A stretch of 64,000 nt of DNA from Owenweeksia hongkongensis DSM 17368. GTDB lineage: Bacteria; Bacteroidota; Bacteroidia; Flavobacteriales; Schleiferiaceae. Positions 1-64,000 of this stretch are shown in pieces. Under the pieces are notes generated by a model. That model searched no databases. It saw only the letters and a list, made by a program, of their open reading frames with translations, and was not told the origin of the DNA. Made by a program: the position numbers and the translations under genes. Each line of letters begins with the position of its first letter. Position 1 is the first letter of the stretch. The stretch lies in assembly GCF_000236705.1 (NCBI RefSeq), contig NC_016599.1, positions 1,798,001 to 1,862,000 on the forward strand, read 5' to 3'.

Positions 1-2058
1 ATTTCTGGAATTAATGATGAGGCTCAAACTGAATATCCAAATACTTTTAGACACTTAACAAAAGATGGACAGATTATCTATGTAGAATTAAAGGGTATGC
101 CTATTTCAATTAAAGACAGGCGGGTGAGAATGGTATTAATCGAGGATGTTAGTGACCAAATGCAATCCAGAGACCGATTAATAGAAAGTGAAAGGCGATT
201 TAAAGCATTGGTTCAAAATGGATCAGACATAATCGCTCTACTTTCTGCGAACGCAAAATTATTATACATAAGCCCAAGTATAGAACGTGTTTTAGGTTTA
301 AAGCAAGAAGGTGTTATGGACACATCCCTTTTTGACTTCCTTCATCCAGATGACGTTCCATTGATGCAAAAGACACATGCAGATTTGCCAAATGCCACTC
401 ATCAAATAAAAGTTGGACCGTATAGGGTAAAAAATACCGATGGTGATTGGAGATGGCTGGAGACTACTTTTTTAAATAAGCTAAATGATTCTGCCATAAA
501 TGGCATAGTTGCCTCTTCAAGAGACATTACTAACCAAATTCAAAATCAACAAAAACTTGAAGCTAGCATTATTCGTTATAAAAACATTGTTGACGTTGCA
601 AGCGATATTATTTATGAGTTTCATCTAGAAACGCGTGAAATGAAATTTGTCAGCAATCACTCTGACTCACTATTCGATTATCAAAATAATCAAAGTCTTA
701 CAAGGGCTGACTGGGAATTACTACTTCATCCAGAGGATAGAAATAATGTTATTCAATACATGAGTAAGGTTCTTGCCAATAATGAAATAAACCAAGGACT
801 AATCGAATATCGTCTTCGAAAGAAAAATGGCAAATACGCCCATTTCCAAGATCGCTTTTTTGTTCTAAATAAAAACGATGGTCATGGGCAAATACAAGGA
901 GCTTTACAAGATATTAGTTTGCGTAAAACACATGAATCGATCCAGGAGTTCGAAAACAATATGCTAACGCTTTATGCAAAAGATAATAATGAAATAAAGG
1001 TTGTTTTAGAGAAAGCATTACTAGCAATTGAAACACTTATAGATGGAGCGATGTGCAGCATACTAAAATTAACAAAAGGTAATTGCGCCCGACACCTTAG
1101 CGCTCCCTCAATTCCACCCGCCTATTCACAAGTCATTGATGGGGTTTCCATAGGTCCAAAAGTGGGTTCTTGTGGAACAGCTATGTATGAGGGTTCAATA
1201 ATCATAGTTGAAGATATCGCTACTAATCCTTTGTGGGAAGACTATAAAGAAATTGCACTAAAATTCGGTTTAAAATCTTGCTGGTCAGTACCTATTAAAC
1301 ATCAAAATGGTAAAGTTATCGGAAGTTTCGCTACTTATTATAATGCGATTCGGAAACCTGACAGTTTTGAGCTAGAACTCATTCAAAGGGCAGCAAACGT
1401 TCTTGGTATTATAATGGAAAACTGGCAGGCCCGCGAAGACCTCAAACAGTCAAATGAACGATACGACATAGTAGCTCGTGCTACCAATGATATTATTTGG
1501 GAGTATAATCTTGCTACAGAGGAAATGACATCCACCGAAGGGTTATTCCAAAAATTTGGATATAACAAAGAAGAGGATCATTTACATTACAAGTGGTGGC
1601 TTAGCAAAATACATCCCGCGGATAAAGAAAATGTCACTCAAACAATCTTAAAACATCTTCGAAACGATAATCCTCAACTTAGTCACAAATATAGATTTAA
1701 AACAACCCGTGGCGATTATCGTTACATTCTTGAGCGCTTATATGTGATCAAAAATGACAATCAAATGCCAATTAGAATAATTGGTGCCATGGAAGATATT
1801 ACTGATAAAGAAAAATACTTACGTGAGATAGAAAAACAAAATCTTCTACTGAAACAAATTTCATGGGATCAGTCTCACAAAGTAAGAGCCCCTTTGGCTC
1901 GAATTATGGGTTTGCTAAATGTAATGGAGGCAACTAACAAAAATGACTTTGAAAATGATGAAGTTTTGCGTTATCTTTCTGATTCATCGAAAGAACTTGA
2001 CCAAATTGTAAGAGGTGTGGTAAGTAAAATTGAACTTATGAAAAATCAACCCGCTTAA
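1..2058 (+). CDS. Multi-PAS/GAF sensor protein with DHp-like C-terminus, no ATPase domain (5' end outside window)
   Basis: The reading frame is open from base 1, so the start lies upstream of the window. Visible modules in order: the tail of a PAS domain (about 1-170), a PAS domain with the LHPDD signature (about 190-540), another PAS (about 560-930), a GAF domain (about 950-1430, with VGSCGTAMYEG and a conserved WSVP stretch), a fourth PAS (about 1460-1810), then a dimerisation helix with an H-box-like SHKVRAPLARIMG (about 1850-1930). The protein ends about 40 residues later, with no HATPase N, G1 or G2 boxes. No membrane segment is seen in this part. Such ATPase-less PAS proteins next to a receiver are known in Bacteroidota; the role is inferred to be sensing and phosphotransfer or scaffolding rather than autonomous kinase activity. 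It overlaps the next gene by one base (TAATG). Confidence 0.85.
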   Translation: MSGINDEAQTEYPNTFRHLTKDGQIIYVELKGMPISIKDRRVRMVLIEDVSDQMQSRDRLIESERRFKALVQNGSDIIALLSANAKLLYISPSIERVLGLKQEGVMDTSLFDFLHPDDVPLMQKTHADLPNATHQIKVGPYRVKNTDGDWRWLETTFLNKLNDSAINGIVASSRDITNQIQNQQKLEASIIRYKNIVDVASDIIYEFHLETREMKFVSNHSDSLFDYQNNQSLTRADWELLLHPEDRNNVIQYMSKVLANNEINQGLIEYRLRKKNGKYAHFQDRFFVLNKNDGHGQIQGALQDISLRKTHESIQEFENNMLTLYAKDNNEIKVVLEKALLAIETLIDGAMCSILKLTKGNCARHLSAPSIPPAYSQVIDGVSIGPKVGSCGTAMYEGSIIIVEDIATNPLWEDYKEIALKFGLKSCWSVPIKHQNGKVIGSFATYYNAIRKPDSFELELIQRAANVLGIIMENWQAREDLKQSNERYDIVARATNDIIWEYNLATEEMTSTEGLFQKFGYNKEEDHLHYKWWLSKIHPADKENVTQTILKHLRNDNPQLSHKYRFKTTRGDYRYILERLYVIKNDNQMPIRIIGAMEDITDKEKYLREIEKQNLLLKQISWDQSHKVRAPLARIMGLLNVMEATNKNDFENDEVLRYLSDSSKELDQIVRGVVSKIELMKNQPA

Positions 2059-2438
2059 TGGCATTCGAAATAATCATAATAGACGATGATAAGGTGTTTG
2101 TTTGGCTCCAAGAAAAACTTGTGAAAAAAAGCGAATTGCATGCGGCACCTCATTGTTTTCTTAATGCAAAAGATGCCTTAAATTTTATAGATAATAATCT
2201 TACCCCAAGCTCCCAATATATAATTTTGCTTGACATTAATATGCCCATCATGAATGGTTGGGATTTCTTAGATTCAATCCAACAGAAACCTTACACCTCT
2301 CAAATTGATATAATAATGCTTAGCTCTTCTATTGAATCCAGTGATAAAGAGAGGGCTCGAAATTATTCTCTTGTCAAAGAATATTTGGAAAAACCGTTAA
2401 CACTTGAGCTTTGTAAGAAGCTCAAGCAAACGCTTTAA
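2058..2438 (+). CDS. Single-domain response regulator (CheY-like receiver)
   Basis: A 126-aa protein made only of a receiver domain. The acidic pocket is DDD at residues 9-11, the phospho-acceptor is D59 in LLDINMPIMNG, the switch serine lies in SSS (89-91), and the conserved lysine is K112 in EKP. There is no output domain. Its ATG overlaps the stop of the upstream sensor (TAATG), which implies translational coupling, so the two form a pair. Known family behaviour is phosphorylation-dependent protein binding; the partner kinase must be elsewhere if the upstream protein is truly ATPase-less. Confidence 0.92.
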   Translation: MAFEIIIIDDDKVFVWLQEKLVKKSELHAAPHCFLNAKDALNFIDNNLTPSSQYIILLDINMPIMNGWDFLDSIQQKPYTSQIDIIMLSSSIESSDKERARNYSLVKEYLEKPLTLELCKKLKQTL

Positions 2439-2445
2439 GCAACGT

Positions 2446-2613
2446 TCACTTCTTAGCCCTTAACGCTCCTACCACAGCCAAAAGAGTGAATATCAATCCG
2501 ATTCCCAATATTGGCAAAGCAATCATCATATTCTGCATGGTCATCATTATGATTACGCCAGTAGTGTTTAGCATAATACCCAATATTACATAGGTTAGAA
2601 TCTTATTATCCAT
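2446..2613 (-). CDS. Small hydrophobic membrane protein, 55 aa
   Basis: A short minus-strand frame starting at ATG 2611-2613 and ending with TGA at 2446-2448. It encodes MDNKILTYVILGIMLNTT, then a second hydrophobic stretch (ALPILGIGLIFTLLAVVGAL) and a basic RAKK end, so two membrane helices with a positive-inside tail are predicted. It is convergent with the receiver gene, ending 8 bp from it. The clean two-helix pattern supports a real gene. No function is recognised. The alternative is a chance frame in AT-rich DNA. Confidence 0.6.
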   Translation of the reverse strand: MDNKILTYVILGIMLNTTGVIIMMTMQNMMIALPILGIGLIFTLLAVVGALRAKK

Positions 2614-2679
2614 TTGGACTTTGGTATTTCAATTATTCCACAAAGATTGAAAAATATATGGTGGCCAAAGCACAACAAC

Positions 2680-2784
2680 TGTCCAGTATCGAACAGTCCC
2701 TGTCCACTATTGAACTCTTCGCATCCTCATCAAAACACCACTATCTTGACTATCAAAAGTCTAGAGGATGGCACCTTGATTGAC
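2680..2784 (+). promoter_or_regulatory. Sigma-54-like promoter with tandem upstream operators
   Basis: Two related 16-mers lie exactly 21 bp apart: TGTCCAGTATCGAACA (2680-2695, an imperfect inverted repeat TGTYC-N6-GRACA) and TGTCCACTATTGAACT (2701-2716). About 70 bp downstream is TGGCAC-N5-TTGA (2769-2783), close to the -24/-12 consensus TGGCAC-N5-TTGC; the final C is A here. Spacing by two helical turns and the upstream position fit enhancer sites for an NtrC-type activator. Predicted transcription would start near 2795, giving a leader of about 60 nt before the ATG at 2857. Confidence 0.5.
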
Positions 2785-2856
2785 TTTTGTGCAGGAATGG
2801 GTAAAATACTTACCTTGATTAACTCAAAATAATACCTACAAACACAAACTTACATT

Positions 2857-3618
2857 ATGAAAAAACTTGGATTATTCCTTTTTGCTTTGGCCTTCACCTC
2901 ACTCGGGTTAACAGCGCAAACTGCTGATGAAATAATTAATGAATATCACCAAGTAACTGGTGGAGCTGATAATTGGAAAAAAATTAAAGGCGTACAAATG
3001 GATGCCAAAACAAATCAAGGGGGGATGGAAATTCCGGTAACGATAATATATATGCAGGATGGCCGTGAAATGGTTTCATACAATTTGCAAGGGCAAGAAA
3101 TTGTATTAACCGCTTACGATGGCAAATCACTGTGGAGCACAAACTTTCAAACCATGAAGCCCGAAAAAGCAGATGAAGAAGCCCTGATAAACAAAAAAAA
3201 AGAAGACGATGATTTCCCTGACCCACTTATTGACTATAAAAAGAAAGGCTACGAAGCTGAGTATGTGGGTAAAGAAACCATAGAAGGAACGGAATGCCAC
3301 AAAGTGAAACTCACCAAAAAACCACAAATCGTTGATGGACAGGAAGTAGATAATATTGAGTACTACTTTTTTGACAACGAAAACAATGTGCTAATTGCTG
3401 TAGAAAGTGAAATCACTAGTGGCCCCATCAAAGGTTCTATCGCCCAGATATTGTATAGTGACTACCAGGAAGTTGAGGGACTTTATTTTCCGTTTAGTAT
3501 TTCTCAGGGTGTAAAAGGCCAAGGTGCACAACCTCTTGAAATTACTACAGTTACTGTGAATCCAGATGTTTCGGAGCGTTCTTTTAGTTTTCCTGAAGAA
3601 GCACCAAGCGAAGAGTAA
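2857..3618 (+). CDS. Exported LolA-like / outer-membrane lipoprotein-sorting-like protein
   Basis: A 253-aa protein with a clear signal peptide (MKKLGLFLFALAFTSLGLTAQ, cleavage after LTA-Q expected). The mature part resembles the LolA/LppX beta-sheet fold seen in Bacteroidota periplasmic proteins: VQMDAKTNQGGMEIPVTIIY, a YDGKSLW turn, GTECHKVKLT and YYFFDNENN. There is no lipobox cysteine. Function is probably binding of a hydrophobic ligand in the periplasm, but this is only fold-level inference. It is followed after 37 bp by the sortilin/BNR gene in the same direction and both probably read from the sigma-54-like promoter upstream. Confidence 0.7.
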   Translation: MKKLGLFLFALAFTSLGLTAQTADEIINEYHQVTGGADNWKKIKGVQMDAKTNQGGMEIPVTIIYMQDGREMVSYNLQGQEIVLTAYDGKSLWSTNFQTMKPEKADEEALINKKKEDDDFPDPLIDYKKKGYEAEYVGKETIEGTECHKVKLTKKPQIVDGQEVDNIEYYFFDNENNVLIAVESEITSGPIKGSIAQILYSDYQEVEGLYFPFSISQGVKGQGAQPLEITTVTVNPDVSERSFSFPEEAPSEE

Positions 3619-3655
3619 TTCCAATTCTATCATTCAACACCAAATCTTAAGCATT

Positions 3656-6600
3656 ATGTTTAAACGTATTTTTTTTGCGGGTTTATCCTTGTGCCTATAT
3701 ACAACTGCTGTAGGACAAGATTCTAATCCGGTCGCAAACCTTTCCGGCAAAGAACTTTTTGGAGACATCAAAGCCAGACAAATTGGACCTGCACTTATGA
3801 GCGGCAGGGTGACTGACCTTGAACCTCATCCAACTGATGCACGCGTACTTTATGTAGGCACCGCTGGTGGTGGTGTATGGAAAAGCAGTGATGGTGGAGC
3901 CACCGTTTACTCCGTTTTTGATGACTATCCACAATCTATTGGAAATATTGCGGTAGACCCAAATAATCCACAAACGGTATGGGTAGGAACTGGCGAAATA
4001 TGGACACGAAATAGCACCTCTATAGGTTACGGGCTTTACAAAACTACCGATGGCGGAAATAACTGGGATGAAGTTCCGGGTTTTGAAAAAAGTGAACGCA
4101 TTAGCAGCATTGAAATAAACCCCAACAATAGTGATGAAATATACATTGGTGTGCTTGGTGCTCTATGGGGCGATAGCGAAAACCGAGGCGTATATAAAAC
4201 TACAGATGGTGGTAAAACCTGGAATAAAATTTTCTATATAGGCCCGGGAACTGGTGTAAGTGATTTGGTGATGGACCTTACTAATCCGAACATTCTTTAT
4301 GCATCTATGTGGGAATTTAGGAGAACCGGTTGGTCGTTTAATTCTGGTGGTGAAAAAAGTGCTCTTTATAAATCTACCGATGGTGGTAAAAACTGGAAGA
4401 AGATTCATAAGGGCTTCCCCTCTGGTAAATTAGGCCGAATTGCCTTTGCCATGGCACCATCCAATTCACAAATTTTATACACGGCTATAGAGGCCGAGAA
4501 AGATTCAGAAAAAGGACTTTACCGCTCCGATGATGGAGGCGCTAGTTGGAAACACCTCAACAATGATTTCGGGATTGTGGTGCGCCCATTCTATTTCTCA
4601 CGAATTGTAGTAGACCCACGCAATCCAGATATTTTGGTAAAAGGAGGACTGTTTGGCTCATTGAGTCGCGATGGAGGAAAGACCTTTAAAAGTCTGGGAA
4701 ATATGCATGCCGACATCCATGACATAACGTATGATATCAAAGATTCGGACCGAATGTACGTTGGAACAGATGGTGGACTTTACCGCTCATGGGATGCCGG
4801 AACCACCATGGAAATGGTTGAAAACATGCCTGTTTCTCAATTTTATCATATTGATGTGGATGATAAAACCCCCTACAATGTATATGGTGGCCTTCAGGAT
4901 AATGGCTCGTGGTACGGCCCCACTTCTTCACCCGGTGGTGTGGAGGCACGTGATTGGAACCGAATTGGTTATGGAGACGGCTTTCGAGTACTAAAGCACC
5001 CTACCAAAGACATTATCTATTCTGAAATGCAGGGAGCTGAAAACGTGTGGCGCTATGACATTAAGAAAAACCAACAAAAAACGGTGCAACCGCTAAAAGC
5101 TGAGGGTGACCCTAAACTCCGCTTTAACTGGAATGCCCCTATGACAACCAGTGCTCACAAACCTGACAGACTTTACATAGGTAGCCAGTTTGTACATCGC
5201 TCAGACGATATGGGCGATACATGGGAGAAAGTATCTCCAGACCTGACAACCAATGACCCAAAAAAGCAGAATCAGGAGAATTCAGGAGGTCTTTCAAAAG
5301 ATAACTCGGGAGCGGAAAACCACACTACCATTTTTACTATTGCCGAGTCACCATTGGATGAAAATATTCTTTGGGTTGGTACAGATGATGGCAATGTGCA
5401 ACTGACTACTGATGGCGGGAAAAAGTGGAAAAACCTAGTAGGGAACATTGAAGGATTGCCCAAAAACACTTGGGTATATCATATTGAAGCAAGCCATCAT
5501 GATAAAGGCACGGCTTACGCTGTGTTTGACGGGCACACCAAAAATGATATGAATACTTATGTGTATAAGACCTCTGATTATGGAAAAACGTGGAAATCAT
5601 TGGCCACCCCAAATATTGAAGGTTTTGCCAGAGCTTTTCAAGAGGATTTAAAAAACCCAAATCTTCTGTTTTTAGGAACAGAGCTTGGCCTTTACATTAG
5701 TATAGATGGAGGAACTTCTTGGAAAAAGTTCACCAACAATTTTCCCGCAACAGCGGTGCACTACCTCACCATGCAAAAAAATACGCTTGACCTTGTAGCA
5801 GGTACCCATGGCCGTGGAGTTATCATTATTGATGACGTGGCTATTTTACGTGAGCTCACTCCAGAGAATCTGGAGAAAGATGTTCACTTCTTTAGCACCA
5901 AACCAGCAATGATGATGGAGGAGAGCGGATTTGGTGGAGCCAGTACAGAAACGCAGTTTGTGGGCCCCAACCCTACTCGCCAAGCCGTAATTTCATACTA
6001 CCTCAAAAAGCGCCACACGTTTGGGAAGATGACCATGGAAATTCAGGATATGGATGGTAATCTCATTTCTGAAATTGGCCCCAATAAATCGCGGGGAATA
6101 AACATAGTAACTTGGAATTATGCCACTCGTCAACCCAAAGTGGCCAAAGGAAAGTCGTTTGCCTACGGTGGATTTGTCTCTCCAAACGTAGAAGCTGGCA
6201 CATATAAGGCTGTTCTCAAAAAAGGGAAAGAAACCTATGAAACTGAATTTACCGTTTTGAACGATTCCACCTCATTGATTACACCTGAAGAACGGAAAAT
6301 GAATCGTGAGTTTACCATGGAGCTTTACAATATGACAGAGCAATTGGCCTACATGGTTTATGAAATAGATGAAACCATTGCCACAGCCGAAAAGCTTAAG
6401 AAAGCCGACCCCGCTGCTGCTAAAACTGCTCAGGCGGTGATTGACGACCTCAACGGATTAAAGAAAACCTTGGTAACCACCACTGGTGACAATTATGTAG
6501 GCCGTGCCGAAAATGAGCTTCGTGAAGACATGCTGGATTTGTATAGCAAAATTGCCACCCGCTTTGACAAGCCAACACCCGCTGAATATGACAATCTAAA

Positions 6601-6745
6601 AGTGGTGGTTGACGAGTATGGTGAGGCTCAAAAGAAGTTTGAGAAAATAAAGGATGGTTCTGTAAAGAAAATGCAGAAGCAGCTCGAGAAAAGTGAAATG
6701 GATTCTCCAGAAATTGAAAGCTTCGAAAGCTTTATTAAAGGATAA
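3656..6745 (+). CDS. Exported sortilin/VPS10-type BNR-repeat propeller protein
   Basis: Start chosen at 3656 because MFKRIFFAGLSLCLYTTAVGQ is a good signal peptide; an in-frame start 90 bp upstream would overlap the preceding gene and add a charged leader. The 1029-aa product carries at least ten Asp-box motifs (SSDGGA, TTDGGNNW, TTDGGKTW, STDGGKNW, SDDGGASW, TTDGGKKW, SIDGGTSW), so one or two beta-propellers of the VPS10/sortilin type are expected. A beta-sandwich-like region (about 780-900) and a helical tail (about 910-1029) follow. These are commonly annotated as glycosyl hydrolase or WD40/YVTN/BNR-like proteins; catalytic activity is unproven. A strong terminator follows at 6781. Confidence 0.85.
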   Translation: MFKRIFFAGLSLCLYTTAVGQDSNPVANLSGKELFGDIKARQIGPALMSGRVTDLEPHPTDARVLYVGTAGGGVWKSSDGGATVYSVFDDYPQSIGNIAVDPNNPQTVWVGTGEIWTRNSTSIGYGLYKTTDGGNNWDEVPGFEKSERISSIEINPNNSDEIYIGVLGALWGDSENRGVYKTTDGGKTWNKIFYIGPGTGVSDLVMDLTNPNILYASMWEFRRTGWSFNSGGEKSALYKSTDGGKNWKKIHKGFPSGKLGRIAFAMAPSNSQILYTAIEAEKDSEKGLYRSDDGGASWKHLNNDFGIVVRPFYFSRIVVDPRNPDILVKGGLFGSLSRDGGKTFKSLGNMHADIHDITYDIKDSDRMYVGTDGGLYRSWDAGTTMEMVENMPVSQFYHIDVDDKTPYNVYGGLQDNGSWYGPTSSPGGVEARDWNRIGYGDGFRVLKHPTKDIIYSEMQGAENVWRYDIKKNQQKTVQPLKAEGDPKLRFNWNAPMTTSAHKPDRLYIGSQFVHRSDDMGDTWEKVSPDLTTNDPKKQNQENSGGLSKDNSGAENHTTIFTIAESPLDENILWVGTDDGNVQLTTDGGKKWKNLVGNIEGLPKNTWVYHIEASHHDKGTAYAVFDGHTKNDMNTYVYKTSDYGKTWKSLATPNIEGFARAFQEDLKNPNLLFLGTELGLYISIDGGTSWKKFTNNFPATAVHYLTMQKNTLDLVAGTHGRGVIIIDDVAILRELTPENLEKDVHFFSTKPAMMMEESGFGGASTETQFVGPNPTRQAVISYYLKKRHTFGKMTMEIQDMDGNLISEIGPNKSRGINIVTWNYATRQPKVAKGKSFAYGGFVSPNVEAGTYKAVLKKGKETYETEFTVLNDSTSLITPEERKMNREFTMELYNMTEQLAYMVYEIDETIATAEKLKKADPAAAKTAQAVIDDLNGLKKTLVTTTGDNYVGRAENELREDMLDLYSKIATRFDKPTPAEYDNLKVVVDEYGEAQKKFEKIKDGSVKKMQKQLEKSEMDSPEIESFESFIKG

Positions 6746-6780
6746 ATCTATTTTGGATCTTTGATTGACGATTTTAGATT

Positions 6781-6810
6781 GGGCCATGGCGAAAGCTTTG
6801 GCCCTTTTTT
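6781..6810 (+). terminator. Rho-independent terminator
   Basis: GGGCCA pairs with TGGCCC around a GC-GAAA-GC inner stem and is followed by TTTTTT. It lies 36 bp after the stop of the BNR-propeller gene and before a convergent gene. Confidence 0.85.
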
Positions 6811-6842
6811 ACTCCTGTTTGTATCAGTTCTGAAATTCTGTA

Positions 6843-7463
6843 TTACCAGTCTTTCAAAATAGACAAAGCATCAGAAACACTTATAAACTCACTCCCCTCA
6901 AGAACCACCAATCCATTACCACATATTTCCAGATTGTTATTCTCCGCGTATGTATTAACACTATCTCTGAAGCCTGCTGTTATAAATTTGAATTGATGAG
7001 CATAGCTGCTATCATTCTTAAAATTGAAACCGATTATTAGCTCTTTATAAATATTATCCAAACCCTTTTTCTCATAAGTATCTTGTTCAAAAAGACGCTT
7101 GTTTTTCCACAACCAAAAGCTTTCCCAATAGTAAATCCGTTTTCCTACAAAGTTTGCATGAACATCTTCTGAGGTGACTGGAGACCAGTATTGACAGTAA
7201 AGTCGTTCATCTTCTAGACTCAGTTGAAATTCTGAAATATTCTTTCGATCCTCAATACTATAATTCCCTATCTCTTCTAAAACTATGCTATCAAGCTTCC
7301 AGGCATTACCAATCTCCAGTAGATGTAACTCCTTCCTTTTAGAGTTAAATGATTCAATATAACTGCGGGATAAATACTTTGGAATAAAAAATGCCGCAAA
7401 GCCATAGGTTACAAAAAGTGCGAGGAGAAGCAGTCCAATCTGTTTTACTCGAGTCATAATCAA
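6843..7463 (-). CDS. Hypothetical membrane-anchored protein
   Basis: A 206-aa protein with one N-terminal hydrophobic helix (VKQIGLLLLALFVTYGFAAFF) preceded by basic residues, then a mainly polar, aromatic-rich exported domain (YCQYWSPV, YYWESFWLWKNKRLFEQ). The start may be the first Met or the Met two codons later (MTRVKQ). No lipobox or known domain is recognised. It is convergent with the BNR-propeller gene and stands alone: a palindromic repeat and 138 bp separate it from the next minus-strand gene. Confidence 0.6.
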   Translation of the reverse strand: MIMTRVKQIGLLLLALFVTYGFAAFFIPKYLSRSYIESFNSKRKELHLLEIGNAWKLDSIVLEEIGNYSIEDRKNISEFQLSLEDERLYCQYWSPVTSEDVHANFVGKRIYYWESFWLWKNKRLFEQDTYEKKGLDNIYKELIIGFNFKNDSSYAHQFKFITAGFRDSVNTYAENNNLEICGNGLVVLEGSEFISVSDALSILKDW

Positions 7464-7487
7464 ATATAAAAGAAAACCACTCCCTAA

Positions 7488-7567
7488 GTTCTCGACTCCG
7501 TACGAACTTACTACGAACGTATCAGGTTGAGAAGCCTGTCCTGAGCTTGCCGAAGGGAAGTCGAAAC
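7488..7567. repeat. Intergenic palindromic repeat (CTTCGACAAGCTCAGG-type)
   Basis: TTCTCGACT at the left pairs with AGTCGAAA at the right, and the centre contains CCTGAGCTTGCCGAAGGG, a sequence resembling dispersed intergenic repeats widespread in Bacteroidota. It fills most of the 138-bp gap. No coding potential is seen. Confidence 0.55.
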
Positions 7568-7601
7568 CTCACAATTTTCGAATTATCGAATCTTCAAATA
7601 A

Positions 7602-8054
7602 CTAACCTATCCTCCACTTACAGTTCCACCATTCCTTTTCGATGTGGGCACCAATACGCTCGTAAAAACGAACGGCATCTTCGTTCCAATCAAGCACTTG
7701 CCAATCGAGACGGATAGCTCCAGCTTTTCGAGCTTCATCAGCCGTGGCATTGAGAAGTGCCAAACCAATTCCATTGCCGCGTAAATGCGGCTGAACAATC
7801 AGATCCTCCAGATAAAAACAGCGTCCTTTCCAAGTAGAATAGCGTGGGTAATAAAGAGAAACTCCAACAACCTCTCCTTCCAACTCAGCAACCAAAAAAT
7901 CATAGGCTTTGTGATCTTTCCAATCGGCAAGTAAGGTTTCTGTGGTAACATCTACTTCTTCTGGCATTTTCTCAAACTCTGCCAAATCGTGTATGTGCTG
8001 CATTAATGCAGGAATATCTTTTTCCTCTCCCTTTCGGATGGTGAAATCTATCAT
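7602..8054 (-). CDS. GNAT family N-acetyltransferase (diamine acetyltransferase-like)
   Basis: A 150-aa single GNAT domain. The acetyl-CoA pyrophosphate-binding loop is RGNGIGLALL (Q/RxxGxG/A) after the beta-4 strand YLEDLIVQPHLR, and the C-terminal NEDAVRFYERIGA helix-strand is typical. The AEFEKMPEEV and WNCKWRIG segments resemble spermidine/thialysine acetyltransferases, so a small amine substrate is likely but not proven. Downstream of lysA, with a terminator between them, so it is probably transcribed partly by read-through or from its own promoter. Confidence 0.85.
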   Translation of the reverse strand: MIDFTIRKGEEKDIPALMQHIHDLAEFEKMPEEVDVTTETLLADWKDHKAYDFLVAELEGEVVGVSLYYPRYSTWKGRCFYLEDLIVQPHLRGNGIGLALLNATADEARKAGAIRLDWQVLDWNEDAVRFYERIGAHIEKEWWNCKWRIG

Positions 8055-8060
8055 CTTGTA

Positions 8061-8092
8061 TTTTATTAAAAAGCCCCGGCTAATGCCGAGGC
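8061..8092 (-). terminator. Rho-independent terminator of lysA
   Basis: On the minus strand GCCTCGGC-ATTA-GCCGGGGC forms an 8-bp hairpin (one G-U pair) followed by TTTTTAATAAAA. It sits 15 bp after the lysA stop. Confidence 0.85.
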
Positions 8093-8106
8093 CCGTTAAG
8101 AATTTC

Positions 8107-9339
8107 TTACAACTTAATCTCTACCTGATTGGCCAACAGGTCATCCAGAGTTTGTCTTTTGGTGATCAGATGTGCTTTGCCTTTGTGGATCAAAACTTCA
8201 GCCGGCTTGTATCGGCTGTTGTAGTTATTCGCCATGGTAAAGCAATAAGCACCGGCATTGCGGAAGCAAAGAATATCATCTTCCTTAATTTCATTGATCT
8301 GACGATCGCTGGCAAAAGTGTCGGTCTCACAGATGTAGCCCACTACCGTGTAAACACGCTTTTTACCAGCAGGATTACTCACGTTTTCGATGTGGTGATA
8401 CGAATCATAAAACATAGGACGAATCAAGTGATTCATTCCGGTGTCTACTCCTGCAAAAACAGTGGCAGTGGTTTGTTTTATCACATTTACTTTACAGAAA
8501 AAGTAGCCTGACTCACTTACCAAAAACTTACCTGGTTCAAACTCGATTTCAAGCTCGCGGCCATATTCTGCACAAAATTCCTTGAAAATCTTAGTCATCT
8601 TTTTACCAAGCTCTTCCACATCGGTAGAAATATCATTTGGCTTATAAGCCACCTTAAAGCCACTACCAAAGTCAATATATTTCAAATCAGGGAAGTCGCG
8701 AGCTACATTCAGCAATAAGTCCGCTCCTTGGAGGAAAACATCAACATCCAAAATGTCGCTACCTGTGTGCATGTGCACACCTTCTACTTTTATACCCAGG
8801 CTTTTTACCAAACGCTCCAAGTGGCGGGTTTGATGAATGGAAATACCAAACTTTGAATCGATATGTCCAACGGAAATCTTAATGTTTCCACCAGCCATAA
8901 TGTGTGGGTTCAAACGAATACACACAGGATATGTTCCACCATAGTAGCTACCAAATTGCTCAAGAATACTCAGATTGTCGATATTAATTCGAACACCAAA
9001 ATCTACCGCCTTTTTGATTTCCTCAAAAGAAACTCCGTTTGGTGTAAAGATGATGTCATCGGGTGCAAACCCAGCTTTTAGCCCAAGCTGCACTTCCTGA
9101 ATAGAAACAGTATCGAGCCCACTTCCCAAATCTTTGAAAAAGCGCAAAACGTTGATATTACTAAGAGCCTTGCAAGCGTAGTTCATCTTGTGTTTGGTAC
9201 CCTTAAAAGCTTTTGTCAACCGTTTATACTGCGCCTCCATTTTGGCGGTATCGTAAACATAAAGCGGAGTACCATACTCCTTACAAAGGTCAAGAGCATT
9301 CACTCCTGAAATCTGATAATTTCCCTCAGTAATTTGCAT
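8107..9339 (-). CDS. lysA: Diaminopimelate decarboxylase
   Basis: A 410-aa fold-type III PLP decarboxylase that converts meso-diaminopimelate to lysine. The PLP lysine is K57 in NYACKALSN; HMHTGSDI, the glycine-rich DFGSGF and EFEPGKFLV phosphate-binding segments, and CETDTFASDR (active-site Cys-Glu of the partner subunit) are all present. Length is normal. It is the last large gene of the minus-strand run, with terminators both before and after it, so it is a separate transcription unit from the sugar cluster. Confidence 0.95.
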   Translation of the reverse strand: MQITEGNYQISGVNALDLCKEYGTPLYVYDTAKMEAQYKRLTKAFKGTKHKMNYACKALSNINVLRFFKDLGSGLDTVSIQEVQLGLKAGFAPDDIIFTPNGVSFEEIKKAVDFGVRINIDNLSILEQFGSYYGGTYPVCIRLNPHIMAGGNIKISVGHIDSKFGISIHQTRHLERLVKSLGIKVEGVHMHTGSDILDVDVFLQGADLLLNVARDFPDLKYIDFGSGFKVAYKPNDISTDVEELGKKMTKIFKEFCAEYGRELEIEFEPGKFLVSESGYFFCKVNVIKQTTATVFAGVDTGMNHLIRPMFYDSYHHIENVSNPAGKKRVYTVVGYICETDTFASDRQINEIKEDDILCFRNAGAYCFTMANNYNSRYKPAEVLIHKGKAHLITKRQTLDDLLANQVEIKL

Positions 9340-9371
9340 TTTGAAACTAATTATTAATCGTGTTTATAAAT

Positions 9372-9404
9372 AAAAAAAGGGAGGACTTTACCTAAAAGCC
9401 TCCC
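9372..9404 (-). terminator. Rho-independent terminator of the nucleotide-sugar cluster
   Basis: On the minus strand GGGAGG and CCTCCC pair around a loop and are followed by TTTTTTT. It closes the rfbB transcript and lies just upstream of lysA. Confidence 0.85.
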
Positions 9405-9432
9405 TCAATAATATATTGATAGCGGGTCGCTT

Positions 9433-10491
9433 TTAGCGCTCGTTATACATCTGTTTATAGTACTTCTTGTAGTCACCAGAGGTAACATTGTTTAGCCACT
9501 CATCATTTTGAAGGTACCAATCTATAGTTTCAGAAAGGCCCTCTTCAAAAGTAACCGATGGCTCCCAGCCCAACTCGTTCTTAATTTTATTGGCATCAAT
9601 AGCATATCGTCTATCGTGACCTGGGCGGTCGGTTACATAGGTAATCAACTTTTCAGATTCGCCAACTTCACGGCCCAATTTTTCGTCCATCTGCTTAATC
9701 AAAATCTTGATTAAGTCAATATTTTGCCACTCGTTAAAACCACCAATATTGTAGGTCTCACCTTCTTTTCCATCATGGAAAACCTGATCAATGGCACGAG
9801 CGTGATCAATCACATAAAGCCAGTCACGGGTGTATTTACCATCTCCGTATACAGGCAGTGATTTGTTGTGTTTTATGTTGTGAATAAACAATGGAATCAA
9901 CTTCTCAGGAAACTGATTTGGACCATAGTTATTGGAACAGTTTGTAATCACGTGCGGCAAACCATAGGTTTCACCATAAGCTCTCACAAAATGATCAGAA
10001 CTTGCTTTAGAAGCAGAGTATGGAGAGTTTGGATCGTAAGAAGTAGTCTCCTCAAAAAGACCCGTTTCTCCTAATGTTCCATACACCTCATCTGTACTAA
10101 TGTGGTAAAAAAGCTTGCCTTCAAAATTACCTTTCCAGGTATCTCTGAAAGAGTTTAGCAAGTTTACAGTGCCAATGATGTTTGTCTTTACAAAACTAAG
10201 AGGATCAGTGATAGAGCGATCGACATGACTTTCTGCTGCCAAATGAATTACACTGTCAAACTTATAATCAGCAAACAGCTTGTCCATGGCATCACCATCC
10301 ACAATGTCAGCTTTTATAAACTCGTAATTCTCTTTATCCTCAATATCCTTAAGATTTTCAAGATTACCCGCATAGGTAAGAGCATCAAGGTTATAAATCT
10401 TGTATTCAGGATATTTATTTACGAAAAGACGCACCACATGTGAACCGATAAAACCGGCACCACCTGTGATTAATATTTTTTTAGCTGACAT
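9433..10491 (-). CDS. rfbB: dTDP-glucose 4,6-dehydratase
   Basis: A 352-aa extended SDR. The NAD-binding motif GGAGFIGSH begins at residue 10, the catalytic STDE is at 132-135 (Asp and Glu that set RmlB apart from epimerases), and YSASK is at 158-162. It converts dTDP-glucose to dTDP-4-keto-6-deoxyglucose, the entry to rhamnose or amino-deoxysugars. The partners rmlA, rmlC and rmlD are not in the window. Last gene of the sugar cluster, 64 bp from galE. Confidence 0.95.
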   Translation of the reverse strand: MSAKKILITGGAGFIGSHVVRLFVNKYPEYKIYNLDALTYAGNLENLKDIEDKENYEFIKADIVDGDAMDKLFADYKFDSVIHLAAESHVDRSITDPLSFVKTNIIGTVNLLNSFRDTWKGNFEGKLFYHISTDEVYGTLGETGLFEETTSYDPNSPYSASKASSDHFVRAYGETYGLPHVITNCSNNYGPNQFPEKLIPLFIHNIKHNKSLPVYGDGKYTRDWLYVIDHARAIDQVFHDGKEGETYNIGGFNEWQNIDLIKILIKQMDEKLGREVGESEKLITYVTDRPGHDRRYAIDANKIKNELGWEPSVTFEEGLSETIDWYLQNDEWLNNVTSGDYKKYYKQMYNER

Positions 10492-10555
10492 GCTTTAAAA
10501 TTTGTGCAAAGAAAGTAAAACTCTCTAATTAAGTATGGCTTAGTTGTATTGTAAA

Positions 10556-11596
10556 TCAGGACTTAACTTTATCAGCCATTTCCTGTCTTATTTTCTTTTC
10601 CCATCGCCAGGCATCTGCCATGGCATCATCTAAAGTTTTTTCGGTAGTCCAGCCCAAAACCTCATTGGCTTTAGTCGTGTCTGCATAAGCTGCAGTTACA
10701 TCACCGGGTCTGCGATCTACAATTTTGTAGTTCAGCTTTTCTCCAGAAACTTTCTCGAAAGATTGAATTACTTCAAGAACTGTGCTGCCAGTCCCTGTTC
10801 CTAGATTAAAAACTTCGTAGTTATCCGCGTTCTTTTTGCTAACCAAACGCTCAACAGCTATCACGTGTGCCTTGGCTACGTCCACCACATGAATATAGTC
10901 GCGCACACAAGTGCCATCGCGGGTTTCATAATCATTGCCAAAAACTGCAAGTTGCTCACGCAAACCAATAGCCGTTTGGGTAACGTATGGTACCAAATTA
11001 AGCGGAACACCAAGAGGAAGTTCACCAATCTTAGCTGTTGGGTGAGCCCCAATCGGGTTAAAATATCTTAGAGAAACAACGTTGAAATTATGCGCACGAA
11101 TGGCATCTTTCAAAATCTCCTCCCCTACTTGTTTTGTATTTCCATAAGGAGAAAGCGCTTCTACCACAGGGCTGTTTTCGGTAATGGGCAAATCATCCGT
11201 TTCGCCATATACCGTACAGCTGCTGCTGAATATCAAGTTATCCAAGTCATAATCACGCATCCCTTGTAGGATGTGAACCAACGATCCAAAATTATTCTCG
11301 TAATACTCCAGTGGCTTATGCACAGACTCACCCACAGCCTTGTAAGCCGCAAAGTGAATTACACCGTCAATATCTTTATGATTTTCAAAAAAGGAATAGA
11401 CAGCGCTTTTGTCTTTAAGATCCAGCTCCACAAACTCCGGCTTTTGATTAGTGATACTTACGATCCTTTCCAACACATCACTTGTTGTGTTGCTCAAATC
11501 ATCAATAATCACCGCTTCGTGACCTGCCTGCTGCAGCTCCACCACAGTATGTGAACCGATAAATCCCAAACCACCGGTTACAAGAATTTTAGCCAT
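10556..11596 (-). CDS. galE: UDP-glucose 4-epimerase
   Basis: A 346-aa extended SDR with GGLGFIGSH near the N-terminus, SSSCTVYG at 124-131 and YGNTK at 151-155, the catalytic Ser/Tyr/Lys set. [10 protein letters not shown] and the [11 protein letters not shown] segment are typical of GalE. It interconverts UDP-glucose and UDP-galactose (possibly the GlcNAc/GalNAc pair). Its start overlaps the end of the UDP-xylose synthase gene by 8 bp, so the two are translated together. Confidence 0.93.
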
Positions 11597-12596
11597 TTGC
11601 TTCTACTTTTGCTTTGCGGATATAGCCTTCAAAATCTTTATGCTCTTTTTTGTAAAGCTCATCTTCAGGAAGGTTCTTAAAATAATCATAAGTGATTTTT
11701 AAACCTTCAGCACGATTTACTTTTGGCTCCCATCCAAGAATTTCGCGGGCCTTAGTAATGTTTGGCTGGCGCTGAGTAGGATCATCTTTAGGAAGATCTT
11801 GGTAAATCACTTTTTGGGTGGTTCCTGTCAATTTGATAATCTCCTCCGCAAAATCGCCAATTGTGATTTCATCAGGGTTACCAATGTTTACCGGCTGAGC
11901 ATAATCACTCAAAAGCAAACGGTAAATACCTTCTACCAAATCATCAACATAGCAGAAAGAACGCGTTTGCGAACCATCACCAAATACAGTAAGATCTTCA
12001 CCGCGCAAAGCCTGGCCAATGAAGGCTGGCAATACACGACCATCATTTAGACGCATACGTGGCCCGTAAGTGTTAAAAATACGGATGATGCGGGTTTCTA
12101 AACCATGATACGTATGGTAAGCCATAGTCATAGCTTCCTGAAAACGCTTGGCTTCATCATACACACCGCGTGGACCAACAGGGTTTACATGTCCCCAATA
12201 TTCTTCTGTTTGAGGATGAACTTCAGGGTCACCGTACACCTCAGAGGTAGAAGCCACCAAAATACGCGCTCCTTTAGCCATAGCTAAACCAAGGCAATTG
12301 TGCGTTCCCAAAGAACCTACCTTCAAAGTTTGAATAGGAATCTTTAGGTAATCAATAGGGCTGGCTGGTGAGGCAAAGTGCAGGATATAATCCAACTCAC
12401 CAGGAACGTGGATAAACTTAGAAACGTCATGATGACAAAACTCAAAGTTTTCAAGTGCAAAAAGGTGCTCAATATTTTTAAGGTCACCGGTAATGAGATT
12501 GTCCATCCCAATTACGTGGTATCCTTCTTTTATAAAACGATCACAGAGATGTGAACCTAAAAATCCGGCAGCTCCGGTAATTAATATTCTTTTCAT
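11589..12596 (-). CDS. UDP-glucuronate decarboxylase (UDP-xylose synthase)
   Basis: Start chosen at [17 protein letters not shown] (ATG 12594-12596), which puts the Rossmann motif at the N-terminus; the frame is open 84 bp further upstream, but that would run into ugd. 335 aa. Signature segments include [36 protein letters not shown], the catalytic YDEAKR and [11 protein letters not shown], all characteristic of UXS. It converts UDP-glucuronate to UDP-xylose, directly downstream (1 bp) of ugd which makes UDP-glucuronate. Confidence 0.92.
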
Positions 12597-12597
12597 C

Positions 12598-13917
12598 TTA
12601 AAGTGATTTAATTCCGATGCTGTGGTATTCAATTCCCTGACGCTCCATTTCTGCTCTGTCAAAGATGTTTCTACCATCAAAGATTAGGTTGTTCTTTAGG
12701 CGGGCTTTTACTTCGCTAAAGTCTGGAGCTTTAAACTCTGACCATTCGGTTACTACCAAGAGGGCATCTGCATCGCGTAGGGCGTCATATTCGTCTACTG
12801 CGTATTCTATTTTGTCCCCAATCATGTGCTTGGCTTCTTCTTTGGCTACCGGATCGTATGCGCAAACGGTTGCTCCTTCGGCCAATAGATTTTCAATAAT
12901 TACCAATGATGGTGCTTCGCGCATATCATCGGTGTTGGGCTTAAAGGATAGTCCCCACATGGCGAATTTCTTTCCGGAAAGGTTGCCAAATTTCTTCTTC
13001 ACCTTATTGAAAAGGACGTGCTTCTGGTCTTCGTTCACATCTTCTACCGATTGCAGGATACGCATTTCGTAACCATTTTCGCGGGCCGTACGTACCAATG
13101 CTTTTACATCTTTTGGGAAACAGCTACCTCCGTATCCAATACCCGGGTAGATGAATTTGTTGCCAATACGTGGATCTGAACCGATTCCTTTGCGTACCAA
13201 GTTCACATCAGCCCCCATCACTTCGCATAGGTTTGCGATGTCGTTCATAAAGCTAATCTTGGTAGCCAGCATAGCATTGGCGGCATATTTTGTCATTTCA
13301 GCGGAAGCGATATCCATGAAAATAACCGGGTGACCGTTTAGTACAAACGGATGATATAATTTTTCTAAAACCAAACGAGCGCGCTCACTTTCTATACCTA
13401 CCACAATGCGGTCTGGTTTCATAAAGTCGTTTACGGCTGCTCCTTCTTTTAAGAATTCTGGATTGGAAGCTACATCGTATTCAATGTTTACTCCACGGGC
13501 ATCCAAAGCGTTTTGAATGGCATTTTTCACCTTGGCCGCTGTGCCTACTGGCACGGTGCTTTTGGTGATGATTACGCCATAATCATTCATGTTTTCGCCA
13601 ATTTGGCGAGCCACGGTAAGCACATACTGAAGGTCGGCACTACCATCTTCTCCGGGAGGCGTTCCTACAGCGATAAAGGCTACATCGGCTCCTTTGATGC
13701 TTTCGGTCAAGTTAGTACTAAACTTCAATCGGCCTTTGTCATAATTGCGGTGTACCAATTTATCCAGCCCTGGTTCGTATATAGGCAAAATGCCTTGCTT
13801 TAGGTTTTCGATTTTCTTGGTATCTACGTCTACGCAAACTACATCGATACCTACTTCGGCCAAACATGTGCCCGTTACCAAGCCTACATAGCCTGTGCCT
13901 ACTACTACTATTTTCAT
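12598..13917 (-). CDS. ugd: UDP-glucose 6-dehydrogenase
   Basis: A 439-aa NAD-dependent two-step oxidase. GTGYVGL at 7-13 is the NAD site, TKSTVPVGT and [10 protein letters not shown] are conserved, and the catalytic cysteine is C266 in [10 protein letters not shown]. It produces UDP-glucuronate, used by the next gene to make UDP-xylose. A UDP-GlcNAc-specific variant (WbpA-like) cannot be excluded given the WbpE-like neighbour, but the sequence reads as ordinary Ugd. Confidence 0.93.
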
Positions 13918-13974
13918 GCTTTTAGATTATTAAGAGTGTGATTCCCAAAGAGGTTTGGGCTTATGTTTCATTGT

Positions 13975-15102
13975 TTAATTGACAAATTCTAAAAATGACT
14001 CAGTGATAAACGTTAATTGCTCATCATCCAATTCGGAATGCATAGGTAACGAAATCACTTGACTTGCAAGCATCTCTGCCACTGGAAACTGCCCTTCAGT
14101 ATACCTATCATCCTGATACGCCTTTTGCATATGCAAGGGCACCGGATAGTAAATCATTGCAGGAATTCCCTTCCTGTTAAGGTGTTCGATAAGTTCAGCC
14201 CTGTCCACATCTTCTAACTTAAGAGTGTACTGATGAAAAACATGTGTACTACCTTTTACCTTCGCTGGTGTTTTTATTTTATCGCTTGCAGCAAATGCAT
14301 CACTGTAAAAATCAGCAGCTCTTTTGCGTGAAGCGTTATACGTATCCAAGTGAGGAAGTTTCTTTCTTAGTATTGCCGCCTGAATACTATCTAATCTAGA
14401 GTTCACGCCAATTTCATCGTGATAATAACGAACTGTCATTCCATGATTGGCAATCACACGAAGCTTCTCTGCATACTCATCATTTTGAGTAAAAATGGCT
14501 CCTCCATCTCCAAAGCATCCTAAATTTTTACTTGGGAAAAATGATGTAGTCCCTATATCACCCATGGTTCCAGCCTTAGCGGTGGTTCCATCAGCAAATG
14601 TGTAATCTGCACCAATGGCCTGAGCTGTATCTTCTATCACAAACAAGTTATGCTCCTTGGCGATTTTCATGATCGCCTCCATATCGGCACATTGCCCAAA
14701 AAGGTGTACAGGAACTATCGCTTTAGTTTTTGGAGTAATTGCTTTTTCCACCTCTTGCGGATCTAGCATAAATGTATCTGGATCAACATCCACCAATACT
14801 GGAGTCAATCCTAAAAGAGCAATCACTTCGGCTGTAGCCACAAATGTAAAAGTAGCCGTAATCACCTCATCACCGGGCTTTAACCCTAGCGCCATCATCG
14901 CCATTTGTAAAGCATCAGTACCGTTAGCACATGGTATTACATGTTTTACTTTCAGATATTCTTCAAGTTCTTTCTGGAAATTCTTTACCTCAGGACCATT
15001 GATGTAGGCCGAAGAACGAATAACCTCAAGCACTGACTGATCAACATCCTCCTGTATCTTTTCATATTGGCTGACAAGGTCAACCATCTGAATTTTTTTC
15101 AT
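13975..15102 (-). CDS. DegT/DnrJ/EryC1/StrS sugar aminotransferase, WbpE-like
   Basis: Start at MKKIQMVDLVSQYEK (ATG 15100-15102), placed 20 bp after a TAnnTTTG box; a longer frame would add 78 residues of low quality. 375 aa. CANGTDALQ, EDTAQAIGA (Asp158) and TSFFPSKNLGCFGDGGAI with PLP lysine K192, then GVNSRLDSIQAAIL, closely match the pattern of WbpE-type UDP-3-keto-sugar aminotransferases. It is therefore likely to make a 3-amino sugar nucleotide for polysaccharide, with glutamate as donor. First gene of the minus-strand sugar cluster. Confidence 0.88.
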   Translation of the reverse strand: MKKIQMVDLVSQYEKIQEDVDQSVLEVIRSSAYINGPEVKNFQKELEEYLKVKHVIPCANGTDALQMAMMALGLKPGDEVITATFTFVATAEVIALLGLTPVLVDVDPDTFMLDPQEVEKAITPKTKAIVPVHLFGQCADMEAIMKIAKEHNLFVIEDTAQAIGADYTFADGTTAKAGTMGDIGTTSFFPSKNLGCFGDGGAIFTQNDEYAEKLRVIANHGMTVRYYHDEIGVNSRLDSIQAAILRKKLPHLDTYNASRKRAADFYSDAFAASDKIKTPAKVKGSTHVFHQYTLKLEDVDRAELIEHLNRKGIPAMIYYPVPLHMQKAYQDDRYTEGQFPVAEMLASQVISLPMHSELDDEQLTFITESFLEFVN

Positions 15103-15122
15103 TGGGTGATTTTTGTATTGAG

Positions 15123-15130
15123 CAAATATA
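15123..15130 (-). promoter_or_regulatory. Bacteroidota -7 box of the sugar cluster
   Basis: Minus-strand TATATTTG matches TAnnTTTG and ends 20 bp before the aminotransferase ATG. No clear TTTG -33 box is seen. Confidence 0.5.
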
Positions 15131-15218
15131 TACATCGACACAAAAAACTCAGGCTTATTATACTTTAAACTCATTTTTATTATCGGTGTCCTACACAATA
15201 TTGATATTAAAGACCCCG

Positions 15219-15251
15219 TTGCGCTATTCCCGCAATGAAAACCTAAATTTG
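15219..15251 (+). promoter_or_regulatory. Bacteroidota sigma-A-type promoter
   Basis: TTG at 15219-15221 and TAAATTTG at 15244-15251 are separated by 22 nt, matching the TTTG/TAnnTTTG consensus. The -7 box ends 16 nt before the ATG of the barrel gene at 15268. Confidence 0.65.
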
Positions 15252-15267
15252 CCGAACAGATTTCAAT

Positions 15268-16026
15268 ATGAAAAGATTCATTATACTTTTTACACTTTTG
15301 GCAACGGCCTCCATAGTATATGGACAGCGCAGCCAAAAAGCAGCTTCGGCTTGGCTAATTCAACCGTCCTACTCCTACTTATTTTCCGGTGGCGACATGG
15401 AAAATCGCTTTGGCGACTTTATGGGTGTGGGGCTAGGTGTAGGTTACAAAACCGCTAATAATTGGATAGTAAGTGTGGATGCACAGTTTACTTTTGGTAA
15501 TAATGTGAAAAATGTAGGACCGCTGCTGAATACAATGCTTACGAAAAAAGGCAACATACTTAATGAAACAGGAAACTATGGCGACATTGATGTAAACCAA
15601 CGCGGATGGCTTGGCTCTTTAGATGTTTCCAAAACTTTCAACTTTTTGAGTGTAAACCCTAACTCCGGTATAAATCTATTATTTGGAGCTGGCGGTTTGT
15701 GGCATTATATAAACTTTAACACCCCGGGAAAAGACATCCCACAGGTAATGGGTGAGTATGACAAAGGCTATGATGAAATGAGTGGCGGCTTTATGCTAAA
15801 GCAATCCATCGGCTACGTATACCTGAGCCGTAACAGAAGGGTGAACTTTAAAATTTCATTTGAAATAATGGAAGCTTTCACTACCAACTATCGCAAGTTT
15901 AGCTACAGCACAGGTAAGCCGGTAACCGGCACCATGAATGATTTCATTTATGGATTCAAAGCGCAATGGATACTTCCGATATATGGAACCCAATCCACTG
16001 GTGGCAATCACTATTACTACGATTGA
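15268..16026 (+). CDS. Outer-membrane beta-barrel protein (unknown function)
   Basis: A 252-aa protein with the signal peptide MKRFIILFTLLATASIVYGQ. The mature part alternates polar and hydrophobic residues in strand-sized blocks (GVGLGVGYKTANNWIVSVDAQ, INLLFGAGGLWHYINF, KISFEIMEAF) as in Bacteroidota 8-10-strand barrels. No enzymatic motif. Its stop overlaps the waaA start (TGATG), so it is in the same operon as Kdo transferase, which suggests a role connected with the outer membrane or LPS. Confidence 0.75.
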   Translation: MKRFIILFTLLATASIVYGQRSQKAASAWLIQPSYSYLFSGGDMENRFGDFMGVGLGVGYKTANNWIVSVDAQFTFGNNVKNVGPLLNTMLTKKGNILNETGNYGDIDVNQRGWLGSLDVSKTFNFLSVNPNSGINLLFGAGGLWHYINFNTPGKDIPQVMGEYDKGYDEMSGGFMLKQSIGYVYLSRNRRVNFKISFEIMEAFTTNYRKFSYSTGKPVTGTMNDFIYGFKAQWILPIYGTQSTGGNHYYYD

Positions 16027-17267
16027 TGTACCTGAATTTCTACAATTGGGCTATGCACCTCTTTGGCGCATCACTTGGCTTGGTAGGAAAATTTAATGAC
16101 AAGCTGAAAGCCGGATATGAAGGCCGGAAAAACCTATTCCCTCGATTGGAAAAAGCCCTTGATGGCGAAACTAAAATCATTTGGTTTCATGCCGCTTCCT
16201 TAGGTGAAGCTGAGCAAGCTGTGCCCATACTGGAAGCTGTACGCAAAGAATATAATCAGCACAAAATATTGCTAACTTTTTTTTCCCCTTCCGGGATGGA
16301 TCACTTTAAGAGAAAGGACTTGGCGGACTTTGTTTTTTACCTACCCTTAGACACAAAGTCTAACGCACGTAAATTTTTGGACATTGTAAAACCAGGACTG
16401 GCCTTTTTTGTGAAGTATGAGATATGGCCCAATTTCTTTAGAGAAGTCAAGCACCGTGGAATACCATTAATTATCGCTCCGGCTGTTTTCCTTCCTGATT
16501 TTTTTTACTTTAAGAATCCTCACAAAAAACACTTTATTCCTTTGCTAAAAGGAGCTGATCAAATATTGGTGCAGGATGAAAATTCACAAAAACTACTGGC
16601 TGAACATGGTGTAAAATCTAATATATGCGGAGATAGCCGATTTGACCGGGTATTGCAAAATGCCGCTACACCTTTTGAGGATAAAATTTTGCACGACTTT
16701 ACCCAAAACGCCACAACCCTTATTGGAGGAAGCACCTGGCAAAAAGGGGAAGAAATACTGGCAGAAGTCTTGAAGGCAAACCCTGATCTCAAAATGATAA
16801 TTGCTCCTCACAATATAAAAGAGGAAAATATAAAACGTGTATCGGATTTATTTAAACCCTACGGAGCGTTTCGCTACAGCCAAGCAGGGCACCAAACCAC
16901 AGAAAGCCGTGTTTGTATAATTGATAACATTGGCCTACTGAGCCGCCTATACCGCTATGGCGACATGGCCTACATTGGCGGAGCCTTTGGCAAGGGAATT
17001 CACAACTCGCTGGAAGCGGCAGCTTATGGCCTACCTCTGTTTTTTGGGCCCAATCACCAAACTTTTATCGAGCCGCAGCTTATGCTAAAGGAAGGTTTTG
17101 CCACAGAGATAAAAGGTGCCAACGATTTACAAAAAGTACTAAACCCAATGCTAAAGGATAAGACTCATCTTAAAATCTTACAGCAGCAAGCGCGAACATT
17201 TGTAGAGCAAAATTCTGGCAGTGTGGATAAGGTAATGCTAAGCTTTAATACTTTGCTTCCAAAATAA
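16026..17267 (+). CDS. waaA: 3-deoxy-D-manno-octulosonic acid transferase
   Basis: Start at ATG 16026 (TGATG overlap with the barrel gene); 413 aa beginning MYLNFYNWAMHLFG, a short membrane-anchoring segment. GT30 family features: FHAASLGEAEQAVPI with the catalytic Glu, the KYEIWPNFF segment, GGSTWQKGE, GGAFGKGIHNSLEAAAYGLPLFFGP at the CMP-Kdo site. It adds Kdo to lipid A precursor at the inner membrane. Normal length. Confidence 0.93.
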   Translation: MYLNFYNWAMHLFGASLGLVGKFNDKLKAGYEGRKNLFPRLEKALDGETKIIWFHAASLGEAEQAVPILEAVRKEYNQHKILLTFFSPSGMDHFKRKDLADFVFYLPLDTKSNARKFLDIVKPGLAFFVKYEIWPNFFREVKHRGIPLIIAPAVFLPDFFYFKNPHKKHFIPLLKGADQILVQDENSQKLLAEHGVKSNICGDSRFDRVLQNAATPFEDKILHDFTQNATTLIGGSTWQKGEEILAEVLKANPDLKMIIAPHNIKEENIKRVSDLFKPYGAFRYSQAGHQTTESRVCIIDNIGLLSRLYRYGDMAYIGGAFGKGIHNSLEAAAYGLPLFFGPNHQTFIEPQLMLKEGFATEIKGANDLQKVLNPMLKDKTHLKILQQQARTFVEQNSGSVDKVMLSFNTLLPK

Positions 17268-17355
17268 AAAGCCTCAAAGCTACTTTCTAGAAATACTTTA
17301 GTCTTTATTACGGTAGTATTACAAAACGTATACGCAATAAAAGTAGCTCATTGAA

Positions 17356-17568
17356 GGACCAACCGGAAAACGCTATACAAAAAGCAGTTTAAGGAAAACA
17401 CTAAAACAAAGTTTAGAAACATGTTGTATTCGCAAATCGATTCGACTGCATGATTTACGTCACAGTATTGCGACTCACTTGTTGGAAGATGGCACAGATA
17501 TTCGGTATACACAGGCCCTGTCAGAACACAGCATCACAAAAACGACTGACCGCGTAGCAGCACCGTAG
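17356..17568 (+). pseudogene. C-terminal remnant of a tyrosine recombinase/integrase
   Basis: About 70 open codons end at TAG 17566-17568. They contain SIRLHDLRHSIATHLLEDG followed by TDIRYTQALSEHSITKTTDR, clearly the catalytic HxxR box and the second His region of XerC/D-like integrases. The usual LLGH is changed to LSEH, the catalytic tyrosine region (normally RYTH) reads RVAA, and everything upstream of the catalytic part is missing. It is therefore a dead fragment. It marks the left edge of the AT-rich accessory stretch and is followed at once by a 16-bp perfect palindrome (17564-17579, CGTAGAT-AA-ATCTACG). Confidence 0.85.
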
Positions 17569-17864
17569 ATAAATCTACGCACATGTAAGCATATACCGTA
17601 TCAGCCTGATTCAAACTTCTTATGTAAATAATTATATAACGTAAATTCCCGTTATACGCTCATTAACATTAGTTAAAAAGAATCTGCCTCCGTTCAATAA
17701 TTTAATCAATGTCAAGATTTCTGGATTAGGTAGAGTGCAAAGTTGCAAAACAGAACCTGCTGATATCGATCAAGTTCAGCTATTTTTAGCAAAAAATCAT
17801 TCTATATGGATTTTGGATCAAGCTATTGGTGCAGATATTGCAATAATTCAGAAAACTATACCAA
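17569..17864. other. Intergenic stretch after the integrase remnant
   Basis: Holds the CGTAGATAAATCTACG palindrome, an AT-rich segment with CGTAAATTCCCGTTATACGC (about 17640-17660), and an open frame without ATG (about 17655-17932) whose 3' half overlaps the hydrolase start out of frame (visible words: DIDQVQLFLAKNHSIWILDQ). The latter could be the debris of an earlier gene. No promoter is recognised. Confidence 0.45.
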
Positions 17865-18866
17865 ATGATAAGAAACATAATATCTGGGGTTTGTTTGTTG
17901 TTGAATTTCCATTTTGTATCAGCACAAGCTGAAAAATTACAATGGTTAGATATTGAATTGTCCAATTATCAATATCCGTATGAAGTTTCATTTTTGGAGT
18001 TAAACATCCAAGAACAAAACCTAAAAATGGCGTATATGGACGTTAAACCTGAAGCATATAACGGCAAAAACATTGTACTTTTTCACGGTAAAAATTTTAA
18101 TGGTGCTTATTGGGAAACAACCATTAAAGCATTAGCTAAAGCAGGGTTTCGTGTAATCGTCCCAGACCAAATAGGCTTTGGAAAATCGTCTAAACCTTTA
18201 CATTTTCATTATACCTTTCAGCATTTAGCACAAAACACAAAATCACTTTTAGACACATTGGGTATTGAAAAAACAGCCATTTTAGGACATTCAATGGGCG
18301 GAATGTTAGCCACTCGATTTGCCTTAATGTATCCAGAAATGACAGAAAAGTTTATTCTAGAAAACCCCATTGGCTTGGAAGACTGGAAACTAAAAGTACC
18401 TTACAAACCTGTAGAATGGTGGTATAAAAATGAACTTAAAAAAAGTTATGAAGGGATAAAGAAATATCAATTGGTGAATTACTATGACAACAATTGGAAA
18501 CCCGAATACGACCAATGGGTAAATTTATTGGCGGGTTGGACCTTAAATTCTGATTACAAAACCATAGCCTGGAATAATGCCCTAACGTATGATATGATTT
18601 TTACACAACCCGTTGTGTATGAGTTTAAAAACATCACTGCCCCAACTTTGCTTATTATTGGAACCCGAGACAGAACCGCACTTGGCAAACCGCTTGTAAG
18701 TGAAGACACAAGAAATACAATGGGCTTATATAACCAGTTAGGAAAAGAAACTCAAAAGAAAATACCCAACGCTGAATTAATAGAGTTACAGAATGTTGGA
18801 CATCTTCCCCATATCGAAAAATTTGAAGCTTTTATTTCTCCATTGATAAAGTTTTTGCAACTTTAG
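17865..18866 (+). CDS. Exported alpha/beta hydrolase
   Basis: 333 aa with a signal peptide (MIRNIISGVCLLLNFHFVSAQ). Alpha/beta-hydrolase elements: VLFHGKNFNG with the HG oxyanion turn, VPDQIGFGKSS, the nucleophile elbow GHSMGG (Ser143), IIGTRDRTALG (Asp269) and NVGHLPHIE (His313). The triad is complete. A DxxGxGxSxxP block as in epoxide hydrolase/haloalkane dehalogenase/esterase types is present; the substrate is unknown. Eighteen bases before the sulfatase gene, so the two are likely co-transcribed and act in the periplasm. Confidence 0.85.
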   Translation: MIRNIISGVCLLLNFHFVSAQAEKLQWLDIELSNYQYPYEVSFLELNIQEQNLKMAYMDVKPEAYNGKNIVLFHGKNFNGAYWETTIKALAKAGFRVIVPDQIGFGKSSKPLHFHYTFQHLAQNTKSLLDTLGIEKTAILGHSMGGMLATRFALMYPEMTEKFILENPIGLEDWKLKVPYKPVEWWYKNELKKSYEGIKKYQLVNYYDNNWKPEYDQWVNLLAGWTLNSDYKTIAWNNALTYDMIFTQPVVYEFKNITAPTLLIIGTRDRTALGKPLVSEDTRNTMGLYNQLGKETQKKIPNAELIELQNVGHLPHIEKFEAFISPLIKFLQL

Positions 18867-18883
18867 ATTCAGCATAACACTTC

Positions 18884-20164
18884 ATGAAGAAATATATAAT
18901 ACTTATTGCGGTAGCAACTTTCTTAATATCCTGCCATAATAATCAGACTAAAATAGAGATAGAAAATTCCCCGAACATATTGCTGATAATTGCAGATGAT
19001 ATGGGGAAAGATGCTTTAGCCGGCTTTACAGAAGGGAGTGTAAAACCACACACTCCGAATATTGATACTATTAGAAAAAAGGGGTTAAATTTTACCAACT
19101 TCTGGACTTATCCAACGTGCTCACCTACAAGAGCATCAATGATTACAGGTAAATATGGGTACAGAACCGATGTAAGGTGGGCAAATCAAAAATTAAGCGA
19201 AAGTGAAATCCTGTTACAAAAATACATCAACGACAACACCAACAATAGTTATGCAACTGCTGTAGTTGGCAAATGGCATATATCTGGATATGATGCAACA
19301 ATTAACCCAGAAACCTTTGGTATCGATTATTATGAAGGTATTTTTATAGGCTCTGTAAAAAATTATTATAACTGGCCGTTGTCCAAAAATGGAAAACAAT
19401 ACAATAGCAGAGAGTACACCACCAAAAAGTTTACCGATTTAGCTTCTCATTGGATTCAAAAACAAGACAAACCTTGGTTTATGTGGTTAGCATATAATGC
19501 ACCACACACTCCCTTTCATATTCCTCCAGATGAAATGCATAAACAAGGAAATTTACCTCCTTACAAAGAAGGTGTAGACCCAACACCTTATTTTATGGCT
19601 TCAATCGAAGCAATGGACCATCAAGTAGGACAACTATTGAATTCATTATCAAAAGAAGAAAGAGAAAATACACTTATCATTTTTATGGGTGACAATGGTA
19701 ACGAACCTGTTGTGACACAAGCCCCATATGCTTCAAATCAAGTGAAGAGAAGTCTTTATCAAGGTGGCATTAATATGCCTTTGTTTGTATCTGGCAAGGG
19801 TGTGGAACGCAAAGGGATCGACAACAATTTAATTACAAGTACAGATATTTTTGCTACGATTGCCGAAATAGCTGGGGTGGAAATTGATGAAATAAACGAT
19901 AGCAAAAGTTTTAAGTCGCTTTTGTCCGAAAAAAAATCAATTAGAAAGTATCAGTATTCTGAAATGAAGAATGAAAAAAATGATGCTTGGACCATTAGCG
20001 ATGGCACTTACAAATTATTAGTGTTTGCTAATGGAAAAGAAGAAATGTACAACTTAATTAATGATCCATACGAAAAAAACAACATTCTGAATTCGGTAAT
20101 AAGTACTATTGAAAAAAAATCTAAAGAAGAGTTGGAAATTGAATTATCAAGGATAAGAAATTAA
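18884..20164 (+). CDS. Sulfatase lipoprotein (arylsulfatase family)
   Basis: 426 aa. The lipobox LISC puts the lipid on C17. NILLIIADDMG gives the first metal aspartates (38-39). The formylglycine signature is C79-S-P-T-R-A with TGKY after it, followed by VGKWHISG and FMGDNGNE for metal and sulfate binding. It would hydrolyse sulfate esters, for example of marine polysaccharides, after maturation of C79 by an anSME or FGE enzyme, neither of which is in the window. Slightly short for the family. The downstream 523 bp hold no gene. Confidence 0.92.
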   Translation: MKKYIILIAVATFLISCHNNQTKIEIENSPNILLIIADDMGKDALAGFTEGSVKPHTPNIDTIRKKGLNFTNFWTYPTCSPTRASMITGKYGYRTDVRWANQKLSESEILLQKYINDNTNNSYATAVVGKWHISGYDATINPETFGIDYYEGIFIGSVKNYYNWPLSKNGKQYNSREYTTKKFTDLASHWIQKQDKPWFMWLAYNAPHTPFHIPPDEMHKQGNLPPYKEGVDPTPYFMASIEAMDHQVGQLLNSLSKEERENTLIIFMGDNGNEPVVTQAPYASNQVKRSLYQGGINMPLFVSGKGVERKGIDNNLITSTDIFATIAEIAGVEIDEINDSKSFKSLLSEKKSIRKYQYSEMKNEKNDAWTISDGTYKLLVFANGKEEMYNLINDPYEKNNILNSVISTIEKKSKEELEIELSRIRN

Positions 20165-20687
20165 AAATAACTATTACCAACAACGTATCCCATGTAAAGC
20201 AGTCTTCCCAACCTTAGATTAGATAATTAAAGATACTATTTAAGATTTTTCTATTCCATTTTTATTGTCCTTTTTAAACTTTTAGAGTGTTGACAAAAAC
20301 CTTCACCACCCTCGGGTATCTCGAAAATATTTTGGGTTTGTCATTACGATAAAAGTCCGCCTTGGCAGTTCCCTCATTTCTCAGCCCTTCCCTCTTGAAT
20401 TTTGCATCCCTACTTTTGGAGGGCTTTTGGTTCTGCAGACATAGTGGTGGTATGGATCCGCCAACTCTTCTTGTGGATATCGATACAATGAATATTTTGA
20501 TGCGGTAGTGTTTTGAGCTTACATGGTACAGGTATTTTAAAAGTTTACCCGAACTTAGGACACTGCTTTTACATAGGGGCTAAAAAGTTCATGACCGTTA
20601 TCGGCTGCCATGCCACTTATGTAAACCATTAACAGCAAGTATAAAGCAAAACTCAATTAATTGCAATTAACTATAAAATAACAACTG
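20165..20687. other. 523-bp gene-free stretch in the accessory region
   Basis: No reading frame with coding character. Contains ACAACGTATCCCATGTAAAGC near the left end and the inversely related words GCTTACATGG (about 20519) and CACTTATGTAAACC (about 20615) further on, the type of short inverted end sequence often seen around inserted cassettes in Bacteroidota. No complete inverted-repeat pair or target duplication could be established. Confidence 0.4.
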
Positions 20688-21605
20688 ATGCAGGAGCCGT
20701 ATGAAAAATTTCTAACAGGAATGTATTTACAAACACGTGGTTTTATTCCTTCTATACCATTAGGTCAAAATGTTTACCCTGGTGATTTTTTTCTAATTAA
20801 GAATGGAGAAATTATTGTTTTAGGGAACATTTTCAGAAAAGCCATTGTAGATACTGAAACAGTAGAGATTGAATATAACATTAAGCTCGACCCCGCTAAT
20901 TGGGTCTTCAGTGATGGAATAACAAAACCTTATATTGGTAAAGAAAAGGGTGACAACCCTTTTAATGGAGCTTTTGAAATCAGCAAACTACTTATTGCCT
21001 TTAAGGATAAAGGCAGTTACCTTTTTAAAGGTGAAGCCCCATTGGCGGTTAGAATCAAAAATTGGTCAGACATTTGGCAGCAACTTATTATTAAGCTAAC
21101 ACAGACTGTTTATTCATTTCGTGAGTTATACGTAGTAACTCACTGTGCAACCATGGACAACTGGACGTTAGCAGTCTCTAGCTCTAAAGGAGCGGAACTG
21201 GAAATTGCGACCGATTCAGAGAATGTTGAATTGGCAGATATCTTTGGAGACGCATCATCAAAACTCATACAGTCTAAGAATCTAGAATTTTATCATAGAC
21301 AAAACTCAAGAAAACCAACCTTTTTCAAAGCTAAAAAATTAGTGATCAAAAACGAAAAGTTAGAGTTATTGATTGCTCAACTATATAATGATAGCCTTCA
21401 TCATAGTGAATGGGCTGAAAATTTCTTCGATAGGAATTTCGATACACAGTCAAGTAATTTTCCATTTAATATATCCAGTAACTATCCATTAGAATTGTTA
21501 AACATGCTTCACAGCAATGAATTCAATCCAAATTCAGCTTTACAATACTTTAAATGGGAAGACGCCAATCTAGACGATTTCGAAAAACTTTTTTCGACCC
21601 ACTGA
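20688..21605 (+). CDS. Unrecognised 305-aa soluble protein of the accessory region
   Basis: Starts MQEPYEKFLTGMYLQTRGF; no signal peptide, membrane helix or lipobox. Visible segments: FIPSIPLGQNVYPGDFF then IVLGNIF near the N-terminus, a beta-rich middle, SFRELYVVTHCATMDNWTLA with GAELEIA, SRKPTFFKAKKLVIK, and an acidic C-terminus. The order (a short GFxP-PGD start, a YVVTxxxxxxxxTLAVS strand and a TFFKAKKL strand) is loosely reminiscent of single-domain pore-forming or effector proteins, but I recognise no family and assign no function. Flanked on both sides by 300-500 bp of gene-free, AT-rich DNA, as expected for an inserted cassette. Confidence 0.7.
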   Translation: MQEPYEKFLTGMYLQTRGFIPSIPLGQNVYPGDFFLIKNGEIIVLGNIFRKAIVDTETVEIEYNIKLDPANWVFSDGITKPYIGKEKGDNPFNGAFEISKLLIAFKDKGSYLFKGEAPLAVRIKNWSDIWQQLIIKLTQTVYSFRELYVVTHCATMDNWTLAVSSSKGAELEIATDSENVELADIFGDASSKLIQSKNLEFYHRQNSRKPTFFKAKKLVIKNEKLELLIAQLYNDSLHHSEWAENFFDRNFDTQSSNFPFNISSNYPLELLNMLHSNEFNPNSALQYFKWEDANLDDFEKLFSTH

Positions 21606-21932
21606 AACTAACAAAACTATTCTTTGACAAGATATTGGGTAATAAATAGTTTGCAATGTAAAGCCCAAGTACAATCAAATAGACAGCCAGTAAACCAGTG
21701 ACTCGCTCGCACACTCCTCACGACATGAAATGCACACCAGCTTAGACTCTAACCTTCGGTTTAAAAGCCGCGTTCGTTAAGATACATCGTTTACAAAAGT
21801 TATAGATTAGGGTTTACACTAGATTAGTCTCTAGCCTCAGGTCAATTTAGGCTCTAGTCCTTTGAAATACGTTAATGTTTCATGCGAAATTTTATAATAT
21901 CTTAATTGCATCAAACCATTAACATTCATAAC
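21606..21932. other. 327-bp intergenic stretch
   Basis: No coding frame seen. Contains TCTCTAGCCT and AGGCTCTAG as an imperfect inverted repeat (about 21830-21860) and AT-rich sequence leading to the lipoprotein gene. Confidence 0.4.
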
Positions 21933-22694
21933 ATGAAAAACCTTAAACTATTCCTATTACCCTTAGTCCTGATCGCGGGAGGATGTCAATCATTAAAAAC
22001 CGGGACTCAAACCGACACCAGCAATAAATCACTATATCAAGCATCCATAGAAAACTCCATGGCTCCTTCTCAAAAAAAAGTTTATAAGGATTTTGTCTCC
22101 ATTAGCCCCGAAAACACTGAGCTCATTTGGAAAGATATAAATGGAGAAGATTATATTTTGGCAGCTACCTGGAAACAAAACATTTCCTATTACCAACCTT
22201 ACTTGGATTCAGGATACTTTAATACCGGAGAACACCCTATATGGGTAACTACAGCGCCTGAGCTAGCCCAAAAGATGAAAAAGAAAAATGCTCAGGATGT
22301 AGACTTACGCCTAAAACAATTATTAGGATTACCTCCAAACTCCATATATAGTTATTTTGTAGAGTTTTGGCTAAATCCCTCAGGCCTCATAAGACCATGC
22401 CCTGACAATGAAATTACGGACAGCCAATGTGATTTATGCTTTCCTGAGGAAACAGACCCTTCTTACATAGCTTGGATAAATGAAAATAGAATTAGCCGTT
22501 ATTACAATTGCGAATTATATGACAACTACCCGTGGAGCCAACTAGGCTACACTTACGACTGGAACCCTAAAAATCAATCTCATGTGTGCTTAAGCGAGTT
22601 TGTAATCAAAGAAAATAAAAACATCGTTGTTAATGCTATTTATACAACAGAGGAATATTTAAGAGGGGATGGCATGACTAAATACTTGCCATAA
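21933..22694 (+). CDS. Lipoprotein of unknown function
   Basis: Start at MKNLKLFLLPLVLIAGGC (ATG 21933); the in-frame codon 27 bp earlier would put residues before a perfect lipoprotein signal. 253 aa with lipobox IAGGC. The exported part is rich in aromatic residues and has paired cysteines (RPCPDNE, SQCDLCFPEE, YYNCELY, HVCLSEF) that could form disulfides. YTTEEYLRGDGMTKYLP ends the protein. No family recognised. Confidence 0.75.
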   Translation: MKNLKLFLLPLVLIAGGCQSLKTGTQTDTSNKSLYQASIENSMAPSQKKVYKDFVSISPENTELIWKDINGEDYILAATWKQNISYYQPYLDSGYFNTGEHPIWVTTAPELAQKMKKKNAQDVDLRLKQLLGLPPNSIYSYFVEFWLNPSGLIRPCPDNEITDSQCDLCFPEETDPSYIAWINENRISRYYNCELYDNYPWSQLGYTYDWNPKNQSHVCLSEFVIKENKNIVVNAIYTTEEYLRGDGMTKYLP

Positions 22695-22825
22695 AACAGT
22701 CTAGTTCTATTCACCTACAAGTGGGTATGATAAATTTCTTTAAAAACATTTTACTGTTGAATTACCTAGCCTTTCTAGGGTCATAAGTAGGCATACAACC
22801 GTACAATTATGGAGCCTTGATAAAA

Positions 22826-22906
22826 CAAATCTCCAATAACTCTGGCATCAAATCTGGTGAATTACACAAACTCATGCTTAGCTGTCATGTAGCCGCAGGG
22901 GTATAA
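22826..22906 (+). pseudogene. Fragment of a decayed barrel gene, paralogous to the next gene
   Basis: The frame reads SGIKSGELHKLMLSCHVAAG and then stop. It matches SGKNTGELDKLMYGCHLGAG of the intact barrel protein downstream (about 23440-23500) at most positions, and the DNA (ctggtgaatt..acaaactcatg) is also recognisably similar. Upstream and downstream flanks are too degraded to extend. This is a remnant of an older tandem copy. Confidence 0.75.
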
Positions 22907-22965
22907 GCTGCAAAAAGTTATTAGCCATGGCTTTTTTTTTGCCTTAGCCGAACAACCTCAAAACC

Positions 22966-22973
22966 TATATTTG
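22966..22973 (+). promoter_or_regulatory. Bacteroidota -7 box
   Basis: TATATTTG matches TAnnTTTG, ends 25 nt before ATG 22998; TTTG lies about 24 nt upstream (22928-22931), slightly wide. Confidence 0.55.
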
Positions 22974-22997
22974 CTCCCTATTCTCAAACCTCTCACA

Positions 22998-23675
22998 ATG
23001 AAAAAAGCGCTGCTTCTGGCTTTGATAAGCTTTACTTCAAATCAAGTTATTAGTCAGGTTATTAATATTCAAGTAGGCACAGCTATTTCAAAGCTTGACT
23101 GGACGGTAGAAGATATACCTGGCCAACCGAGTGTATTTGGTGTTGATGAGTCTGCTTATGCAGAGCCAATTCTAGGACTATCCGCATTTATTGGAGTTGA
23201 CTATTTCGACCACAAGTATTATAATTTATCTACAAACATTGGATATATCCAAAAAGGAGGCCAATACACAGTAGATTATGTTTTGTATACTTCCGTAAAA
23301 AAGGCTCAATTGCACTATTTATCTTTAAACACATCATTGGACTTAAAGTTACCTGTTACCGAATCAATATCCCCTTTCTTAAGCTTTGGGCCACGAATAG
23401 ATTTTCTATCTTCTCACGAAGGAGAAATAATTGAAAACTTATCGGGCAAAAACACTGGTGAATTGGACAAACTCATGTACGGATGCCATTTGGGTGCTGG
23501 AGCAAAATATAGCTTACAAAAAATTCAATTTGGTGTACGTTTTGACTATTATTTCAACTTCACTCATATTGCTAATTACGAGTGGTCACGCAAACACGTT
23601 ACATACGGCTATGGCAATGGAACCTTAAAAGACCACACATACTCGATAAACTTGGTGGTTGGATATAAACTTTAA
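22998..23675 (+). CDS. Porin-family outer-membrane beta-barrel protein (PorT/OmpW-like)
   Basis: Start at MKKALLLALISFTSNQVISQ (ATG 22998), a signal peptide; the upstream in-frame start lies inside the promoter. 225 aa. Strand-like repeats NLSTNIGYIQKGGQY, LHYLSLNTSLDLKLPV, SPFLSFGPRIDFLSS, GVRFDYYFNF and YSINLVVGYKL end in the typical aromatic C-terminus. Function unknown. A decayed paralogue fragment precedes it. Confidence 0.8.
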   Translation: MKKALLLALISFTSNQVISQVINIQVGTAISKLDWTVEDIPGQPSVFGVDESAYAEPILGLSAFIGVDYFDHKYYNLSTNIGYIQKGGQYTVDYVLYTSVKKAQLHYLSLNTSLDLKLPVTESISPFLSFGPRIDFLSSHEGEIIENLSGKNTGELDKLMYGCHLGAGAKYSLQKIQFGVRFDYYFNFTHIANYEWSRKHVTYGYGNGTLKDHTYSINLVVGYKL

Positions 23676-23711
23676 GTCTATAGAGTCGAGCTTATAAATC
23701 ACTTTACCTCC

Positions 23712-24107
23712 TTACCTGAACTTGGCTTTCAAAGTTTCCAGGTCTACCATCACTTTAGGATTCTTTTCGATTTCTGTTAAGAGATGATCCACCTTGTTTT
23801 GATCCAGCTTCATTTTATAAGCCAGTTCACGGCATTTTTCAATTTCTTCAGCTTCCACTTGTGTGTCTACAAACATCATGTTTAGCAATCTATGAAACTG
23901 CTCCAGGCGATGATTAGGAGAAATATGATCAAAAGCGGATGACTTGCGCTCCATCAGTTGCTCCAACTCAGATTGGCTTACTCCCATTTTTTGCGCCACC
24001 CATACCAGATAAGTCATTTCAGAAAAATTGACCATACCATCGCTCTTTGCCATGTCAATCAAATCCGTTAGTAATATTCCTTTTTCTGTGGTATTTAAGT
24101 AGCTCAT
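23712..24107 (-). CDS. TerB-like (tellurite-resistance-type) helical protein
   Basis: Start at MSYLNTTEKGILLTDLIDMAK (ATG 24105-24107); the longer frame to 24278 runs over the start of the opposite gene. 131 aa, all-helical, with the TerB-like pattern DLIDMAKSDGMVNFSEMTYL and DTQVEAEEIEKCRELA, acidic turns that in TerB bind metal ions. Role unknown. Divergent from the kinase gene that follows. Confidence 0.7.
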   Translation of the reverse strand: MSYLNTTEKGILLTDLIDMAKSDGMVNFSEMTYLVWVAQKMGVSQSELEQLMERKSSAFDHISPNHRLEQFHRLLNMMFVDTQVEAEEIEKCRELAYKMKLDQNKVDHLLTEIEKNPKVMVDLETLKAKFR

Positions 24108-24230
24108 CGTTTCTGTATTTTTAGTTTTAAGGCTCCGAATATAATTGGATTTGTTGATTTCAATATACCCTTCAGACAACATTTTCATTACCCATCTCCA
24201 TTTACGAGGGAAATAAAAATTCGCCTTCGC

Positions 24231-24238
24231 TACCTTTG
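24231..24238 (+). promoter_or_regulatory. -7 box immediately before the kinase start (near-leaderless)
   Basis: TACCTTTG matches TAnnTTTG and ends only 5 nt before ATG 24244, so the transcript would begin at or next to the start codon. Confidence 0.5.
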
Positions 24239-24243
24239 CGGCT

Positions 24244-25230
24244 ATGGACAGTATGCTGAAGCCCTTTCTCCCTAACATTCAAAAAGAACTTAGCGTAAGC
24301 CACATTTTGAGCATTGCCAAAATGCAAAGCTTGTGGAGCGATTATGGTGGAATTTTTAGGTTAAACCTGAAAGGAGCAAAAGTGCCTTCGGTAGTAGTGA
24401 AATGTATCCTCCTTGAAGAAAAAGATAAGCACCCACAGGGGTGGGTTTCTAATCTTTCGCACGAGCGAAAAGTTAAATCCTATCAAGTGGAAAACCATTG
24501 GTATGAAATGTATGCTGCTTCGCTTCCCACTACGGTAAAAGTACCTCAGCTACTTTACAGGGAAAAGCAAACTTCTGTACAAATTTTAGTTCTCGAAGAC
24601 CTTTCACATTTTTATCCAAACCTGAAACAATCTTGTACTTACAAAGAAGCCAAAACGGTTATAAGATGGTTGGCGCAATTTCATGCTCATTTTATCAATT
24701 CACCAACTGATGGCCTTTGGCCTATTGGAAGCTACTGGCACTTAAACACCAGACCTGATGAATGGAAAGCTATGGAAGATTCACCCCTTAAAGAAAAAGC
24801 CCAGGCGTTGGACTTTGTGCTAAACGAGGCAAAATTTCAAACCATAATACATGGAGATGCCAAGGTGGCCAACTTTTGCTTTAGCAATAATGAAGAAGTA
24901 GCTGCTGTTGATTTTCAATATGTAGGTAAAGGTGTTGGGGTAAAAGATTTAGCTTATTTCCTGGGCAGTTGCTTTAGCGATGAAGAAAGTCAGCTTTATG
25001 AAGGTTCACTCTTGGAGTATTACTTTGAAACATTAAAGGCATCAGCTAAAGATTTGAATGAAGCCGAAAAGGCAGCTTTGGAAAAAGAATGGCGAGAACT
25101 ATACCCGGTAGCTTGGGCTGATTTCAATCGCTTTTTGCTGGGCTGGCTTCCCAACCATCAAAAACTGCATAACCATGCTTTATCCAAAAACGGGGAGGCG
25201 TTTCAGTTTTTAGAAAGGCAAAACCTCTAA
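24244..25230 (+). CDS. EcKL/CHK-like small-molecule kinase (APH fold)
   Basis: 328 aa of the aminoglycoside-phosphotransferase fold. A hydrophobic ILVLEDLSHF strand, the catalytic Brenner motif IIHGDAKVANFCF (HGDxxxxN) and the metal motif AVDFQYVGKGVGVKDLAYFLGS (DFQ-x4-G-x3-DLA) are as in ecdysteroid-kinase-like/choline-kinase-related proteins (DUF1679/CHK). Substrate unknown. Start is the ATG directly after a -7 box; the Met three codons later is also possible. Confidence 0.82.
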   Translation: MDSMLKPFLPNIQKELSVSHILSIAKMQSLWSDYGGIFRLNLKGAKVPSVVVKCILLEEKDKHPQGWVSNLSHERKVKSYQVENHWYEMYAASLPTTVKVPQLLYREKQTSVQILVLEDLSHFYPNLKQSCTYKEAKTVIRWLAQFHAHFINSPTDGLWPIGSYWHLNTRPDEWKAMEDSPLKEKAQALDFVLNEAKFQTIIHGDAKVANFCFSNNEEVAAVDFQYVGKGVGVKDLAYFLGSCFSDEESQLYEGSLLEYYFETLKASAKDLNEAEKAALEKEWRELYPVAWADFNRFLLGWLPNHQKLHNHALSKNGEAFQFLERQNL

Positions 25231-25318
25231 GCACAACCCCGTCCGCTAATTTTATTTTTTTCACAAAAAAGTATGTTGACCGAAGGATTAGGTTAAAACT
25301 TGTGTCTAACCATTAAAT

Positions 25319-26302
25319 ATGGGAAACATTATGACACAATTAAAATCTGGCATCTTACTACTAGCCACCGCAATATTCATATCATGTTGTTCGAAAGATG
25401 ATGACGATCAAGGCACTGCATCTAATGATGATGGAGTGGTCATAAATGTAGATGAAGGTCTTTTTTTAAGCGGCACCACGGTTACTACGGTACCGTGCAC
25501 CCTTTCTGATGGAACAAATACAGATTGCTATCAAATTGTAACCAACAGTATGGCGTCCGACCATGACATGGGTCCGTGGTGTCCGACTAATATTTCTGAC
25601 GGAGCAGAAGCCGGAGGTATCTGGTTAGAAAATGGACAGGTGTATGATGTGGATGGTGCTTTTATCCAAAACATGGCCACCTTTTACAATGACAATACCT
25701 GGATGATGTACGATGCCAATGGCGACATTTATATAACAGACACTGAACAGGACTGCATTAATGCCGCAAACCCAAATGTAGGTGCAGCTTATGAAAATTA
25801 CTGTGTGGAGTGCCTACCCTCCTATATTTCCAATCTTTCACAAACGTGGTTGATTCCCGTGACCCCCGTAAAACAAAGTACTCCAGCCAACTTCGCTATG
25901 GGTGGAGGACCTATGGGATCTACCGGACCTACCGTAATTGGAGTTGCTTTTAATGGTATTGAATTTTCTGGTGCGGCACCCGTAGATGCAATATTGGGAG
26001 CCTATACTCTTGCTCCCTTTGATGATGCTGGTGGGCACATCAATGTTCATCAAGGATATCACTATCATGCGGCTACTGGTGTAAGTACGGAGGTTGCCCA
26101 AAATGACGGACATGCTACTATGATAGGTTATGCCATGGATGGACACGCCATTTACTCACAATTAAATGAGGACGGAACAGAACCAACAGACTTAGACGAA
26201 TGTCGTGGACATTATGACGATACGAGAGGTTACCATTACCATGTAGACGCACCTGGTAGCAACAACTTTATCAACTGCCTTGCTGGCGCTTACGTTAACT
26301 AA
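25319..26302 (+). CDS. YHYH-domain lipoprotein
   Basis: 327 aa. A lipoprotein signal ends ISCCS; the Met at codon 5 (MTQLKSG) could be the true start. The C-terminal third carries the two hallmark motifs GYHYHA and GYHYHV with HINVHQ and AMDGHAIY between them, the YHYH family (PF14240), a probable metal site in an exported protein. The N-terminal part has several cysteines (TDCYQ, PWCPT, NYCVECLP). Followed after 12 bp by the next gene; the two form an operon. Confidence 0.85.
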   Translation: MGNIMTQLKSGILLLATAIFISCCSKDDDDQGTASNDDGVVINVDEGLFLSGTTVTTVPCTLSDGTNTDCYQIVTNSMASDHDMGPWCPTNISDGAEAGGIWLENGQVYDVDGAFIQNMATFYNDNTWMMYDANGDIYITDTEQDCINAANPNVGAAYENYCVECLPSYISNLSQTWLIPVTPVKQSTPANFAMGGGPMGSTGPTVIGVAFNGIEFSGAAPVDAILGAYTLAPFDDAGGHINVHQGYHYHAATGVSTEVAQNDGHATMIGYAMDGHAIYSQLNEDGTEPTDLDECRGHYDDTRGYHYHVDAPGSNNFINCLAGAYVN

Positions 26303-26314
26303 AGAAATAAAATT

Positions 26315-26974
26315 ATGAAGTGGATAATAGGTCTTTTGCTGATGATAGGAATGCAAAGCGCTTGGGCACATCAACCCAGTGTTTCATCAACAATACTATC
26401 CCAACAGGGTGACAACAGCTGGGTTTTACAAGTACGCTCACCCCTTTCTGCATTTGAGTATGAAATAAAACAACTCAATGGTGAGACTTCTTTCAGCACA
26501 CCTGAAGAGTTTAAAAGTTTGGTCCTTAGTCACATCTTGAAAAATGTAACTATACAGGTAAATGGAGAAAATACCGTTCAGCTCATAAAAGGTTTTGTGA
26601 AGTTGGGCCATGAAACTAACGTGGTCTTTCAGGCTACAGGAATTCCGGAAGAAATTGAGTCTATTGATGTGAGCAATAAAAGCTTTGAGCATATTGGTTA
26701 TAATCAAAGTGCATTGATGATTATAAAGAGTGGGCTAGAAAAGCAGCAGTTTGTGCTAGACGACAAAAATCAACACTCTATAAAACTCCTTGCTAAAGGA
26801 AACCAACTTGTGGAACATACTGCCAATTCTACTGCAGGAATAGGGTTTGCCCCAACTTCCTTTATGAATTATGTCACTTGGGGTTTAGGTTTACTCTTTA
26901 TTTTATTATTTGGGTTTTACCTCTATCAATCCAACAAGCTTGATGAAGCTACTCGTCAGGGTAATTGTTTATAA
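26315..26974 (+). CDS. Membrane-anchored exported protein next to YHYH lipoprotein
   Basis: 219 aa: signal peptide MKWIIGLLLMIGMQSAWAHQ, mature beta-rich domain with SPLSAFEYEIKQL, GHETNVVFQ and NQSALMIIKSGL, then one C-terminal membrane helix (NYVTWGLGLLFILLFGFYLY) and a short cytoplasmic tail. The mature protein starts with His right after the cleavage site (AHQPS), as seen in some metal-handling exported proteins; the function is not known. 12 bp after the YHYH gene; both end at the shared terminator. Confidence 0.7.
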   Translation: MKWIIGLLLMIGMQSAWAHQPSVSSTILSQQGDNSWVLQVRSPLSAFEYEIKQLNGETSFSTPEEFKSLVLSHILKNVTIQVNGENTVQLIKGFVKLGHETNVVFQATGIPEEIESIDVSNKSFEHIGYNQSALMIIKSGLEKQQFVLDDKNQHSIKLLAKGNQLVEHTANSTAGIGFAPTSFMNYVTWGLGLLFILLFGFYLYQSNKLDEATRQGNCL

Positions 26975-27000
26975 TAAACTCTACACTTTATAAATGTAAA

Positions 27001-27036
27001 AAGAGGTGACTCCGCATAGAGCCACCTCTTTTTTTT
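27001..27036. terminator. Bidirectional terminator between the YHYH operon and katG
   Basis: AAGAGGTG and CACCTCTT pair exactly, with A-run on the left and TTTTTT on the right, so it can stop transcripts from both convergent units. Confidence 0.88.
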
Positions 27037-27056
27037 AATGATAATTCACCCTATTT

Positions 27057-29521
<2,465 letters not shown>

Positions 29522-31078
29522 ATGAACAGAAAACTAAAGCAATTTACCGAAGTGCTAAACTCTCAAAGCTACCTCCACAAGCGCTCTCTGTTCGGTTTGT
29601 TTCTAGCTATCCTACTTATAGACCGCATCGTAGCGCTTGTGAATTTTGGCTTTGTTTACACAGACATTGATCAAACGGTGCTTTGGAATGGTCTGCTAGA
29701 TTATTCGCAAGGAATATTTCCTGAGCCTTTCTTTTATGGGCAGCCCTATAATTATATGCTTGAGTCACTTGTGGCGGTGCCATTGTATTGGATGAATATC
29801 CCCGTCTACATTGCAATGCCTATGACTACAAGTTGCATAGTGCTACTACCTTTTATTATTCTGGCCTTTTTGTTTTTTAAAACAAAAAATCCCTTCTGGG
29901 CTTTTCTCACTTTAGCCCTCCCCGTACTTTTACCAGTAGAATTCAACTTTCTCACCAGTCTTTCCCGAGGATTCGTCCAAGCATTTTTATTTCTTCCACT
30001 TTTATATATCCCTTTGTTTTATCCTCAAAAAAAAGGTAGTGTCACCCTACTCTACATTACTTCTGCCCTTTGCTTTATTGCCAATCAAAGCTCGGCACTC
30101 TTCATTGCTCCGGTATTTCTTTTTGTTTTCTCCTATCACTATAAGTCGCTATTATTTTACATAAAAGCTCTACTTGTCCTACCAATTCTGTTTTTGGATT
30201 ATTTGGCAAAGGAATTTTACACCTCACATTCAGAACGCATTGTGCATCCCCATGCAAATGTTGGGTTTAGCCTTGATACATTTTGGGAAAGCCTAAAAAC
30301 CTATGATCACTTTGAAAATCTATTTCCCTTCTTTTCCAGTTGGGGAATTGTTTATCCACTCCTCTTCATTCTTCTGGCGGTGATAGGTTATAGAAAATCT
30401 TTGATAAAAGAAGCCCTTTTTAGCGCAGTTGCATTCCTCATGCTGATGGTCACATTTGCCATACCTAAAGTTCAGGAACGACATGATGAGGCAGACATTT
30501 TCTTTACACCAAGTCGACTTTTCATCGTGTTACCCATTTTGCTCATCATTAGCCTTTTTATAATCTTTAAAAAATCTAAAAACGCATATAGGTTAACTCT
30601 ACCACTCCTCGCGCTCACAGTGGTTTTCATGATTTTGAAAAATAACCATTTAGATAGAAAAATTGACCACATCCTGGATGGCAATATTTTTCCTTCGGTA
30701 AAAAATGAAACCTTGGTAACACGGGCTCTGCACTTAAATAAAATAGCGCTGAAAAATGATGTAGACCTCATCGTTCATGCTAACATGAATGGTTATGAAT
30801 ATATTCTGGATAGCTATGCCTTCAACCCTATTGTTTACCATAGCCGGAAAGGTGAAAAAAAGATAATTTCCGTCAATCTGTATGGAGACAGGCGCACTTG
30901 GCTTTATTCATCATCATTGCCTTCACGGCAAATTTTGCTCAGTGGTTTTAAAATTGACTCTAATCTCCTGAAACCATTCGATCACGAGATAATCAGTGAT
31001 GAAGAAATTGTAATAAAAAACAACAATCTTTCCACACAGGAATTGTTCTCCCGCTTCAATCTTGAGTTTAAGATTTAG
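29522..31078 (+). CDS. Polytopic membrane protein, GT-C glycosyltransferase-like
   Basis: 518 aa with about 10-11 predicted membrane helices, followed by a soluble C-terminal part (about 400-518). The first periplasmic loop contains YTDIDQTVLWNG, an acidic DID motif in the position of the catalytic aspartate of GT-C (PMT/ArnT-like) enzymes, followed by GQPYNYMLESLVAVPLYW. This suggests transfer of a sugar from a lipid donor, but the match is at fold level only. Adjacent genes do not indicate a substrate. Confidence 0.65.
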   Translation: MNRKLKQFTEVLNSQSYLHKRSLFGLFLAILLIDRIVALVNFGFVYTDIDQTVLWNGLLDYSQGIFPEPFFYGQPYNYMLESLVAVPLYWMNIPVYIAMPMTTSCIVLLPFIILAFLFFKTKNPFWAFLTLALPVLLPVEFNFLTSLSRGFVQAFLFLPLLYIPLFYPQKKGSVTLLYITSALCFIANQSSALFIAPVFLFVFSYHYKSLLFYIKALLVLPILFLDYLAKEFYTSHSERIVHPHANVGFSLDTFWESLKTYDHFENLFPFFSSWGIVYPLLFILLAVIGYRKSLIKEALFSAVAFLMLMVTFAIPKVQERHDEADIFFTPSRLFIVLPILLIISLFIIFKKSKNAYRLTLPLLALTVVFMILKNNHLDRKIDHILDGNIFPSVKNETLVTRALHLNKIALKNDVDLIVHANMNGYEYILDSYAFNPIVYHSRKGEKKIISVNLYGDRRTWLYSSSLPSRQILLSGFKIDSNLLKPFDHEIISDEEIVIKNNNLSTQELFSRFNLEFKI

Positions 31079-31115
31079 CCTTATCCGATCCTGTTCATTC
31101 CCTCAATACAAAGCC

Positions 31116-31123
31116 TATCTTTG
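31116..31123 (+). promoter_or_regulatory. Bacteroidota -7 box of the M16 protease operon
   Basis: TATCTTTG matches TAnnTTTG and ends 20 nt before the ATG at 31144. Confidence 0.55.
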
Positions 31124-31143
31124 CGGCCTTGAAAAAATGGTGA

Positions 31144-32376
31144 ATGGAATTTGAAATTTTTGAATTGAGCAATGGCATCCGTGTGGTGCACAAACAAATG
31201 GATAGACCAGTAGCTCATTGTGGATTGATGGTGATGGCAGGTTCCAGAGATGAGTCGCTCGAAGAAGAGGGGTTGGCACACTTTATAGAGCATGTACTTT
31301 TTAAAGGAACTACCAAAAGAAAAGCCTACCACATCTTAAGCAGAATGGAGGATGCCGGAGGTGAACTCAATGCCTACACCGACAAGGAAACTACGGTTAT
31401 TTACAGTTCTTTTTTAGAAAGTGATTACAATCGCGCCATTGACCTAATCTTTGATATTAACTTCAATTCCATCTTTCCTGAAAAGGAAATACAAAAGGAA
31501 AAAGAGGTGATCATTGATGAAATCAATAGCTATAAGGACTCCCCTTCTGAGCTAATTTTTGATGATTTTGAGGAAACGCTTTTTCCTAATCACCCATTAG
31601 GGATGAATATTTTGGGTACACCCGAAAAGGTAAAAAGCTTTAGCCGAAAGGATATTTTGAATTTTATTTCTCGCGAATACGGAAACAACCGCATGGTGTT
31701 TAGCAGTGTGGGAAATATCAGCTCTGCTAAGCTAAAACGTATGCTAGACAAAGCTACAGAGCACCTTCCTGCCAAAATCTCTACTCATACCAGAGTTGCT
31801 CCACCAGCCTATCAAACCAAACATGTATCGGTCGAAAAGTCAAACTTTCAAACACATGCGGTGCTGGGCACTAGAAGCTATTATGCTAATCATGAGAAAA
31901 GCAGAACACTTCACTTATTGAATAATATTTTGGGTGGCCCAGGGATGAACTCACGCCTGAACCTCAACATTCGGGAGAAGTATGGTTTCACCTACAATAT
32001 TGAGTCATTTTACAATCCATATTCTGACACAGGTGTGTTTGGGATATATGCCGGCACCGACCCCGGAACTATTGGCAAAACACTAAAGCTGATTGATAAG
32101 GAGCTTAAAAAACTTAGAGAAATAAAGTTGGGCACTATGCAGCTCACCAAGGCCAAGCGCCAAATTTTAGGGCAAATTGCCATGGGGCAAGAAAACAATG
32201 CCTCGCTAATGTTAGCCTTGGGCAAATCACTTTTGGTATTTGATAGAGTGGACACTTTTGAAGAAATTAGAGCCAAAATTGAAGGTATAACTTCTGAGGA
32301 TTTGCAGGATGTAGCCAATGAAATTTTAGCACCTGAGCAGATGAGCTCGATAGTTTATAAGCCGATAGCAAACTAA
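31144..32376 (+). CDS. M16-family zinc protease
   Basis: 410 aa. The inverted zincin motif HFIEH (H46, E49, H50) with the downstream glutamate in EKEVIIDEINSYKD complete the metal site; GGPGMNSRLNLNIREKYGFTY is the conserved R/Y region of the second half-domain. No signal peptide, so it probably acts in the cytoplasm. The substrate is likely small peptides. Operon with the next two genes (gaps 30 and 41 bp). Confidence 0.92.
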   Translation: MEFEIFELSNGIRVVHKQMDRPVAHCGLMVMAGSRDESLEEEGLAHFIEHVLFKGTTKRKAYHILSRMEDAGGELNAYTDKETTVIYSSFLESDYNRAIDLIFDINFNSIFPEKEIQKEKEVIIDEINSYKDSPSELIFDDFEETLFPNHPLGMNILGTPEKVKSFSRKDILNFISREYGNNRMVFSSVGNISSAKLKRMLDKATEHLPAKISTHTRVAPPAYQTKHVSVEKSNFQTHAVLGTRSYYANHEKSRTLHLLNNILGGPGMNSRLNLNIREKYGFTYNIESFYNPYSDTGVFGIYAGTDPGTIGKTLKLIDKELKKLREIKLGTMQLTKAKRQILGQIAMGQENNASLMLALGKSLLVFDRVDTFEEIRAKIEGITSEDLQDVANEILAPEQMSSIVYKPIAN

Positions 32377-32406
32377 AGTACATTTCTACCGAACGCAAAA
32401 ACTCCC

Positions 32407-32892
32407 TTGCCTAGAATTGAACTGAAAACAGAAATCAAGGCAAGAAAAGAAATAGTATTTGACCTTTCACGAAGCATTGATTTACATAAAATATCGACAG
32501 AACAAACCGATGAAACTGCCATCGCTGGCAGAACAAGTGGTTTAATTGAACTAAACGAGTTTGTTACTTGGAGAGCAAAACACTTTGGGGTTTATCAAAA
32601 TTTAACCTCTCATATAACTGAGTTCAATCACCCTAATTACTTTGTGGATGAAATGAAACAAGGGATTTTTAAAAAATTCCGCCATGAGCATCATTTCTCG
32701 ATTTCAGACAAAATCACAATAATGATTGATATTTTCGAATTCGAATCACCATTAGGGTTTTTAGAGCAAATTGCCAATAAACTTTTCTTAAAAAAGTACA
32801 TGGCAAAACTTTTAGAAAAGAGAAATCAAACCATCAAGGACTTTGCTGAATCAGGCAAATGGAAAAAAGTAATAAGCACTAAATTTGACTGA
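32407..32892 (+). CDS. SRPBCC-type (START-fold) protein
   Basis: 161 aa, starting with TTG (codes for MPRIELKTEIKAR); the sequence upstream of it in this frame lacks an ATG. RKEIVFDLSRSIDLHK, then GLIELNEFVTWRAKHFGV and the KITIMIDIFEFESPLG strand match the SRPBCC ligand-binding fold often called cell-division-inhibitor-like. The ligand is unknown. 30 bp after the protease gene. Confidence 0.75.
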   Translation: MPRIELKTEIKARKEIVFDLSRSIDLHKISTEQTDETAIAGRTSGLIELNEFVTWRAKHFGVYQNLTSHITEFNHPNYFVDEMKQGIFKKFRHEHHFSISDKITIMIDIFEFESPLGFLEQIANKLFLKKYMAKLLEKRNQTIKDFAESGKWKKVISTKFD

Positions 32893-32933
32893 TTCATTCT
32901 TGCTAAACAACAAACCACAAACACCTCCTCTTT

Positions 32934-33575
32934 ATGGACTTCTTACCCGAAAAAATAAACACCTATTCCGAAAACCACACTTCACCAGAAAGTGAAATAT
33001 TGGAAAATCTAAACCGCGACACCCAAGCCAAAATACTAAGAGCAAGGATGCTTAGCGGTCATTTGCAAGGAAGAACCTTGAGTATGTTTAGCCACATGCT
33101 GAAACCAAAACGTATGTTGGAAATCGGTACCTACACTGGTTATTCGGCCCTTTGCTTAGCCGAAGGCTTAACCGAAGATGGAGTTCTTCACACGATTGAC
33201 ATCAATGAAGAGTTGGAAGATTTTGCAAAATCTTACTTCGACAAATCGGAATACGGGAGTAAAATAAAAATGCACGTTGGTGATGCATTGGAAATCATTC
33301 CAGGCTTAAACGAAACCTGGGACATGGTTTTTATAGATGCAGACAAGGCAAATTATTCTAACTATTTTGACCTGGTAATTGAGCACACTCGCACGGGAGG
33401 CTTTATTATAGCTGACAATGTGTTGTGGAGTGGCAAAGTAACTGAACCACTAAAAGCTCAGGATATCGATACCGAAGCTCTTTTGGTTTTTAACAAAAAG
33501 ATGCAAGACGACCCCAGAGTAGAAAACGTATTACTCCCCATACGTGATGGATTGATGATAGCTCGGAAGAAGTGA
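32934..33575 (+). CDS. O-methyltransferase (class I SAM-dependent, caffeoyl-CoA OMT-like)
   Basis: 213 aa. The SAM-binding motif EIGTYTGYSALCLAEGL, the acidic DINEEL strand and the metal/catalytic DMVFIDADKANY are characteristic of the methyltransferase_3 family, ending GGFIIADNVLWSGKV. Substrate not determinable. Third gene in the M16 protease operon. Confidence 0.92.
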   Translation: MDFLPEKINTYSENHTSPESEILENLNRDTQAKILRARMLSGHLQGRTLSMFSHMLKPKRMLEIGTYTGYSALCLAEGLTEDGVLHTIDINEELEDFAKSYFDKSEYGSKIKMHVGDALEIIPGLNETWDMVFIDADKANYSNYFDLVIEHTRTGGFIIADNVLWSGKVTEPLKAQDIDTEALLVFNKKMQDDPRVENVLLPIRDGLMIARKK

Positions 33576-33576
33576 T

Positions 33577-33652
33577 TTGAGATTCCGGATCTCCGTTCCT
33601 ACGCCCGGAATGTTTTCAACAAGTCATTCCGGCCATAGAGCCGGAATCTCAA
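33577..33652. repeat. Double-hairpin palindromic repeat
   Basis: TTGAGATTCCGG (33577-33588) pairs with CCGGAATCTCAA (33641-33652), and inside lies CCGGAATG paired with CATTCCGG. Compact intergenic REP-like element between the OMT operon and fbp; no T-run, so not an ordinary terminator, though it may slow the transcript end. Confidence 0.75.
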
Positions 33653-33721
33653 TTATCATCAAAAAACAACGTCTCAACCTGTTTTTTACCGAAATACCCC
33701 CTTCCTTTTCCTTGTAAACTA

Positions 33722-33729
33722 TACTTTTG
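33722..33729 (+). promoter_or_regulatory. Bacteroidota -7 box of fbp
   Basis: TACTTTTG matches TAnnTTTG and ends 24 nt before ATG 33754. Confidence 0.5.
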
Positions 33730-33753
33730 CGCACTTCATAATTCGTAGAAATC

Positions 33754-34764
33754 ATGCAAAGACATACCACTCTCGGTGAATTTATTATTGGCAACCAAAA
33801 AGACTTTCCATACGCGAAAGGTGAACTGAGCGCACTTTTGAGCTCTATCCGCCTTGCGGGGAAAATGGTAAACCAGGAAATCAACAAAGCCGGACTGGCC
33901 GAAATACTTGGAAAATTTGGTTCTGACAATGTACAGGGCGAAGAGCAAATGAAGCTTGACGTACTGGCCAATGACCTTTTTATCAGTACACTTCGCTCAC
34001 GTGGTGAGATTTGTGGTATTGCCTCTGAAGAGATGGAAGACTATGTTTCTTTTGACGAAGATATTCACAAAGACGCCAAATACGTTGTGCTAATTGATCC
34101 ACTAGATGGTTCTTCAAACATTGATGTAAACGTAACTGTGGGTACAATTTTCAGCATTTACCGCAGAATTTCAGAGCCAGGAACCCCTGTAACATTAGAA
34201 GATTTTCTTCAGCCAGGCAATAAGCAGGTTGCTGCCGGATACTTGGCATATGGAACCTCAACCATGTTAGTATTTACCACTGGTAATGGCGTGAATGGTT
34301 TCACTTATGATCCGGGTATTGGCTCGTTCTTCCTTTCGCACCCTAAGATGCAGATTCCGGAAGATGGAAAGATTTACTCAATCAACGAAGGAAACTATGT
34401 TCACTTCCCTGAAGGTGTAAAAAAATACATCAAATGGTGTCAGGAATTAGATCCGGCAACCAATCGTCCATTGACTTCAAGATACATTGGTTCTTTGGTA
34501 GCTGATTTTCACCGAAACCTACTTAAAGGCGGTGTCTATATTTACCCGAAAGGGACCACTGCTCCAAAAGGAAAACTTCGCTTGTTGTACGAATGCAACC
34601 CAATGGCTTACCTGATGGAGCAAGCGGGAGGTGCCGCCAGCGATGGTTACACCCGTATTATGGATTTAGACCCTACTGAGCTTCACGAGCGTGTACCATT
34701 TTTCTGTGGAAGCAAAACTATGGTAGCCAAAGCTGAAGAGTTTATGGATCAATACAGAGACTAA
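33754..34764 (+). CDS. fbp: Fructose-1,6-bisphosphatase, class I
   Basis: 336 aa. The metal and phosphate motif [12 protein letters not shown], the [17 protein letters not shown] stretch and the C-terminal [15 protein letters not shown] are diagnostic. It hydrolyses fructose-1,6-bisphosphate in gluconeogenesis in the cytoplasm. It stands alone between a repeat and a strong terminator. Confidence 0.96.
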
Positions 34765-34797
34765 AAGGCATAGCCCTTTTTAAAATATGATGAGTTG

Positions 34798-34836
34798 CGG
34801 GCTTGTGGTTTTATACTGCAAGCCCGTTTTGTTTTT
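34798..34836 (+). terminator. Rho-independent terminator of fbp
   Basis: CGGGCTTG pairs with CAAGCCCG and is followed by TTTTGTTTTT, about 33 bp after the fbp stop. Confidence 0.88.
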
Positions 34837-35174
34837 GCCCTTTTCTTTATTTAAAGTTTTCTATACCCTTTTGTTATCCTAAGTGGCCGACAGAATGAAG
34901 GTTGTATCAGCTTGCCCTGCAGGGTGAAGGGCTAGGGTGACATCATACCTTCAAACAGTCTTCGATACACCGCTCATTCTTCGTGGTACTCAGACTAGCC
35001 ACCCATATTAGAGACTCCTAATTCCTTATGCTTGCATAATATTTCATTTTTTGAAGCAACCCTTTCTACTTTTTAGTCTCTATTTAATTAAAGGATAGAA
35101 TTCAACTTTTTGTTAGCAGGCCTGCTAGTTCTCGGGAGTACACTCCCATTTCAGTAACGTAAAATTTGGAGATT
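34837..35174. other. Intergenic stretch with CTTCGATACACCGCTCATTC-type repeat
   Basis: Contains a dispersed-repeat-like word (about 34960-34995: CTTCGATACACCGCTCATTC then TTCGTGGTACTCAG, self-complementary GAGTACCAC / GTGTATCG at the flanks, only approximate) and AT-rich sequence. No gene seen. Confidence 0.4.
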
Positions 35175-35870
35175 ATGAAGACGCTTAAATTGCTGATTAT
35201 CGGCCTGGCTGTATTATGCCTAAAACCAGGTTTTGCTCAAGAAAAGGCTGGAGCATTAATAGGAGTGGTTTCTGATTTGGAAAATATGGAAACTTTGCCC
35301 TTTGTAAATGTTGTGATTAAAGACATCAAAGGCAACATAATAGCAGGTGGTGTCTCAGATTTGGATGGAGAATTCAACATCAACCCTATCGCCCCTGGAC
35401 ACTACACCATTGAAGCTTCATTTGCCGGGTATGAAACAGAAGTATTTAAACAGGTGAAAGTTAAAAGTGGAGAAAAAACTAAGCTTAATATACTTCTCAT
35501 TGAAGGGAGTTATGAGTTGATTGAATGTGTAATTACCTGCCAGCAACCCGTGATAGATATAACTCGAACAGTGTGCTGGTGGAAATCATGTGGTAATATT
35601 TTAAGTACAGGCCTAAGTGATTCAGAAATAATACCATTAAGCTTCTCAATCTTCCCAAACCCTAGCACTGGAGAATTAAACCTGAAGGCAGACTCTGAAA
35701 TAAGTGAGGTGTTAATCACAAATATGAATGGCCAATCTGTGTCAGAGATAAGCGTTGATAACCCAAATGACATTTCAGCAAACTTGAGTCATTTACCCGC
35801 TGCAACCTATATCGTTCACTTTTCGGATGGCATAAGTCGGAAATCACAGCTATGGATACTTCAGCACTAA
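35175..35870 (+). CDS. Exported CarboxypepD_reg protein with T9SS sorting tail
   Basis: Start at MKTLKLLIIGLAVLCL (ATG 35175). 231 aa: signal peptide ending KPGFAQ, a carboxypeptidase-regulatory-like domain (ALIGVVSDLENMETLPFVNV, SDLDGEFNINPIAPGHYTIE, FAGYE), a cysteine-containing linker (CVITCQQP, TVCWWKSCGN), and a type A Por sorting domain (FSIFPNPSTGELNLKAD, LPAATYIVHFSDG). Predicted to pass the outer membrane by type IX secretion and remain on the surface. Function unknown. Confidence 0.85.
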   Translation: MKTLKLLIIGLAVLCLKPGFAQEKAGALIGVVSDLENMETLPFVNVVIKDIKGNIIAGGVSDLDGEFNINPIAPGHYTIEASFAGYETEVFKQVKVKSGEKTKLNILLIEGSYELIECVITCQQPVIDITRTVCWWKSCGNILSTGLSDSEIIPLSFSIFPNPSTGELNLKADSEISEVLITNMNGQSVSEISVDNPNDISANLSHLPAATYIVHFSDGISRKSQLWILQH

Positions 35871-35911
35871 GCTCAAACTAAAGATATATGGTGTTTTGTT
35901 TATGTTGGTGG

Positions 35912-35949
35912 CAATCGCACTCCTCGCCTTGTAGGGTGCGATTGTTTTT
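35912..35949 (+). terminator. Rho-independent terminator
   Basis: CAATCGCAC pairs with GTGCGATTG and is followed by TTTTTC, 42 bp after the T9SS cargo gene. Confidence 0.88.
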
Positions 35950-36012
35950 CTTAATCCATCATCATCAAATTTCTCCACATTATGCTGTAATTTCATCGCC
36001 AAATTGAGCTTT

Positions 36013-36762
36013 ATGAAAACAGCATTTATCACAGGCGCCACTTCAGGTATTGGAAAAGCAACCGCTATTTTATTAGGTAAAAGTGGATATCGAATTATTG
36101 CTTGCGGCCGCAGGCAAGATCGTTTGGACGAATTGAAAGGCGAATTAGCGGCATTCACAGAAGTGTATACGCTTAGTTTTGATGTTCGTGAGAAAGACGC
36201 TGTTTTTAAGGCCATCGATTCTTTGCCTAATGATTGGAGAAACATCGATCTTTTGGTAAACAATGCCGGAAATGCGCATGGTTTGGCTTCCATTCAAAAT
36301 GGCTCAATTGACGATTGGGACGCCATGATTGATATTAATGTGAAAGGTTTGCTGTATGTCTCAAAGGCTATTATCCCTAATATGATAGAGCGCAACACTG
36401 GGCACATTATTAATATTGGCTCCATTGCTGGCCGCGAGGTTTACCCCAATGGCAATGTGTATTGCGCCAGCAAATATGCCGTTGACGCTATCAATAATGG
36501 AATGCGAATTGACCTCAACGAATACAACATAAGGGTTTCTCAAATCGCTCCAGGATTAGTAGAAACTGAGTTTTCACTAATCCGTTTTAAAGGTGATGCT
36601 GATAAATCCGCAGGGGTTTATGAAGGTTATGATGCTTTAAAACCTGAAGATTTGGCTGACCTGATTTTATTTATGGCTACTCGCCCAGCTCATGTTAACC
36701 TTGCTGATGTTTTAATTTTACCTACAGCTCAGGCTAATGCGACAACGGTGAAAAAGCACTGA
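36013..36762 (+). CDS. SDR family oxidoreductase
   Basis: 249 aa (ATG 36013; a TTG 9 bp earlier is less likely). Classical SDR: TGATSGIGKATA cofactor loop, ACGRRQDRL (basic residues suggest NADP), NNAGNAHG, the catalytic Ser in IGSIAGREVYPN and YCASKYAVD (YxxxK). VETEFSLIRFKGD and the C-terminus resemble YdfG-like 3-hydroxy acid dehydrogenases, so a hydroxy acid or malonic semialdehyde substrate is plausible. Confidence 0.9.
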   Translation: MKTAFITGATSGIGKATAILLGKSGYRIIACGRRQDRLDELKGELAAFTEVYTLSFDVREKDAVFKAIDSLPNDWRNIDLLVNNAGNAHGLASIQNGSIDDWDAMIDINVKGLLYVSKAIIPNMIERNTGHIINIGSIAGREVYPNGNVYCASKYAVDAINNGMRIDLNEYNIRVSQIAPGLVETEFSLIRFKGDADKSAGVYEGYDALKPEDLADLILFMATRPAHVNLADVLILPTAQANATTVKKH

Positions 36763-36786
36763 TATAGTTTTCCTTTTCCCAACAAT

Positions 36787-39700
36787 TTAATCAAGTAACA
36801 CTTTTGTTTTAACCGATTCAGCTTCATTACTCAATGCAACTACATACATGGCTGAAGCAAGGTTTTCCGGAAGATCGACCCTGTTGTTACCTTTATTTAA
36901 ACTCACATTCTTCTGCCACAAAACTTGACCATTCAAGCTATACAGCTTGAGTGTACAGCCAAAAAGACGAGCCGTAGAATTGATGAATAGTTGATGCCCA
37001 AAAGCGTAAACCTCTAACCCTGACAATACTGATTCCTCGATACCCACTCCATAGTCAAAGTTTATCATTACACGGGAAATATTATCTGCTTCATTCCCTT
37101 CGATAATGCTATCCAAAGCATCGGTAAAATAAAACAGGTAATAGTCCTTTTGAGAAATTGGAGTGGGGTAAAAAACCTGCTGCATACCTAAAAATGTATC
37201 TCCTGCTAGTATAATATTTTCCTGAACTGATTGAACAAAAATATCTCCTGAGTCGAAAGTGCTATCAGTAGACCAAAAAAACCGAGTTTCGCTCACTTCA
37301 CCGTCTAACAAGCCGGTATTTATTATCGAGTAAGGAGCCTGAATATCCGGCTTGGACATTTGCGCAGAGATTGAATCCAGTGGAGACTTAGCATAATAAT
37401 CAGCGAATGGTGGGAAATTGATTTTATAAGAACCTAGGTTATTTGACTCATCTTTTTCCACCAAAGTAGAATCTGCATCGCAGACATAGAAAAGGTAATA
37501 CTCATTTTGAATCAAAGGGCTTGGGATGCTTATAATTACATTACCACTTCGGCTACCTCCCATAGAAATAGCGGTCACATTGACATTTTGAACCTGAAGA
37601 TCTGTAGGATCGAGCAGACTATCCTCTGACCAGAAAAACTTCAATTTAGTATTTCCACCATTAAGGTCACCTTCATTTTTCAAGGTGTAGTTTACCTGAA
37701 TATTTGTTTGTGCCACAGTAGCATTTATTGAGACCGCGGAGTCAAGCGCAACATAATCAGGACTGGTGGCTGTAATACTAAAATTGTCAAAACGCATTCC
37801 TTGTACAAATCCCAGACCCATATTATGCCATTTGCTTCTGTACTTAAAACGAAACACCACATTCTTCTCACCACGTAAAAAACTAATGTCGATCCATCGA
37901 TTGGTAAGGGGTGCCGAACCATTGGTGGGAGGCATTTCAGACCAGCCTGGCTGATTATTTACTTGATCCATGCTTTGATTATTAAACCAATTCTGAGCGG
38001 TACCTGCCTGATCGGTTAAAGAGGTGAAGTTTCCTCCTCCATTTGTAGAGTATTCCAAAGTTCCACCATCTGCATCATTACCATGCATAACGCCAGTGCA
38101 AAGAAGATCAAATGACAAATGGATTTTATGTTGATGACTAAAATCAAATCCTGGGGTTTCCAAATGCCAGAATGGAACTTGATTTATGTATACAACATTG
38201 TTTACCTGATCAGTAAACATCTCCCCAGATTTACGCTTTGACTGATAAACTGGCTCACCAGGAGATAGCTTGTTTCGAAATCGAAACTGATCCTGAAGGA
38301 GTACGTTATACCGATCAAGTGAATATTCATGCCAGCCTTCAGTCAAAGAATCATTAAAATTTTCTTGATATGGAAAACTATCAATTCCTCCTTTGCCTAA
38401 GGCCCATGCACCTATATTATTACTTTCATTGTATTCAGCAAGAGAGTCATTCGAATCAAGCTCATAAAGCAAATACTCATAGCTCGCTAAACCTGTATTT
38501 AATAACTCCCTTACAGTAAGGTAATACCCTTTATCGGGGCGTATAGCTGGAATGTCTTTTGTATTAACAATAAAATCGTTGGTATCCAAAATACTATCTG
38601 CCGAAAGGTGAAATCTCACTTTAGTTGGATTAGCTCTTGAGTTTCCTGAATTAAAAATCAGCATATTGAACTTAATCCAATCTGCCGTTCTGCTTATCAT
38701 CAAATTTTTATCGAGCGCTACCTTCAAATCCACATCCGCCTCTTCTATTGCAAAGTTGTCAATTAGAGCGCCCTCCAAATTGTAAAGCGAGTTTGCACCG
38801 GTAAGTGTTCCCAAGTTAAATCGGAACTGAATATTTGAGTGCTTTGCCAAATGGCTTATATCAATAGAGTAATGAGTGTTACGATAGGTATCCCTTCCGT
38901 TATATTCGAGCTTCGTTACAAAAGCCCTTTCCGTAAGATCAAAAAGCAGCTCCGAGTAGTTGCCACCCCATACCCTATCGGTACCAACATAATCTTGATA
39001 ATCCATTCTGTAATACCATCGGCTGAAAGATTGACTAGCGGTATCTAATATTTGCCAAGTCTTTCCACTATCAATTGAATAGCTCAAATTAGTAGAGGCT
39101 TCAGAACAAGCACAATTAGCATCTCCATGCAAAAACATATCAAATGACAGCACTGGCTCTGAGCTAGTCGTCAGGTCATAAACAGGAGTATAAAGATGCA
39201 TTCTACTCTTTGGAGATACTTGGCCATTTTTATTAGTAACCCAAGCTTTAGATCCGGAAAAGGCCTGATTTAACACACTTCCGCTTGGCACACCTAGCTC
39301 CCAATCATCAGTCCCCAAACTAGCATCATGCCGCCACCCCGTGCTCTGCGATTCAAAATCATTGCTGTATGGAATACTTTGTACCGGCTGCTGATATACC
39401 TCAAAAAAACCGGCATTGTTGTACTCCCTCATTTCACTTACTACATTAGAAGTATCTAATTTATAAAGGACATAATACTTGCCAGCATTGCTAGTAGGCT
39501 TGGTGAACGTTACATTTCTCCACACACCAGTTAGGCCGGGCACTAAAGCCTCTGTTGCACTTCGAAGATATGTATCCCCCATATCCAGAATGGTATCAGT
39601 AGACCAGTAAAATGACGAAATTGAAGCAGGAGCTGCAACTGAACCACAATTATTTATGTAGTATGAAAGCGTGTAGGTAGAAGATGCCACATCTGTGAAC

Positions 39701-40644
39701 CGATCCATTTTTCCTCGCTCAAGTGTAAGGTCTGCTTTAGCCGGCCCAATATATAAATCATCAATATTTAAACCTTCCGGATCATAATAACCGGCACTAA
39801 ACTTAAATCTGAATTTTACATTATTAGCATTAGAAAGGCTAGATAGAGAAGTATTCATAAAATCCCAGTCATCATCTCGTCCAGCTGGAATATTGGCTAA
39901 TGAATTCCACCAAACTCCGCAATCCGTACTATATTCTATTTCAGTTGTATTTGAGTTGCTGTGGTTTTTAAACCAAAAGTTTAGGATTAGATTTCCCGAA
40001 GCCGCTGAAAGATCAAAGTAGGGAGTATTAAGATACTGGACGCCAATAGAGTTTGCAACAACCGTCTTACTTGTGTGCCATGCATTTTTGCCTGAGTGCG
40101 TCCCCTCAAGATGATGACTATAACCACTACCTCTAGCCCACATTTGAGGATTTGAAGAAGACGATTGACCAAGGGACCACAACGAATCTGAAGTCTCAAA
40201 ATCCCAAAAATGCGGAAGAGTTAATACTTGCTCAAGCATTAGTACGATTCGGCCCAGGTTATCAGTTTCGTTAGATTCTTGAATTGTATTCGTATAATCA
40301 TGCTGTAGGAGGATATAATAGAAACCTGGGGTAGTGAATGTTGGCACTGTAAAAGTTTGGTTCCAATTTATTACAGGACCATTGGTACTTATACTCTTAG
40401 TTCCTAAAAGTTGATCAGTACTATCCAGAATTCCATCAGTGGAAATAAAAAATTTTGTTTTTATTGAGACATAACTTGTGCTTGGATTAGAGTGTCCAAT
40501 TTCTGCACTAATTCTTAAAGAAGTACAATCTAAAGATAACCGCAAGGTATCGTCAGAGTTAATTCCATAAACATTAGGCAATCCCTGACCAGACAGGGAC
40601 GAGCATGTAAATACTGTGATAATTAGTGATAAAAATTTCTTCAT
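36787..40644 (-). CDS. Large CARDB-repeat surface protein with T9SS sorting tail
   Basis: 1285 aa with signal peptide MKKFLSLIITVFTCSSLSGQ. Five CARDB-like repeats can be seen (roughly residues 45-130, 320-420, 675-770, 985-1080 and 1100-1195), each with an SxDxxLDxxD turn and an ending such as ESNETDNLG or EYNESNNIG. Three jelly-roll/MAM-like modules lie between them (roughly 145-310, 425-660, 775-975), with repeated phrases such as LNFWFK and FRFKF. The C-terminus (SGLEVYAFGHQLFINSTARL then LYSLNGQVLWQKN) is a Por sorting domain. Likely a secreted adhesin or cell-surface structural protein. Single gene, terminated towards the SDR gene. Confidence 0.88.
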   Translation of the reverse strand: MKKFLSLIITVFTCSSLSGQGLPNVYGINSDDTLRLSLDCTSLRISAEIGHSNPSTSYVSIKTKFFISTDGILDSTDQLLGTKSISTNGPVINWNQTFTVPTFTTPGFYYILLQHDYTNTIQESNETDNLGRIVLMLEQVLTLPHFWDFETSDSLWSLGQSSSSNPQMWARGSGYSHHLEGTHSGKNAWHTSKTVVANSIGVQYLNTPYFDLSAASGNLILNFWFKNHSNSNTTEIEYSTDCGVWWNSLANIPAGRDDDWDFMNTSLSSLSNANNVKFRFKFSAGYYDPEGLNIDDLYIGPAKADLTLERGKMDRFTDVASSTYTLSYYINNCGSVAAPASISSFYWSTDTILDMGDTYLRSATEALVPGLTGVWRNVTFTKPTSNAGKYYVLYKLDTSNVVSEMREYNNAGFFEVYQQPVQSIPYSNDFESQSTGWRHDASLGTDDWELGVPSGSVLNQAFSGSKAWVTNKNGQVSPKSRMHLYTPVYDLTTSSEPVLSFDMFLHGDANCACSEASTNLSYSIDSGKTWQILDTASQSFSRWYYRMDYQDYVGTDRVWGGNYSELLFDLTERAFVTKLEYNGRDTYRNTHYSIDISHLAKHSNIQFRFNLGTLTGANSLYNLEGALIDNFAIEEADVDLKVALDKNLMISRTADWIKFNMLIFNSGNSRANPTKVRFHLSADSILDTNDFIVNTKDIPAIRPDKGYYLTVRELLNTGLASYEYLLYELDSNDSLAEYNESNNIGAWALGKGGIDSFPYQENFNDSLTEGWHEYSLDRYNVLLQDQFRFRNKLSPGEPVYQSKRKSGEMFTDQVNNVVYINQVPFWHLETPGFDFSHQHKIHLSFDLLCTGVMHGNDADGGTLEYSTNGGGNFTSLTDQAGTAQNWFNNQSMDQVNNQPGWSEMPPTNGSAPLTNRWIDISFLRGEKNVVFRFKYRSKWHNMGLGFVQGMRFDNFSITATSPDYVALDSAVSINATVAQTNIQVNYTLKNEGDLNGGNTKLKFFWSEDSLLDPTDLQVQNVNVTAISMGGSRSGNVIISIPSPLIQNEYYLFYVCDADSTLVEKDESNNLGSYKINFPPFADYYAKSPLDSISAQMSKPDIQAPYSIINTGLLDGEVSETRFFWSTDSTFDSGDIFVQSVQENIILAGDTFLGMQQVFYPTPISQKDYYLFYFTDALDSIIEGNEADNISRVMINFDYGVGIEESVLSGLEVYAFGHQLFINSTARLFGCTLKLYSLNGQVLWQKNVSLNKGNNRVDLPENLASAMYVVALSNEAESVKTKVLLD

Positions 40645-41056
40645 GAGTTAGTTGCAATTAGTCAGTAGCAAAATACTATATTATTTTACAAATTTTAATA
40701 GCAGACTTCACGTCATCACATTACCAAACTCAATCACTATACACTGAAAGTTTTAGCGAAAATTCCAAAATCATTCCGATAAGTACTTTCTCTGCCGAAT
40801 TTGCGCGAATTGCGCCTATTTGTCCTTTTTTACTGCATATTCTGCAGACTTCTCCATTCTGTTAAAATAGCACATCTTTACCCACAAAACCCACAAACCA
40901 CTGCTTCCCAGTGTGTTAAGGTGGAATAAATCACAAGATGCCAAAGACGCATGGTGCTTGCAACTTATATGGCAGCTTACAAACTTTATAGCTGATTAAC
41001 CATTAGTTATATGGGTGCTAAGCCAAACAAATTAATATTTCACTTAAAACAATACT
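40645..41056. other. Divergent intergenic region upstream of proC
   Basis: 412 bp without a coding frame. Contains GCGCGAATTGCGC, the short palindrome CTGCATATTCTGCAG (about 40833-40847) and AT-rich sequence before proC. No convincing TAnnTTTG box for either divergent gene. Confidence 0.4.
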
Positions 41057-41866
41057 ATGAAAGTATTAGTCATAGGAGCCGGAAACATGGGCTTAACCTA
41101 TGCTGAAGCAATTTCAAAGTCGGAATTACTCCAGAATAACCAATTGATGATTTTGGACACCGATTCAGAAAAAATCAAGGAACTGCGCAAGAGCAAAAAT
41201 TTTGAAGTTTTTGATAGTTTAAAATCCTGCGTTCCTAAAGCGGACATCATTTTTGTGGCCGTAAAACCATATCACAGTGAAGACCTATTTGCCGAAATGA
41301 AATCCATGGTGAATGCCGAGCAGGTTTTCATTTCTATAATGGCAGGGGTGTCTATCAAGTTTATGCAGGAATCCATGGGGGTAACCAAAGTGGTGCGTGC
41401 CATGCCTAATCTACCAGCGCAGGTAGGAAAAGGAGTTACATCTTACACGGCTTCCGAAGAAGTTTCCAGACTGGAGCTTCTTACAGTTGAAAATCTCCTG
41501 AACACCACCGGTAAAACGGTACGCCTGGATACCGAAAATGATATTGATGCCTCTACCGGTATTTCAGGAAGCGGACCTGCTTACATCTTTTACTTTATGC
41601 AAAGTATGATTGAGGCAGCTCTTAAAATGGGCTTCTCCGAACATGACTCTAAAGTATTGGTGGGCCAAACATTTGAAGGTGCTGTGGAGCTTTTTAATAG
41701 TAACAACCTTTCACCAAATTCATGGATGGACAGAGTGGCCTCTAAAGGAGGAACTACACGTGCAGCCTTGGATTCTATGGAAGATAACAACGTGAAAGAA
41801 ATGATTAAAGAAGCTGCTTATGCTGCCTTTAATCGCGCTGTTGAACTTGGAAAAGAAACAGTATAA
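41057..41866 (+). CDS. proC: Pyrroline-5-carboxylate reductase
   Basis: 269 aa. NAD(P)-binding GAGNMGL at the N-terminus, AVKPYHSED, RAMPNLPAQVGKG and the catalytic SGSGPAYIFYFMQSMIEAAL with the terminal GGTTRAALDSMED are diagnostic. It reduces pyrroline-5-carboxylate to proline, the last step. 3 bp upstream of proB. Confidence 0.95.
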   Translation: MKVLVIGAGNMGLTYAEAISKSELLQNNQLMILDTDSEKIKELRKSKNFEVFDSLKSCVPKADIIFVAVKPYHSEDLFAEMKSMVNAEQVFISIMAGVSIKFMQESMGVTKVVRAMPNLPAQVGKGVTSYTASEEVSRLELLTVENLLNTTGKTVRLDTENDIDASTGISGSGPAYIFYFMQSMIEAALKMGFSEHDSKVLVGQTFEGAVELFNSNNLSPNSWMDRVASKGGTTRAALDSMEDNNVKEMIKEAAYAAFNRAVELGKETV

Positions 41867-41869
41867 GAC

Positions 41870-42655
41870 ATGGCAGAACATTGCGACAAAAAGAAAAGAG
41901 TAGTGGTAAAAGTTGGTACCAATGTAATGACCAACAAGGATAATCGCATTGTAGGCCCCATTTTGAAAAGTTTGGTACATCAAATTGCTAAGCTTTATGA
42001 AGAGGATGTACTTACAGTTTTAGTTTCCTCAGGTTCCGCTATTGCGGGAAAAGAAGTGTTGGGTGACAGCGAAATTCAAGATCCTACCACACGTAGACAG
42101 GTATTTTCTGCTGTGGGTCAACCGCGAATGATGCGCCATTACTACAGTATTTTTCATGATTATGGAATGCGCTGTGCACAAGTACTTGCCACCAAGCGTG
42201 ACTTTGCGCCAGGTAAGCACCGTGACAATATGATAAACTGCTATGAAGCACTTTTAAGCGAAGGGATAATTCCTATTGCAAATGAAGATGATGCCGTTTC
42301 GCTTACCATGTCTATGTTTTCAGACAATGACGAGTTGGCCAGCCTGGTGGCGGAATTGATTGATGCAGATATGCTCATCCTATTGACGGACACAGATGGG
42401 CTTTTTACCGGTCATCCCGATCATGATGATTCAAAAATTATCCGTCATGTACAAATTGACCAAGATGTAGAACAATACATTCAGGAAAGTGAAAAAGGCG
42501 AAGGCGAAGGCCGTGGTGGAATGGAGAGCAAACTAGGTGTTGCAAAAAGTACCGCTGCCAAAGACATTCCTACCTATATAGCCAACGGTAAACGCGAAAA
42601 TGTAATTGTGGATATAGTGCAAGGCAAAGAAGTGGGAACCCGATTTACAGCATAG
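41870..42655 (+). CDS. proB: Glutamate 5-kinase, without PUA domain
   Basis: 261 aa of the amino-acid kinase fold: VVVKVGTNVMTNKD, VSSGSAIAGKEVL, ANEDDAVS, LLTDTDGLFTGHP and GRGGMESKLGVAKSTA (catalytic GG-MxxKxxA loop). The C-terminal PUA domain of enterobacterial ProB (about 370 aa) is absent, as in shorter variants. It phosphorylates glutamate, first step of proline synthesis. Followed by a 286-bp gap with the structured element before proA. Confidence 0.93.
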   Translation: MAEHCDKKKRVVVKVGTNVMTNKDNRIVGPILKSLVHQIAKLYEEDVLTVLVSSGSAIAGKEVLGDSEIQDPTTRRQVFSAVGQPRMMRHYYSIFHDYGMRCAQVLATKRDFAPGKHRDNMINCYEALLSEGIIPIANEDDAVSLTMSMFSDNDELASLVAELIDADMLILLTDTDGLFTGHPDHDDSKIIRHVQIDQDVEQYIQESEKGEGEGRGGMESKLGVAKSTAAKDIPTYIANGKRENVIVDIVQGKEVGTRFTA

Positions 42656-42678
42656 TAAAATGCAAGTTCCGATGGATC

Positions 42679-42807
42679 GGCATTCAAGCAATAAATGTTC
42701 TGATTTAAATTCATCTTTAGAGAGACCGAGAAGCTCCTAAGGATTGAGGAGATCACTCGGCCGAACTTAAGCTGAGTAACAAGCAGGTTATCCATTTCTT
42801 GCAAGCC
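42679..42807 (+). ncRNA. Structured 129-nt element, copy 1 (candidate RNA motif)
   Basis: A predicted four-helix structure. P1: 24-nt arms 42679-42702 and 42784-42807, 16 Watson-Crick plus 2 wobble pairs. P2: 42709-42717 with 42769-42777, 8 of 9 pairs. P3: CCGAG (42726-42730) with CTCGG (42756-42760). P4: CTCC (42734-42737) with GGAG (42748-42751), capped by TAAGGATTGA. The core words TAGAGAGAC, AAGGATTGAGGAGATCAC and GCCGAACTTA are shared with copy 2. A T-rich tail and a GCACC-TGA-GGTGC hairpin follow. The orientation is inferred from co-direction with proB and proA. It may also be a mobile palindromic repeat. Confidence 0.6.
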
Positions 42808-42941
42808 TAGACTTTTTAGTTCGTTTTGGGGCACCTGAGGTGCAACCGAAAGCATAAGCACTTTGCGCATAATGCCAAAATGAACATTAAAAAATTAAAT
42901 AAAACCAGTGGCAATAAAAGACCACATCAAAAAAGATACAA

Positions 42942-44141
42942 ATGAGATTATTACAGACTGAACTTAAGAACAAAGTGTTGCAGTCTATGATGAATATTCT
43001 TGACAAAAGACGTGAAGACATTATAGCTGCCAATCAAAAGGATTTGGACGCATTTGACAAAAACGACCAGGCTCTTTACGACAGACTGATCGTAAACGAA
43101 GCCAAGGTTGATGGTATGATCACAGCTGTAAAAGAAGTGATGCAGCAGGATGATCCCGTTGGAGAAGTTATCTCACAGAGAAAATTGGAAAACGGCCTAA
43201 ACATCATCAATAAGACAGCACCTTTCGGCACCATCATGATTATTTATGAGTCTCGCCCCGATGTTACCATTGAAGCAGCAGTTTTAGCCTTTAAGGCGAA
43301 TAGCAAAATATTACTAAAAGGTGGTAAAGAAGCCTTTCATAGCAATGTTGTTTTGGTAGAATGCTGGCATGAAGCTCTTACTGAAAATGGCCTTGATAAA
43401 GACTGGATCCAGATGCTTCAGATGAATCGTGAGGAAACTCAGGAATTCTTAAGAAACCCAAGCCAAAAGCTGGATTTGATTGTTCCGCGTGGTGGCGAAC
43501 GATTGATAGAATTTGTAAAACAACACGCTAAATGCGCAGTTCTGGTGAGCGGTAGAGGAAACAACTTCCTTTATGTACATAAGGATGCAGATTGGCAGCA
43601 AGCCCTTAAAGTGATTGTAAATGCAAAGACAGCTAAGATTTCCGCCTGCAATGCACTTGACAAAATTTTGGTGGATGAAAACCTTCCTGAATTTGAAAGT
43701 CACCTGAAAGAACTTCAAAAAGTGCTGAAGGAAAATAAGGTAGAAATATTGGTAGATGATAAAGTGAGTGGCATCTTGAATGATGAGCAAACCATCACCG
43801 ATAAGGCAATTTGGAAAGAAGAGTTTTTAGCACTTAAAAGTGTGGTTGGTTCAGTGAGCAATCCCAATGAAGCCATTGATCTGATCAACGAAAATAGCGG
43901 TGGCCACTCCAGCACTATTATGACAAAAGATGCCAGCACCGCAGAAACTTTTATGGAACAGGTAGACAGCGCAGCGGTGTATCACAATGCCAGCACACGT
44001 TTTACTGATGGTGGCTCAATGGGCGTTGGTGCCGAGTTGGCTATTAGCACAGATAAACTTCATCATCGTGGACCATTAGGCCTTAAGCAATTGGTGACTA
44101 ACAAATATTATGTTCATGGAGATGGACAGATAAGAGAATAG
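42942..44141 (+). CDS. proA: Glutamate-5-semialdehyde dehydrogenase (gamma-glutamyl phosphate reductase)
   Basis: 399 aa aldehyde-dehydrogenase fold. YESRPDVTIEAAVLAFKAN, GGKEAFHSN and IVPRGGERLIEFVK are conserved; the catalytic cysteine is C236 in AKISACNALDK, and GAELAISTDKLHHRGPLGLK closes the family pattern. It reduces gamma-glutamyl phosphate to the semialdehyde for ProC. Separated from proB by 286 bp, unlike the tight proC-proB spacing. Confidence 0.95.
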   Translation: MRLLQTELKNKVLQSMMNILDKRREDIIAANQKDLDAFDKNDQALYDRLIVNEAKVDGMITAVKEVMQQDDPVGEVISQRKLENGLNIINKTAPFGTIMIIYESRPDVTIEAAVLAFKANSKILLKGGKEAFHSNVVLVECWHEALTENGLDKDWIQMLQMNREETQEFLRNPSQKLDLIVPRGGERLIEFVKQHAKCAVLVSGRGNNFLYVHKDADWQQALKVIVNAKTAKISACNALDKILVDENLPEFESHLKELQKVLKENKVEILVDDKVSGILNDEQTITDKAIWKEEFLALKSVVGSVSNPNEAIDLINENSGGHSSTIMTKDASTAETFMEQVDSAAVYHNASTRFTDGGSMGVGAELAISTDKLHHRGPLGLKQLVTNKYYVHGDGQIRE

Positions 44142-44165
44142 GATATAACCCTATTTCTTGCTTCT

Positions 44166-44217
44166 CGACTTCGCTCGAAGTGACAACCAGTTCGCAAGGT
44201 CACATTGAGCGAAGTCG
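44166..44217. repeat. Long imperfect palindrome (REP-like)
   Basis: CGACTTCGCTC and GAGCGAAGTCG pair perfectly, extended inward by GTGAC with GTCAC. Sits 24 bp after proA. Sequence of the CTTCGCTCGAAGTGACA type is widespread in Bacteroidota genomes. It may double as the proA transcript end. Confidence 0.75.
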
Positions 44218-44323
44218 AAATGTTTTGCGCCAAATTTTGAAAAGCATATATACTTCCTACTTACCTTTTCTATTCCTTCAGAATTTAGGATTTTTGCGAA
44301 ACGCTCTCACCAAAAAGAAACAA

Positions 44324-45661
44324 ATGAGAATTACCTTTCTTACTGCTTTATCATTTCTATTTATCAGTAGTGCTGCTTTCGCTCAAGGCGAAAAAAGTAA
44401 CACCAAGAAATTTCCCAAAGAACTCAGGTACAACTTTAGTGAAGATGGTGAGCAATATGTAAAGGCTACTTTTCTTGCACAAATTTGGGGGCGATACACA
44501 GACAATAATCCAGGTACCACGCTTTATGGTTTTGACGAACCTACAAGCTTTGACATGGGACTGCGAAGAGTGAGAATGCAGGTGTACGGACAGCTTACTG
44601 ATCGAATATTTTTCTACACTCAATTTGGGCAAAACAATTTAAGCTCAAGCGGACCGCGAAAGCAAGGCATCTTTTTTCATGATGCACTAGGAGAGTTTAA
44701 AGTTTACAAAAACGCAGTTTCGATAGGTGCCGGCCTTACTGCCTGGACAGGTGCCAGCCGCTATTCCTCTCCTGCCATAGGTAGCATTCTTACTTTAGAC
44801 GCTCCTCTTTATCAGCAATACACTGCCGATATTTCCGATCAGTTTGTACGAAAGCTCAGCATTTATGCAAAAGGTAAAATTGGCAAATTGGATTACCGCT
44901 TAGCCTTGAGTGACCCTATGGCTATTCCTGTTTCTACGGGTCAACCAGGAGGAATAAGCACTAGCTCTATGTACTCTTCAGAGCCGCCAAAAGCGCAGAT
45001 ACATGGTTACTTTATGTACCAATTTATGGATCAGGAAGACAACACTACACCCTATAACGCTGGCAGCTATTATGGCAAAAAAACTATAGTAAACCTGGGG
45101 GTAGGATTTGTACAACAACCTCAAGCCATGTGGAATCTGTCAGATGATCTTCAAGACACTTTGCGCAGCAATCTGTCAATTCTTTCAACTGATTTCTTCT
45201 TTGAAAAGCCACTTGACAAAACCAAGCAAAACGCGGTAACTACATATGCCGCTTACACGTTTTCTGATTATGGAAAAAATTATCTCCGAAACACTGGAGT
45301 GATGAATCCCGCCACCGGAAACAGTAATTCCACGGTGGTAAACGGAGCCGGAAATGCCTTCCCTATGAATGGTACAGGAAACACTATTTACGCGCAAGCG
45401 GGCTACCTTTTTAGGAAAGACCTATTAAAAGATCTTGGAACAATCCAGTTATTTGGTGCGCTACAACATTCTACTTTTGATGCACTTGACGACCCAATGC
45501 TGATGTACGAACTTGGTGCAAATTGGCTGATTGCCGGAAATAATGCAAAGCTTTCTCTAGAATATCAAAGCCGACCCGTATTTGAAACGGATGCTCTTGG
45601 AGATGCTAAAACCACTGCCCGAAAAGGTATGGTGGTGATGCAATTACAAGTTGGAATTTAG
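44324..45661 (+). CDS. Phosphate-selective-porin-like outer-membrane protein
   Basis: Start at MRITFLTALSFLFISSAAFAQ (ATG 44324); the upstream in-frame ATG overlaps the REP element. 445 aa. The porin O/P pattern: YNFSEDGEQYVKATFLAQIW, the LRRVRMQVYGQLTDRIFFYTQFGQ first barrel segment, periplasmic turns and long outer loops, ending VVMQLQVGI. Probably a 16-18-strand channel; the solute is unknown. Alone between proA and two small genes. Confidence 0.8.
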   Translation: MRITFLTALSFLFISSAAFAQGEKSNTKKFPKELRYNFSEDGEQYVKATFLAQIWGRYTDNNPGTTLYGFDEPTSFDMGLRRVRMQVYGQLTDRIFFYTQFGQNNLSSSGPRKQGIFFHDALGEFKVYKNAVSIGAGLTAWTGASRYSSPAIGSILTLDAPLYQQYTADISDQFVRKLSIYAKGKIGKLDYRLALSDPMAIPVSTGQPGGISTSSMYSSEPPKAQIHGYFMYQFMDQEDNTTPYNAGSYYGKKTIVNLGVGFVQQPQAMWNLSDDLQDTLRSNLSILSTDFFFEKPLDKTKQNAVTTYAAYTFSDYGKNYLRNTGVMNPATGNSNSTVVNGAGNAFPMNGTGNTIYAQAGYLFRKDLLKDLGTIQLFGALQHSTFDALDDPMLMYELGANWLIAGNNAKLSLEYQSRPVFETDALGDAKTTARKGMVVMQLQVGI

Positions 45662-45753
45662 AGTGGGCAGCCGATAAACTTTGTTAAAATAAAAGTCTCT
45701 GCCTGATTTTATTTTACATTCGCTCCCTCATCAAGGAAATTAATTACTGCCCT

Positions 45754-46071
45754 TTGAAAAGCAGATTTTCACAAATACTGATTTCTATTTTTGTGCTCAT
45801 CGGCACTGCCCTATTTATCAATAGCGGCTCCAATGAGCGTAAAAAAGTATTTGACCTTGAAACGTTAGAAAGCACCATTCTTATTGAAGAAGCTTCTTCA
45901 GACAGTGATTTCGAAATTTCCTTTTCTGGCTTTGGAAGAATCAATCTTAAGGAGCATTTATCAAAACTCTTCTACGAAGGCACTTCCAAATCAGATAGAC
46001 AAATTAGCCTTTCTCTTGCAGAAACAAGTAAGCTGTACATTCTTTTCCAGCAGCTTAGAGTTTACTCTTAG
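45754..46071 (+). CDS. Small membrane-anchored hypothetical protein
   Basis: 105 aa, starts with TTG at 45754 (KSRFSQILISIFVLIGTALFI gives one membrane helix). The rest is polar with no motif recognised. In the same direction as the next gene and the heme-uptake genes. The lack of an ATG makes the start uncertain. Confidence 0.5.
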   Translation: MKSRFSQILISIFVLIGTALFINSGSNERKKVFDLETLESTILIEEASSDSDFEISFSGFGRINLKEHLSKLFYEGTSKSDRQISLSLAETSKLYILFQQLRVYS

Positions 46072-46198
46072 CCACTCACCTAGCTAGTTCTGTAAGGTTC
46101 TGGCCATTTGGATTGCTGCTAACATTTTCGCCAGCCCCTCTTTTTTCTTCAATTTTAAAGTATCAAATCGCAATGTCCGGTAAGGACAAATCACTTTT

Positions 46199-46729
46199 GT
46201 GAAAAGCATTATAGGAGCCATATTTCTCACGCTTATCCTGATCTTTCAGTTTTCGGGTAGTCAGCTCCTATTTCATATCCAGCGATCGCAAATACGCAGG
46301 GAGATAAAATCTCAAATAAAACAGGGTGTACCCAAAGAGGAAATGGTACGCTTTCGATTTTCAAAATCCAATCCCAATATACATTGGCACAACGATCATG
46401 AGTTTCGTTTTGAAAATCACATGTATGATGTGGTACACCAGGAAAGCACTACTGACAGTCTATTTTTGATGTGTATTACAGATGATCAGGAAACCTCACT
46501 TTTTGCACAGCTCAGCAAACTCACCAATAGTCATTGGAACCAATCTCCTGCCAAAAAACAAAGTCAACAAGCCGTCTCTGCTCTGAGCACTTTTTACCTT
46601 TCGACAAACGCTGAATTCACACTAAGCCATGTTTCACAAGCCCATCTACAGGGCTCTTCGTTTTATTTTTTTATTGAAAAATGCTGGGCCTCTTCGCCCG
46701 ACTCTCCACCTCCGCAAGGATTGGCTTAA
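46199..46729 (+). CDS. Membrane-anchored hypothetical protein preceding TonB receptor
   Basis: 176 aa from GTG 46199: one N-terminal membrane helix (SIIGAIFLTLILIFQFSG), then a basic helix (QRSQIRREIKSQIKQGVPKEE), a FRFSKSNPNIHWHNDHEFRF segment with possible metal-binding His residues, DDQETSLFAQL, and a proline-rich end SPPPQGLA. Similar genes precede metal or heme TonB receptors in Bacteroidota, from memory; the function is unknown. Upstream of the heme-receptor gene by 111 bp. Confidence 0.6.
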   Translation: MKSIIGAIFLTLILIFQFSGSQLLFHIQRSQIRREIKSQIKQGVPKEEMVRFRFSKSNPNIHWHNDHEFRFENHMYDVVHQESTTDSLFLMCITDDQETSLFAQLSKLTNSHWNQSPAKKQSQQAVSALSTFYLSTNAEFTLSHVSQAHLQGSSFYFFIEKCWASSPDSPPPQGLA

Positions 46730-46737
46730 ATATCAAT

Positions 46738-46754
46738 CAGACTTTATAAGTCTG
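46738..46754. promoter_or_regulatory. Palindrome before the heme-uptake receptor gene
   Basis: CAGACTT-TAT-AAGTCTG is a perfect 7-bp inverted repeat just after the preceding stop and 87 bp before the receptor ATG. It lacks a T-run, so it is more likely an operator or attenuator element than a terminator. The binding protein is unknown; it does not match the Fur consensus. Confidence 0.4.
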
Positions 46755-46840
46755 TCCTTAAGAACATTGCGGCCTTTCGCCTAAGCGCGAATAGCATGCC
46801 TGTTCCCCTATTTCACAATAAAAAAAATTTAAAACACAGA

Positions 46841-49186
46841 ATGAAACGAATTATATTTTCGCTGGTGCTGATGCTGCCTTTTGCAGTAATGGCTCAGCAA
46901 CAACTGAGCGGTGTTGTATATGATGCCAACACTAACAATCCTCTTGTGGGCGCCTCTATCATTACCGTAAATAATAAAGGGGTTGCGACTAATACCAATG
47001 GAGAATTCTCTTTGGCATGTAGTGATAAAATCACCATTAGCTTTATAGGTTACGAAACTGCCGAAATGCAAATTGCAGACTGCAGCAAGTCGGTTCGCAT
47101 CAACCTTACTCCTTCTAAAAACAAGTTGGACGAAGTAGAAATTACGGCAACTTCCAACTCTAACAAGGAGTTGATCAACCAGCCTGCTTCTATCGTAAAG
47201 CTTGATAAAAAGGAGATAAACCGTGGTCAGGGCATATTCTTGGATGACGCCATCAATGCCAATGTTCCTGGCGTGTATATGTCGCGCAGAGCGGTTGCTT
47301 CAGGGCAGCAGTTCAACATCCGTGGATATGGAAATGGCGTGGGATTTAAAGGCGCCAACAATAACTTTGACTCACAAGGTTCTAAAGTTTACCTCAACGG
47401 AATTCCGGTTACAGATGCAGAAGGAATCACTGTGATGGACGACATCGATTTTGGATCCATAGGTGATGTAGAAGTTACCAAGGGCCCCTCGGGTACTTTG
47501 TATGGGCTGGCCATTGCCGGTGTTGTAAATCTTGAAACCGTACAACCTGAGCCTGGCCGTACATCTGTTGGCCAAAGTGTGATGTTTGGAGATTATGGTG
47601 TGCAGCGATACACTACAACATTTCAAACAGCAAGCAAGCGTTCCTCACTTTTGATAAACTATGGTCATCAGGAAGCTGATGGATTTATGGAGCACACGGC
47701 CTCGCAAAAAGACTTTGTGAATGTAATGGGAGAATTCCGTCCTTCAGAAAAGCAAAAAATCACCACGTATTTTGGCTACAGCAACAGCTATGACGAACGA
47801 GGTGGTGAGCTTACCATCGATCAGTACAATGATTTTGACTACAGCGGAAACGCCCGTTATATCAAGAATAACGCACACTCTGAGGTAATTCGCTTTAGAG
47901 CAGGATTAAGTCACAACTACACTTTTGGTGAGCACATTGCCAATACCACTACCATTTTTGGTTCCGGAGCCGCAATGAACTCAAGCTCTGCTGGTGGCTG
48001 GAATGACAATCATCCGGTAAACTATGGTGTTCGTTCAACTTTGGACTTCAATTACAGCCTCAACCCAAATTTCCGCTTGAGCGGTATTGCAGGCCTTGAA
48101 GCGCAGCAGCAAAAAGCTCAGCCACTGAGCTATAGCATGGTAACCGACAGCTCGGATATTGATGGTTACAATGTGATTGGCGGACTTCGAAGCAATCAAA
48201 TTTCAAACACAGGCACCTACTCATACTTTACCGAGTGGACTTTGGCCATGCCCATGGGATTTGCTTTTACCGCTGGAGTTGGTGTTAGCAATATGAACAT
48301 CACTCTGGATAATAGAGTGTACAATGCAGCTAGCACATTCCCTACACATTATGAAGCCAATTACGAAAATATGGTATCGCCACATTTTGCCTTGAACAAG
48401 GTGTTCAACGAAAATGTATCAGTTTACGCTTCATACAGCAAGGGATACAAAGCGCCAGTGAGCTCCAATATTGTAATCGGAAACACTGGTGAACTGAACA
48501 CCGGATTGAAACCTGAAGAAGGTGATCAGTTTGAGATTGGCACCAAAGGAAACCTGATGAATGGTAAGCTTCAGTATGAAGTGGCTCTATTTGACGCCAA
48601 GTTTACCAACAAAATGACAGCCGTAGCAGTACCATTGGATAGTGTAACCACGGACTATACCTACATTGCCAATGCTGGCGGTCAGGATAACAAAGGTTTA
48701 GAGGTATTACTGAAATACACCGCTTTCCAATCCAACACTGCGATATTTAGCTTGGTACGCCCATGGGCAAACTTCACCTACAGTGACTTTACTTACAATG
48801 ATTTCTCATATGCATCATCTACAGAAACTGTGATTTATGATGGAAATGCAGTGGCTGGAGTTTCGCCTGTCACCTTCAATTTAGGTGTGGATTTCAACAC
48901 GCGTTATGGCATTTACGGAAACGTAAATTACAACTTCAAAGATGCGATGCCGATCACCTCTGATGGCGCAAACATGACTGAGGCTTTTAGCCTTCTTAAT
49001 GCCAAACTGGGTTACCGCAAAACTTTAGGTAAACACTTCGATTTAGAAGTTTTTGCTGGCGCGAATAACATCACCGGTACGCAGTATTACTATATGATTT
49101 TTGTGAATCAATTGGCTGATGCGTATTTGCCAGCACCCTATGAAATCAACTATTATGCTGGGGTTAATTTGAAGTACGTATTCTAA
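46841..49186 (+). CDS. TonB-dependent receptor of the heme/siderophore uptake locus
   Basis: Start at MKRIIFSLVLMLPFAVMAQ (ATG 46841). 781 aa: signal peptide, CarboxypepD_reg domain (LSGVVYDANTNNPLVGASI, TNTNGEFSL, FIGYET), plug domain (INQPASIVKLDKKEI, RGYGNGVGF, VEVTKGPSGTLYG) and a 22-strand barrel whose last strand ends in YYAGVNLKYVF. It moves its ligand across the outer membrane using TonB/ExbBD. The ligand is inferred to be heme or a siderophore from the HmuTUV-like genes downstream. Confidence 0.9.
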   Translation: MKRIIFSLVLMLPFAVMAQQQLSGVVYDANTNNPLVGASIITVNNKGVATNTNGEFSLACSDKITISFIGYETAEMQIADCSKSVRINLTPSKNKLDEVEITATSNSNKELINQPASIVKLDKKEINRGQGIFLDDAINANVPGVYMSRRAVASGQQFNIRGYGNGVGFKGANNNFDSQGSKVYLNGIPVTDAEGITVMDDIDFGSIGDVEVTKGPSGTLYGLAIAGVVNLETVQPEPGRTSVGQSVMFGDYGVQRYTTTFQTASKRSSLLINYGHQEADGFMEHTASQKDFVNVMGEFRPSEKQKITTYFGYSNSYDERGGELTIDQYNDFDYSGNARYIKNNAHSEVIRFRAGLSHNYTFGEHIANTTTIFGSGAAMNSSSAGGWNDNHPVNYGVRSTLDFNYSLNPNFRLSGIAGLEAQQQKAQPLSYSMVTDSSDIDGYNVIGGLRSNQISNTGTYSYFTEWTLAMPMGFAFTAGVGVSNMNITLDNRVYNAASTFPTHYEANYENMVSPHFALNKVFNENVSVYASYSKGYKAPVSSNIVIGNTGELNTGLKPEEGDQFEIGTKGNLMNGKLQYEVALFDAKFTNKMTAVAVPLDSVTTDYTYIANAGGQDNKGLEVLLKYTAFQSNTAIFSLVRPWANFTYSDFTYNDFSYASSTETVIYDGNAVAGVSPVTFNLGVDFNTRYGIYGNVNYNFKDAMPITSDGANMTEAFSLLNAKLGYRKTLGKHFDLEVFAGANNITGTQYYYMIFVNQLADAYLPAPYEINYYAGVNLKYVF

Positions 49187-49210
49187 AAACCAACACTTTG
49201 TAAACAAGCC

Positions 49211-49300
49211 TTCGCGGTTCTTTGCGGTCTTTGCGCCTCTGCGTTGAAGTAAATTACCTCAACGCAGAGGTACAGAGAACGCTAAGTCTCGCAGAGTCAA
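49211..49300. repeat. CCTCTGCGTTGA palindromic repeat
   Basis: CCTCTGCGTTGA (49236-49247) pairs exactly with TCAACGCAGAGG (49259-49270), flanked by TTTGCGGTCTTTGCG on the left and AGAACGCTAAG on the right, extending the hairpin imperfectly. A CTTTGCG/CTCTGCGTTG-type intergenic repeat, within the heme operon between receptor and hmuT. Confidence 0.8.
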
Positions 49301-49315
49301 TAACATTTTTAAAGC

Positions 49316-50209
49316 ATGAAAAAAATATTCTTCCTTTTTGGCTTTACTGTCCTGCTACTAAGTAGCTGTGGCCGTTTTGCCAATGAAGACACCAACACAA
49401 CTTCAGCAGAAAAAACAGAAGGAAAAGCACCACGAATCGTTTGCTTGGCCAAGCAATACAATGAAATAATTTTTGCGCTTGGCGCGGAAAAAGACCTTGT
49501 GGCAGTGGACCTTTCCAGCACTTATCCGCCCAAAATAAAAGATCTCACCACTGTGGGTTATCATCGTGCGCTTAGTGCGGAAGGCATCCTCAGCATGAAA
49601 CCGGATTTGATTATTCATGACAATAACATTGGGCCGGAACATGTGGTAACGCAATTGGAAAGTTTAAAAATCCCAATGAAAACCTTTGGTGAGTATGATC
49701 ATACCATTGAAGGTACTGAAGAGCTGATGCGCGAAATGGGCACCTATTTTCATAAAGAAGAAAAAGCAGAAGAACTTTGCGCCAAGCTTGAAGCTGACAT
49801 GTCTGAAGCACTTGAGGCAGCAAAAGCCTATACCGACACACCAAGTGTGGTTGTTATCCATTTTGGGCGCGCCTCAAACATTTATCTTACAGTAACCAAA
49901 AACAGTACTGCTGGTAAAATGATAGAATGGGCAGGTGGAAAAATGGCCATCGATGGCGAACGTGGAATGCGTCACCTTTCCTCGCCTGAGCTTATCGCAA
50001 AAGCAAACCCTGATGTGATTCTACTTACCGACTTTGGCTATGATCGCCTGGGCACACAGCAAAAGATTGAAGAGCTACCAGGCGTTGCCGGAACCAATGC
50101 CGCAAAAAATGCTCGCATTTATCGTGTGGAAGAACATGACCTAATTTACATCGGCCCACGTACCGGTGAGAATGTACAGTTTCTTCAAGAGTTGATTCAT
50201 AAAAAGTAA
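49316..50209 (+). CDS. hmuT: Heme-type ABC transporter substrate-binding lipoprotein
   Basis: 297 aa with lipobox LLLSSC (C18). TroA/FhuD-like two-lobe fold with the long helix (AEELCAKLEADMSEALEAAKAY). RIVCLAKQYNEIIFALGA, SSTYPPKIKDLTTVGYHRAL, SAEGILSMKPDLII, RHLSSPELIAKANPDVILL and DLIYIGPRTGENV are close to the HmuT pattern, where a YxxAL tyrosine can bind heme. A BtuF-like cobalamin role cannot be excluded. Followed by the 129-nt structured element and then hmuU. Confidence 0.85.
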   Translation: MKKIFFLFGFTVLLLSSCGRFANEDTNTTSAEKTEGKAPRIVCLAKQYNEIIFALGAEKDLVAVDLSSTYPPKIKDLTTVGYHRALSAEGILSMKPDLIIHDNNIGPEHVVTQLESLKIPMKTFGEYDHTIEGTEELMREMGTYFHKEEKAEELCAKLEADMSEALEAAKAYTDTPSVVVIHFGRASNIYLTVTKNSTAGKMIEWAGGKMAIDGERGMRHLSSPELIAKANPDVILLTDFGYDRLGTQQKIEELPGVAGTNAAKNARIYRVEEHDLIYIGPRTGENVQFLQELIHKK

Positions 50210-50229
50210 TTGCCTTCCTGAAAAGGATT

Positions 50230-50358
50230 GGCCTTCAACAAAATGACAAACTGAATGAAGCTCCTCCTTAGAGAGACTGGGAAGCTCCGAAGGATTGAGG
50301 AGATCACCCAGCCGAACTTAGGAAGAGCAAAAGGCAGATTATCATTTTGTTGTAAGCC
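50230..50358 (+). ncRNA. Structured 129-nt element, copy 2 (candidate RNA motif)
   Basis: Aligns without gaps to copy 1. P1: 50230-50253 with 50335-50358, 20 of 24 pairs including CAACAAAATGA with TCATTTTGTTG. P2: 50260-50268 with 50320-50328, 8 of 9 pairs. P3: CTGGG (50277-50281) with CCCAG (50307-50311). P4: CTCC (50285-50288) with GGAG (50299-50302). Relative to copy 1, pairs in P1, P2 and P3 changed on both sides. A tail with CTTGACC...GGTCAAG follows to about 50400. Orientation inferred from hmuT/hmuU direction. Confidence 0.6.
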
Positions 50359-50434
50359 TTGACCTTTTTGGTTCTTTTTGGGTCAAGCCAAAAACGAACA
50401 ATAAACAATTTGAAAGAAAATATTAAATCACTTT

Positions 50435-51451
50435 ATGAAGAAATTGACGCTCATACCTGTCATGCTATCCATGATTCTTCTCATCTCTATTTTCCTCTCC
50501 ATGCGTTTTGGCGCCATCAATTTGACTTGGGAAGAAATACAAGAGGGGTTTACTCAGCTTTTCTCTGGTGGGGAAGTTGGCCTGAATGCTCGCATTTTTG
50601 CTGAGTTGCGCTTGCCGCGAGTTTTACTTTGTGTAATTACCGGAGCAAGTTTGGCCGTGGGAGGCGTTTTAATGCAGGCTCTTTTCCGCAATCCCATTGT
50701 AGAACCAGGACTTGTTGGAACCAGCAGCGGAGCGGCTTTTGGAGCTTCGCTGTATTTTGTGTTGGGTTCAGTTTTGAGTTTTAATGCCGGAGAATGGACG
50801 CTGCCCATTGCGGCTTGCCTTGGTGGAATTATCGCTACTTATTTAGTTTTTGTGCTCAGTGGCTCGTTTCGCTCGCGTGCTTCCATTGTAGGTTTGCTCC
50901 TTACGGGAATTGCCATCAATGCGCTTTTCCTTAGCGGAATTGGTTTCCTCTCCTACATTGCCCGCGATCCTCAGGCACGCTCCATCACCTTTTGGAATTT
51001 AGGTACTATTTCGGGAGCCAATTGGCATTCCGTTTTCATAGTTGGAGTAAGCACCATTGCTTGTGCTTTATTAGGGCTTCGCTATACCAAATCCCTAAAC
51101 GCCTTGATGATGGGCGAGGACGAAGCGCAGCTTATTGGGGTAAACATCAAACGCCTAAAACTGGAAGTGCTGACCATCAACGTCATTATCGTTTCTGTGG
51201 CAACGGCCTTTACGGGAGTTATAAGTTTTGTGGGCCTTATTGTACCACACATCCTCCGCATGATGGGCGGTTCGGATAATCGTTATTTGTTGCTCAACGG
51301 TGTGCTCCTTGGCGGAATTGTAGTGACCTTGGCTGACCTGATTGCCCGCATGAGTCTGCGCCCCGCAGAATTGCCCATTGGTATTGTAACTTCTGTTGTG
51401 GGCGTTCCTGTTTTCATCTTTCTATTACGAAAAGGCAAATTCTATTTCTGA
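50435..51451 (+). CDS. hmuU: Heme/iron ABC transporter permease (FecCD family)
   Basis: 338 aa with about 9-10 membrane helices. LRLPRVLLCVITGASLAVGG, MQALFRNPIVEPGLVGTSSG and the C-terminal GVISFVGLIVPHILRMMGG coupling region are diagnostic of FecCD/BtuC/HmuU permeases. It sits 76 bp after the structured element and its stop overlaps the hmuV start (TGATG). Confidence 0.92.
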   Translation: MKKLTLIPVMLSMILLISIFLSMRFGAINLTWEEIQEGFTQLFSGGEVGLNARIFAELRLPRVLLCVITGASLAVGGVLMQALFRNPIVEPGLVGTSSGAAFGASLYFVLGSVLSFNAGEWTLPIAACLGGIIATYLVFVLSGSFRSRASIVGLLLTGIAINALFLSGIGFLSYIARDPQARSITFWNLGTISGANWHSVFIVGVSTIACALLGLRYTKSLNALMMGEDEAQLIGVNIKRLKLEVLTINVIIVSVATAFTGVISFVGLIVPHILRMMGGSDNRYLLLNGVLLGGIVVTLADLIARMSLRPAELPIGIVTSVVGVPVFIFLLRKGKFYF

Positions 51452-52221
51452 TGATTACCACCGAAAACCTCAGCTTACAAATCGGCAATAAGACATTGCT
51501 ACATCCGCTTTCGCTAAAATTAGAAACTGGCCTACTGCATCTTATTCTTGGCCCCAACGGAGCTGGAAAATCCACTTTAGTGAAATTACTGAGCGGTCAA
51601 CAAAAGCCAAGTTCTGGAACTGTTTTTTATGATGACCACAAACTGATTTCTTACAGAGTGGAACACCTTGCACGCTTCAGGGCGGTGCTTTCGCAAAGTG
51701 TAGATTTTGCCTTTCCCCTTAAGGTAAATGAAGTGGTGATGATGGGTCGCTATCCACTTTTTAGCAGCAGTCCAACCAAAAAAGACAGGGAAATTATAAG
51801 CCTCGCCATCACACTTTTTGAAATAGAAAATTTGGCGAATCGCGATTACACCACTTTGAGTGGAGGCGAAAAACAGCGGGTACAGTTTGCACGCATAATG
51901 GCCCAAATATGGCCAGATAACGACAAGCCTAAAATCCTTTTTCTGGACGAGCCCCTCACCTATCTCGACATCAAATTTCAGTATGACTTCCTGAACCTGA
52001 TTGCTGATTTTCTAAAAAAGCATCCGCTTACGGTAGTTGGTGTTCTTCATGACCTAAATCTGGCCGCGCGTTTTGCAAACAACCTAATCTTACTAAAAGA
52101 AGGCCATTTAATTGCCCAAGGAAACCAAGCCCACGTGTTGACTTCCGAGAATATTGAAAAGGTTTACGGAATGACGCCAAGAATAATTGAGCACGATAAA
52201 AGGCTGCTGATTGATTTTTAA
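51451..52221 (+). CDS. hmuV: Heme ABC transporter ATP-binding protein
   Basis: 256 aa. Walker A GPNGAGKST, signature LSGGEKQRVQFARIMAQIWP and Walker B ILFLDEPLTYLD are intact, with the switch His in VVGVLHDLNLAARFA. The longer AQIWPDNDKPK segment between signature and Walker B is a feature of HmuV rather than BtuD. Powers import by HmuU from HmuT. Confidence 0.93.
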   Translation: MITTENLSLQIGNKTLLHPLSLKLETGLLHLILGPNGAGKSTLVKLLSGQQKPSSGTVFYDDHKLISYRVEHLARFRAVLSQSVDFAFPLKVNEVVMMGRYPLFSSSPTKKDREIISLAITLFEIENLANRDYTTLSGGEKQRVQFARIMAQIWPDNDKPKILFLDEPLTYLDIKFQYDFLNLIADFLKKHPLTVVGVLHDLNLAARFANNLILLKEGHLIAQGNQAHVLTSENIEKVYGMTPRIIEHDKRLLIDF

Positions 52222-52258
52222 ACAAACACAGTTCTTAAATTGCGGTCTCTAAATTTCT

Positions 52259-52741
52259 ATGTCTATGAAACTCCGTTTTTTGATTCTCACCGTATTTACC
52301 ATTGCAATTTCTTCCAGCTCATTTGCGCAAAGCAAAAGCCGAGCTTATGACAATGCCGCTGCCATTGAGGAAGTGATTCGCGAAGCCTACATAAATGGTG
52401 TGTACAACACGGGCTATATGCTTTCCGTGACCCAAGGTTTCAGCCCTGACTTTACAGCTATCGTATTTGAAGATAAAGATCAAAGCCGACTGGAAACCAT
52501 TGAAGATTGGATAAAGAAAACTGAGCAAAACAAAGCTTCGGGAAACCTTCCGCTAAAAGGCGAACAAGAGGTAAGCTTCAGCATCGTTAAGCTTGAAATC
52601 TCAAATAACATTGCCAATGCCTGCGTGCAATTTATGGTGGGAGGCAAGGTGCAACACACCGATTTTATTGGGCTTTACAAATTCAGCACAGGTTGGAAAT
52701 TGGTAAATATGATGTACGAGGAAGGGCAGGAAGAAAAGTAA
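52259..52741 (+). CDS. Exported NTF2-like / lumazine-binding-like protein
   Basis: 160 aa with signal peptide (SMKLRFLILTVFTIAISSSSFAQ; the first or third codon can be the start). The rest fits the NTF2-like fold: AAAIEEVIREAYINGVYNTG, FEDKDQSRLETIEDWIKKTE, ANACVQFMVGG and FIGLYKFSTGWKLVNMMY, of the Lumazine_bd_2 (PF12893) type. Ligand unknown. 37 bp after hmuV, probably co-transcribed; a heme-handling role would be speculation. Confidence 0.75.
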   Translation: MSMKLRFLILTVFTIAISSSSFAQSKSRAYDNAAAIEEVIREAYINGVYNTGYMLSVTQGFSPDFTAIVFEDKDQSRLETIEDWIKKTEQNKASGNLPLKGEQEVSFSIVKLEISNNIANACVQFMVGGKVQHTDFIGLYKFSTGWKLVNMMYEEGQEEK

Positions 52742-52745
52742 TTTT

Positions 52746-55571
52746 CTACCCTCTTCCCGGAGGTGGTGGAGGCCCCATCATATCGTGGCGTCTTTTTTCC
52801 TCATCACTAATTTTTGGACCATCAAAAGCGCGTAGCGTGTAGGTAAAGGTGAGCATCACATATTGTTGCAAAACGGTGGTTTCCACATCCTCTAAATAGG
52901 TTTCACTTACCGTTCTCGAAATACTGGTATTCTGCCCAAGGATATCAAAAGCACTAAGCTTGATTTCGGCAGCGTCCTTCTTCATAAACTTATACCCGAT
53001 GTAGGCATTCCAAAGCCAGTAGCTTTGGTCAATCCCTTCTGAAAGCCCGGAATAATAGGTGTTTGTCAAGTCTGTATTAAAGACAAAACCATTACCCAAA
53101 AGCCAATTGAATTTAAAGCTTGTAGTTTGATTGAAGTAGTTATTATCCGTCACGGTGGCCAGCGTGTTATCTACAAAATTATAGCTCGCATTATAGCTTA
53201 CCGTAAAATCTACTTTCTCACTAATATTGCTCCCCAGTACCGCTCCACCATTCACATTAGTGGTTCTTGCATTGTTGGTGATATTATTAATTAATCCTGG
53301 AGCATTGGTATAACCTCCCCCTCCGCTTAGGTTTAAATTACTCTTCAATTTCGTTACTGGAAAACCATAGGTAAGCGTAGTTTTTGCATTAAAATACCCG
53401 TCCATATTTTCGGGAGTACTATACTGAGAACCCGCTGCCAAAGGATACCCATTGATCGATGTATCCGCATCAGCGATAAAAGTAGATGTTCCTATATAGT
53501 CCTGTTTGTACTCAGCCAGTCCAAAAACAAAAAAGGTTCGAGATTTTTTAGGCGTGTTCAATGCATAATTACCCACTACAAAATGGCGCACTTCCTGATC
53601 CAATTCCGAGTTTCCACCTGTAAGTTGCAAGGTGTTGGAGTTATCCACCACATCCTGAAGTTGGCTCACCGTGGGAGCTGTACTGGCACTTCTATAGAAA
53701 ATCCTGATGTTGGAAGTATCGCTTATCTTTTTGCGATACATCGCCATGGGCAAAAAAGTATTGAAACTGCGGGTAAGATCATATTCCTGAGGATAGGTTT
53801 GATCTGAAACCAGCTCCGCATTTTGAAAGTTTAATCGAAACATCAAGTTGCTTCCCTTTTGGCGCAACATATAGCCAGCTCCCACTTCCTGCTTGGTGTA
53901 GCTACTTGAAAATACGTTACTCAAATTATCCTGAAGAAAATCATACCCTCCCGTAATAGAATCGTAAGAATAAGTTCGCTTATCAGAATTGGAATACGTA
54001 ACCGAAGGTGAGTAATCCATCAGCAACATCCCCGCTTTTCCTACGGGCTCAGTAAAGCGTAGGCTAGCATTATAAGATGTGCTGGTTGTGTACAAGTCAC
54101 TTTGTTGACGCAAGTTATAGCTGGAGCTAGAAATTGTGTCTGAAAAAAAGTTCTCCGAAGCTGTAGTACTCAAACCATCCTTGCTATCATAATCAGAGCC
54201 CAGACTCAAAGAGAGCGTTCTCCTCTTCTTTTTAAACTTGTGACGATATAGTAAATCTCCTGCAAGCTTGTACCCAATCTGATTACTTTCGGTAAGGCTG
54301 GTGGTGCTGTTCAAGAGCTGACCTTCATTAAAAGTAGCTCCATCCAAAAGACTATAAGACGTGTAATCCTGAACGCTCAACGATGGACGAAATAGCAAGG
54401 AATTGTTTTCGTCAATCTCATATTCCATGCGCATATTGAAACGGTGATTGAGGTTGTTGCTATGACTACTGTCATTTTGAGCATACGTTTGCCCACCTAT
54501 CGCATCAGTATAATACTCACGGTTGGTAATGGACTGACTATTATTTTTTGTTTGATTAAAAAAGTAATTGCCACTCACTTTAAATTTCTTTCCCCACTCA
54601 TCTGAGTAGTTCACACCGAACGCATTGGTAGTCACGATACCCGTTTGTTGCCCTACCAAAAAGTCCTCGGCTCCACCGCCTCCGCCTCTAAAGCCACCTC
54701 TTCGTCCAGAAGTATTGCCCACTGCACCCAGAATATCTTCTGTTGAAAAATTCTGAAGATTGATATTGTTGAAATTTCCCAATAAGCTTACTCTTTGATC
54801 GCCATTAAAATAGTTGTAATTAAAACCTCCATTGTAGCGATTATCCGTTCCGTAGCCCACATATCCCTTCCCAAAATGACCGTTATTCTTACCCGCTTTG
54901 GTCAATATGTTTATCGTTTTCTGAGTGTTCCCATCATCAAATCCGGTAAACTGCGACTGCTCACTTTTTTCATCATACACCTGAATTTTATCAATGATTT
55001 CGGCAGGTAATGATTGCAAAGCCAAGGTAGGATCAGTTGAGAAAAACTCTTTCCCATCCACCAATACCTTTTTCACCTGCTCACCTTGCGCCTGCACCTC
55101 TCCATTTTGAACTAGCACTCCCGGCATTTTTGCAATTAAATCTTGGGCACTCGCATCCGGGTTTACCTTAAAGGCATCCGCATTGTACTGTGTAGTGTCA
55201 CCCAGTTGCTGCACTCTATCCTGGATTTCCACCACCTCAACTTCGTCCAGCAACTCTTTATCTTCCTCAAGTTTAAGTGCCCCCAAATTTTGATTACCCG
55301 ACACACTAAGCTCTCGCTCATAAAGTTTGTATCCAATAAAACTCAGCTTGATTACATAGTCTCCGCCTGGTACATTCTTAATTGTAAATGAACCATCTAC
55401 TGCGGTGGTCGCTCCCCACACTTTTTGATCGGATTTATTTTCTAAAAGCACATTAGCACCAATAAGTGGCTCATTGCTTTTACTGTCGAAGAGATTGCCC
55501 GAAATAGAATAATCTTGTGCGGAAACACTAAAGATGCTCAAGAATAAGAAGGCTGCTAGAATATTTTTCAA
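52746..55571 (-). CDS. Outer-membrane beta-barrel receptor with CarboxypepD_reg and TonB-plug-like domain
   Basis: Start placed at TTG 55569-55571, giving LKNILAAFLFLSIFSVSAQ as a signal peptide; a longer ATG version would start upstream of the -7 box (55578-55585) and is unlikely. 941 aa: CarboxypepD_reg (ISGNLFDSKSNEPLIGANV, GGDYVIKLSFIGYK), a plug-like segment (MPGVLVQNGEVQAQGEQVKK, then VDGKEFF), and a very large barrel of the OMP_b-brl_3 family, ending in a proline-rich GPPPPPGRG tail. The usual C-terminal aromatic residue is not at the end. Substrate unknown. Convergent with the heme operon, 4 bp from the NTF2-like gene. Confidence 0.85.
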   Translation of the reverse strand: MKNILAAFLFLSIFSVSAQDYSISGNLFDSKSNEPLIGANVLLENKSDQKVWGATTAVDGSFTIKNVPGGDYVIKLSFIGYKLYERELSVSGNQNLGALKLEEDKELLDEVEVVEIQDRVQQLGDTTQYNADAFKVNPDASAQDLIAKMPGVLVQNGEVQAQGEQVKKVLVDGKEFFSTDPTLALQSLPAEIIDKIQVYDEKSEQSQFTGFDDGNTQKTINILTKAGKNNGHFGKGYVGYGTDNRYNGGFNYNYFNGDQRVSLLGNFNNINLQNFSTEDILGAVGNTSGRRGGFRGGGGGAEDFLVGQQTGIVTTNAFGVNYSDEWGKKFKVSGNYFFNQTKNNSQSITNREYYTDAIGGQTYAQNDSSHSNNLNHRFNMRMEYEIDENNSLLFRPSLSVQDYTSYSLLDGATFNEGQLLNSTTSLTESNQIGYKLAGDLLYRHKFKKKRRTLSLSLGSDYDSKDGLSTTASENFFSDTISSSSYNLRQQSDLYTTSTSYNASLRFTEPVGKAGMLLMDYSPSVTYSNSDKRTYSYDSITGGYDFLQDNLSNVFSSSYTKQEVGAGYMLRQKGSNLMFRLNFQNAELVSDQTYPQEYDLTRSFNTFLPMAMYRKKISDTSNIRIFYRSASTAPTVSQLQDVVDNSNTLQLTGGNSELDQEVRHFVVGNYALNTPKKSRTFFVFGLAEYKQDYIGTSTFIADADTSINGYPLAAGSQYSTPENMDGYFNAKTTLTYGFPVTKLKSNLNLSGGGGYTNAPGLINNITNNARTTNVNGGAVLGSNISEKVDFTVSYNASYNFVDNTLATVTDNNYFNQTTSFKFNWLLGNGFVFNTDLTNTYYSGLSEGIDQSYWLWNAYIGYKFMKKDAAEIKLSAFDILGQNTSISRTVSETYLEDVETTVLQQYVMLTFTYTLRAFDGPKISDEEKRRHDMMGPPPPPGRG

Positions 55572-55577
55572 AGTGCA

Positions 55578-55585
55578 CAAATGTA
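55578..55585 (-). promoter_or_regulatory. -7 box just before the barrel-receptor start
   Basis: Minus-strand TACATTTG matches TAnnTTTG; only 6 nt separate it from the TTG start codon, so the mRNA would be almost leaderless. Confidence 0.55.
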
Positions 55586-55718
55586 ATATTAATACTACCT
55601 GCGTTGATCGCAATGTTATCTAGGATACCTAATGTTCAAATTGGTTTAATCATTATTAATATTTATAATGTGGTTCTTTCAAATACCAATATTTAACACG
55701 GTAATAAAAGCACTCGGT

Positions 55719-55726
55719 TATATTTG
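55719..55726 (+). promoter_or_regulatory. Bacteroidota -7 box upstream of mfd
   Basis: TATATTTG matches TAnnTTTG, ending 57 nt before the mfd start; no clear -33 box. Confidence 0.4.
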
Positions 55727-55783
55727 TAAAAATTTACCACCCTCTCGAAAAAATCGGGGCGGGTGGCTTTGCATTTTATACCC

Positions 55784-58700
55784 ATGGCAGACACAGCAAC
55801 GGACTTTATCAATAATTACCTTTTGGATGACCGCTTTCGCGGAATAGCTGAAGAGCTTCGAAACAATAAGTTTCATAAACTTCAACTTAAGGGCCTCACC
55901 GCATCATTTACTTCGTTGGCGGCCAGTGCCAGCTTTTTACATTCAGAGCGTCCACATCTATTCATTTTAAATGATAAAGAGGAGGCCGCCTATTTTTTGA
56001 ACGACCTAGAACGAATTACTGATGAAAAAGATGTACTGTTTTACCCTGGGTCTTATCGCAGACCTTACCAGGTAGAAGAAACCGACAATGCAAATGTGCT
56101 GCTTCGTGCAGAGGTTTTGAACCGCATTAATAGCCGCAAAAAGCCGGCTATGATTGTGAGCTATCCGGATGCGCTTTTTGAAAAAGTAATTACCCGAAAG
56201 CAGCTTAACGCAAATACATTTTCGCTAAAAGAAGGTGATGAGCTAAGCATTGATTTTTTGAATGAAACACTTTTTGAATACCATTTTGAGCGTGTTGACT
56301 TTGTGGTAGAACCTGGTCAGTTTTCAGTTCGTGGAGGTATTGTAGACGTATTTTCCTTTTCGCACGACCAGCCTTATCGCATTGAGTTTTTTGGAGATGA
56401 GGTAGAAAGCATTCGCACCTTTGACATAGAAAGCCAACTGAGTATAGACAAGGTAAAAAAGCTCAGTCTTATTCCCAATGTGGAGAATAAGATGATGCTC
56501 GAAACCCGTGAAAGTTTCTTCGATTACATTTCTGACAAAATGGTGGTTTGGGTAAAAAGTGTACCGCTTTCCGCTAAACGTTTGGACGACTTTTTCACCA
56601 AAGCTGAAGAAGTTTATGGGGAACTGAACGACACTTTAAAACACGCCAAGCCGGAGGAATTATTCATTAATGGCGAAGCATTCAAGAAAACCTTAGAGGG
56701 CTTTGCTACTGTGGAATGGGGGAATGACACTTTTTATTCTCCAAACAAGGTTTTTGAATTTGACACCAAGCCGCAACCTTCATTCAACAAAAAGTTTGAA
56801 CTACTTGTAGAAGACTTTAAAACCAATACAGAAAACGGTTGGAAGAATTATATTCTCTGCATGACCGCTCAGCAAGTGGAACGCTTTTACGCCATATTCG
56901 AGGACATTGGCCATGAGGTGGATTTTCAACCCATCGTTCACACCCTCCACGAAGGCTTTATTGACCCACAGGGCAAAAAGGTGATTTATACCGACCACCA
57001 AATTTTTGAGCGTTATCAAAAATTTAAGCTAAAAACTGGTTATGAAAAAAAGCAGGCCATCACGCTAAAAGAGCTTACCAGCTTACAAGTTGGAGATTAT
57101 GTAACACACATTGACCACGGCATTGGTGAGTTTGGTGGATTGCAGAAGATTGATGTGAATGGTAAGCATCAGGAGGCAATAAAACTGATTTACAACGGTG
57201 GAGATGTGCTTTACATCAGCATTCACTCTTTGCACAAAATTGCACGTTATAACGGCAAAGAAGGAACCACTCCTTCCACTCATAAGTTGGGTTCGGGGGC
57301 TTGGGCAAAAACAAAAGCTAAGGCTAAAAAGAGAGTAAAAGAAGTAGCCTTTGACCTCATCAAGCTTTACGCTCAGCGTAAGGCCAATAAGGGTTTTCAA
57401 TTTTCACCAGACACCTATTTACAGCATGAGCTAGAGGCTTCATTTATATATGAAGATACCCCGGACCAAGTGACGGCCACTGCTGATGTAAAAGCCGACA
57501 TGGAAGCTCCAATGCCGATGGACCGTCTTGTTTGTGGGGACGTTGGTTTTGGAAAAACAGAAGTGGCCGTTCGTGCAGCTTTCAAGGCTGTGGCTGATAG
57601 TAAGCAGGTAGCTGTTTTGGTACCCACCACAATCTTGGCATTTCAGCATTTTAAAACGTTTTCTGAAAGATTAAAAGATTTGCCGTGTAACGTTGATTAT
57701 ATCAATCGTTTTAAAACCAAAAAGCAGCAAACCGAAACCCTAAAAAAACTGGAAGATGGAACGCTGGATATTTTGATTGGAACCCACCGCTTGGTTGGTA
57801 AAGACGTGAAATTTAAGGACCTCGGCCTACTGATTATTGATGAGGAGCAAAAGTTTGGTGTAGCTGTAAAGGACAAGCTTAAAAACCTGAAAGTAAACGT
57901 GGACACCCTCACTTTAACGGCAACGCCTATTCCGCGTACTTTACAGTTTAGCTTAATGCAAGCGCGTGACCTTAGCGTAATGAATACGCCTCCACCAAAC
58001 CGTCACCCGATAGAAACTCAAGTGGTGCCTTTTAGTGAAGAAATGGTTCGCGACAGCATTATGTACGAAATGAGCCGGGGCGGTCAGGTTTTCTTTATTC
58101 ATAACCGAGTTGAAAATATTAGGGAAGTTGCCGGGATGATAAGCCGCATGGTACCCGATGCTAAAATTGGTATTGGCCATGGGCAAATGGAAGGCAAAAA
58201 ACTGGAGGAGCTCATGCTCAATTTTATCAATGGTCATTTTGATGTATTAATTGCTACTTCCATCATCGAAAATGGTTTGGATGTACCTAATGCAAACACC
58301 ATCATTATAAATAACGCTCATCATGTAGGGCTAAGTGATTTGCACCAAATGCGTGGTCGTGTAGGGCGAAGCAATAAAAAAGCTTTCTGTAAACTTATTG
58401 CGCCACCTATGAGCACTTTAACGGAAGAAGCTCGAAAACGTCTTACCGCCATTGAGCAGTTTAGCGACTTAGGCAGCGGCTTCCAAATAGCCATGCGTGA
58501 CCTGGAAATACGTGGTAGTGGTGACCTATTGGGTGGAGACCAAAGTGGTTTTATTACCGACATTGGGTTTGATACTTATCAGAAAATTTTGGCTGAAGCC
58601 ATAGATGAATTGAAAGAAACAGAGTTCAAGGATCTTTATAACGATGATCAGAAAAAAAAGGATTTCGTGAAAGAAACTTTGCTGGATACGGATCTGGAGA

Positions 58701-59128
58701 TTTTGATTCCTGATACTTATGTAAATAAGGTGGACGAGCGTTTACGTTTGTACCAAGCCCTGGATTCTCTGGAAAGCCCTGCACAGTTGGATGAATTTGA
58801 AAAAGAACTAATCGACCGATTTGGCCCAGCTCCCGATGAAGTTTATGAACTTCTAAACTCTGTAAGACTGAGGTGGCTGGGTAAGGATATTGGTTTTGAT
58901 AAGTTAGTCTTAAAACAAGAAAGGTTGATCGGATACTTTATTCCAGACCAAAACTCCCCGTACTTCCAAAGTGAGAAATTCAATCTTGTACTTCAGTTTT
59001 TAAGAGATCAGCCCAAAGCGCAAATGAAAGAGCGAAATAACAAACTGTACCTCAGCTTTGGCGATGTAAAAACCGTAGATCAAGCACTACGATTACTGGA
59101 ACCAATATTGGTAAAAAATAGGGGGTGA
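55784..59128 (+). CDS. mfd: Transcription-repair coupling factor
   Basis: Start at MADTATDFINNYLL (ATG 55784); the upstream Met adds only seven hydrophobic residues. 1114 aa. UvrB-like N-terminal module (FYPGSYRRPYQVEE, GGIVDVFSFSHDQPYRIEFFG), the RNA-polymerase-interacting domain (DYVTHIDHGIGEFGGL), the helicase with GDVGFGKTEVAVRA (about 585) and IIDEEQKFGV (about 686), TATPIPRT, the translocation-in-repair QMRGRVGRS segment and the C-terminal autoinhibitory domain. It releases stalled RNA polymerase and recruits UvrA. The last bases overlap the leader of the toxin-antitoxin genes. Confidence 0.97.
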   Translation: MADTATDFINNYLLDDRFRGIAEELRNNKFHKLQLKGLTASFTSLAASASFLHSERPHLFILNDKEEAAYFLNDLERITDEKDVLFYPGSYRRPYQVEETDNANVLLRAEVLNRINSRKKPAMIVSYPDALFEKVITRKQLNANTFSLKEGDELSIDFLNETLFEYHFERVDFVVEPGQFSVRGGIVDVFSFSHDQPYRIEFFGDEVESIRTFDIESQLSIDKVKKLSLIPNVENKMMLETRESFFDYISDKMVVWVKSVPLSAKRLDDFFTKAEEVYGELNDTLKHAKPEELFINGEAFKKTLEGFATVEWGNDTFYSPNKVFEFDTKPQPSFNKKFELLVEDFKTNTENGWKNYILCMTAQQVERFYAIFEDIGHEVDFQPIVHTLHEGFIDPQGKKVIYTDHQIFERYQKFKLKTGYEKKQAITLKELTSLQVGDYVTHIDHGIGEFGGLQKIDVNGKHQEAIKLIYNGGDVLYISIHSLHKIARYNGKEGTTPSTHKLGSGAWAKTKAKAKKRVKEVAFDLIKLYAQRKANKGFQFSPDTYLQHELEASFIYEDTPDQVTATADVKADMEAPMPMDRLVCGDVGFGKTEVAVRAAFKAVADSKQVAVLVPTTILAFQHFKTFSERLKDLPCNVDYINRFKTKKQQTETLKKLEDGTLDILIGTHRLVGKDVKFKDLGLLIIDEEQKFGVAVKDKLKNLKVNVDTLTLTATPIPRTLQFSLMQARDLSVMNTPPPNRHPIETQVVPFSEEMVRDSIMYEMSRGGQVFFIHNRVENIREVAGMISRMVPDAKIGIGHGQMEGKKLEELMLNFINGHFDVLIATSIIENGLDVPNANTIIINNAHHVGLSDLHQMRGRVGRSNKKAFCKLIAPPMSTLTEEARKRLTAIEQFSDLGSGFQIAMRDLEIRGSGDLLGGDQSGFITDIGFDTYQKILAEAIDELKETEFKDLYNDDQKKKDFVKETLLDTDLEILIPDTYVNKVDERLRLYQALDSLESPAQLDEFEKELIDRFGPAPDEVYELLNSVRLRWLGKDIGFDKLVLKQERLIGYFIPDQNSPYFQSEKFNLVLQFLRDQPKAQMKERNNKLYLSFGDVKTVDQALRLLEPILVKNRG

Positions 59129-59129
59129 A

Positions 59130-59160
59130 TTGGGAGGTAAAGACAAAATTCGTACATTTG
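59130..59160 (+). promoter_or_regulatory. Promoter of the Xre/RES toxin-antitoxin operon
   Basis: TTG (59130-59132), a 20-nt spacer and TACATTTG (59153-59160): a near-ideal Bacteroidota promoter beginning 2 bp after the mfd stop. It decides the antitoxin start: the ATG at 59179, 18 nt later, is the first usable in-frame start. Confidence 0.7.
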
Positions 59161-59178
59161 ACGGCAAATGACGTGGTG

Positions 59179-59637
59179 ATGGATAATGAAAAAGTAAGTA
59201 ATAGCGGCACAAATTATACCTACTTAGGAGGAACTACTCAAGTAAACGAACCATCGGAAGCCTATGGCACCCACTCACGTATAAAGTTAATTCGCAGAGG
59301 GCTACCGGTTCAAAGTCTTACTATCTTTCTAAAAGAATCAGGGCTTAATCGCCAAGAGTTGGGTCACATTTTACAAGTTTCCCCGCGTACAATGCAACGT
59401 TATGATAGCAATCAGATGCTTCCCATAAATGTTACCGAAAAGCTCTTAATGCTCAATGATTTATTCGAAAAGGCAAATGATGTGTTAGGTGGTGACTCAA
59501 AAAACATATCAGGGTGGTTGCACAGTACTGTTCCGGCTTTGGGCAATCAACGCCCCTTGGATTTACTCGATACCTATCAAGGGTTTAATGAAGTAATGAA
59601 AGTACTCGGTCGCATTGAGTGGGGTATTGCCTCATGA
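59179..59637 (+). CDS. Xre/MbcA/ParS-type antitoxin of a RES-Xre system
   Basis: 152 aa. Upstream in-frame GTG at 59125 lies within the promoter, so ATG 59179 is preferred. The central helix-turn-helix (LTIFLKESGLNRQELGHILQ, then VSPRTMQRY) is Xre-like, and the C-terminal toxin-binding domain (LGNQRPLDLLDTYQGFNEVM, LGRIEWG) is the MbcA/ParS/DUF2384 type. It neutralises the RES toxin and probably represses its own promoter. It overlaps the toxin gene by 4 bp (ATGA). Confidence 0.93.
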   Translation: MDNEKVSNSGTNYTYLGGTTQVNEPSEAYGTHSRIKLIRRGLPVQSLTIFLKESGLNRQELGHILQVSPRTMQRYDSNQMLPINVTEKLLMLNDLFEKANDVLGGDSKNISGWLHSTVPALGNQRPLDLLDTYQGFNEVMKVLGRIEWGIAS

Positions 59638-60092
59638 AGTTGTACCGTATTACCCATCCCAATCATGCCTATGACATAAGTGGCATGGGTGCCAAACTAT
59701 ATGGTGGCCGGTGGAACTCCGAAGGAAAAGCTGTGGTATATACAGCGAGTACAATTTCTTTGGCTATGCTAGAAACCATGACACATACTGATGTAGAGTG
59801 GCTTCGAAAACCCTTTTCACTCAATATACTCTCAATTCCCGATCATCTTCACATCCAGAAGCTAACCGAAGACAAACTTACATCTGACTGGAGAAATTTT
59901 CCTTATTCGCCCTCAACTGTGGAGTATGGTGATAACTGGATTGACAACAGGCTCACCGCTATTCTTCAGGTGCCAAGTGCTGTGAATTCTTTTGAAAGCA
60001 ATTTTCTACTCAATCCCCTTCATCCAGATTTTTATCAAATAAAAGTGGAGGAAGTGAAGGAAATAAAATTTGATTTACGATTAGTGCTGTAA
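59634..60092 (+). CDS. RES-domain toxin (NAD-degrading family)
   Basis: 152 aa from ATG 59634 (ATGA overlap with the antitoxin). The RES fold residues are present: MKLYRIT, GGRWNSEGKAVVYTAST (Arg and Tyr), SLAMLETM (the catalytic Glu, E47) and SNFLLNPLHPDF. Known RES toxins such as MbcT and Xre-RES proteins deplete NAD+ and stop growth. Its stop is directly adjacent to the stop of the convergent LytTR gene. Confidence 0.93.
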   Translation: MKLYRITHPNHAYDISGMGAKLYGGRWNSEGKAVVYTASTISLAMLETMTHTDVEWLRKPFSLNILSIPDHLHIQKLTEDKLTSDWRNFPYSPSTVEYGDNWIDNRLTAILQVPSAVNSFESNFLLNPLHPDFYQIKVEEVKEIKFDLRLVL

Positions 60093-60851
60093 CTACTCCC
60101 CTTCCAGCCAAGCCTTAAATTTTGGTGCTTTGTCCACACTCACAATCGCCTCGCTTGGAGTAGATGGATTTGTAATGAGTTTTAATCTTCCCTTGGAGTA
60201 GGCTATCATTTCAGAAATGCAATCAAAAGAAATAATGTACTGACGGTTGATTTGGAAGAATTTTTTGGGGTCTAAAACTTCAGAAATCTTAGTAACTGTG
60301 TGATCTATCAGGAATTCCTTTCCAGTTCTATCCGTAATAAAGGTGTGCTTGCCTTGAGCATAAAAAAAGCAAATTTCATCAACTGGTAAGCTTTTGATTC
60401 GCTCGCCCGTGCTCACCATAAAACGGTCTTTGTAGCTCGGTTTAAAATCCTGAAGAATACTCTTCCAATCAGGCATATGACTATTATGTAAGCTCTGCTG
60501 CTCAAACTTTGAAAGCCCCCTATTTAGCTCATCATTTGAAATGGGCTTTAATAAATAGTCTATACTATTAAGACTAAAAGCTTTGAGTGCATACTTATCA
60601 TAAGCTGTAGTAAAAATGATTGCCGATTTTGGGCTGATTTGATCAAAAATGGCAAAGGAATTTCCATCAGAAAGATGGACATCCAAAAAAATAATATCGG
60701 GGTTTAGCATTTCTAGCTTAGCCACCGCCAGCCTAACTGAAGAAATGACTTCCAGCAGTTTCCAGTCAGGTCGATTTTTTTGGATCATCTCCTGCAATCG
60801 TTCTGCTGCCAAGGCTTCATCCTCTACTATTACATAGTTTACAGACTTCAT
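60093..60851 (-). CDS. LytTR-family response regulator
   Basis: 252 aa: receiver domain with phospho-acceptor D57 in IIFLDVHLSDG and switch lysine in DYLLKPI, then a LytTR DNA-binding domain (VDEICFFYAQGKHTFITD, KFFQINRQYIISFD). It is translated with the kinase gene that overlaps by 4 bp. Zero-gap convergent arrangement with the RES toxin. Probable targets lie in the same minus-strand unit or in surface functions; not determinable here. Confidence 0.93.
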   Translation of the reverse strand: MKSVNYVIVEDEALAAERLQEMIQKNRPDWKLLEVISSVRLAVAKLEMLNPDIIFLDVHLSDGNSFAIFDQISPKSAIIFTTAYDKYALKAFSLNSIDYLLKPISNDELNRGLSKFEQQSLHNSHMPDWKSILQDFKPSYKDRFMVSTGERIKSLPVDEICFFYAQGKHTFITDRTGKEFLIDHTVTKISEVLDPKKFFQINRQYIISFDCISEMIAYSKGRLKLITNPSTPSEAIVSVDKAPKFKAWLEGE

Positions 60852-61900
60852 TCCTCAATTTCTATAAGTGGAACTTCCGCTTCAAAATGACCTTCAATGA
60901 TTTCAAACCTAGTTGGTTTGTCCGTCAATAAAGTGTAGCGTTTTGCAATATTTTCCAAACCAAGAGCCGTAGATGTCACTTCTTCGTTTCGCTTTTGCAC
61001 ATTATTACGGACGATCAAATTATCACCTCTATTAAAAATTTCAACTGTAAGTTTATTCTCCAATGAAACCTCATTGTGCTTTACCGCATTGGTAATTAGC
61101 TCATGCAAGCACAATGGTGGAATAAAAAGTATCATCGGCCTTGGGTTGATATTTACGCGCACCTGAAAAGCATCGCCAAAACGAATTCTTTGCAAACTCA
61201 CATAAGACTCCAAAAACTTGAGTTCGCTACTTAGCGTTACCACCATTTCATCTTTTACATCAAGCACATAACGATACACATTAGCAAAATCTCCAACAAA
61301 TTCTTCAGCCTTGGTGGTATCCTTTTTTATTAACGAAGCAAGCACATTCAGGCTATTAAAAAGAAAATGCGGATCCAGTTGAGAGCGTAAGGAATTCAAC
61401 TGACTCTCCATATTCTCTCGCTTCATTTTTTCAGCCAAAAGCAAACTTTCTTTCCAACTTCTAAAAAAATAAACGCCTTCCACAATGGTTATTACCACCA
61501 GTGTTATCGTATTTCCAAACAGGATATTTTCAAAGTAAAAACTAACATTGACGAGAACCTCATCAAAAAGAACACTTCGGGAAAAAGCAAAAATGATGAG
61601 AAACTGAACCACCGTACTATAGGTGAACATCAAGCCCAGTTCTACAACAATTCGCTTGCCTACATTATCCTTCCATGGCATCTTATTATTGAGCCAAAAC
61701 AGGATTGACATACATCCAAAATACAGACTTGAAGTGATTATTAAGGAGTATAGTGTTCCTATAAAAAAGTTAGTCCAAGCGTCTGCCTCGTTTCCGTAAT
61801 GCGTGTCATCGACCAAAAAATACCGCAGCATACCTATAGTAGCCGGCACAAAAGAAATAATGATTACCGCCCAAACATCTTTACGTGTAAATTTTCCCAT
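60848..61900 (-). CDS. LytS-type sensor histidine kinase
   Basis: 350 aa with four N-terminal membrane helices, then a His_kinase (PF06580) domain: LNSLRSQLDPHFLFNSLNVL with phospho-His H178, and a HATPase with LITNAVKHN (N-box) and GLENIAKRY (G-box). No periplasmic sensor domain beyond short loops. It should phosphorylate the LytTR regulator, whose gene overlaps by 4 bp. Confidence 0.92.
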   Translation of the reverse strand: MGKFTRKDVWAVIIISFVPATIGMLRYFLVDDTHYGNEADAWTNFFIGTLYSLIITSSLYFGCMSILFWLNNKMPWKDNVGKRIVVELGLMFTYSTVVQFLIIFAFSRSVLFDEVLVNVSFYFENILFGNTITLVVITIVEGVYFFRSWKESLLLAEKMKRENMESQLNSLRSQLDPHFLFNSLNVLASLIKKDTTKAEEFVGDFANVYRYVLDVKDEMVVTLSSELKFLESYVSLQRIRFGDAFQVRVNINPRPMILFIPPLCLHELITNAVKHNEVSLENKLTVEIFNRGDNLIVRNNVQKRNEEVTSTALGLENIAKRYTLLTDKPTRFEIIEGHFEAEVPLIEIEE

Positions 61901-61935
61901 GTCACAAATTAAAGTGATTTATGCTTATCGATAAA

Positions 61936-62286
61936 TCAAGCTGCCACACGATTTCTATGTTTTGTTTTTAGCCTACTCAAACATTCTTCTCGATATGGTT
62001 CAAATGCCGACACCCAGCTCACAGACTTTGTTTCGCCTAGTTTTCTATGAATTTTCATGGCTTTCAGATGAGCTTTCCGATTTCTAAACTCCAACATCTG
62101 CTCTTTACTTTCCCAGCAAGTTAAGGTGTAATAGGTTCTTAATTTCTTGTTCCAAACTTTAGCACTTAATAGTCCATGAGTTTTTTTAGATTGTATCGTC
62201 ACCATCATTCCATGCCACTGAAATAAGGGCCACATCCACCACCATTTTATTGTAAAAGTGGTGAAGCTGTAATATTTTGCTTCCAT
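61936..62286 (-). CDS. DUF3291-like dimeric alpha/beta-barrel protein
   Basis: 116 aa. TFTIKWWWMWPLFQWHGMM then TIQSKKTHGLLSAKVWNKKL, with YYTLTCWESKEQMLEFRN and HLKAMKIHRKLGETKSVSW, resemble small dimeric ferredoxin-like-barrel proteins of the DUF3291/spheroidene-monooxygenase-related group. No catalytic residue is certain. It lies between the TonB receptor (12 bp) and the kinase (35 bp), in one operon. Confidence 0.65.
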   Translation of the reverse strand: MEAKYYSFTTFTIKWWWMWPLFQWHGMMVTIQSKKTHGLLSAKVWNKKLRTYYTLTCWESKEQMLEFRNRKAHLKAMKIHRKLGETKSVSWVSAFEPYREECLSRLKTKHRNRVAA

Positions 62287-62298
62287 TATTTAATGCAA

Positions 62299-64000
62299 TT
62301 AAAAAGTGATTCGATACAGCACCATCGGGAAAATACCGAGCTGATAAGTGGTTTCAACTTCTTGGGTAGACTTATTATAATCCACGCCAAACGGATTTTG
62401 ACTATTAGTTACATTTTGAATGTCCAAAGCCAATTCCTGAGTTACTTTTTTTCCTGAAACTTTATATCCTATTCTTATATCGGCACGAAAGTAAGGGTCG
62501 AATTGTGCTCCGTAGGCATCATCTTTTGCGTATACAGCTTCTCCATCAATGATGGATTGTTGTAAATCTATTGGCGTGTATCGCTGCCCTCCTGCATAGG
62601 TTACTTTTCCATCAAGTGTAATGGTCTTTCTATTTTCCGAATTCTGCTTTTTCTTGCCAAGTACAAACTCTTTCCCCCCAAGGAGATTAGCTACATAATT
62701 TCCATTAAAAGCAGTGTTTCGCCACACCTCATCACTTCCTTGATATTGACTTTGGTATAGAGAAATCGTACTAAGGAAGTAAAAGCCTTTATCCATAAAT
62801 TTCTCTAAAGTGAGGTCTAATCCATAGTTGCAACCTGCACCACCATTCTCTACAGAATCTGGTGCATAAAAGTCAAAACCACCAGCATTTAGGCTTGAAA
62901 AAGAGCTTGGCATCTGAGTAACCACAGCATCATACAAATGCTGATAATATGCTTCAGCCTTAAAGTGTAGACGGTTTTTCATCATCAAATCATAACCCAA
63001 CACAAAGTGATGGCTCTTGGTAAAGTCTAAATTCTCATTAGGTGAAATATAGCTTCCATCAGGCAGCCTTAGTTTTTCATATAAAATAACTACAGGTACG
63101 GCCTGACTATGCTTACCATACCCCAGATTGATGCTTTGCTTTTGCGTAAGCTGATAGCTCATCCCAAAACGTGGTTCTATAGAATAATTTCCATTGGAAG
63201 CCAGCACCATGGCGTGAAGCCCTGTGTTCATTTCCCACTTATCAGTAATGCGATATTGCCAGTTTACGTAAGGTTGATAGAGCCAATCGGATGAATTTTG
63301 GTCACGAAGGGTTCGGAAAGCATTCAGGTCAGAATCATAAGTACTATCACCTAGATTGTAATTTTTGTAGGTAACATAAGCTCCGGCTCTCAGTACATGG
63401 TGAACATTAAACTTTTTGTTGACAAAACCACTAAACTGCAAATCATCCTCCTGAAAGGATTGGCGGTAAGTTGGGGTTAGCTTGTCCCGGTCAGTATTAA
63501 GAGTGTCCACTTTTACATCATTACCCATGCTGGACAGAGCCACGGAAAACTTGGAGTACAAATCCTTATTGAAAAAATACTGATGTGAAGCGCCAATTAC
63601 ACCAGTGTAAGTGTCATTATATAAATCTTCACCATCACTATAAAAACCACCATCTTCACCCTCCTCGTTCTCACTTTCCAAAAACTCTATCGAACTGATT
63701 CCGCCCAAGGCAAACACATCAATTGTTCCGCGCTTGCTGCTGGGAAAGTGGAGTTTAATATTTAAATCCTGATATTTTGGAACAGCAGTCCCAGTTCCAA
63801 AATCTAAGCCAATTGCCGACATCAAACCAAGTGTAGAATATCTATAATTCACTAAATAGGAAAACCTATTCTCGCGACTAATTGGCCCTTCAGCACCAAG
63901 CTCAAAACCATTAAAACCAACCTGTCCTAAAAACTCATGGTTTTCATAGTTTCCATTGCGCATGCTCAAGTCAAAAACCCCGGAAAGTCCATCGCCATAT
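62299..64000 (-). CDS. TonB-dependent receptor, C-terminal part (start beyond the window)
   Basis: The minus-strand frame is open to base 64000 and continues outside the window. It contains the end of the plug domain (YGDGLSGVFDLSMRNGNYEN) and most of the barrel, with typical alternating strands and the final YQLGIFPMVLYRITF. Repeated motifs such as LHAMVLASNGNYSIEPRFGM and LHFKAEAYYQHLYDAVV fit FecA/FepA-like barrels of Bacteroidota. Substrate unknown. Operon with the DUF3291-like gene and LytS/LytTR pair. Confidence 0.9.
   Translation of the reverse strand, partial: YGDGLSGVFDLSMRNGNYENHEFLGQVGFNGFELGAEGPISRENRFSYLVNYRYSTLGLMSAIGLDFGTGTAVPKYQDLNIKLHFPSSKRGTIDVFALGGISSIEFLESENEEGEDGGFYSDGEDLYNDTYTGVIGASHQYFFNKDLYSKFSVALSSMGNDVKVDTLNTDRDKLTPTYRQSFQEDDLQFSGFVNKKFNVHHVLRAGAYVTYKNYNLGDSTYDSDLNAFRTLRDQNSSDWLYQPYVNWQYRITDKWEMNTGLHAMVLASNGNYSIEPRFGMSYQLTQKQSINLGYGKHSQAVPVVILYEKLRLPDGSYISPNENLDFTKSHHFVLGYDLMMKNRLHFKAEAYYQHLYDAVVTQMPSSFSSLNAGGFDFYAPDSVENGGAGCNYGLDLTLEKFMDKGFYFLSTISLYQSQYQGSDEVWRNTAFNGNYVANLLGGKEFVLGKKKQNSENRKTITLDGKVTYAGGQRYTPIDLQQSIIDGEAVYAKDDAYGAQFDPYFRADIRIGYKVSGKKVTQELALDIQNVTNSQNPFGVDYNKSTQEVETTYQLGIFPMVLYRITF

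Follow-up and report, generated by a model that had tools for sequence, protein, structure and literature searches.

An intergenic element of about 175–212 bases, apparently undescribed, constrained in its structure and mobile, occurs twice in the 64,000-nt stretch analysed here of the genome of the marine bacterium Owenweeksia hongkongensis DSM 17368 (the window, positions 1798001–1862000 of the single-contig genome of 4,000,057 bases), and is one of several kinds that have a common tail. One strand of the element can form an elaborate hairpin with a second, small one after it. The first copy (copy A) lies in an operon that we take to hold proline genes and the second (copy B) in one that is presumably for cobalamin uptake, the neighbouring genes being recognized from their open reading frames (ORFs). 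The element belongs to a known kind, the mobile palindromic intergenic repeats; what is new is an RNA-like conservation that those repeats, as far as we know, do not usually show. On balance, we consider it probable that the element is mobile without being autonomous and that selection maintains its fold. The coordinates of the features are collected in Table 1.

Table 1. The two window copies and their neighbouring genes, with two related units elsewhere in the same genome (window positions, except where contig C1 is named)
Feature	Position	Strand	Basis or remark
Whole element, copy A (type I)	42674..42885	+	Excess of the proB/proA gap (286 nt) over that of G001 (74 nt), 212, equals the interval
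Copy A, 129-nt long hairpin, helices with conserved internal loops	42679..42807	+	Model R1 match of 133.3 bits (copy A among the six model sequences); pair tables
Copy A, conserved core: internal loop AGA/GAA, stem, loop GAA/ATCA, tip hairpin	42717..42769	+	Invariant or near-invariant alignment columns
Copy A, tail	42807..42885	+	Foot CTAGAC 42807–42812 (altered); arms 42819–42829 and 42875–42885; compared with 45 tails
Copy A, tail-loop replacement, 45 nt where a 6-nt loop is expected	42830..42874	+	One of 4 copies without a 6-nt-loop hairpin
Whole element, copy B (type I), in the btuF-like/btuC-like gap	50225..50399	+	G015 (btuC 85% identical) without such a gap
Copy B, 129-nt long hairpin	50230..50358	+	Model R1 match of 139 bits (copy B among the six model sequences)
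Copy B, tail	50358..50399	+	Foot CTTGAC 50358–50363; arms 50371–50381 and 50388–50399; loop GTCAAG 50382–50387 complementary to the foot
proB, upstream of copy A	41870..42655	+	ORF; name by recognition and from the original prediction
proA, downstream of copy A	42942..44141	+	ORF; relatives 96–71% identical; name by recognition and from the original prediction
btuF-like binding protein, upstream of copy B	49316..50209	+	ORF; name by recognition
btuC-like permease, downstream of copy B	50435..51451	+	ORF; name by recognition
Type II unit L146	C1:349904	-	Same tail, different core; common to G001 (L151)
Type II unit L148	C1:566742	+	Same tail, different core

The original prediction, made from the letters of the window, held that the 129-nt stretch at 42679–42807 aligns without gaps to 50230–50358 and that the arms of its helices differ by compensatory changes. 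The alignment was reproduced, with 97/129 positions identical, and all six named changes are real, being exactly the two-sided changes found between copies A and B: pairs 10–120 (G-C to C-G), 14–116 (T-A to A-T), 31–99 (A-T to G-C), 38–92 (T-A to C-G), 49–81 (C-G to T-A) and 51–79 (A-T to G-C). When partners were shuffled 20,000 times, the mean number of such changes was 0.36 and the maximum 4. The unit extends beyond these 129 nt: a short GGAYN precedes the long hairpin, and a tail hairpin comes after it. A motif of the element, AAGGATTGAGGAGATCAC, occurs twice in the window when up to three mismatches are allowed (0.07 expected). The tip helix CTCC/GGAG is invariant between copies A and B, and its covariation support comes from relatives. 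Neither window copy is perfect, since 6 pairs of the 41-pair structure are non-standard in one or both of them. Folded alone and compared with shuffles, copy A gains modestly (z -1.8 on the + strand and -2.9 on the - strand) and copy B clearly (z -5.7 and -8.0), both folding better on the minus strand. Because its tail loop is 45 nt long instead of 6 and its foot is altered, copy A is perhaps damaged; the 45 nt that take the place of the loop are partly palindromic (GCACCTGAGGTGC). The window's own copies may be weakly constrained or decaying.

A model search, as the original prediction had suggested, found relatives in several genera, some of them distant within the phylum, alike in fold and different in sequence. 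The model, built from six copies and termed R1, gave eight rows at six places in the Owenweeksia genome, two of the rows being opposite-strand echoes; the weakest place (L021, 62.3 bits) was accepted on the grounds that its conserved loops are present and its tail matches with 2 mismatches. An exact motif scan of genome contigs yielded eight stretches, of which Draconibacterium accounts for six and Maribellus for one, the last being identical to a contig of the genus mate G001. In six genomes chosen for the exact core motif, R1 gave 4–15 match rows each, opposite-strand echoes and fragments included, with 15 in D. mangrovi. Matches were found in 9/196 genomes of an order-wide sample and in at least 1/395 of a phylum-wide sample, the one being Owenweeksia itself and the count a lower bound owing to the stricter filters of that scan. 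The distribution of the family is patchy, and the element is often present in multiple copies. A motif match with one mismatch in G077 (L004) was set aside as chance, the surrounding sequence being missing and R1 having no match in that genome. In G006, the copies (L115, L120–L128) lie in or adjoin tandem-repeat arrays of about 105 bp, and several are at contig ends.

Comparison of the copies gave the architecture of the long hairpin. The front GGAYN is present in six of the seven distinct copies of the Owenweeksia genus, and the hairpin of about 130 nt that follows starts with GGCC or GGCA and is built of nearly symmetrical pairs. A GGC/GCC clamp is succeeded by a long helix P1 of free sequence, then by P2 and P3, then by the inner loop AGA/GAA, which is flanked by G-C pairs, and finally by a stem of about five pairs, the 3x4 loop GAA/ATCA and the tip. 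Non-canonical positions were also seen by eye to change together (TAGTGAGA with CGAAC, TAGTAAGA with CGCAC). A protein-coding origin was rejected, since most matches measure 121–132 nt, no reading frame is common to them and their arms covary.

To count pairing, we used an alignment (A6) of 55 rows from 49 sources, hand-picked among the available loci, many of its rows being close relatives; from the six-genome scan it takes copies that have a locus, and from G006 it takes two copies. The counts on 49 copies, for pairing and for wobble alike, leave aside 4 opposite-strand echoes and 2 duplicates, which the 55-row count includes. Among the 49 copies, the share of paired cells is 92.3% (of 1994), where shuffling gives a mean of 69.9% and at most 72.2, and two-sided changes occur in 37/41 pairs (shuffled mean 26.8, maximum 31). 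The structure was derived from six copies and the rows were fitted to it, a procedure biased towards pairing and, for the + strand, towards G·T. A second count, on the 53 distinct rows of the 55, gave 92.4% paired and a covariation of 0.618 versus 0.194. Sliding the partners by 1–3 columns lowers pairing to 33–50%. Two lines of evidence are independent of the structure fit, namely covariation in the tail, a part that the model does not cover, and the energies of sequences folded singly. Compensatory changes thus exceed chance, as is expected of a structure-constrained element or structured RNA, and the fold is under selection. Further copies with conserved pairing, on which the original prediction depended, therefore exist, and its reading of the stretch as a structured RNA or a structure-dependent mobile repeat gains support both from covariation in 49 copies of several genera and from the empty proA gap of relatives described below.

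The same prediction had offered the Flavo-1 motif (RF01705) or another Rfam family as an identity, which was not borne out. A cmscan search of Rfam 15 (4227 families) at gathering thresholds gave no match in the window and none in ten related loci. Under laxer limits, the sole match of copy A up to E 5 was the miRNA family mir-7386 (E 0.82, in the tail), with Flavo-1 absent; the sole match of the relative L042 up to E 1 was Six3os1_3 (E 0.58), and a Parabacteroides stretch had no match up to E 2. Flavo-1 and other described RNA families are therefore unsupported; the element resembles Flavo-1 in being a structured intergenic element and differs in having no match to it at the gathering threshold. 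Within the literature searched (titles and the starts of abstracts), no description of the element was found.

The second hairpin provides evidence outside the model. The closing GCC is followed by the foot CTTGAN and, beyond a T-rich spacer, by the tail hairpin, whose loop NTCAAG is complementary to the foot. In 45 of the 49 rows (copy A and three G038 copies were left out of the tail count), 259/270 foot–loop cells pair, compared with a shuffled mean of 231.7 and maximum of 243. The variable last position of the foot is paired in 42/45 copies (shuffled mean 21.8, maximum 34), by C-G (15), T-A (17), A-T (9) and G-T (1), and foot position 5 is paired in 41/45, inside the shuffled range (maximum 42). 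No unpaired bases stand beside the tail loop and there is no linker, so that one of the two, foot–loop pairing or full tail stem, must stay incomplete; we infer that the two are alternatives rather than a stable pseudoknot.

Wobble pairs and folding energies were used to ask which strand carries the fold. The ratio of G·T to A·C is 96:3 in Draconibacterium and Maribellus and only 9:7 in the Owenweeksia genus, which thus has no + bias; the remaining genomes of the order, with two copies from G006 counted in, give 34:4. By the energy of unaligned sequences, the + strand folds better in 30/31 full-length Draconibacterium and Maribellus copies, in 14/22 full-length copies outside these genera and the Owenweeksia genus, and in 5/8 rows of the Owenweeksia genus, where the minus strand is better in copies A and B and in the weak L021; in G006, the minus strand is better in 7/8 copies. 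We take + to be the probable working strand for most of the family, with the Owenweeksia genus and G006 not showing the bias. Such a preference in most relatives fits RNA and is compatible with single-stranded DNA (ssDNA) too. Template-switching correction of hairpins is a known process, and a plain palindromic repeat in which template switching during replication keeps the arms complementary, with no selection on the fold, would suit both the copies of the Owenweeksia genus without wobble bias and the G006 copies that fold better on the minus strand. It predicts no excess of G·T over A·C, against the 96:3 and 34:4 of the relatives, and neither conserved unpaired loops nor foot–loop covariation in the tail. 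The bias and the loops argue against this process for the family as a whole, for which we give it a very small chance, and it may make a local contribution.

Mobility was assessed at orthologous sites. We found proA in four of the nine relatives asked, and the gap before it is without the element in 4/4 (G001, G015, G005 and G011), which is the behaviour of a mobile repeat. The proB–proA gap is 74 nt in G001 (proA 96% identical) and 286 nt in Owenweeksia, and the difference of 212 nt corresponds exactly to the stretch from GGATC to the end of the tail hairpin. On the right, the flanking sequence begins again with ATTAAAA in both genomes; the left flank is 18 nt in both with only 6/18 bases matching, so that the left end rests on length and on the comparison of copies. 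Copy A is an insertion whose ends can be defined. No duplication of the target is evident, and the gap arithmetic would admit one only if flanking bases had been lost as well. Presence and absence at orthologous sites with defined ends mark it as a mobile element. For copy B, btuC was found in two of the nine relatives, and the one good match (G015, 85% identical) lacks such a gap.

The operons of the window copies, concerned with proline and cobalamin uptake as far as gene names given by recognition go, could suggest a metabolite riboswitch or an attenuator of these genes. Other copies, however, lie beside different ORFs, recognized exopolysaccharide genes among them, the window copies stand between genes and not in a 5′ leader, and no consistent T-run is seen by eye behind the tail in the displayed copies. 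On the diversity of context and the position between genes we rejected this explanation, which retains next to no probability.

The tail is also found on other cores. One form of it, searched in four genomes of the genus, occurs at seven places in Owenweeksia and six in G001 and was not found in G002 and G003. The core of copies A and B (type I) is missing from two of the seven and from four of the six. Three distinct units of a second type (type II), one of them in both genomes, begin with GGCCT, end with GCC-TTGA and span 125–131 nt. The type II units of the Owenweeksia genus match each other (best blastn values 1.7e-8 and 8.8e-6). The G001 unit L149 has the tail and is missing the GGCC front. 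In Draconibacterium, another core of about 130 nt, its front and tail the same, is joined head to head to type I in a unit of about 420 nt with a tail at each end. We extracted 15 such composites from 25 Draconibacterium and Maribellus loci, and the partner core folds better on its own + strand in 15/15; by eye, it has short motifs at places matching those of Owenweeksia type II, with a best blastn value of 0.016, which is not significant. At L042, L047, L069 and twelve other loci of these genera the partner core lies upstream of type I, no more than about 290 nt away, and in some copies the head-to-head junction is itself a hairpin. In G084, which is of a different family of the order, type I stands head to head with the unit of another core (contig 119, ~5357–5719, L133), so the paired arrangement has recurred there.

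Three records of Parabacteroides distasonis also match the tail. Two of them, from one strain (NZ_OY725748.1, L182 ~2880–3045, and NZ_OY725754.1, L183), carry a further core with a GGCCTC front, which R1 does not recognize. In both records this core adjoins 'smalltalk' and HU genes on its two sides, and in one it neighbours annotated exopolysaccharide genes. These observations allow a wider reading, which we put forward tentatively: a modular, Bacteroidota-wide class in which different folded RNA or ssDNA cores of about 130 nt would be interchangeable passengers on one set of ends, with selection for the fold acting on cores and ends alike and movement depending on the alternation of foot–loop pairing and tail stem, the ends being mostly GGCC at the front and, at the back, the CTTGAN foot with the NTCAAG-loop tail hairpin. 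We know of no mobile-repeat family that works as modular cores on shared switching ends. Two further gaps of the genus differ in content. Between two conserved genes, window positions 32377–32932 contain a 161-amino-acid ORF in Owenweeksia, and the corresponding region of the genus mate (L056, 4705–5290) has other sequence including a type I unit; this is an intergenic hot spot. The gap before the gene starting MFLEVQNI (L054/L015) holds a type II unit in G001 and different sequence in Owenweeksia, and adjoins a repeat of the GCGCAGAG type.

The copies are intergenic and not randomly oriented. Among 50 copies placed by our own ORF calls (>=100 amino acids; 3 copies had no neighbour on one or both sides), the upstream gene is co-directional in 36 and opposite in 12 (p 0.0007), and copies between co-directional genes are sense in 23 cases and antisense in 8 (p 0.011). 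The neighbouring ORFs vary from copy to copy. At two sites common to Owenweeksia and G001 (one type I, one type II), element and tail differ at 5/360 positions against 189/2800 in the flanks (Fisher p 6.5e-6), a test that counts upstream flanks only. At the type I site taken alone, the nearest 295 nt (7 differences) compared with the element (1/178) give p 0.27, which is not significant. The downstream flanks are less alike (287/300; 218/302, the second partly misaligned).

Judged from these alignments, conservation at the shared sites would favour function or homogenization, and it speaks against a mere parasite, which would not need to be better conserved than its upstream flanks. It is the main support for a resident functional host RNA, whose transcript would protect the 3′ end of the upstream message, mark a processing site in the manner of a REP-like stabilizer, or act as a small RNA, with mobility belonging to its history. 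The preference for the sense orientation and the wobble bias in relatives point the same way. Against such a role stand the varying ORF neighbours and patchy distribution, the absence of the proB–proA copy from 4/4 relatives with proA and the broken tail of copy A; moreover, the comparison covers two sites with their upstream flanks, one of them without significance in its near flank, and gene conversion could also keep copies alike. We consider a resident RNA rather unlikely, while allowing it an appreciable share of the probability.

The integron recombination site attC is a structure-conserved, sequence-variable long hairpin that acts on one strand and has RYYYAAC/GTTRRRY boxes at the hairpin base. 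The present element is like it in being a long hairpin with its structure kept and its sequence free, and an attC-like site folded as ssDNA would agree with structure conserved beyond sequence, with one strand favoured in most relatives, with the position behind a co-directional gene and with several co-oriented copies on one contig (G102 contig 45). However, conservation here lies in the inner loops and the separate tail, in contrast to the hairpin base of attC, and the proB–proA insertion consists of the element alone, with no gene. An attC-like site is accordingly improbable. The front and back of the element read GGAYN-GGCC/GGCA and GCC-TTGAN. On G102 contig 45, the copies (181 to 205 kb, L050/L051) lie among what look like exopolysaccharide genes, some of them partial and with a common inserted stretch of about 30 nt.

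We return to the preferred reading, that of a non-autonomous mobile element whose fold is selected, and propose how it might work. The unit would be the fold of one strand: GGAYN, the hairpin of about 130 nt, the CTTGAN foot, the T-rich spacer and the tail hairpin. An enzyme supplied in trans would recognize the shared ends, above all the tail, and would move the element as a folded single strand, either RNA or ssDNA, for which the loops of the long hairpin could be a second recognition site. Since no linker separates them, the foot–loop pairing and the tail stem would alternate as a switch. Copies within operons would form stable hairpins in the message, with a possible effect on neighbouring genes.

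No mobilizing gene was found among the families searched (PF01797 and PF00078). Genes for Y1 transposases (PF01797) are present in 12/15 element-bearing genomes and were not found in G021, G038 and G084; none of the 26 PF01797 loci checked has a core or tail nearby, and a RAYT/Y1 partner was rejected for this lack of linkage. Reverse transcriptase (PF00078) was not found in 9/14 element-bearing genomes, Owenweeksia included, and was likewise rejected as the partner. The RNA-like fold and the sense preference behind genes would suit a retroelement or group II intron derivative that moves by reverse transcription of its RNA, but the nine genomes in which the enzyme was not found include single-contig Owenweeksia and D. 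mangrovi with its 15 match rows, and no Rfam intron was matched; such an origin is very improbable.

Several known systems resemble the element in part. REP and BIME sequences with their RAYT (Y1 HUH) enzymes are dispersed intergenic palindromes, short and tagged with GTAG/CGTC, for which movement in trans as a single folded strand has been proposed. The likeness extends to their partly inverted pairs, comparable to the head-to-head Draconibacterium units. REPs are reported to be 20–40 bp long (PMC3733652), and the present element is instead a hairpin of about 130 nt with a tail, its helices covarying around fixed inner loops. It also differs in that the association of RAYT systems with a Y1 gene was not seen in the 26 loci. 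The ERIC (IRU) sequences of enterobacteria are imperfect palindromes of about 127 bp, intergenic, with internal insertions and sequence-conserved arms. Size, imperfect palindrome, position between genes and internal insertions are alike, whereas the arms of the present element covary. The E. coli collection carries ERIC, and copy B had no match in it by blastn up to E 1e-5. The ends of IS200/IS605-type elements work as a folded single strand with a terminal hairpin and a short foot sequence, without target duplication, and in them a guide sequence pairs with a cleavage site of the transposase TnpA. The present element is similar in its terminal hairpin, its short foot, the proposed folded single strand and the lack of an evident target duplication; here, however, the foot pairs with the hairpin loop within the tail and not with a flanking cleavage site, and the Y1 genes of the 12/15 bearers show no linkage to it.

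Intergenic repeats of bacteria are mostly regarded as repeats of sequence. In this element the arms are free in sequence, and the fold, inner loops and tail are kept across orders, which is the signature of a functional RNA, yet the element is inserted into operons. It offers a clear case in which to test two ideas, that such repeats are moved in the form of folded single strands and that they act on host messages. The covariance model can be used for annotating these elements, which may account for unannotated operon gaps in marine and gut Bacteroidota.

Cargo of a phage or plasmid was rejected as an explanation: IMG/VR gave no match for one core and two tail patterns, a Draconibacterium unit had neither a phage nor a plasmid match, and copy B had no phage match and, among plasmids, no full-length match, the three Parabacteroides records matching it over 41 bases of the tail. 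A solitary hairpin that resembles the tail and has no foot lies in an unannotated part of an ssDNA phage of the Microviridae (MH572371.1, L184 801–834), where it may be chance or a borrowed host signal.
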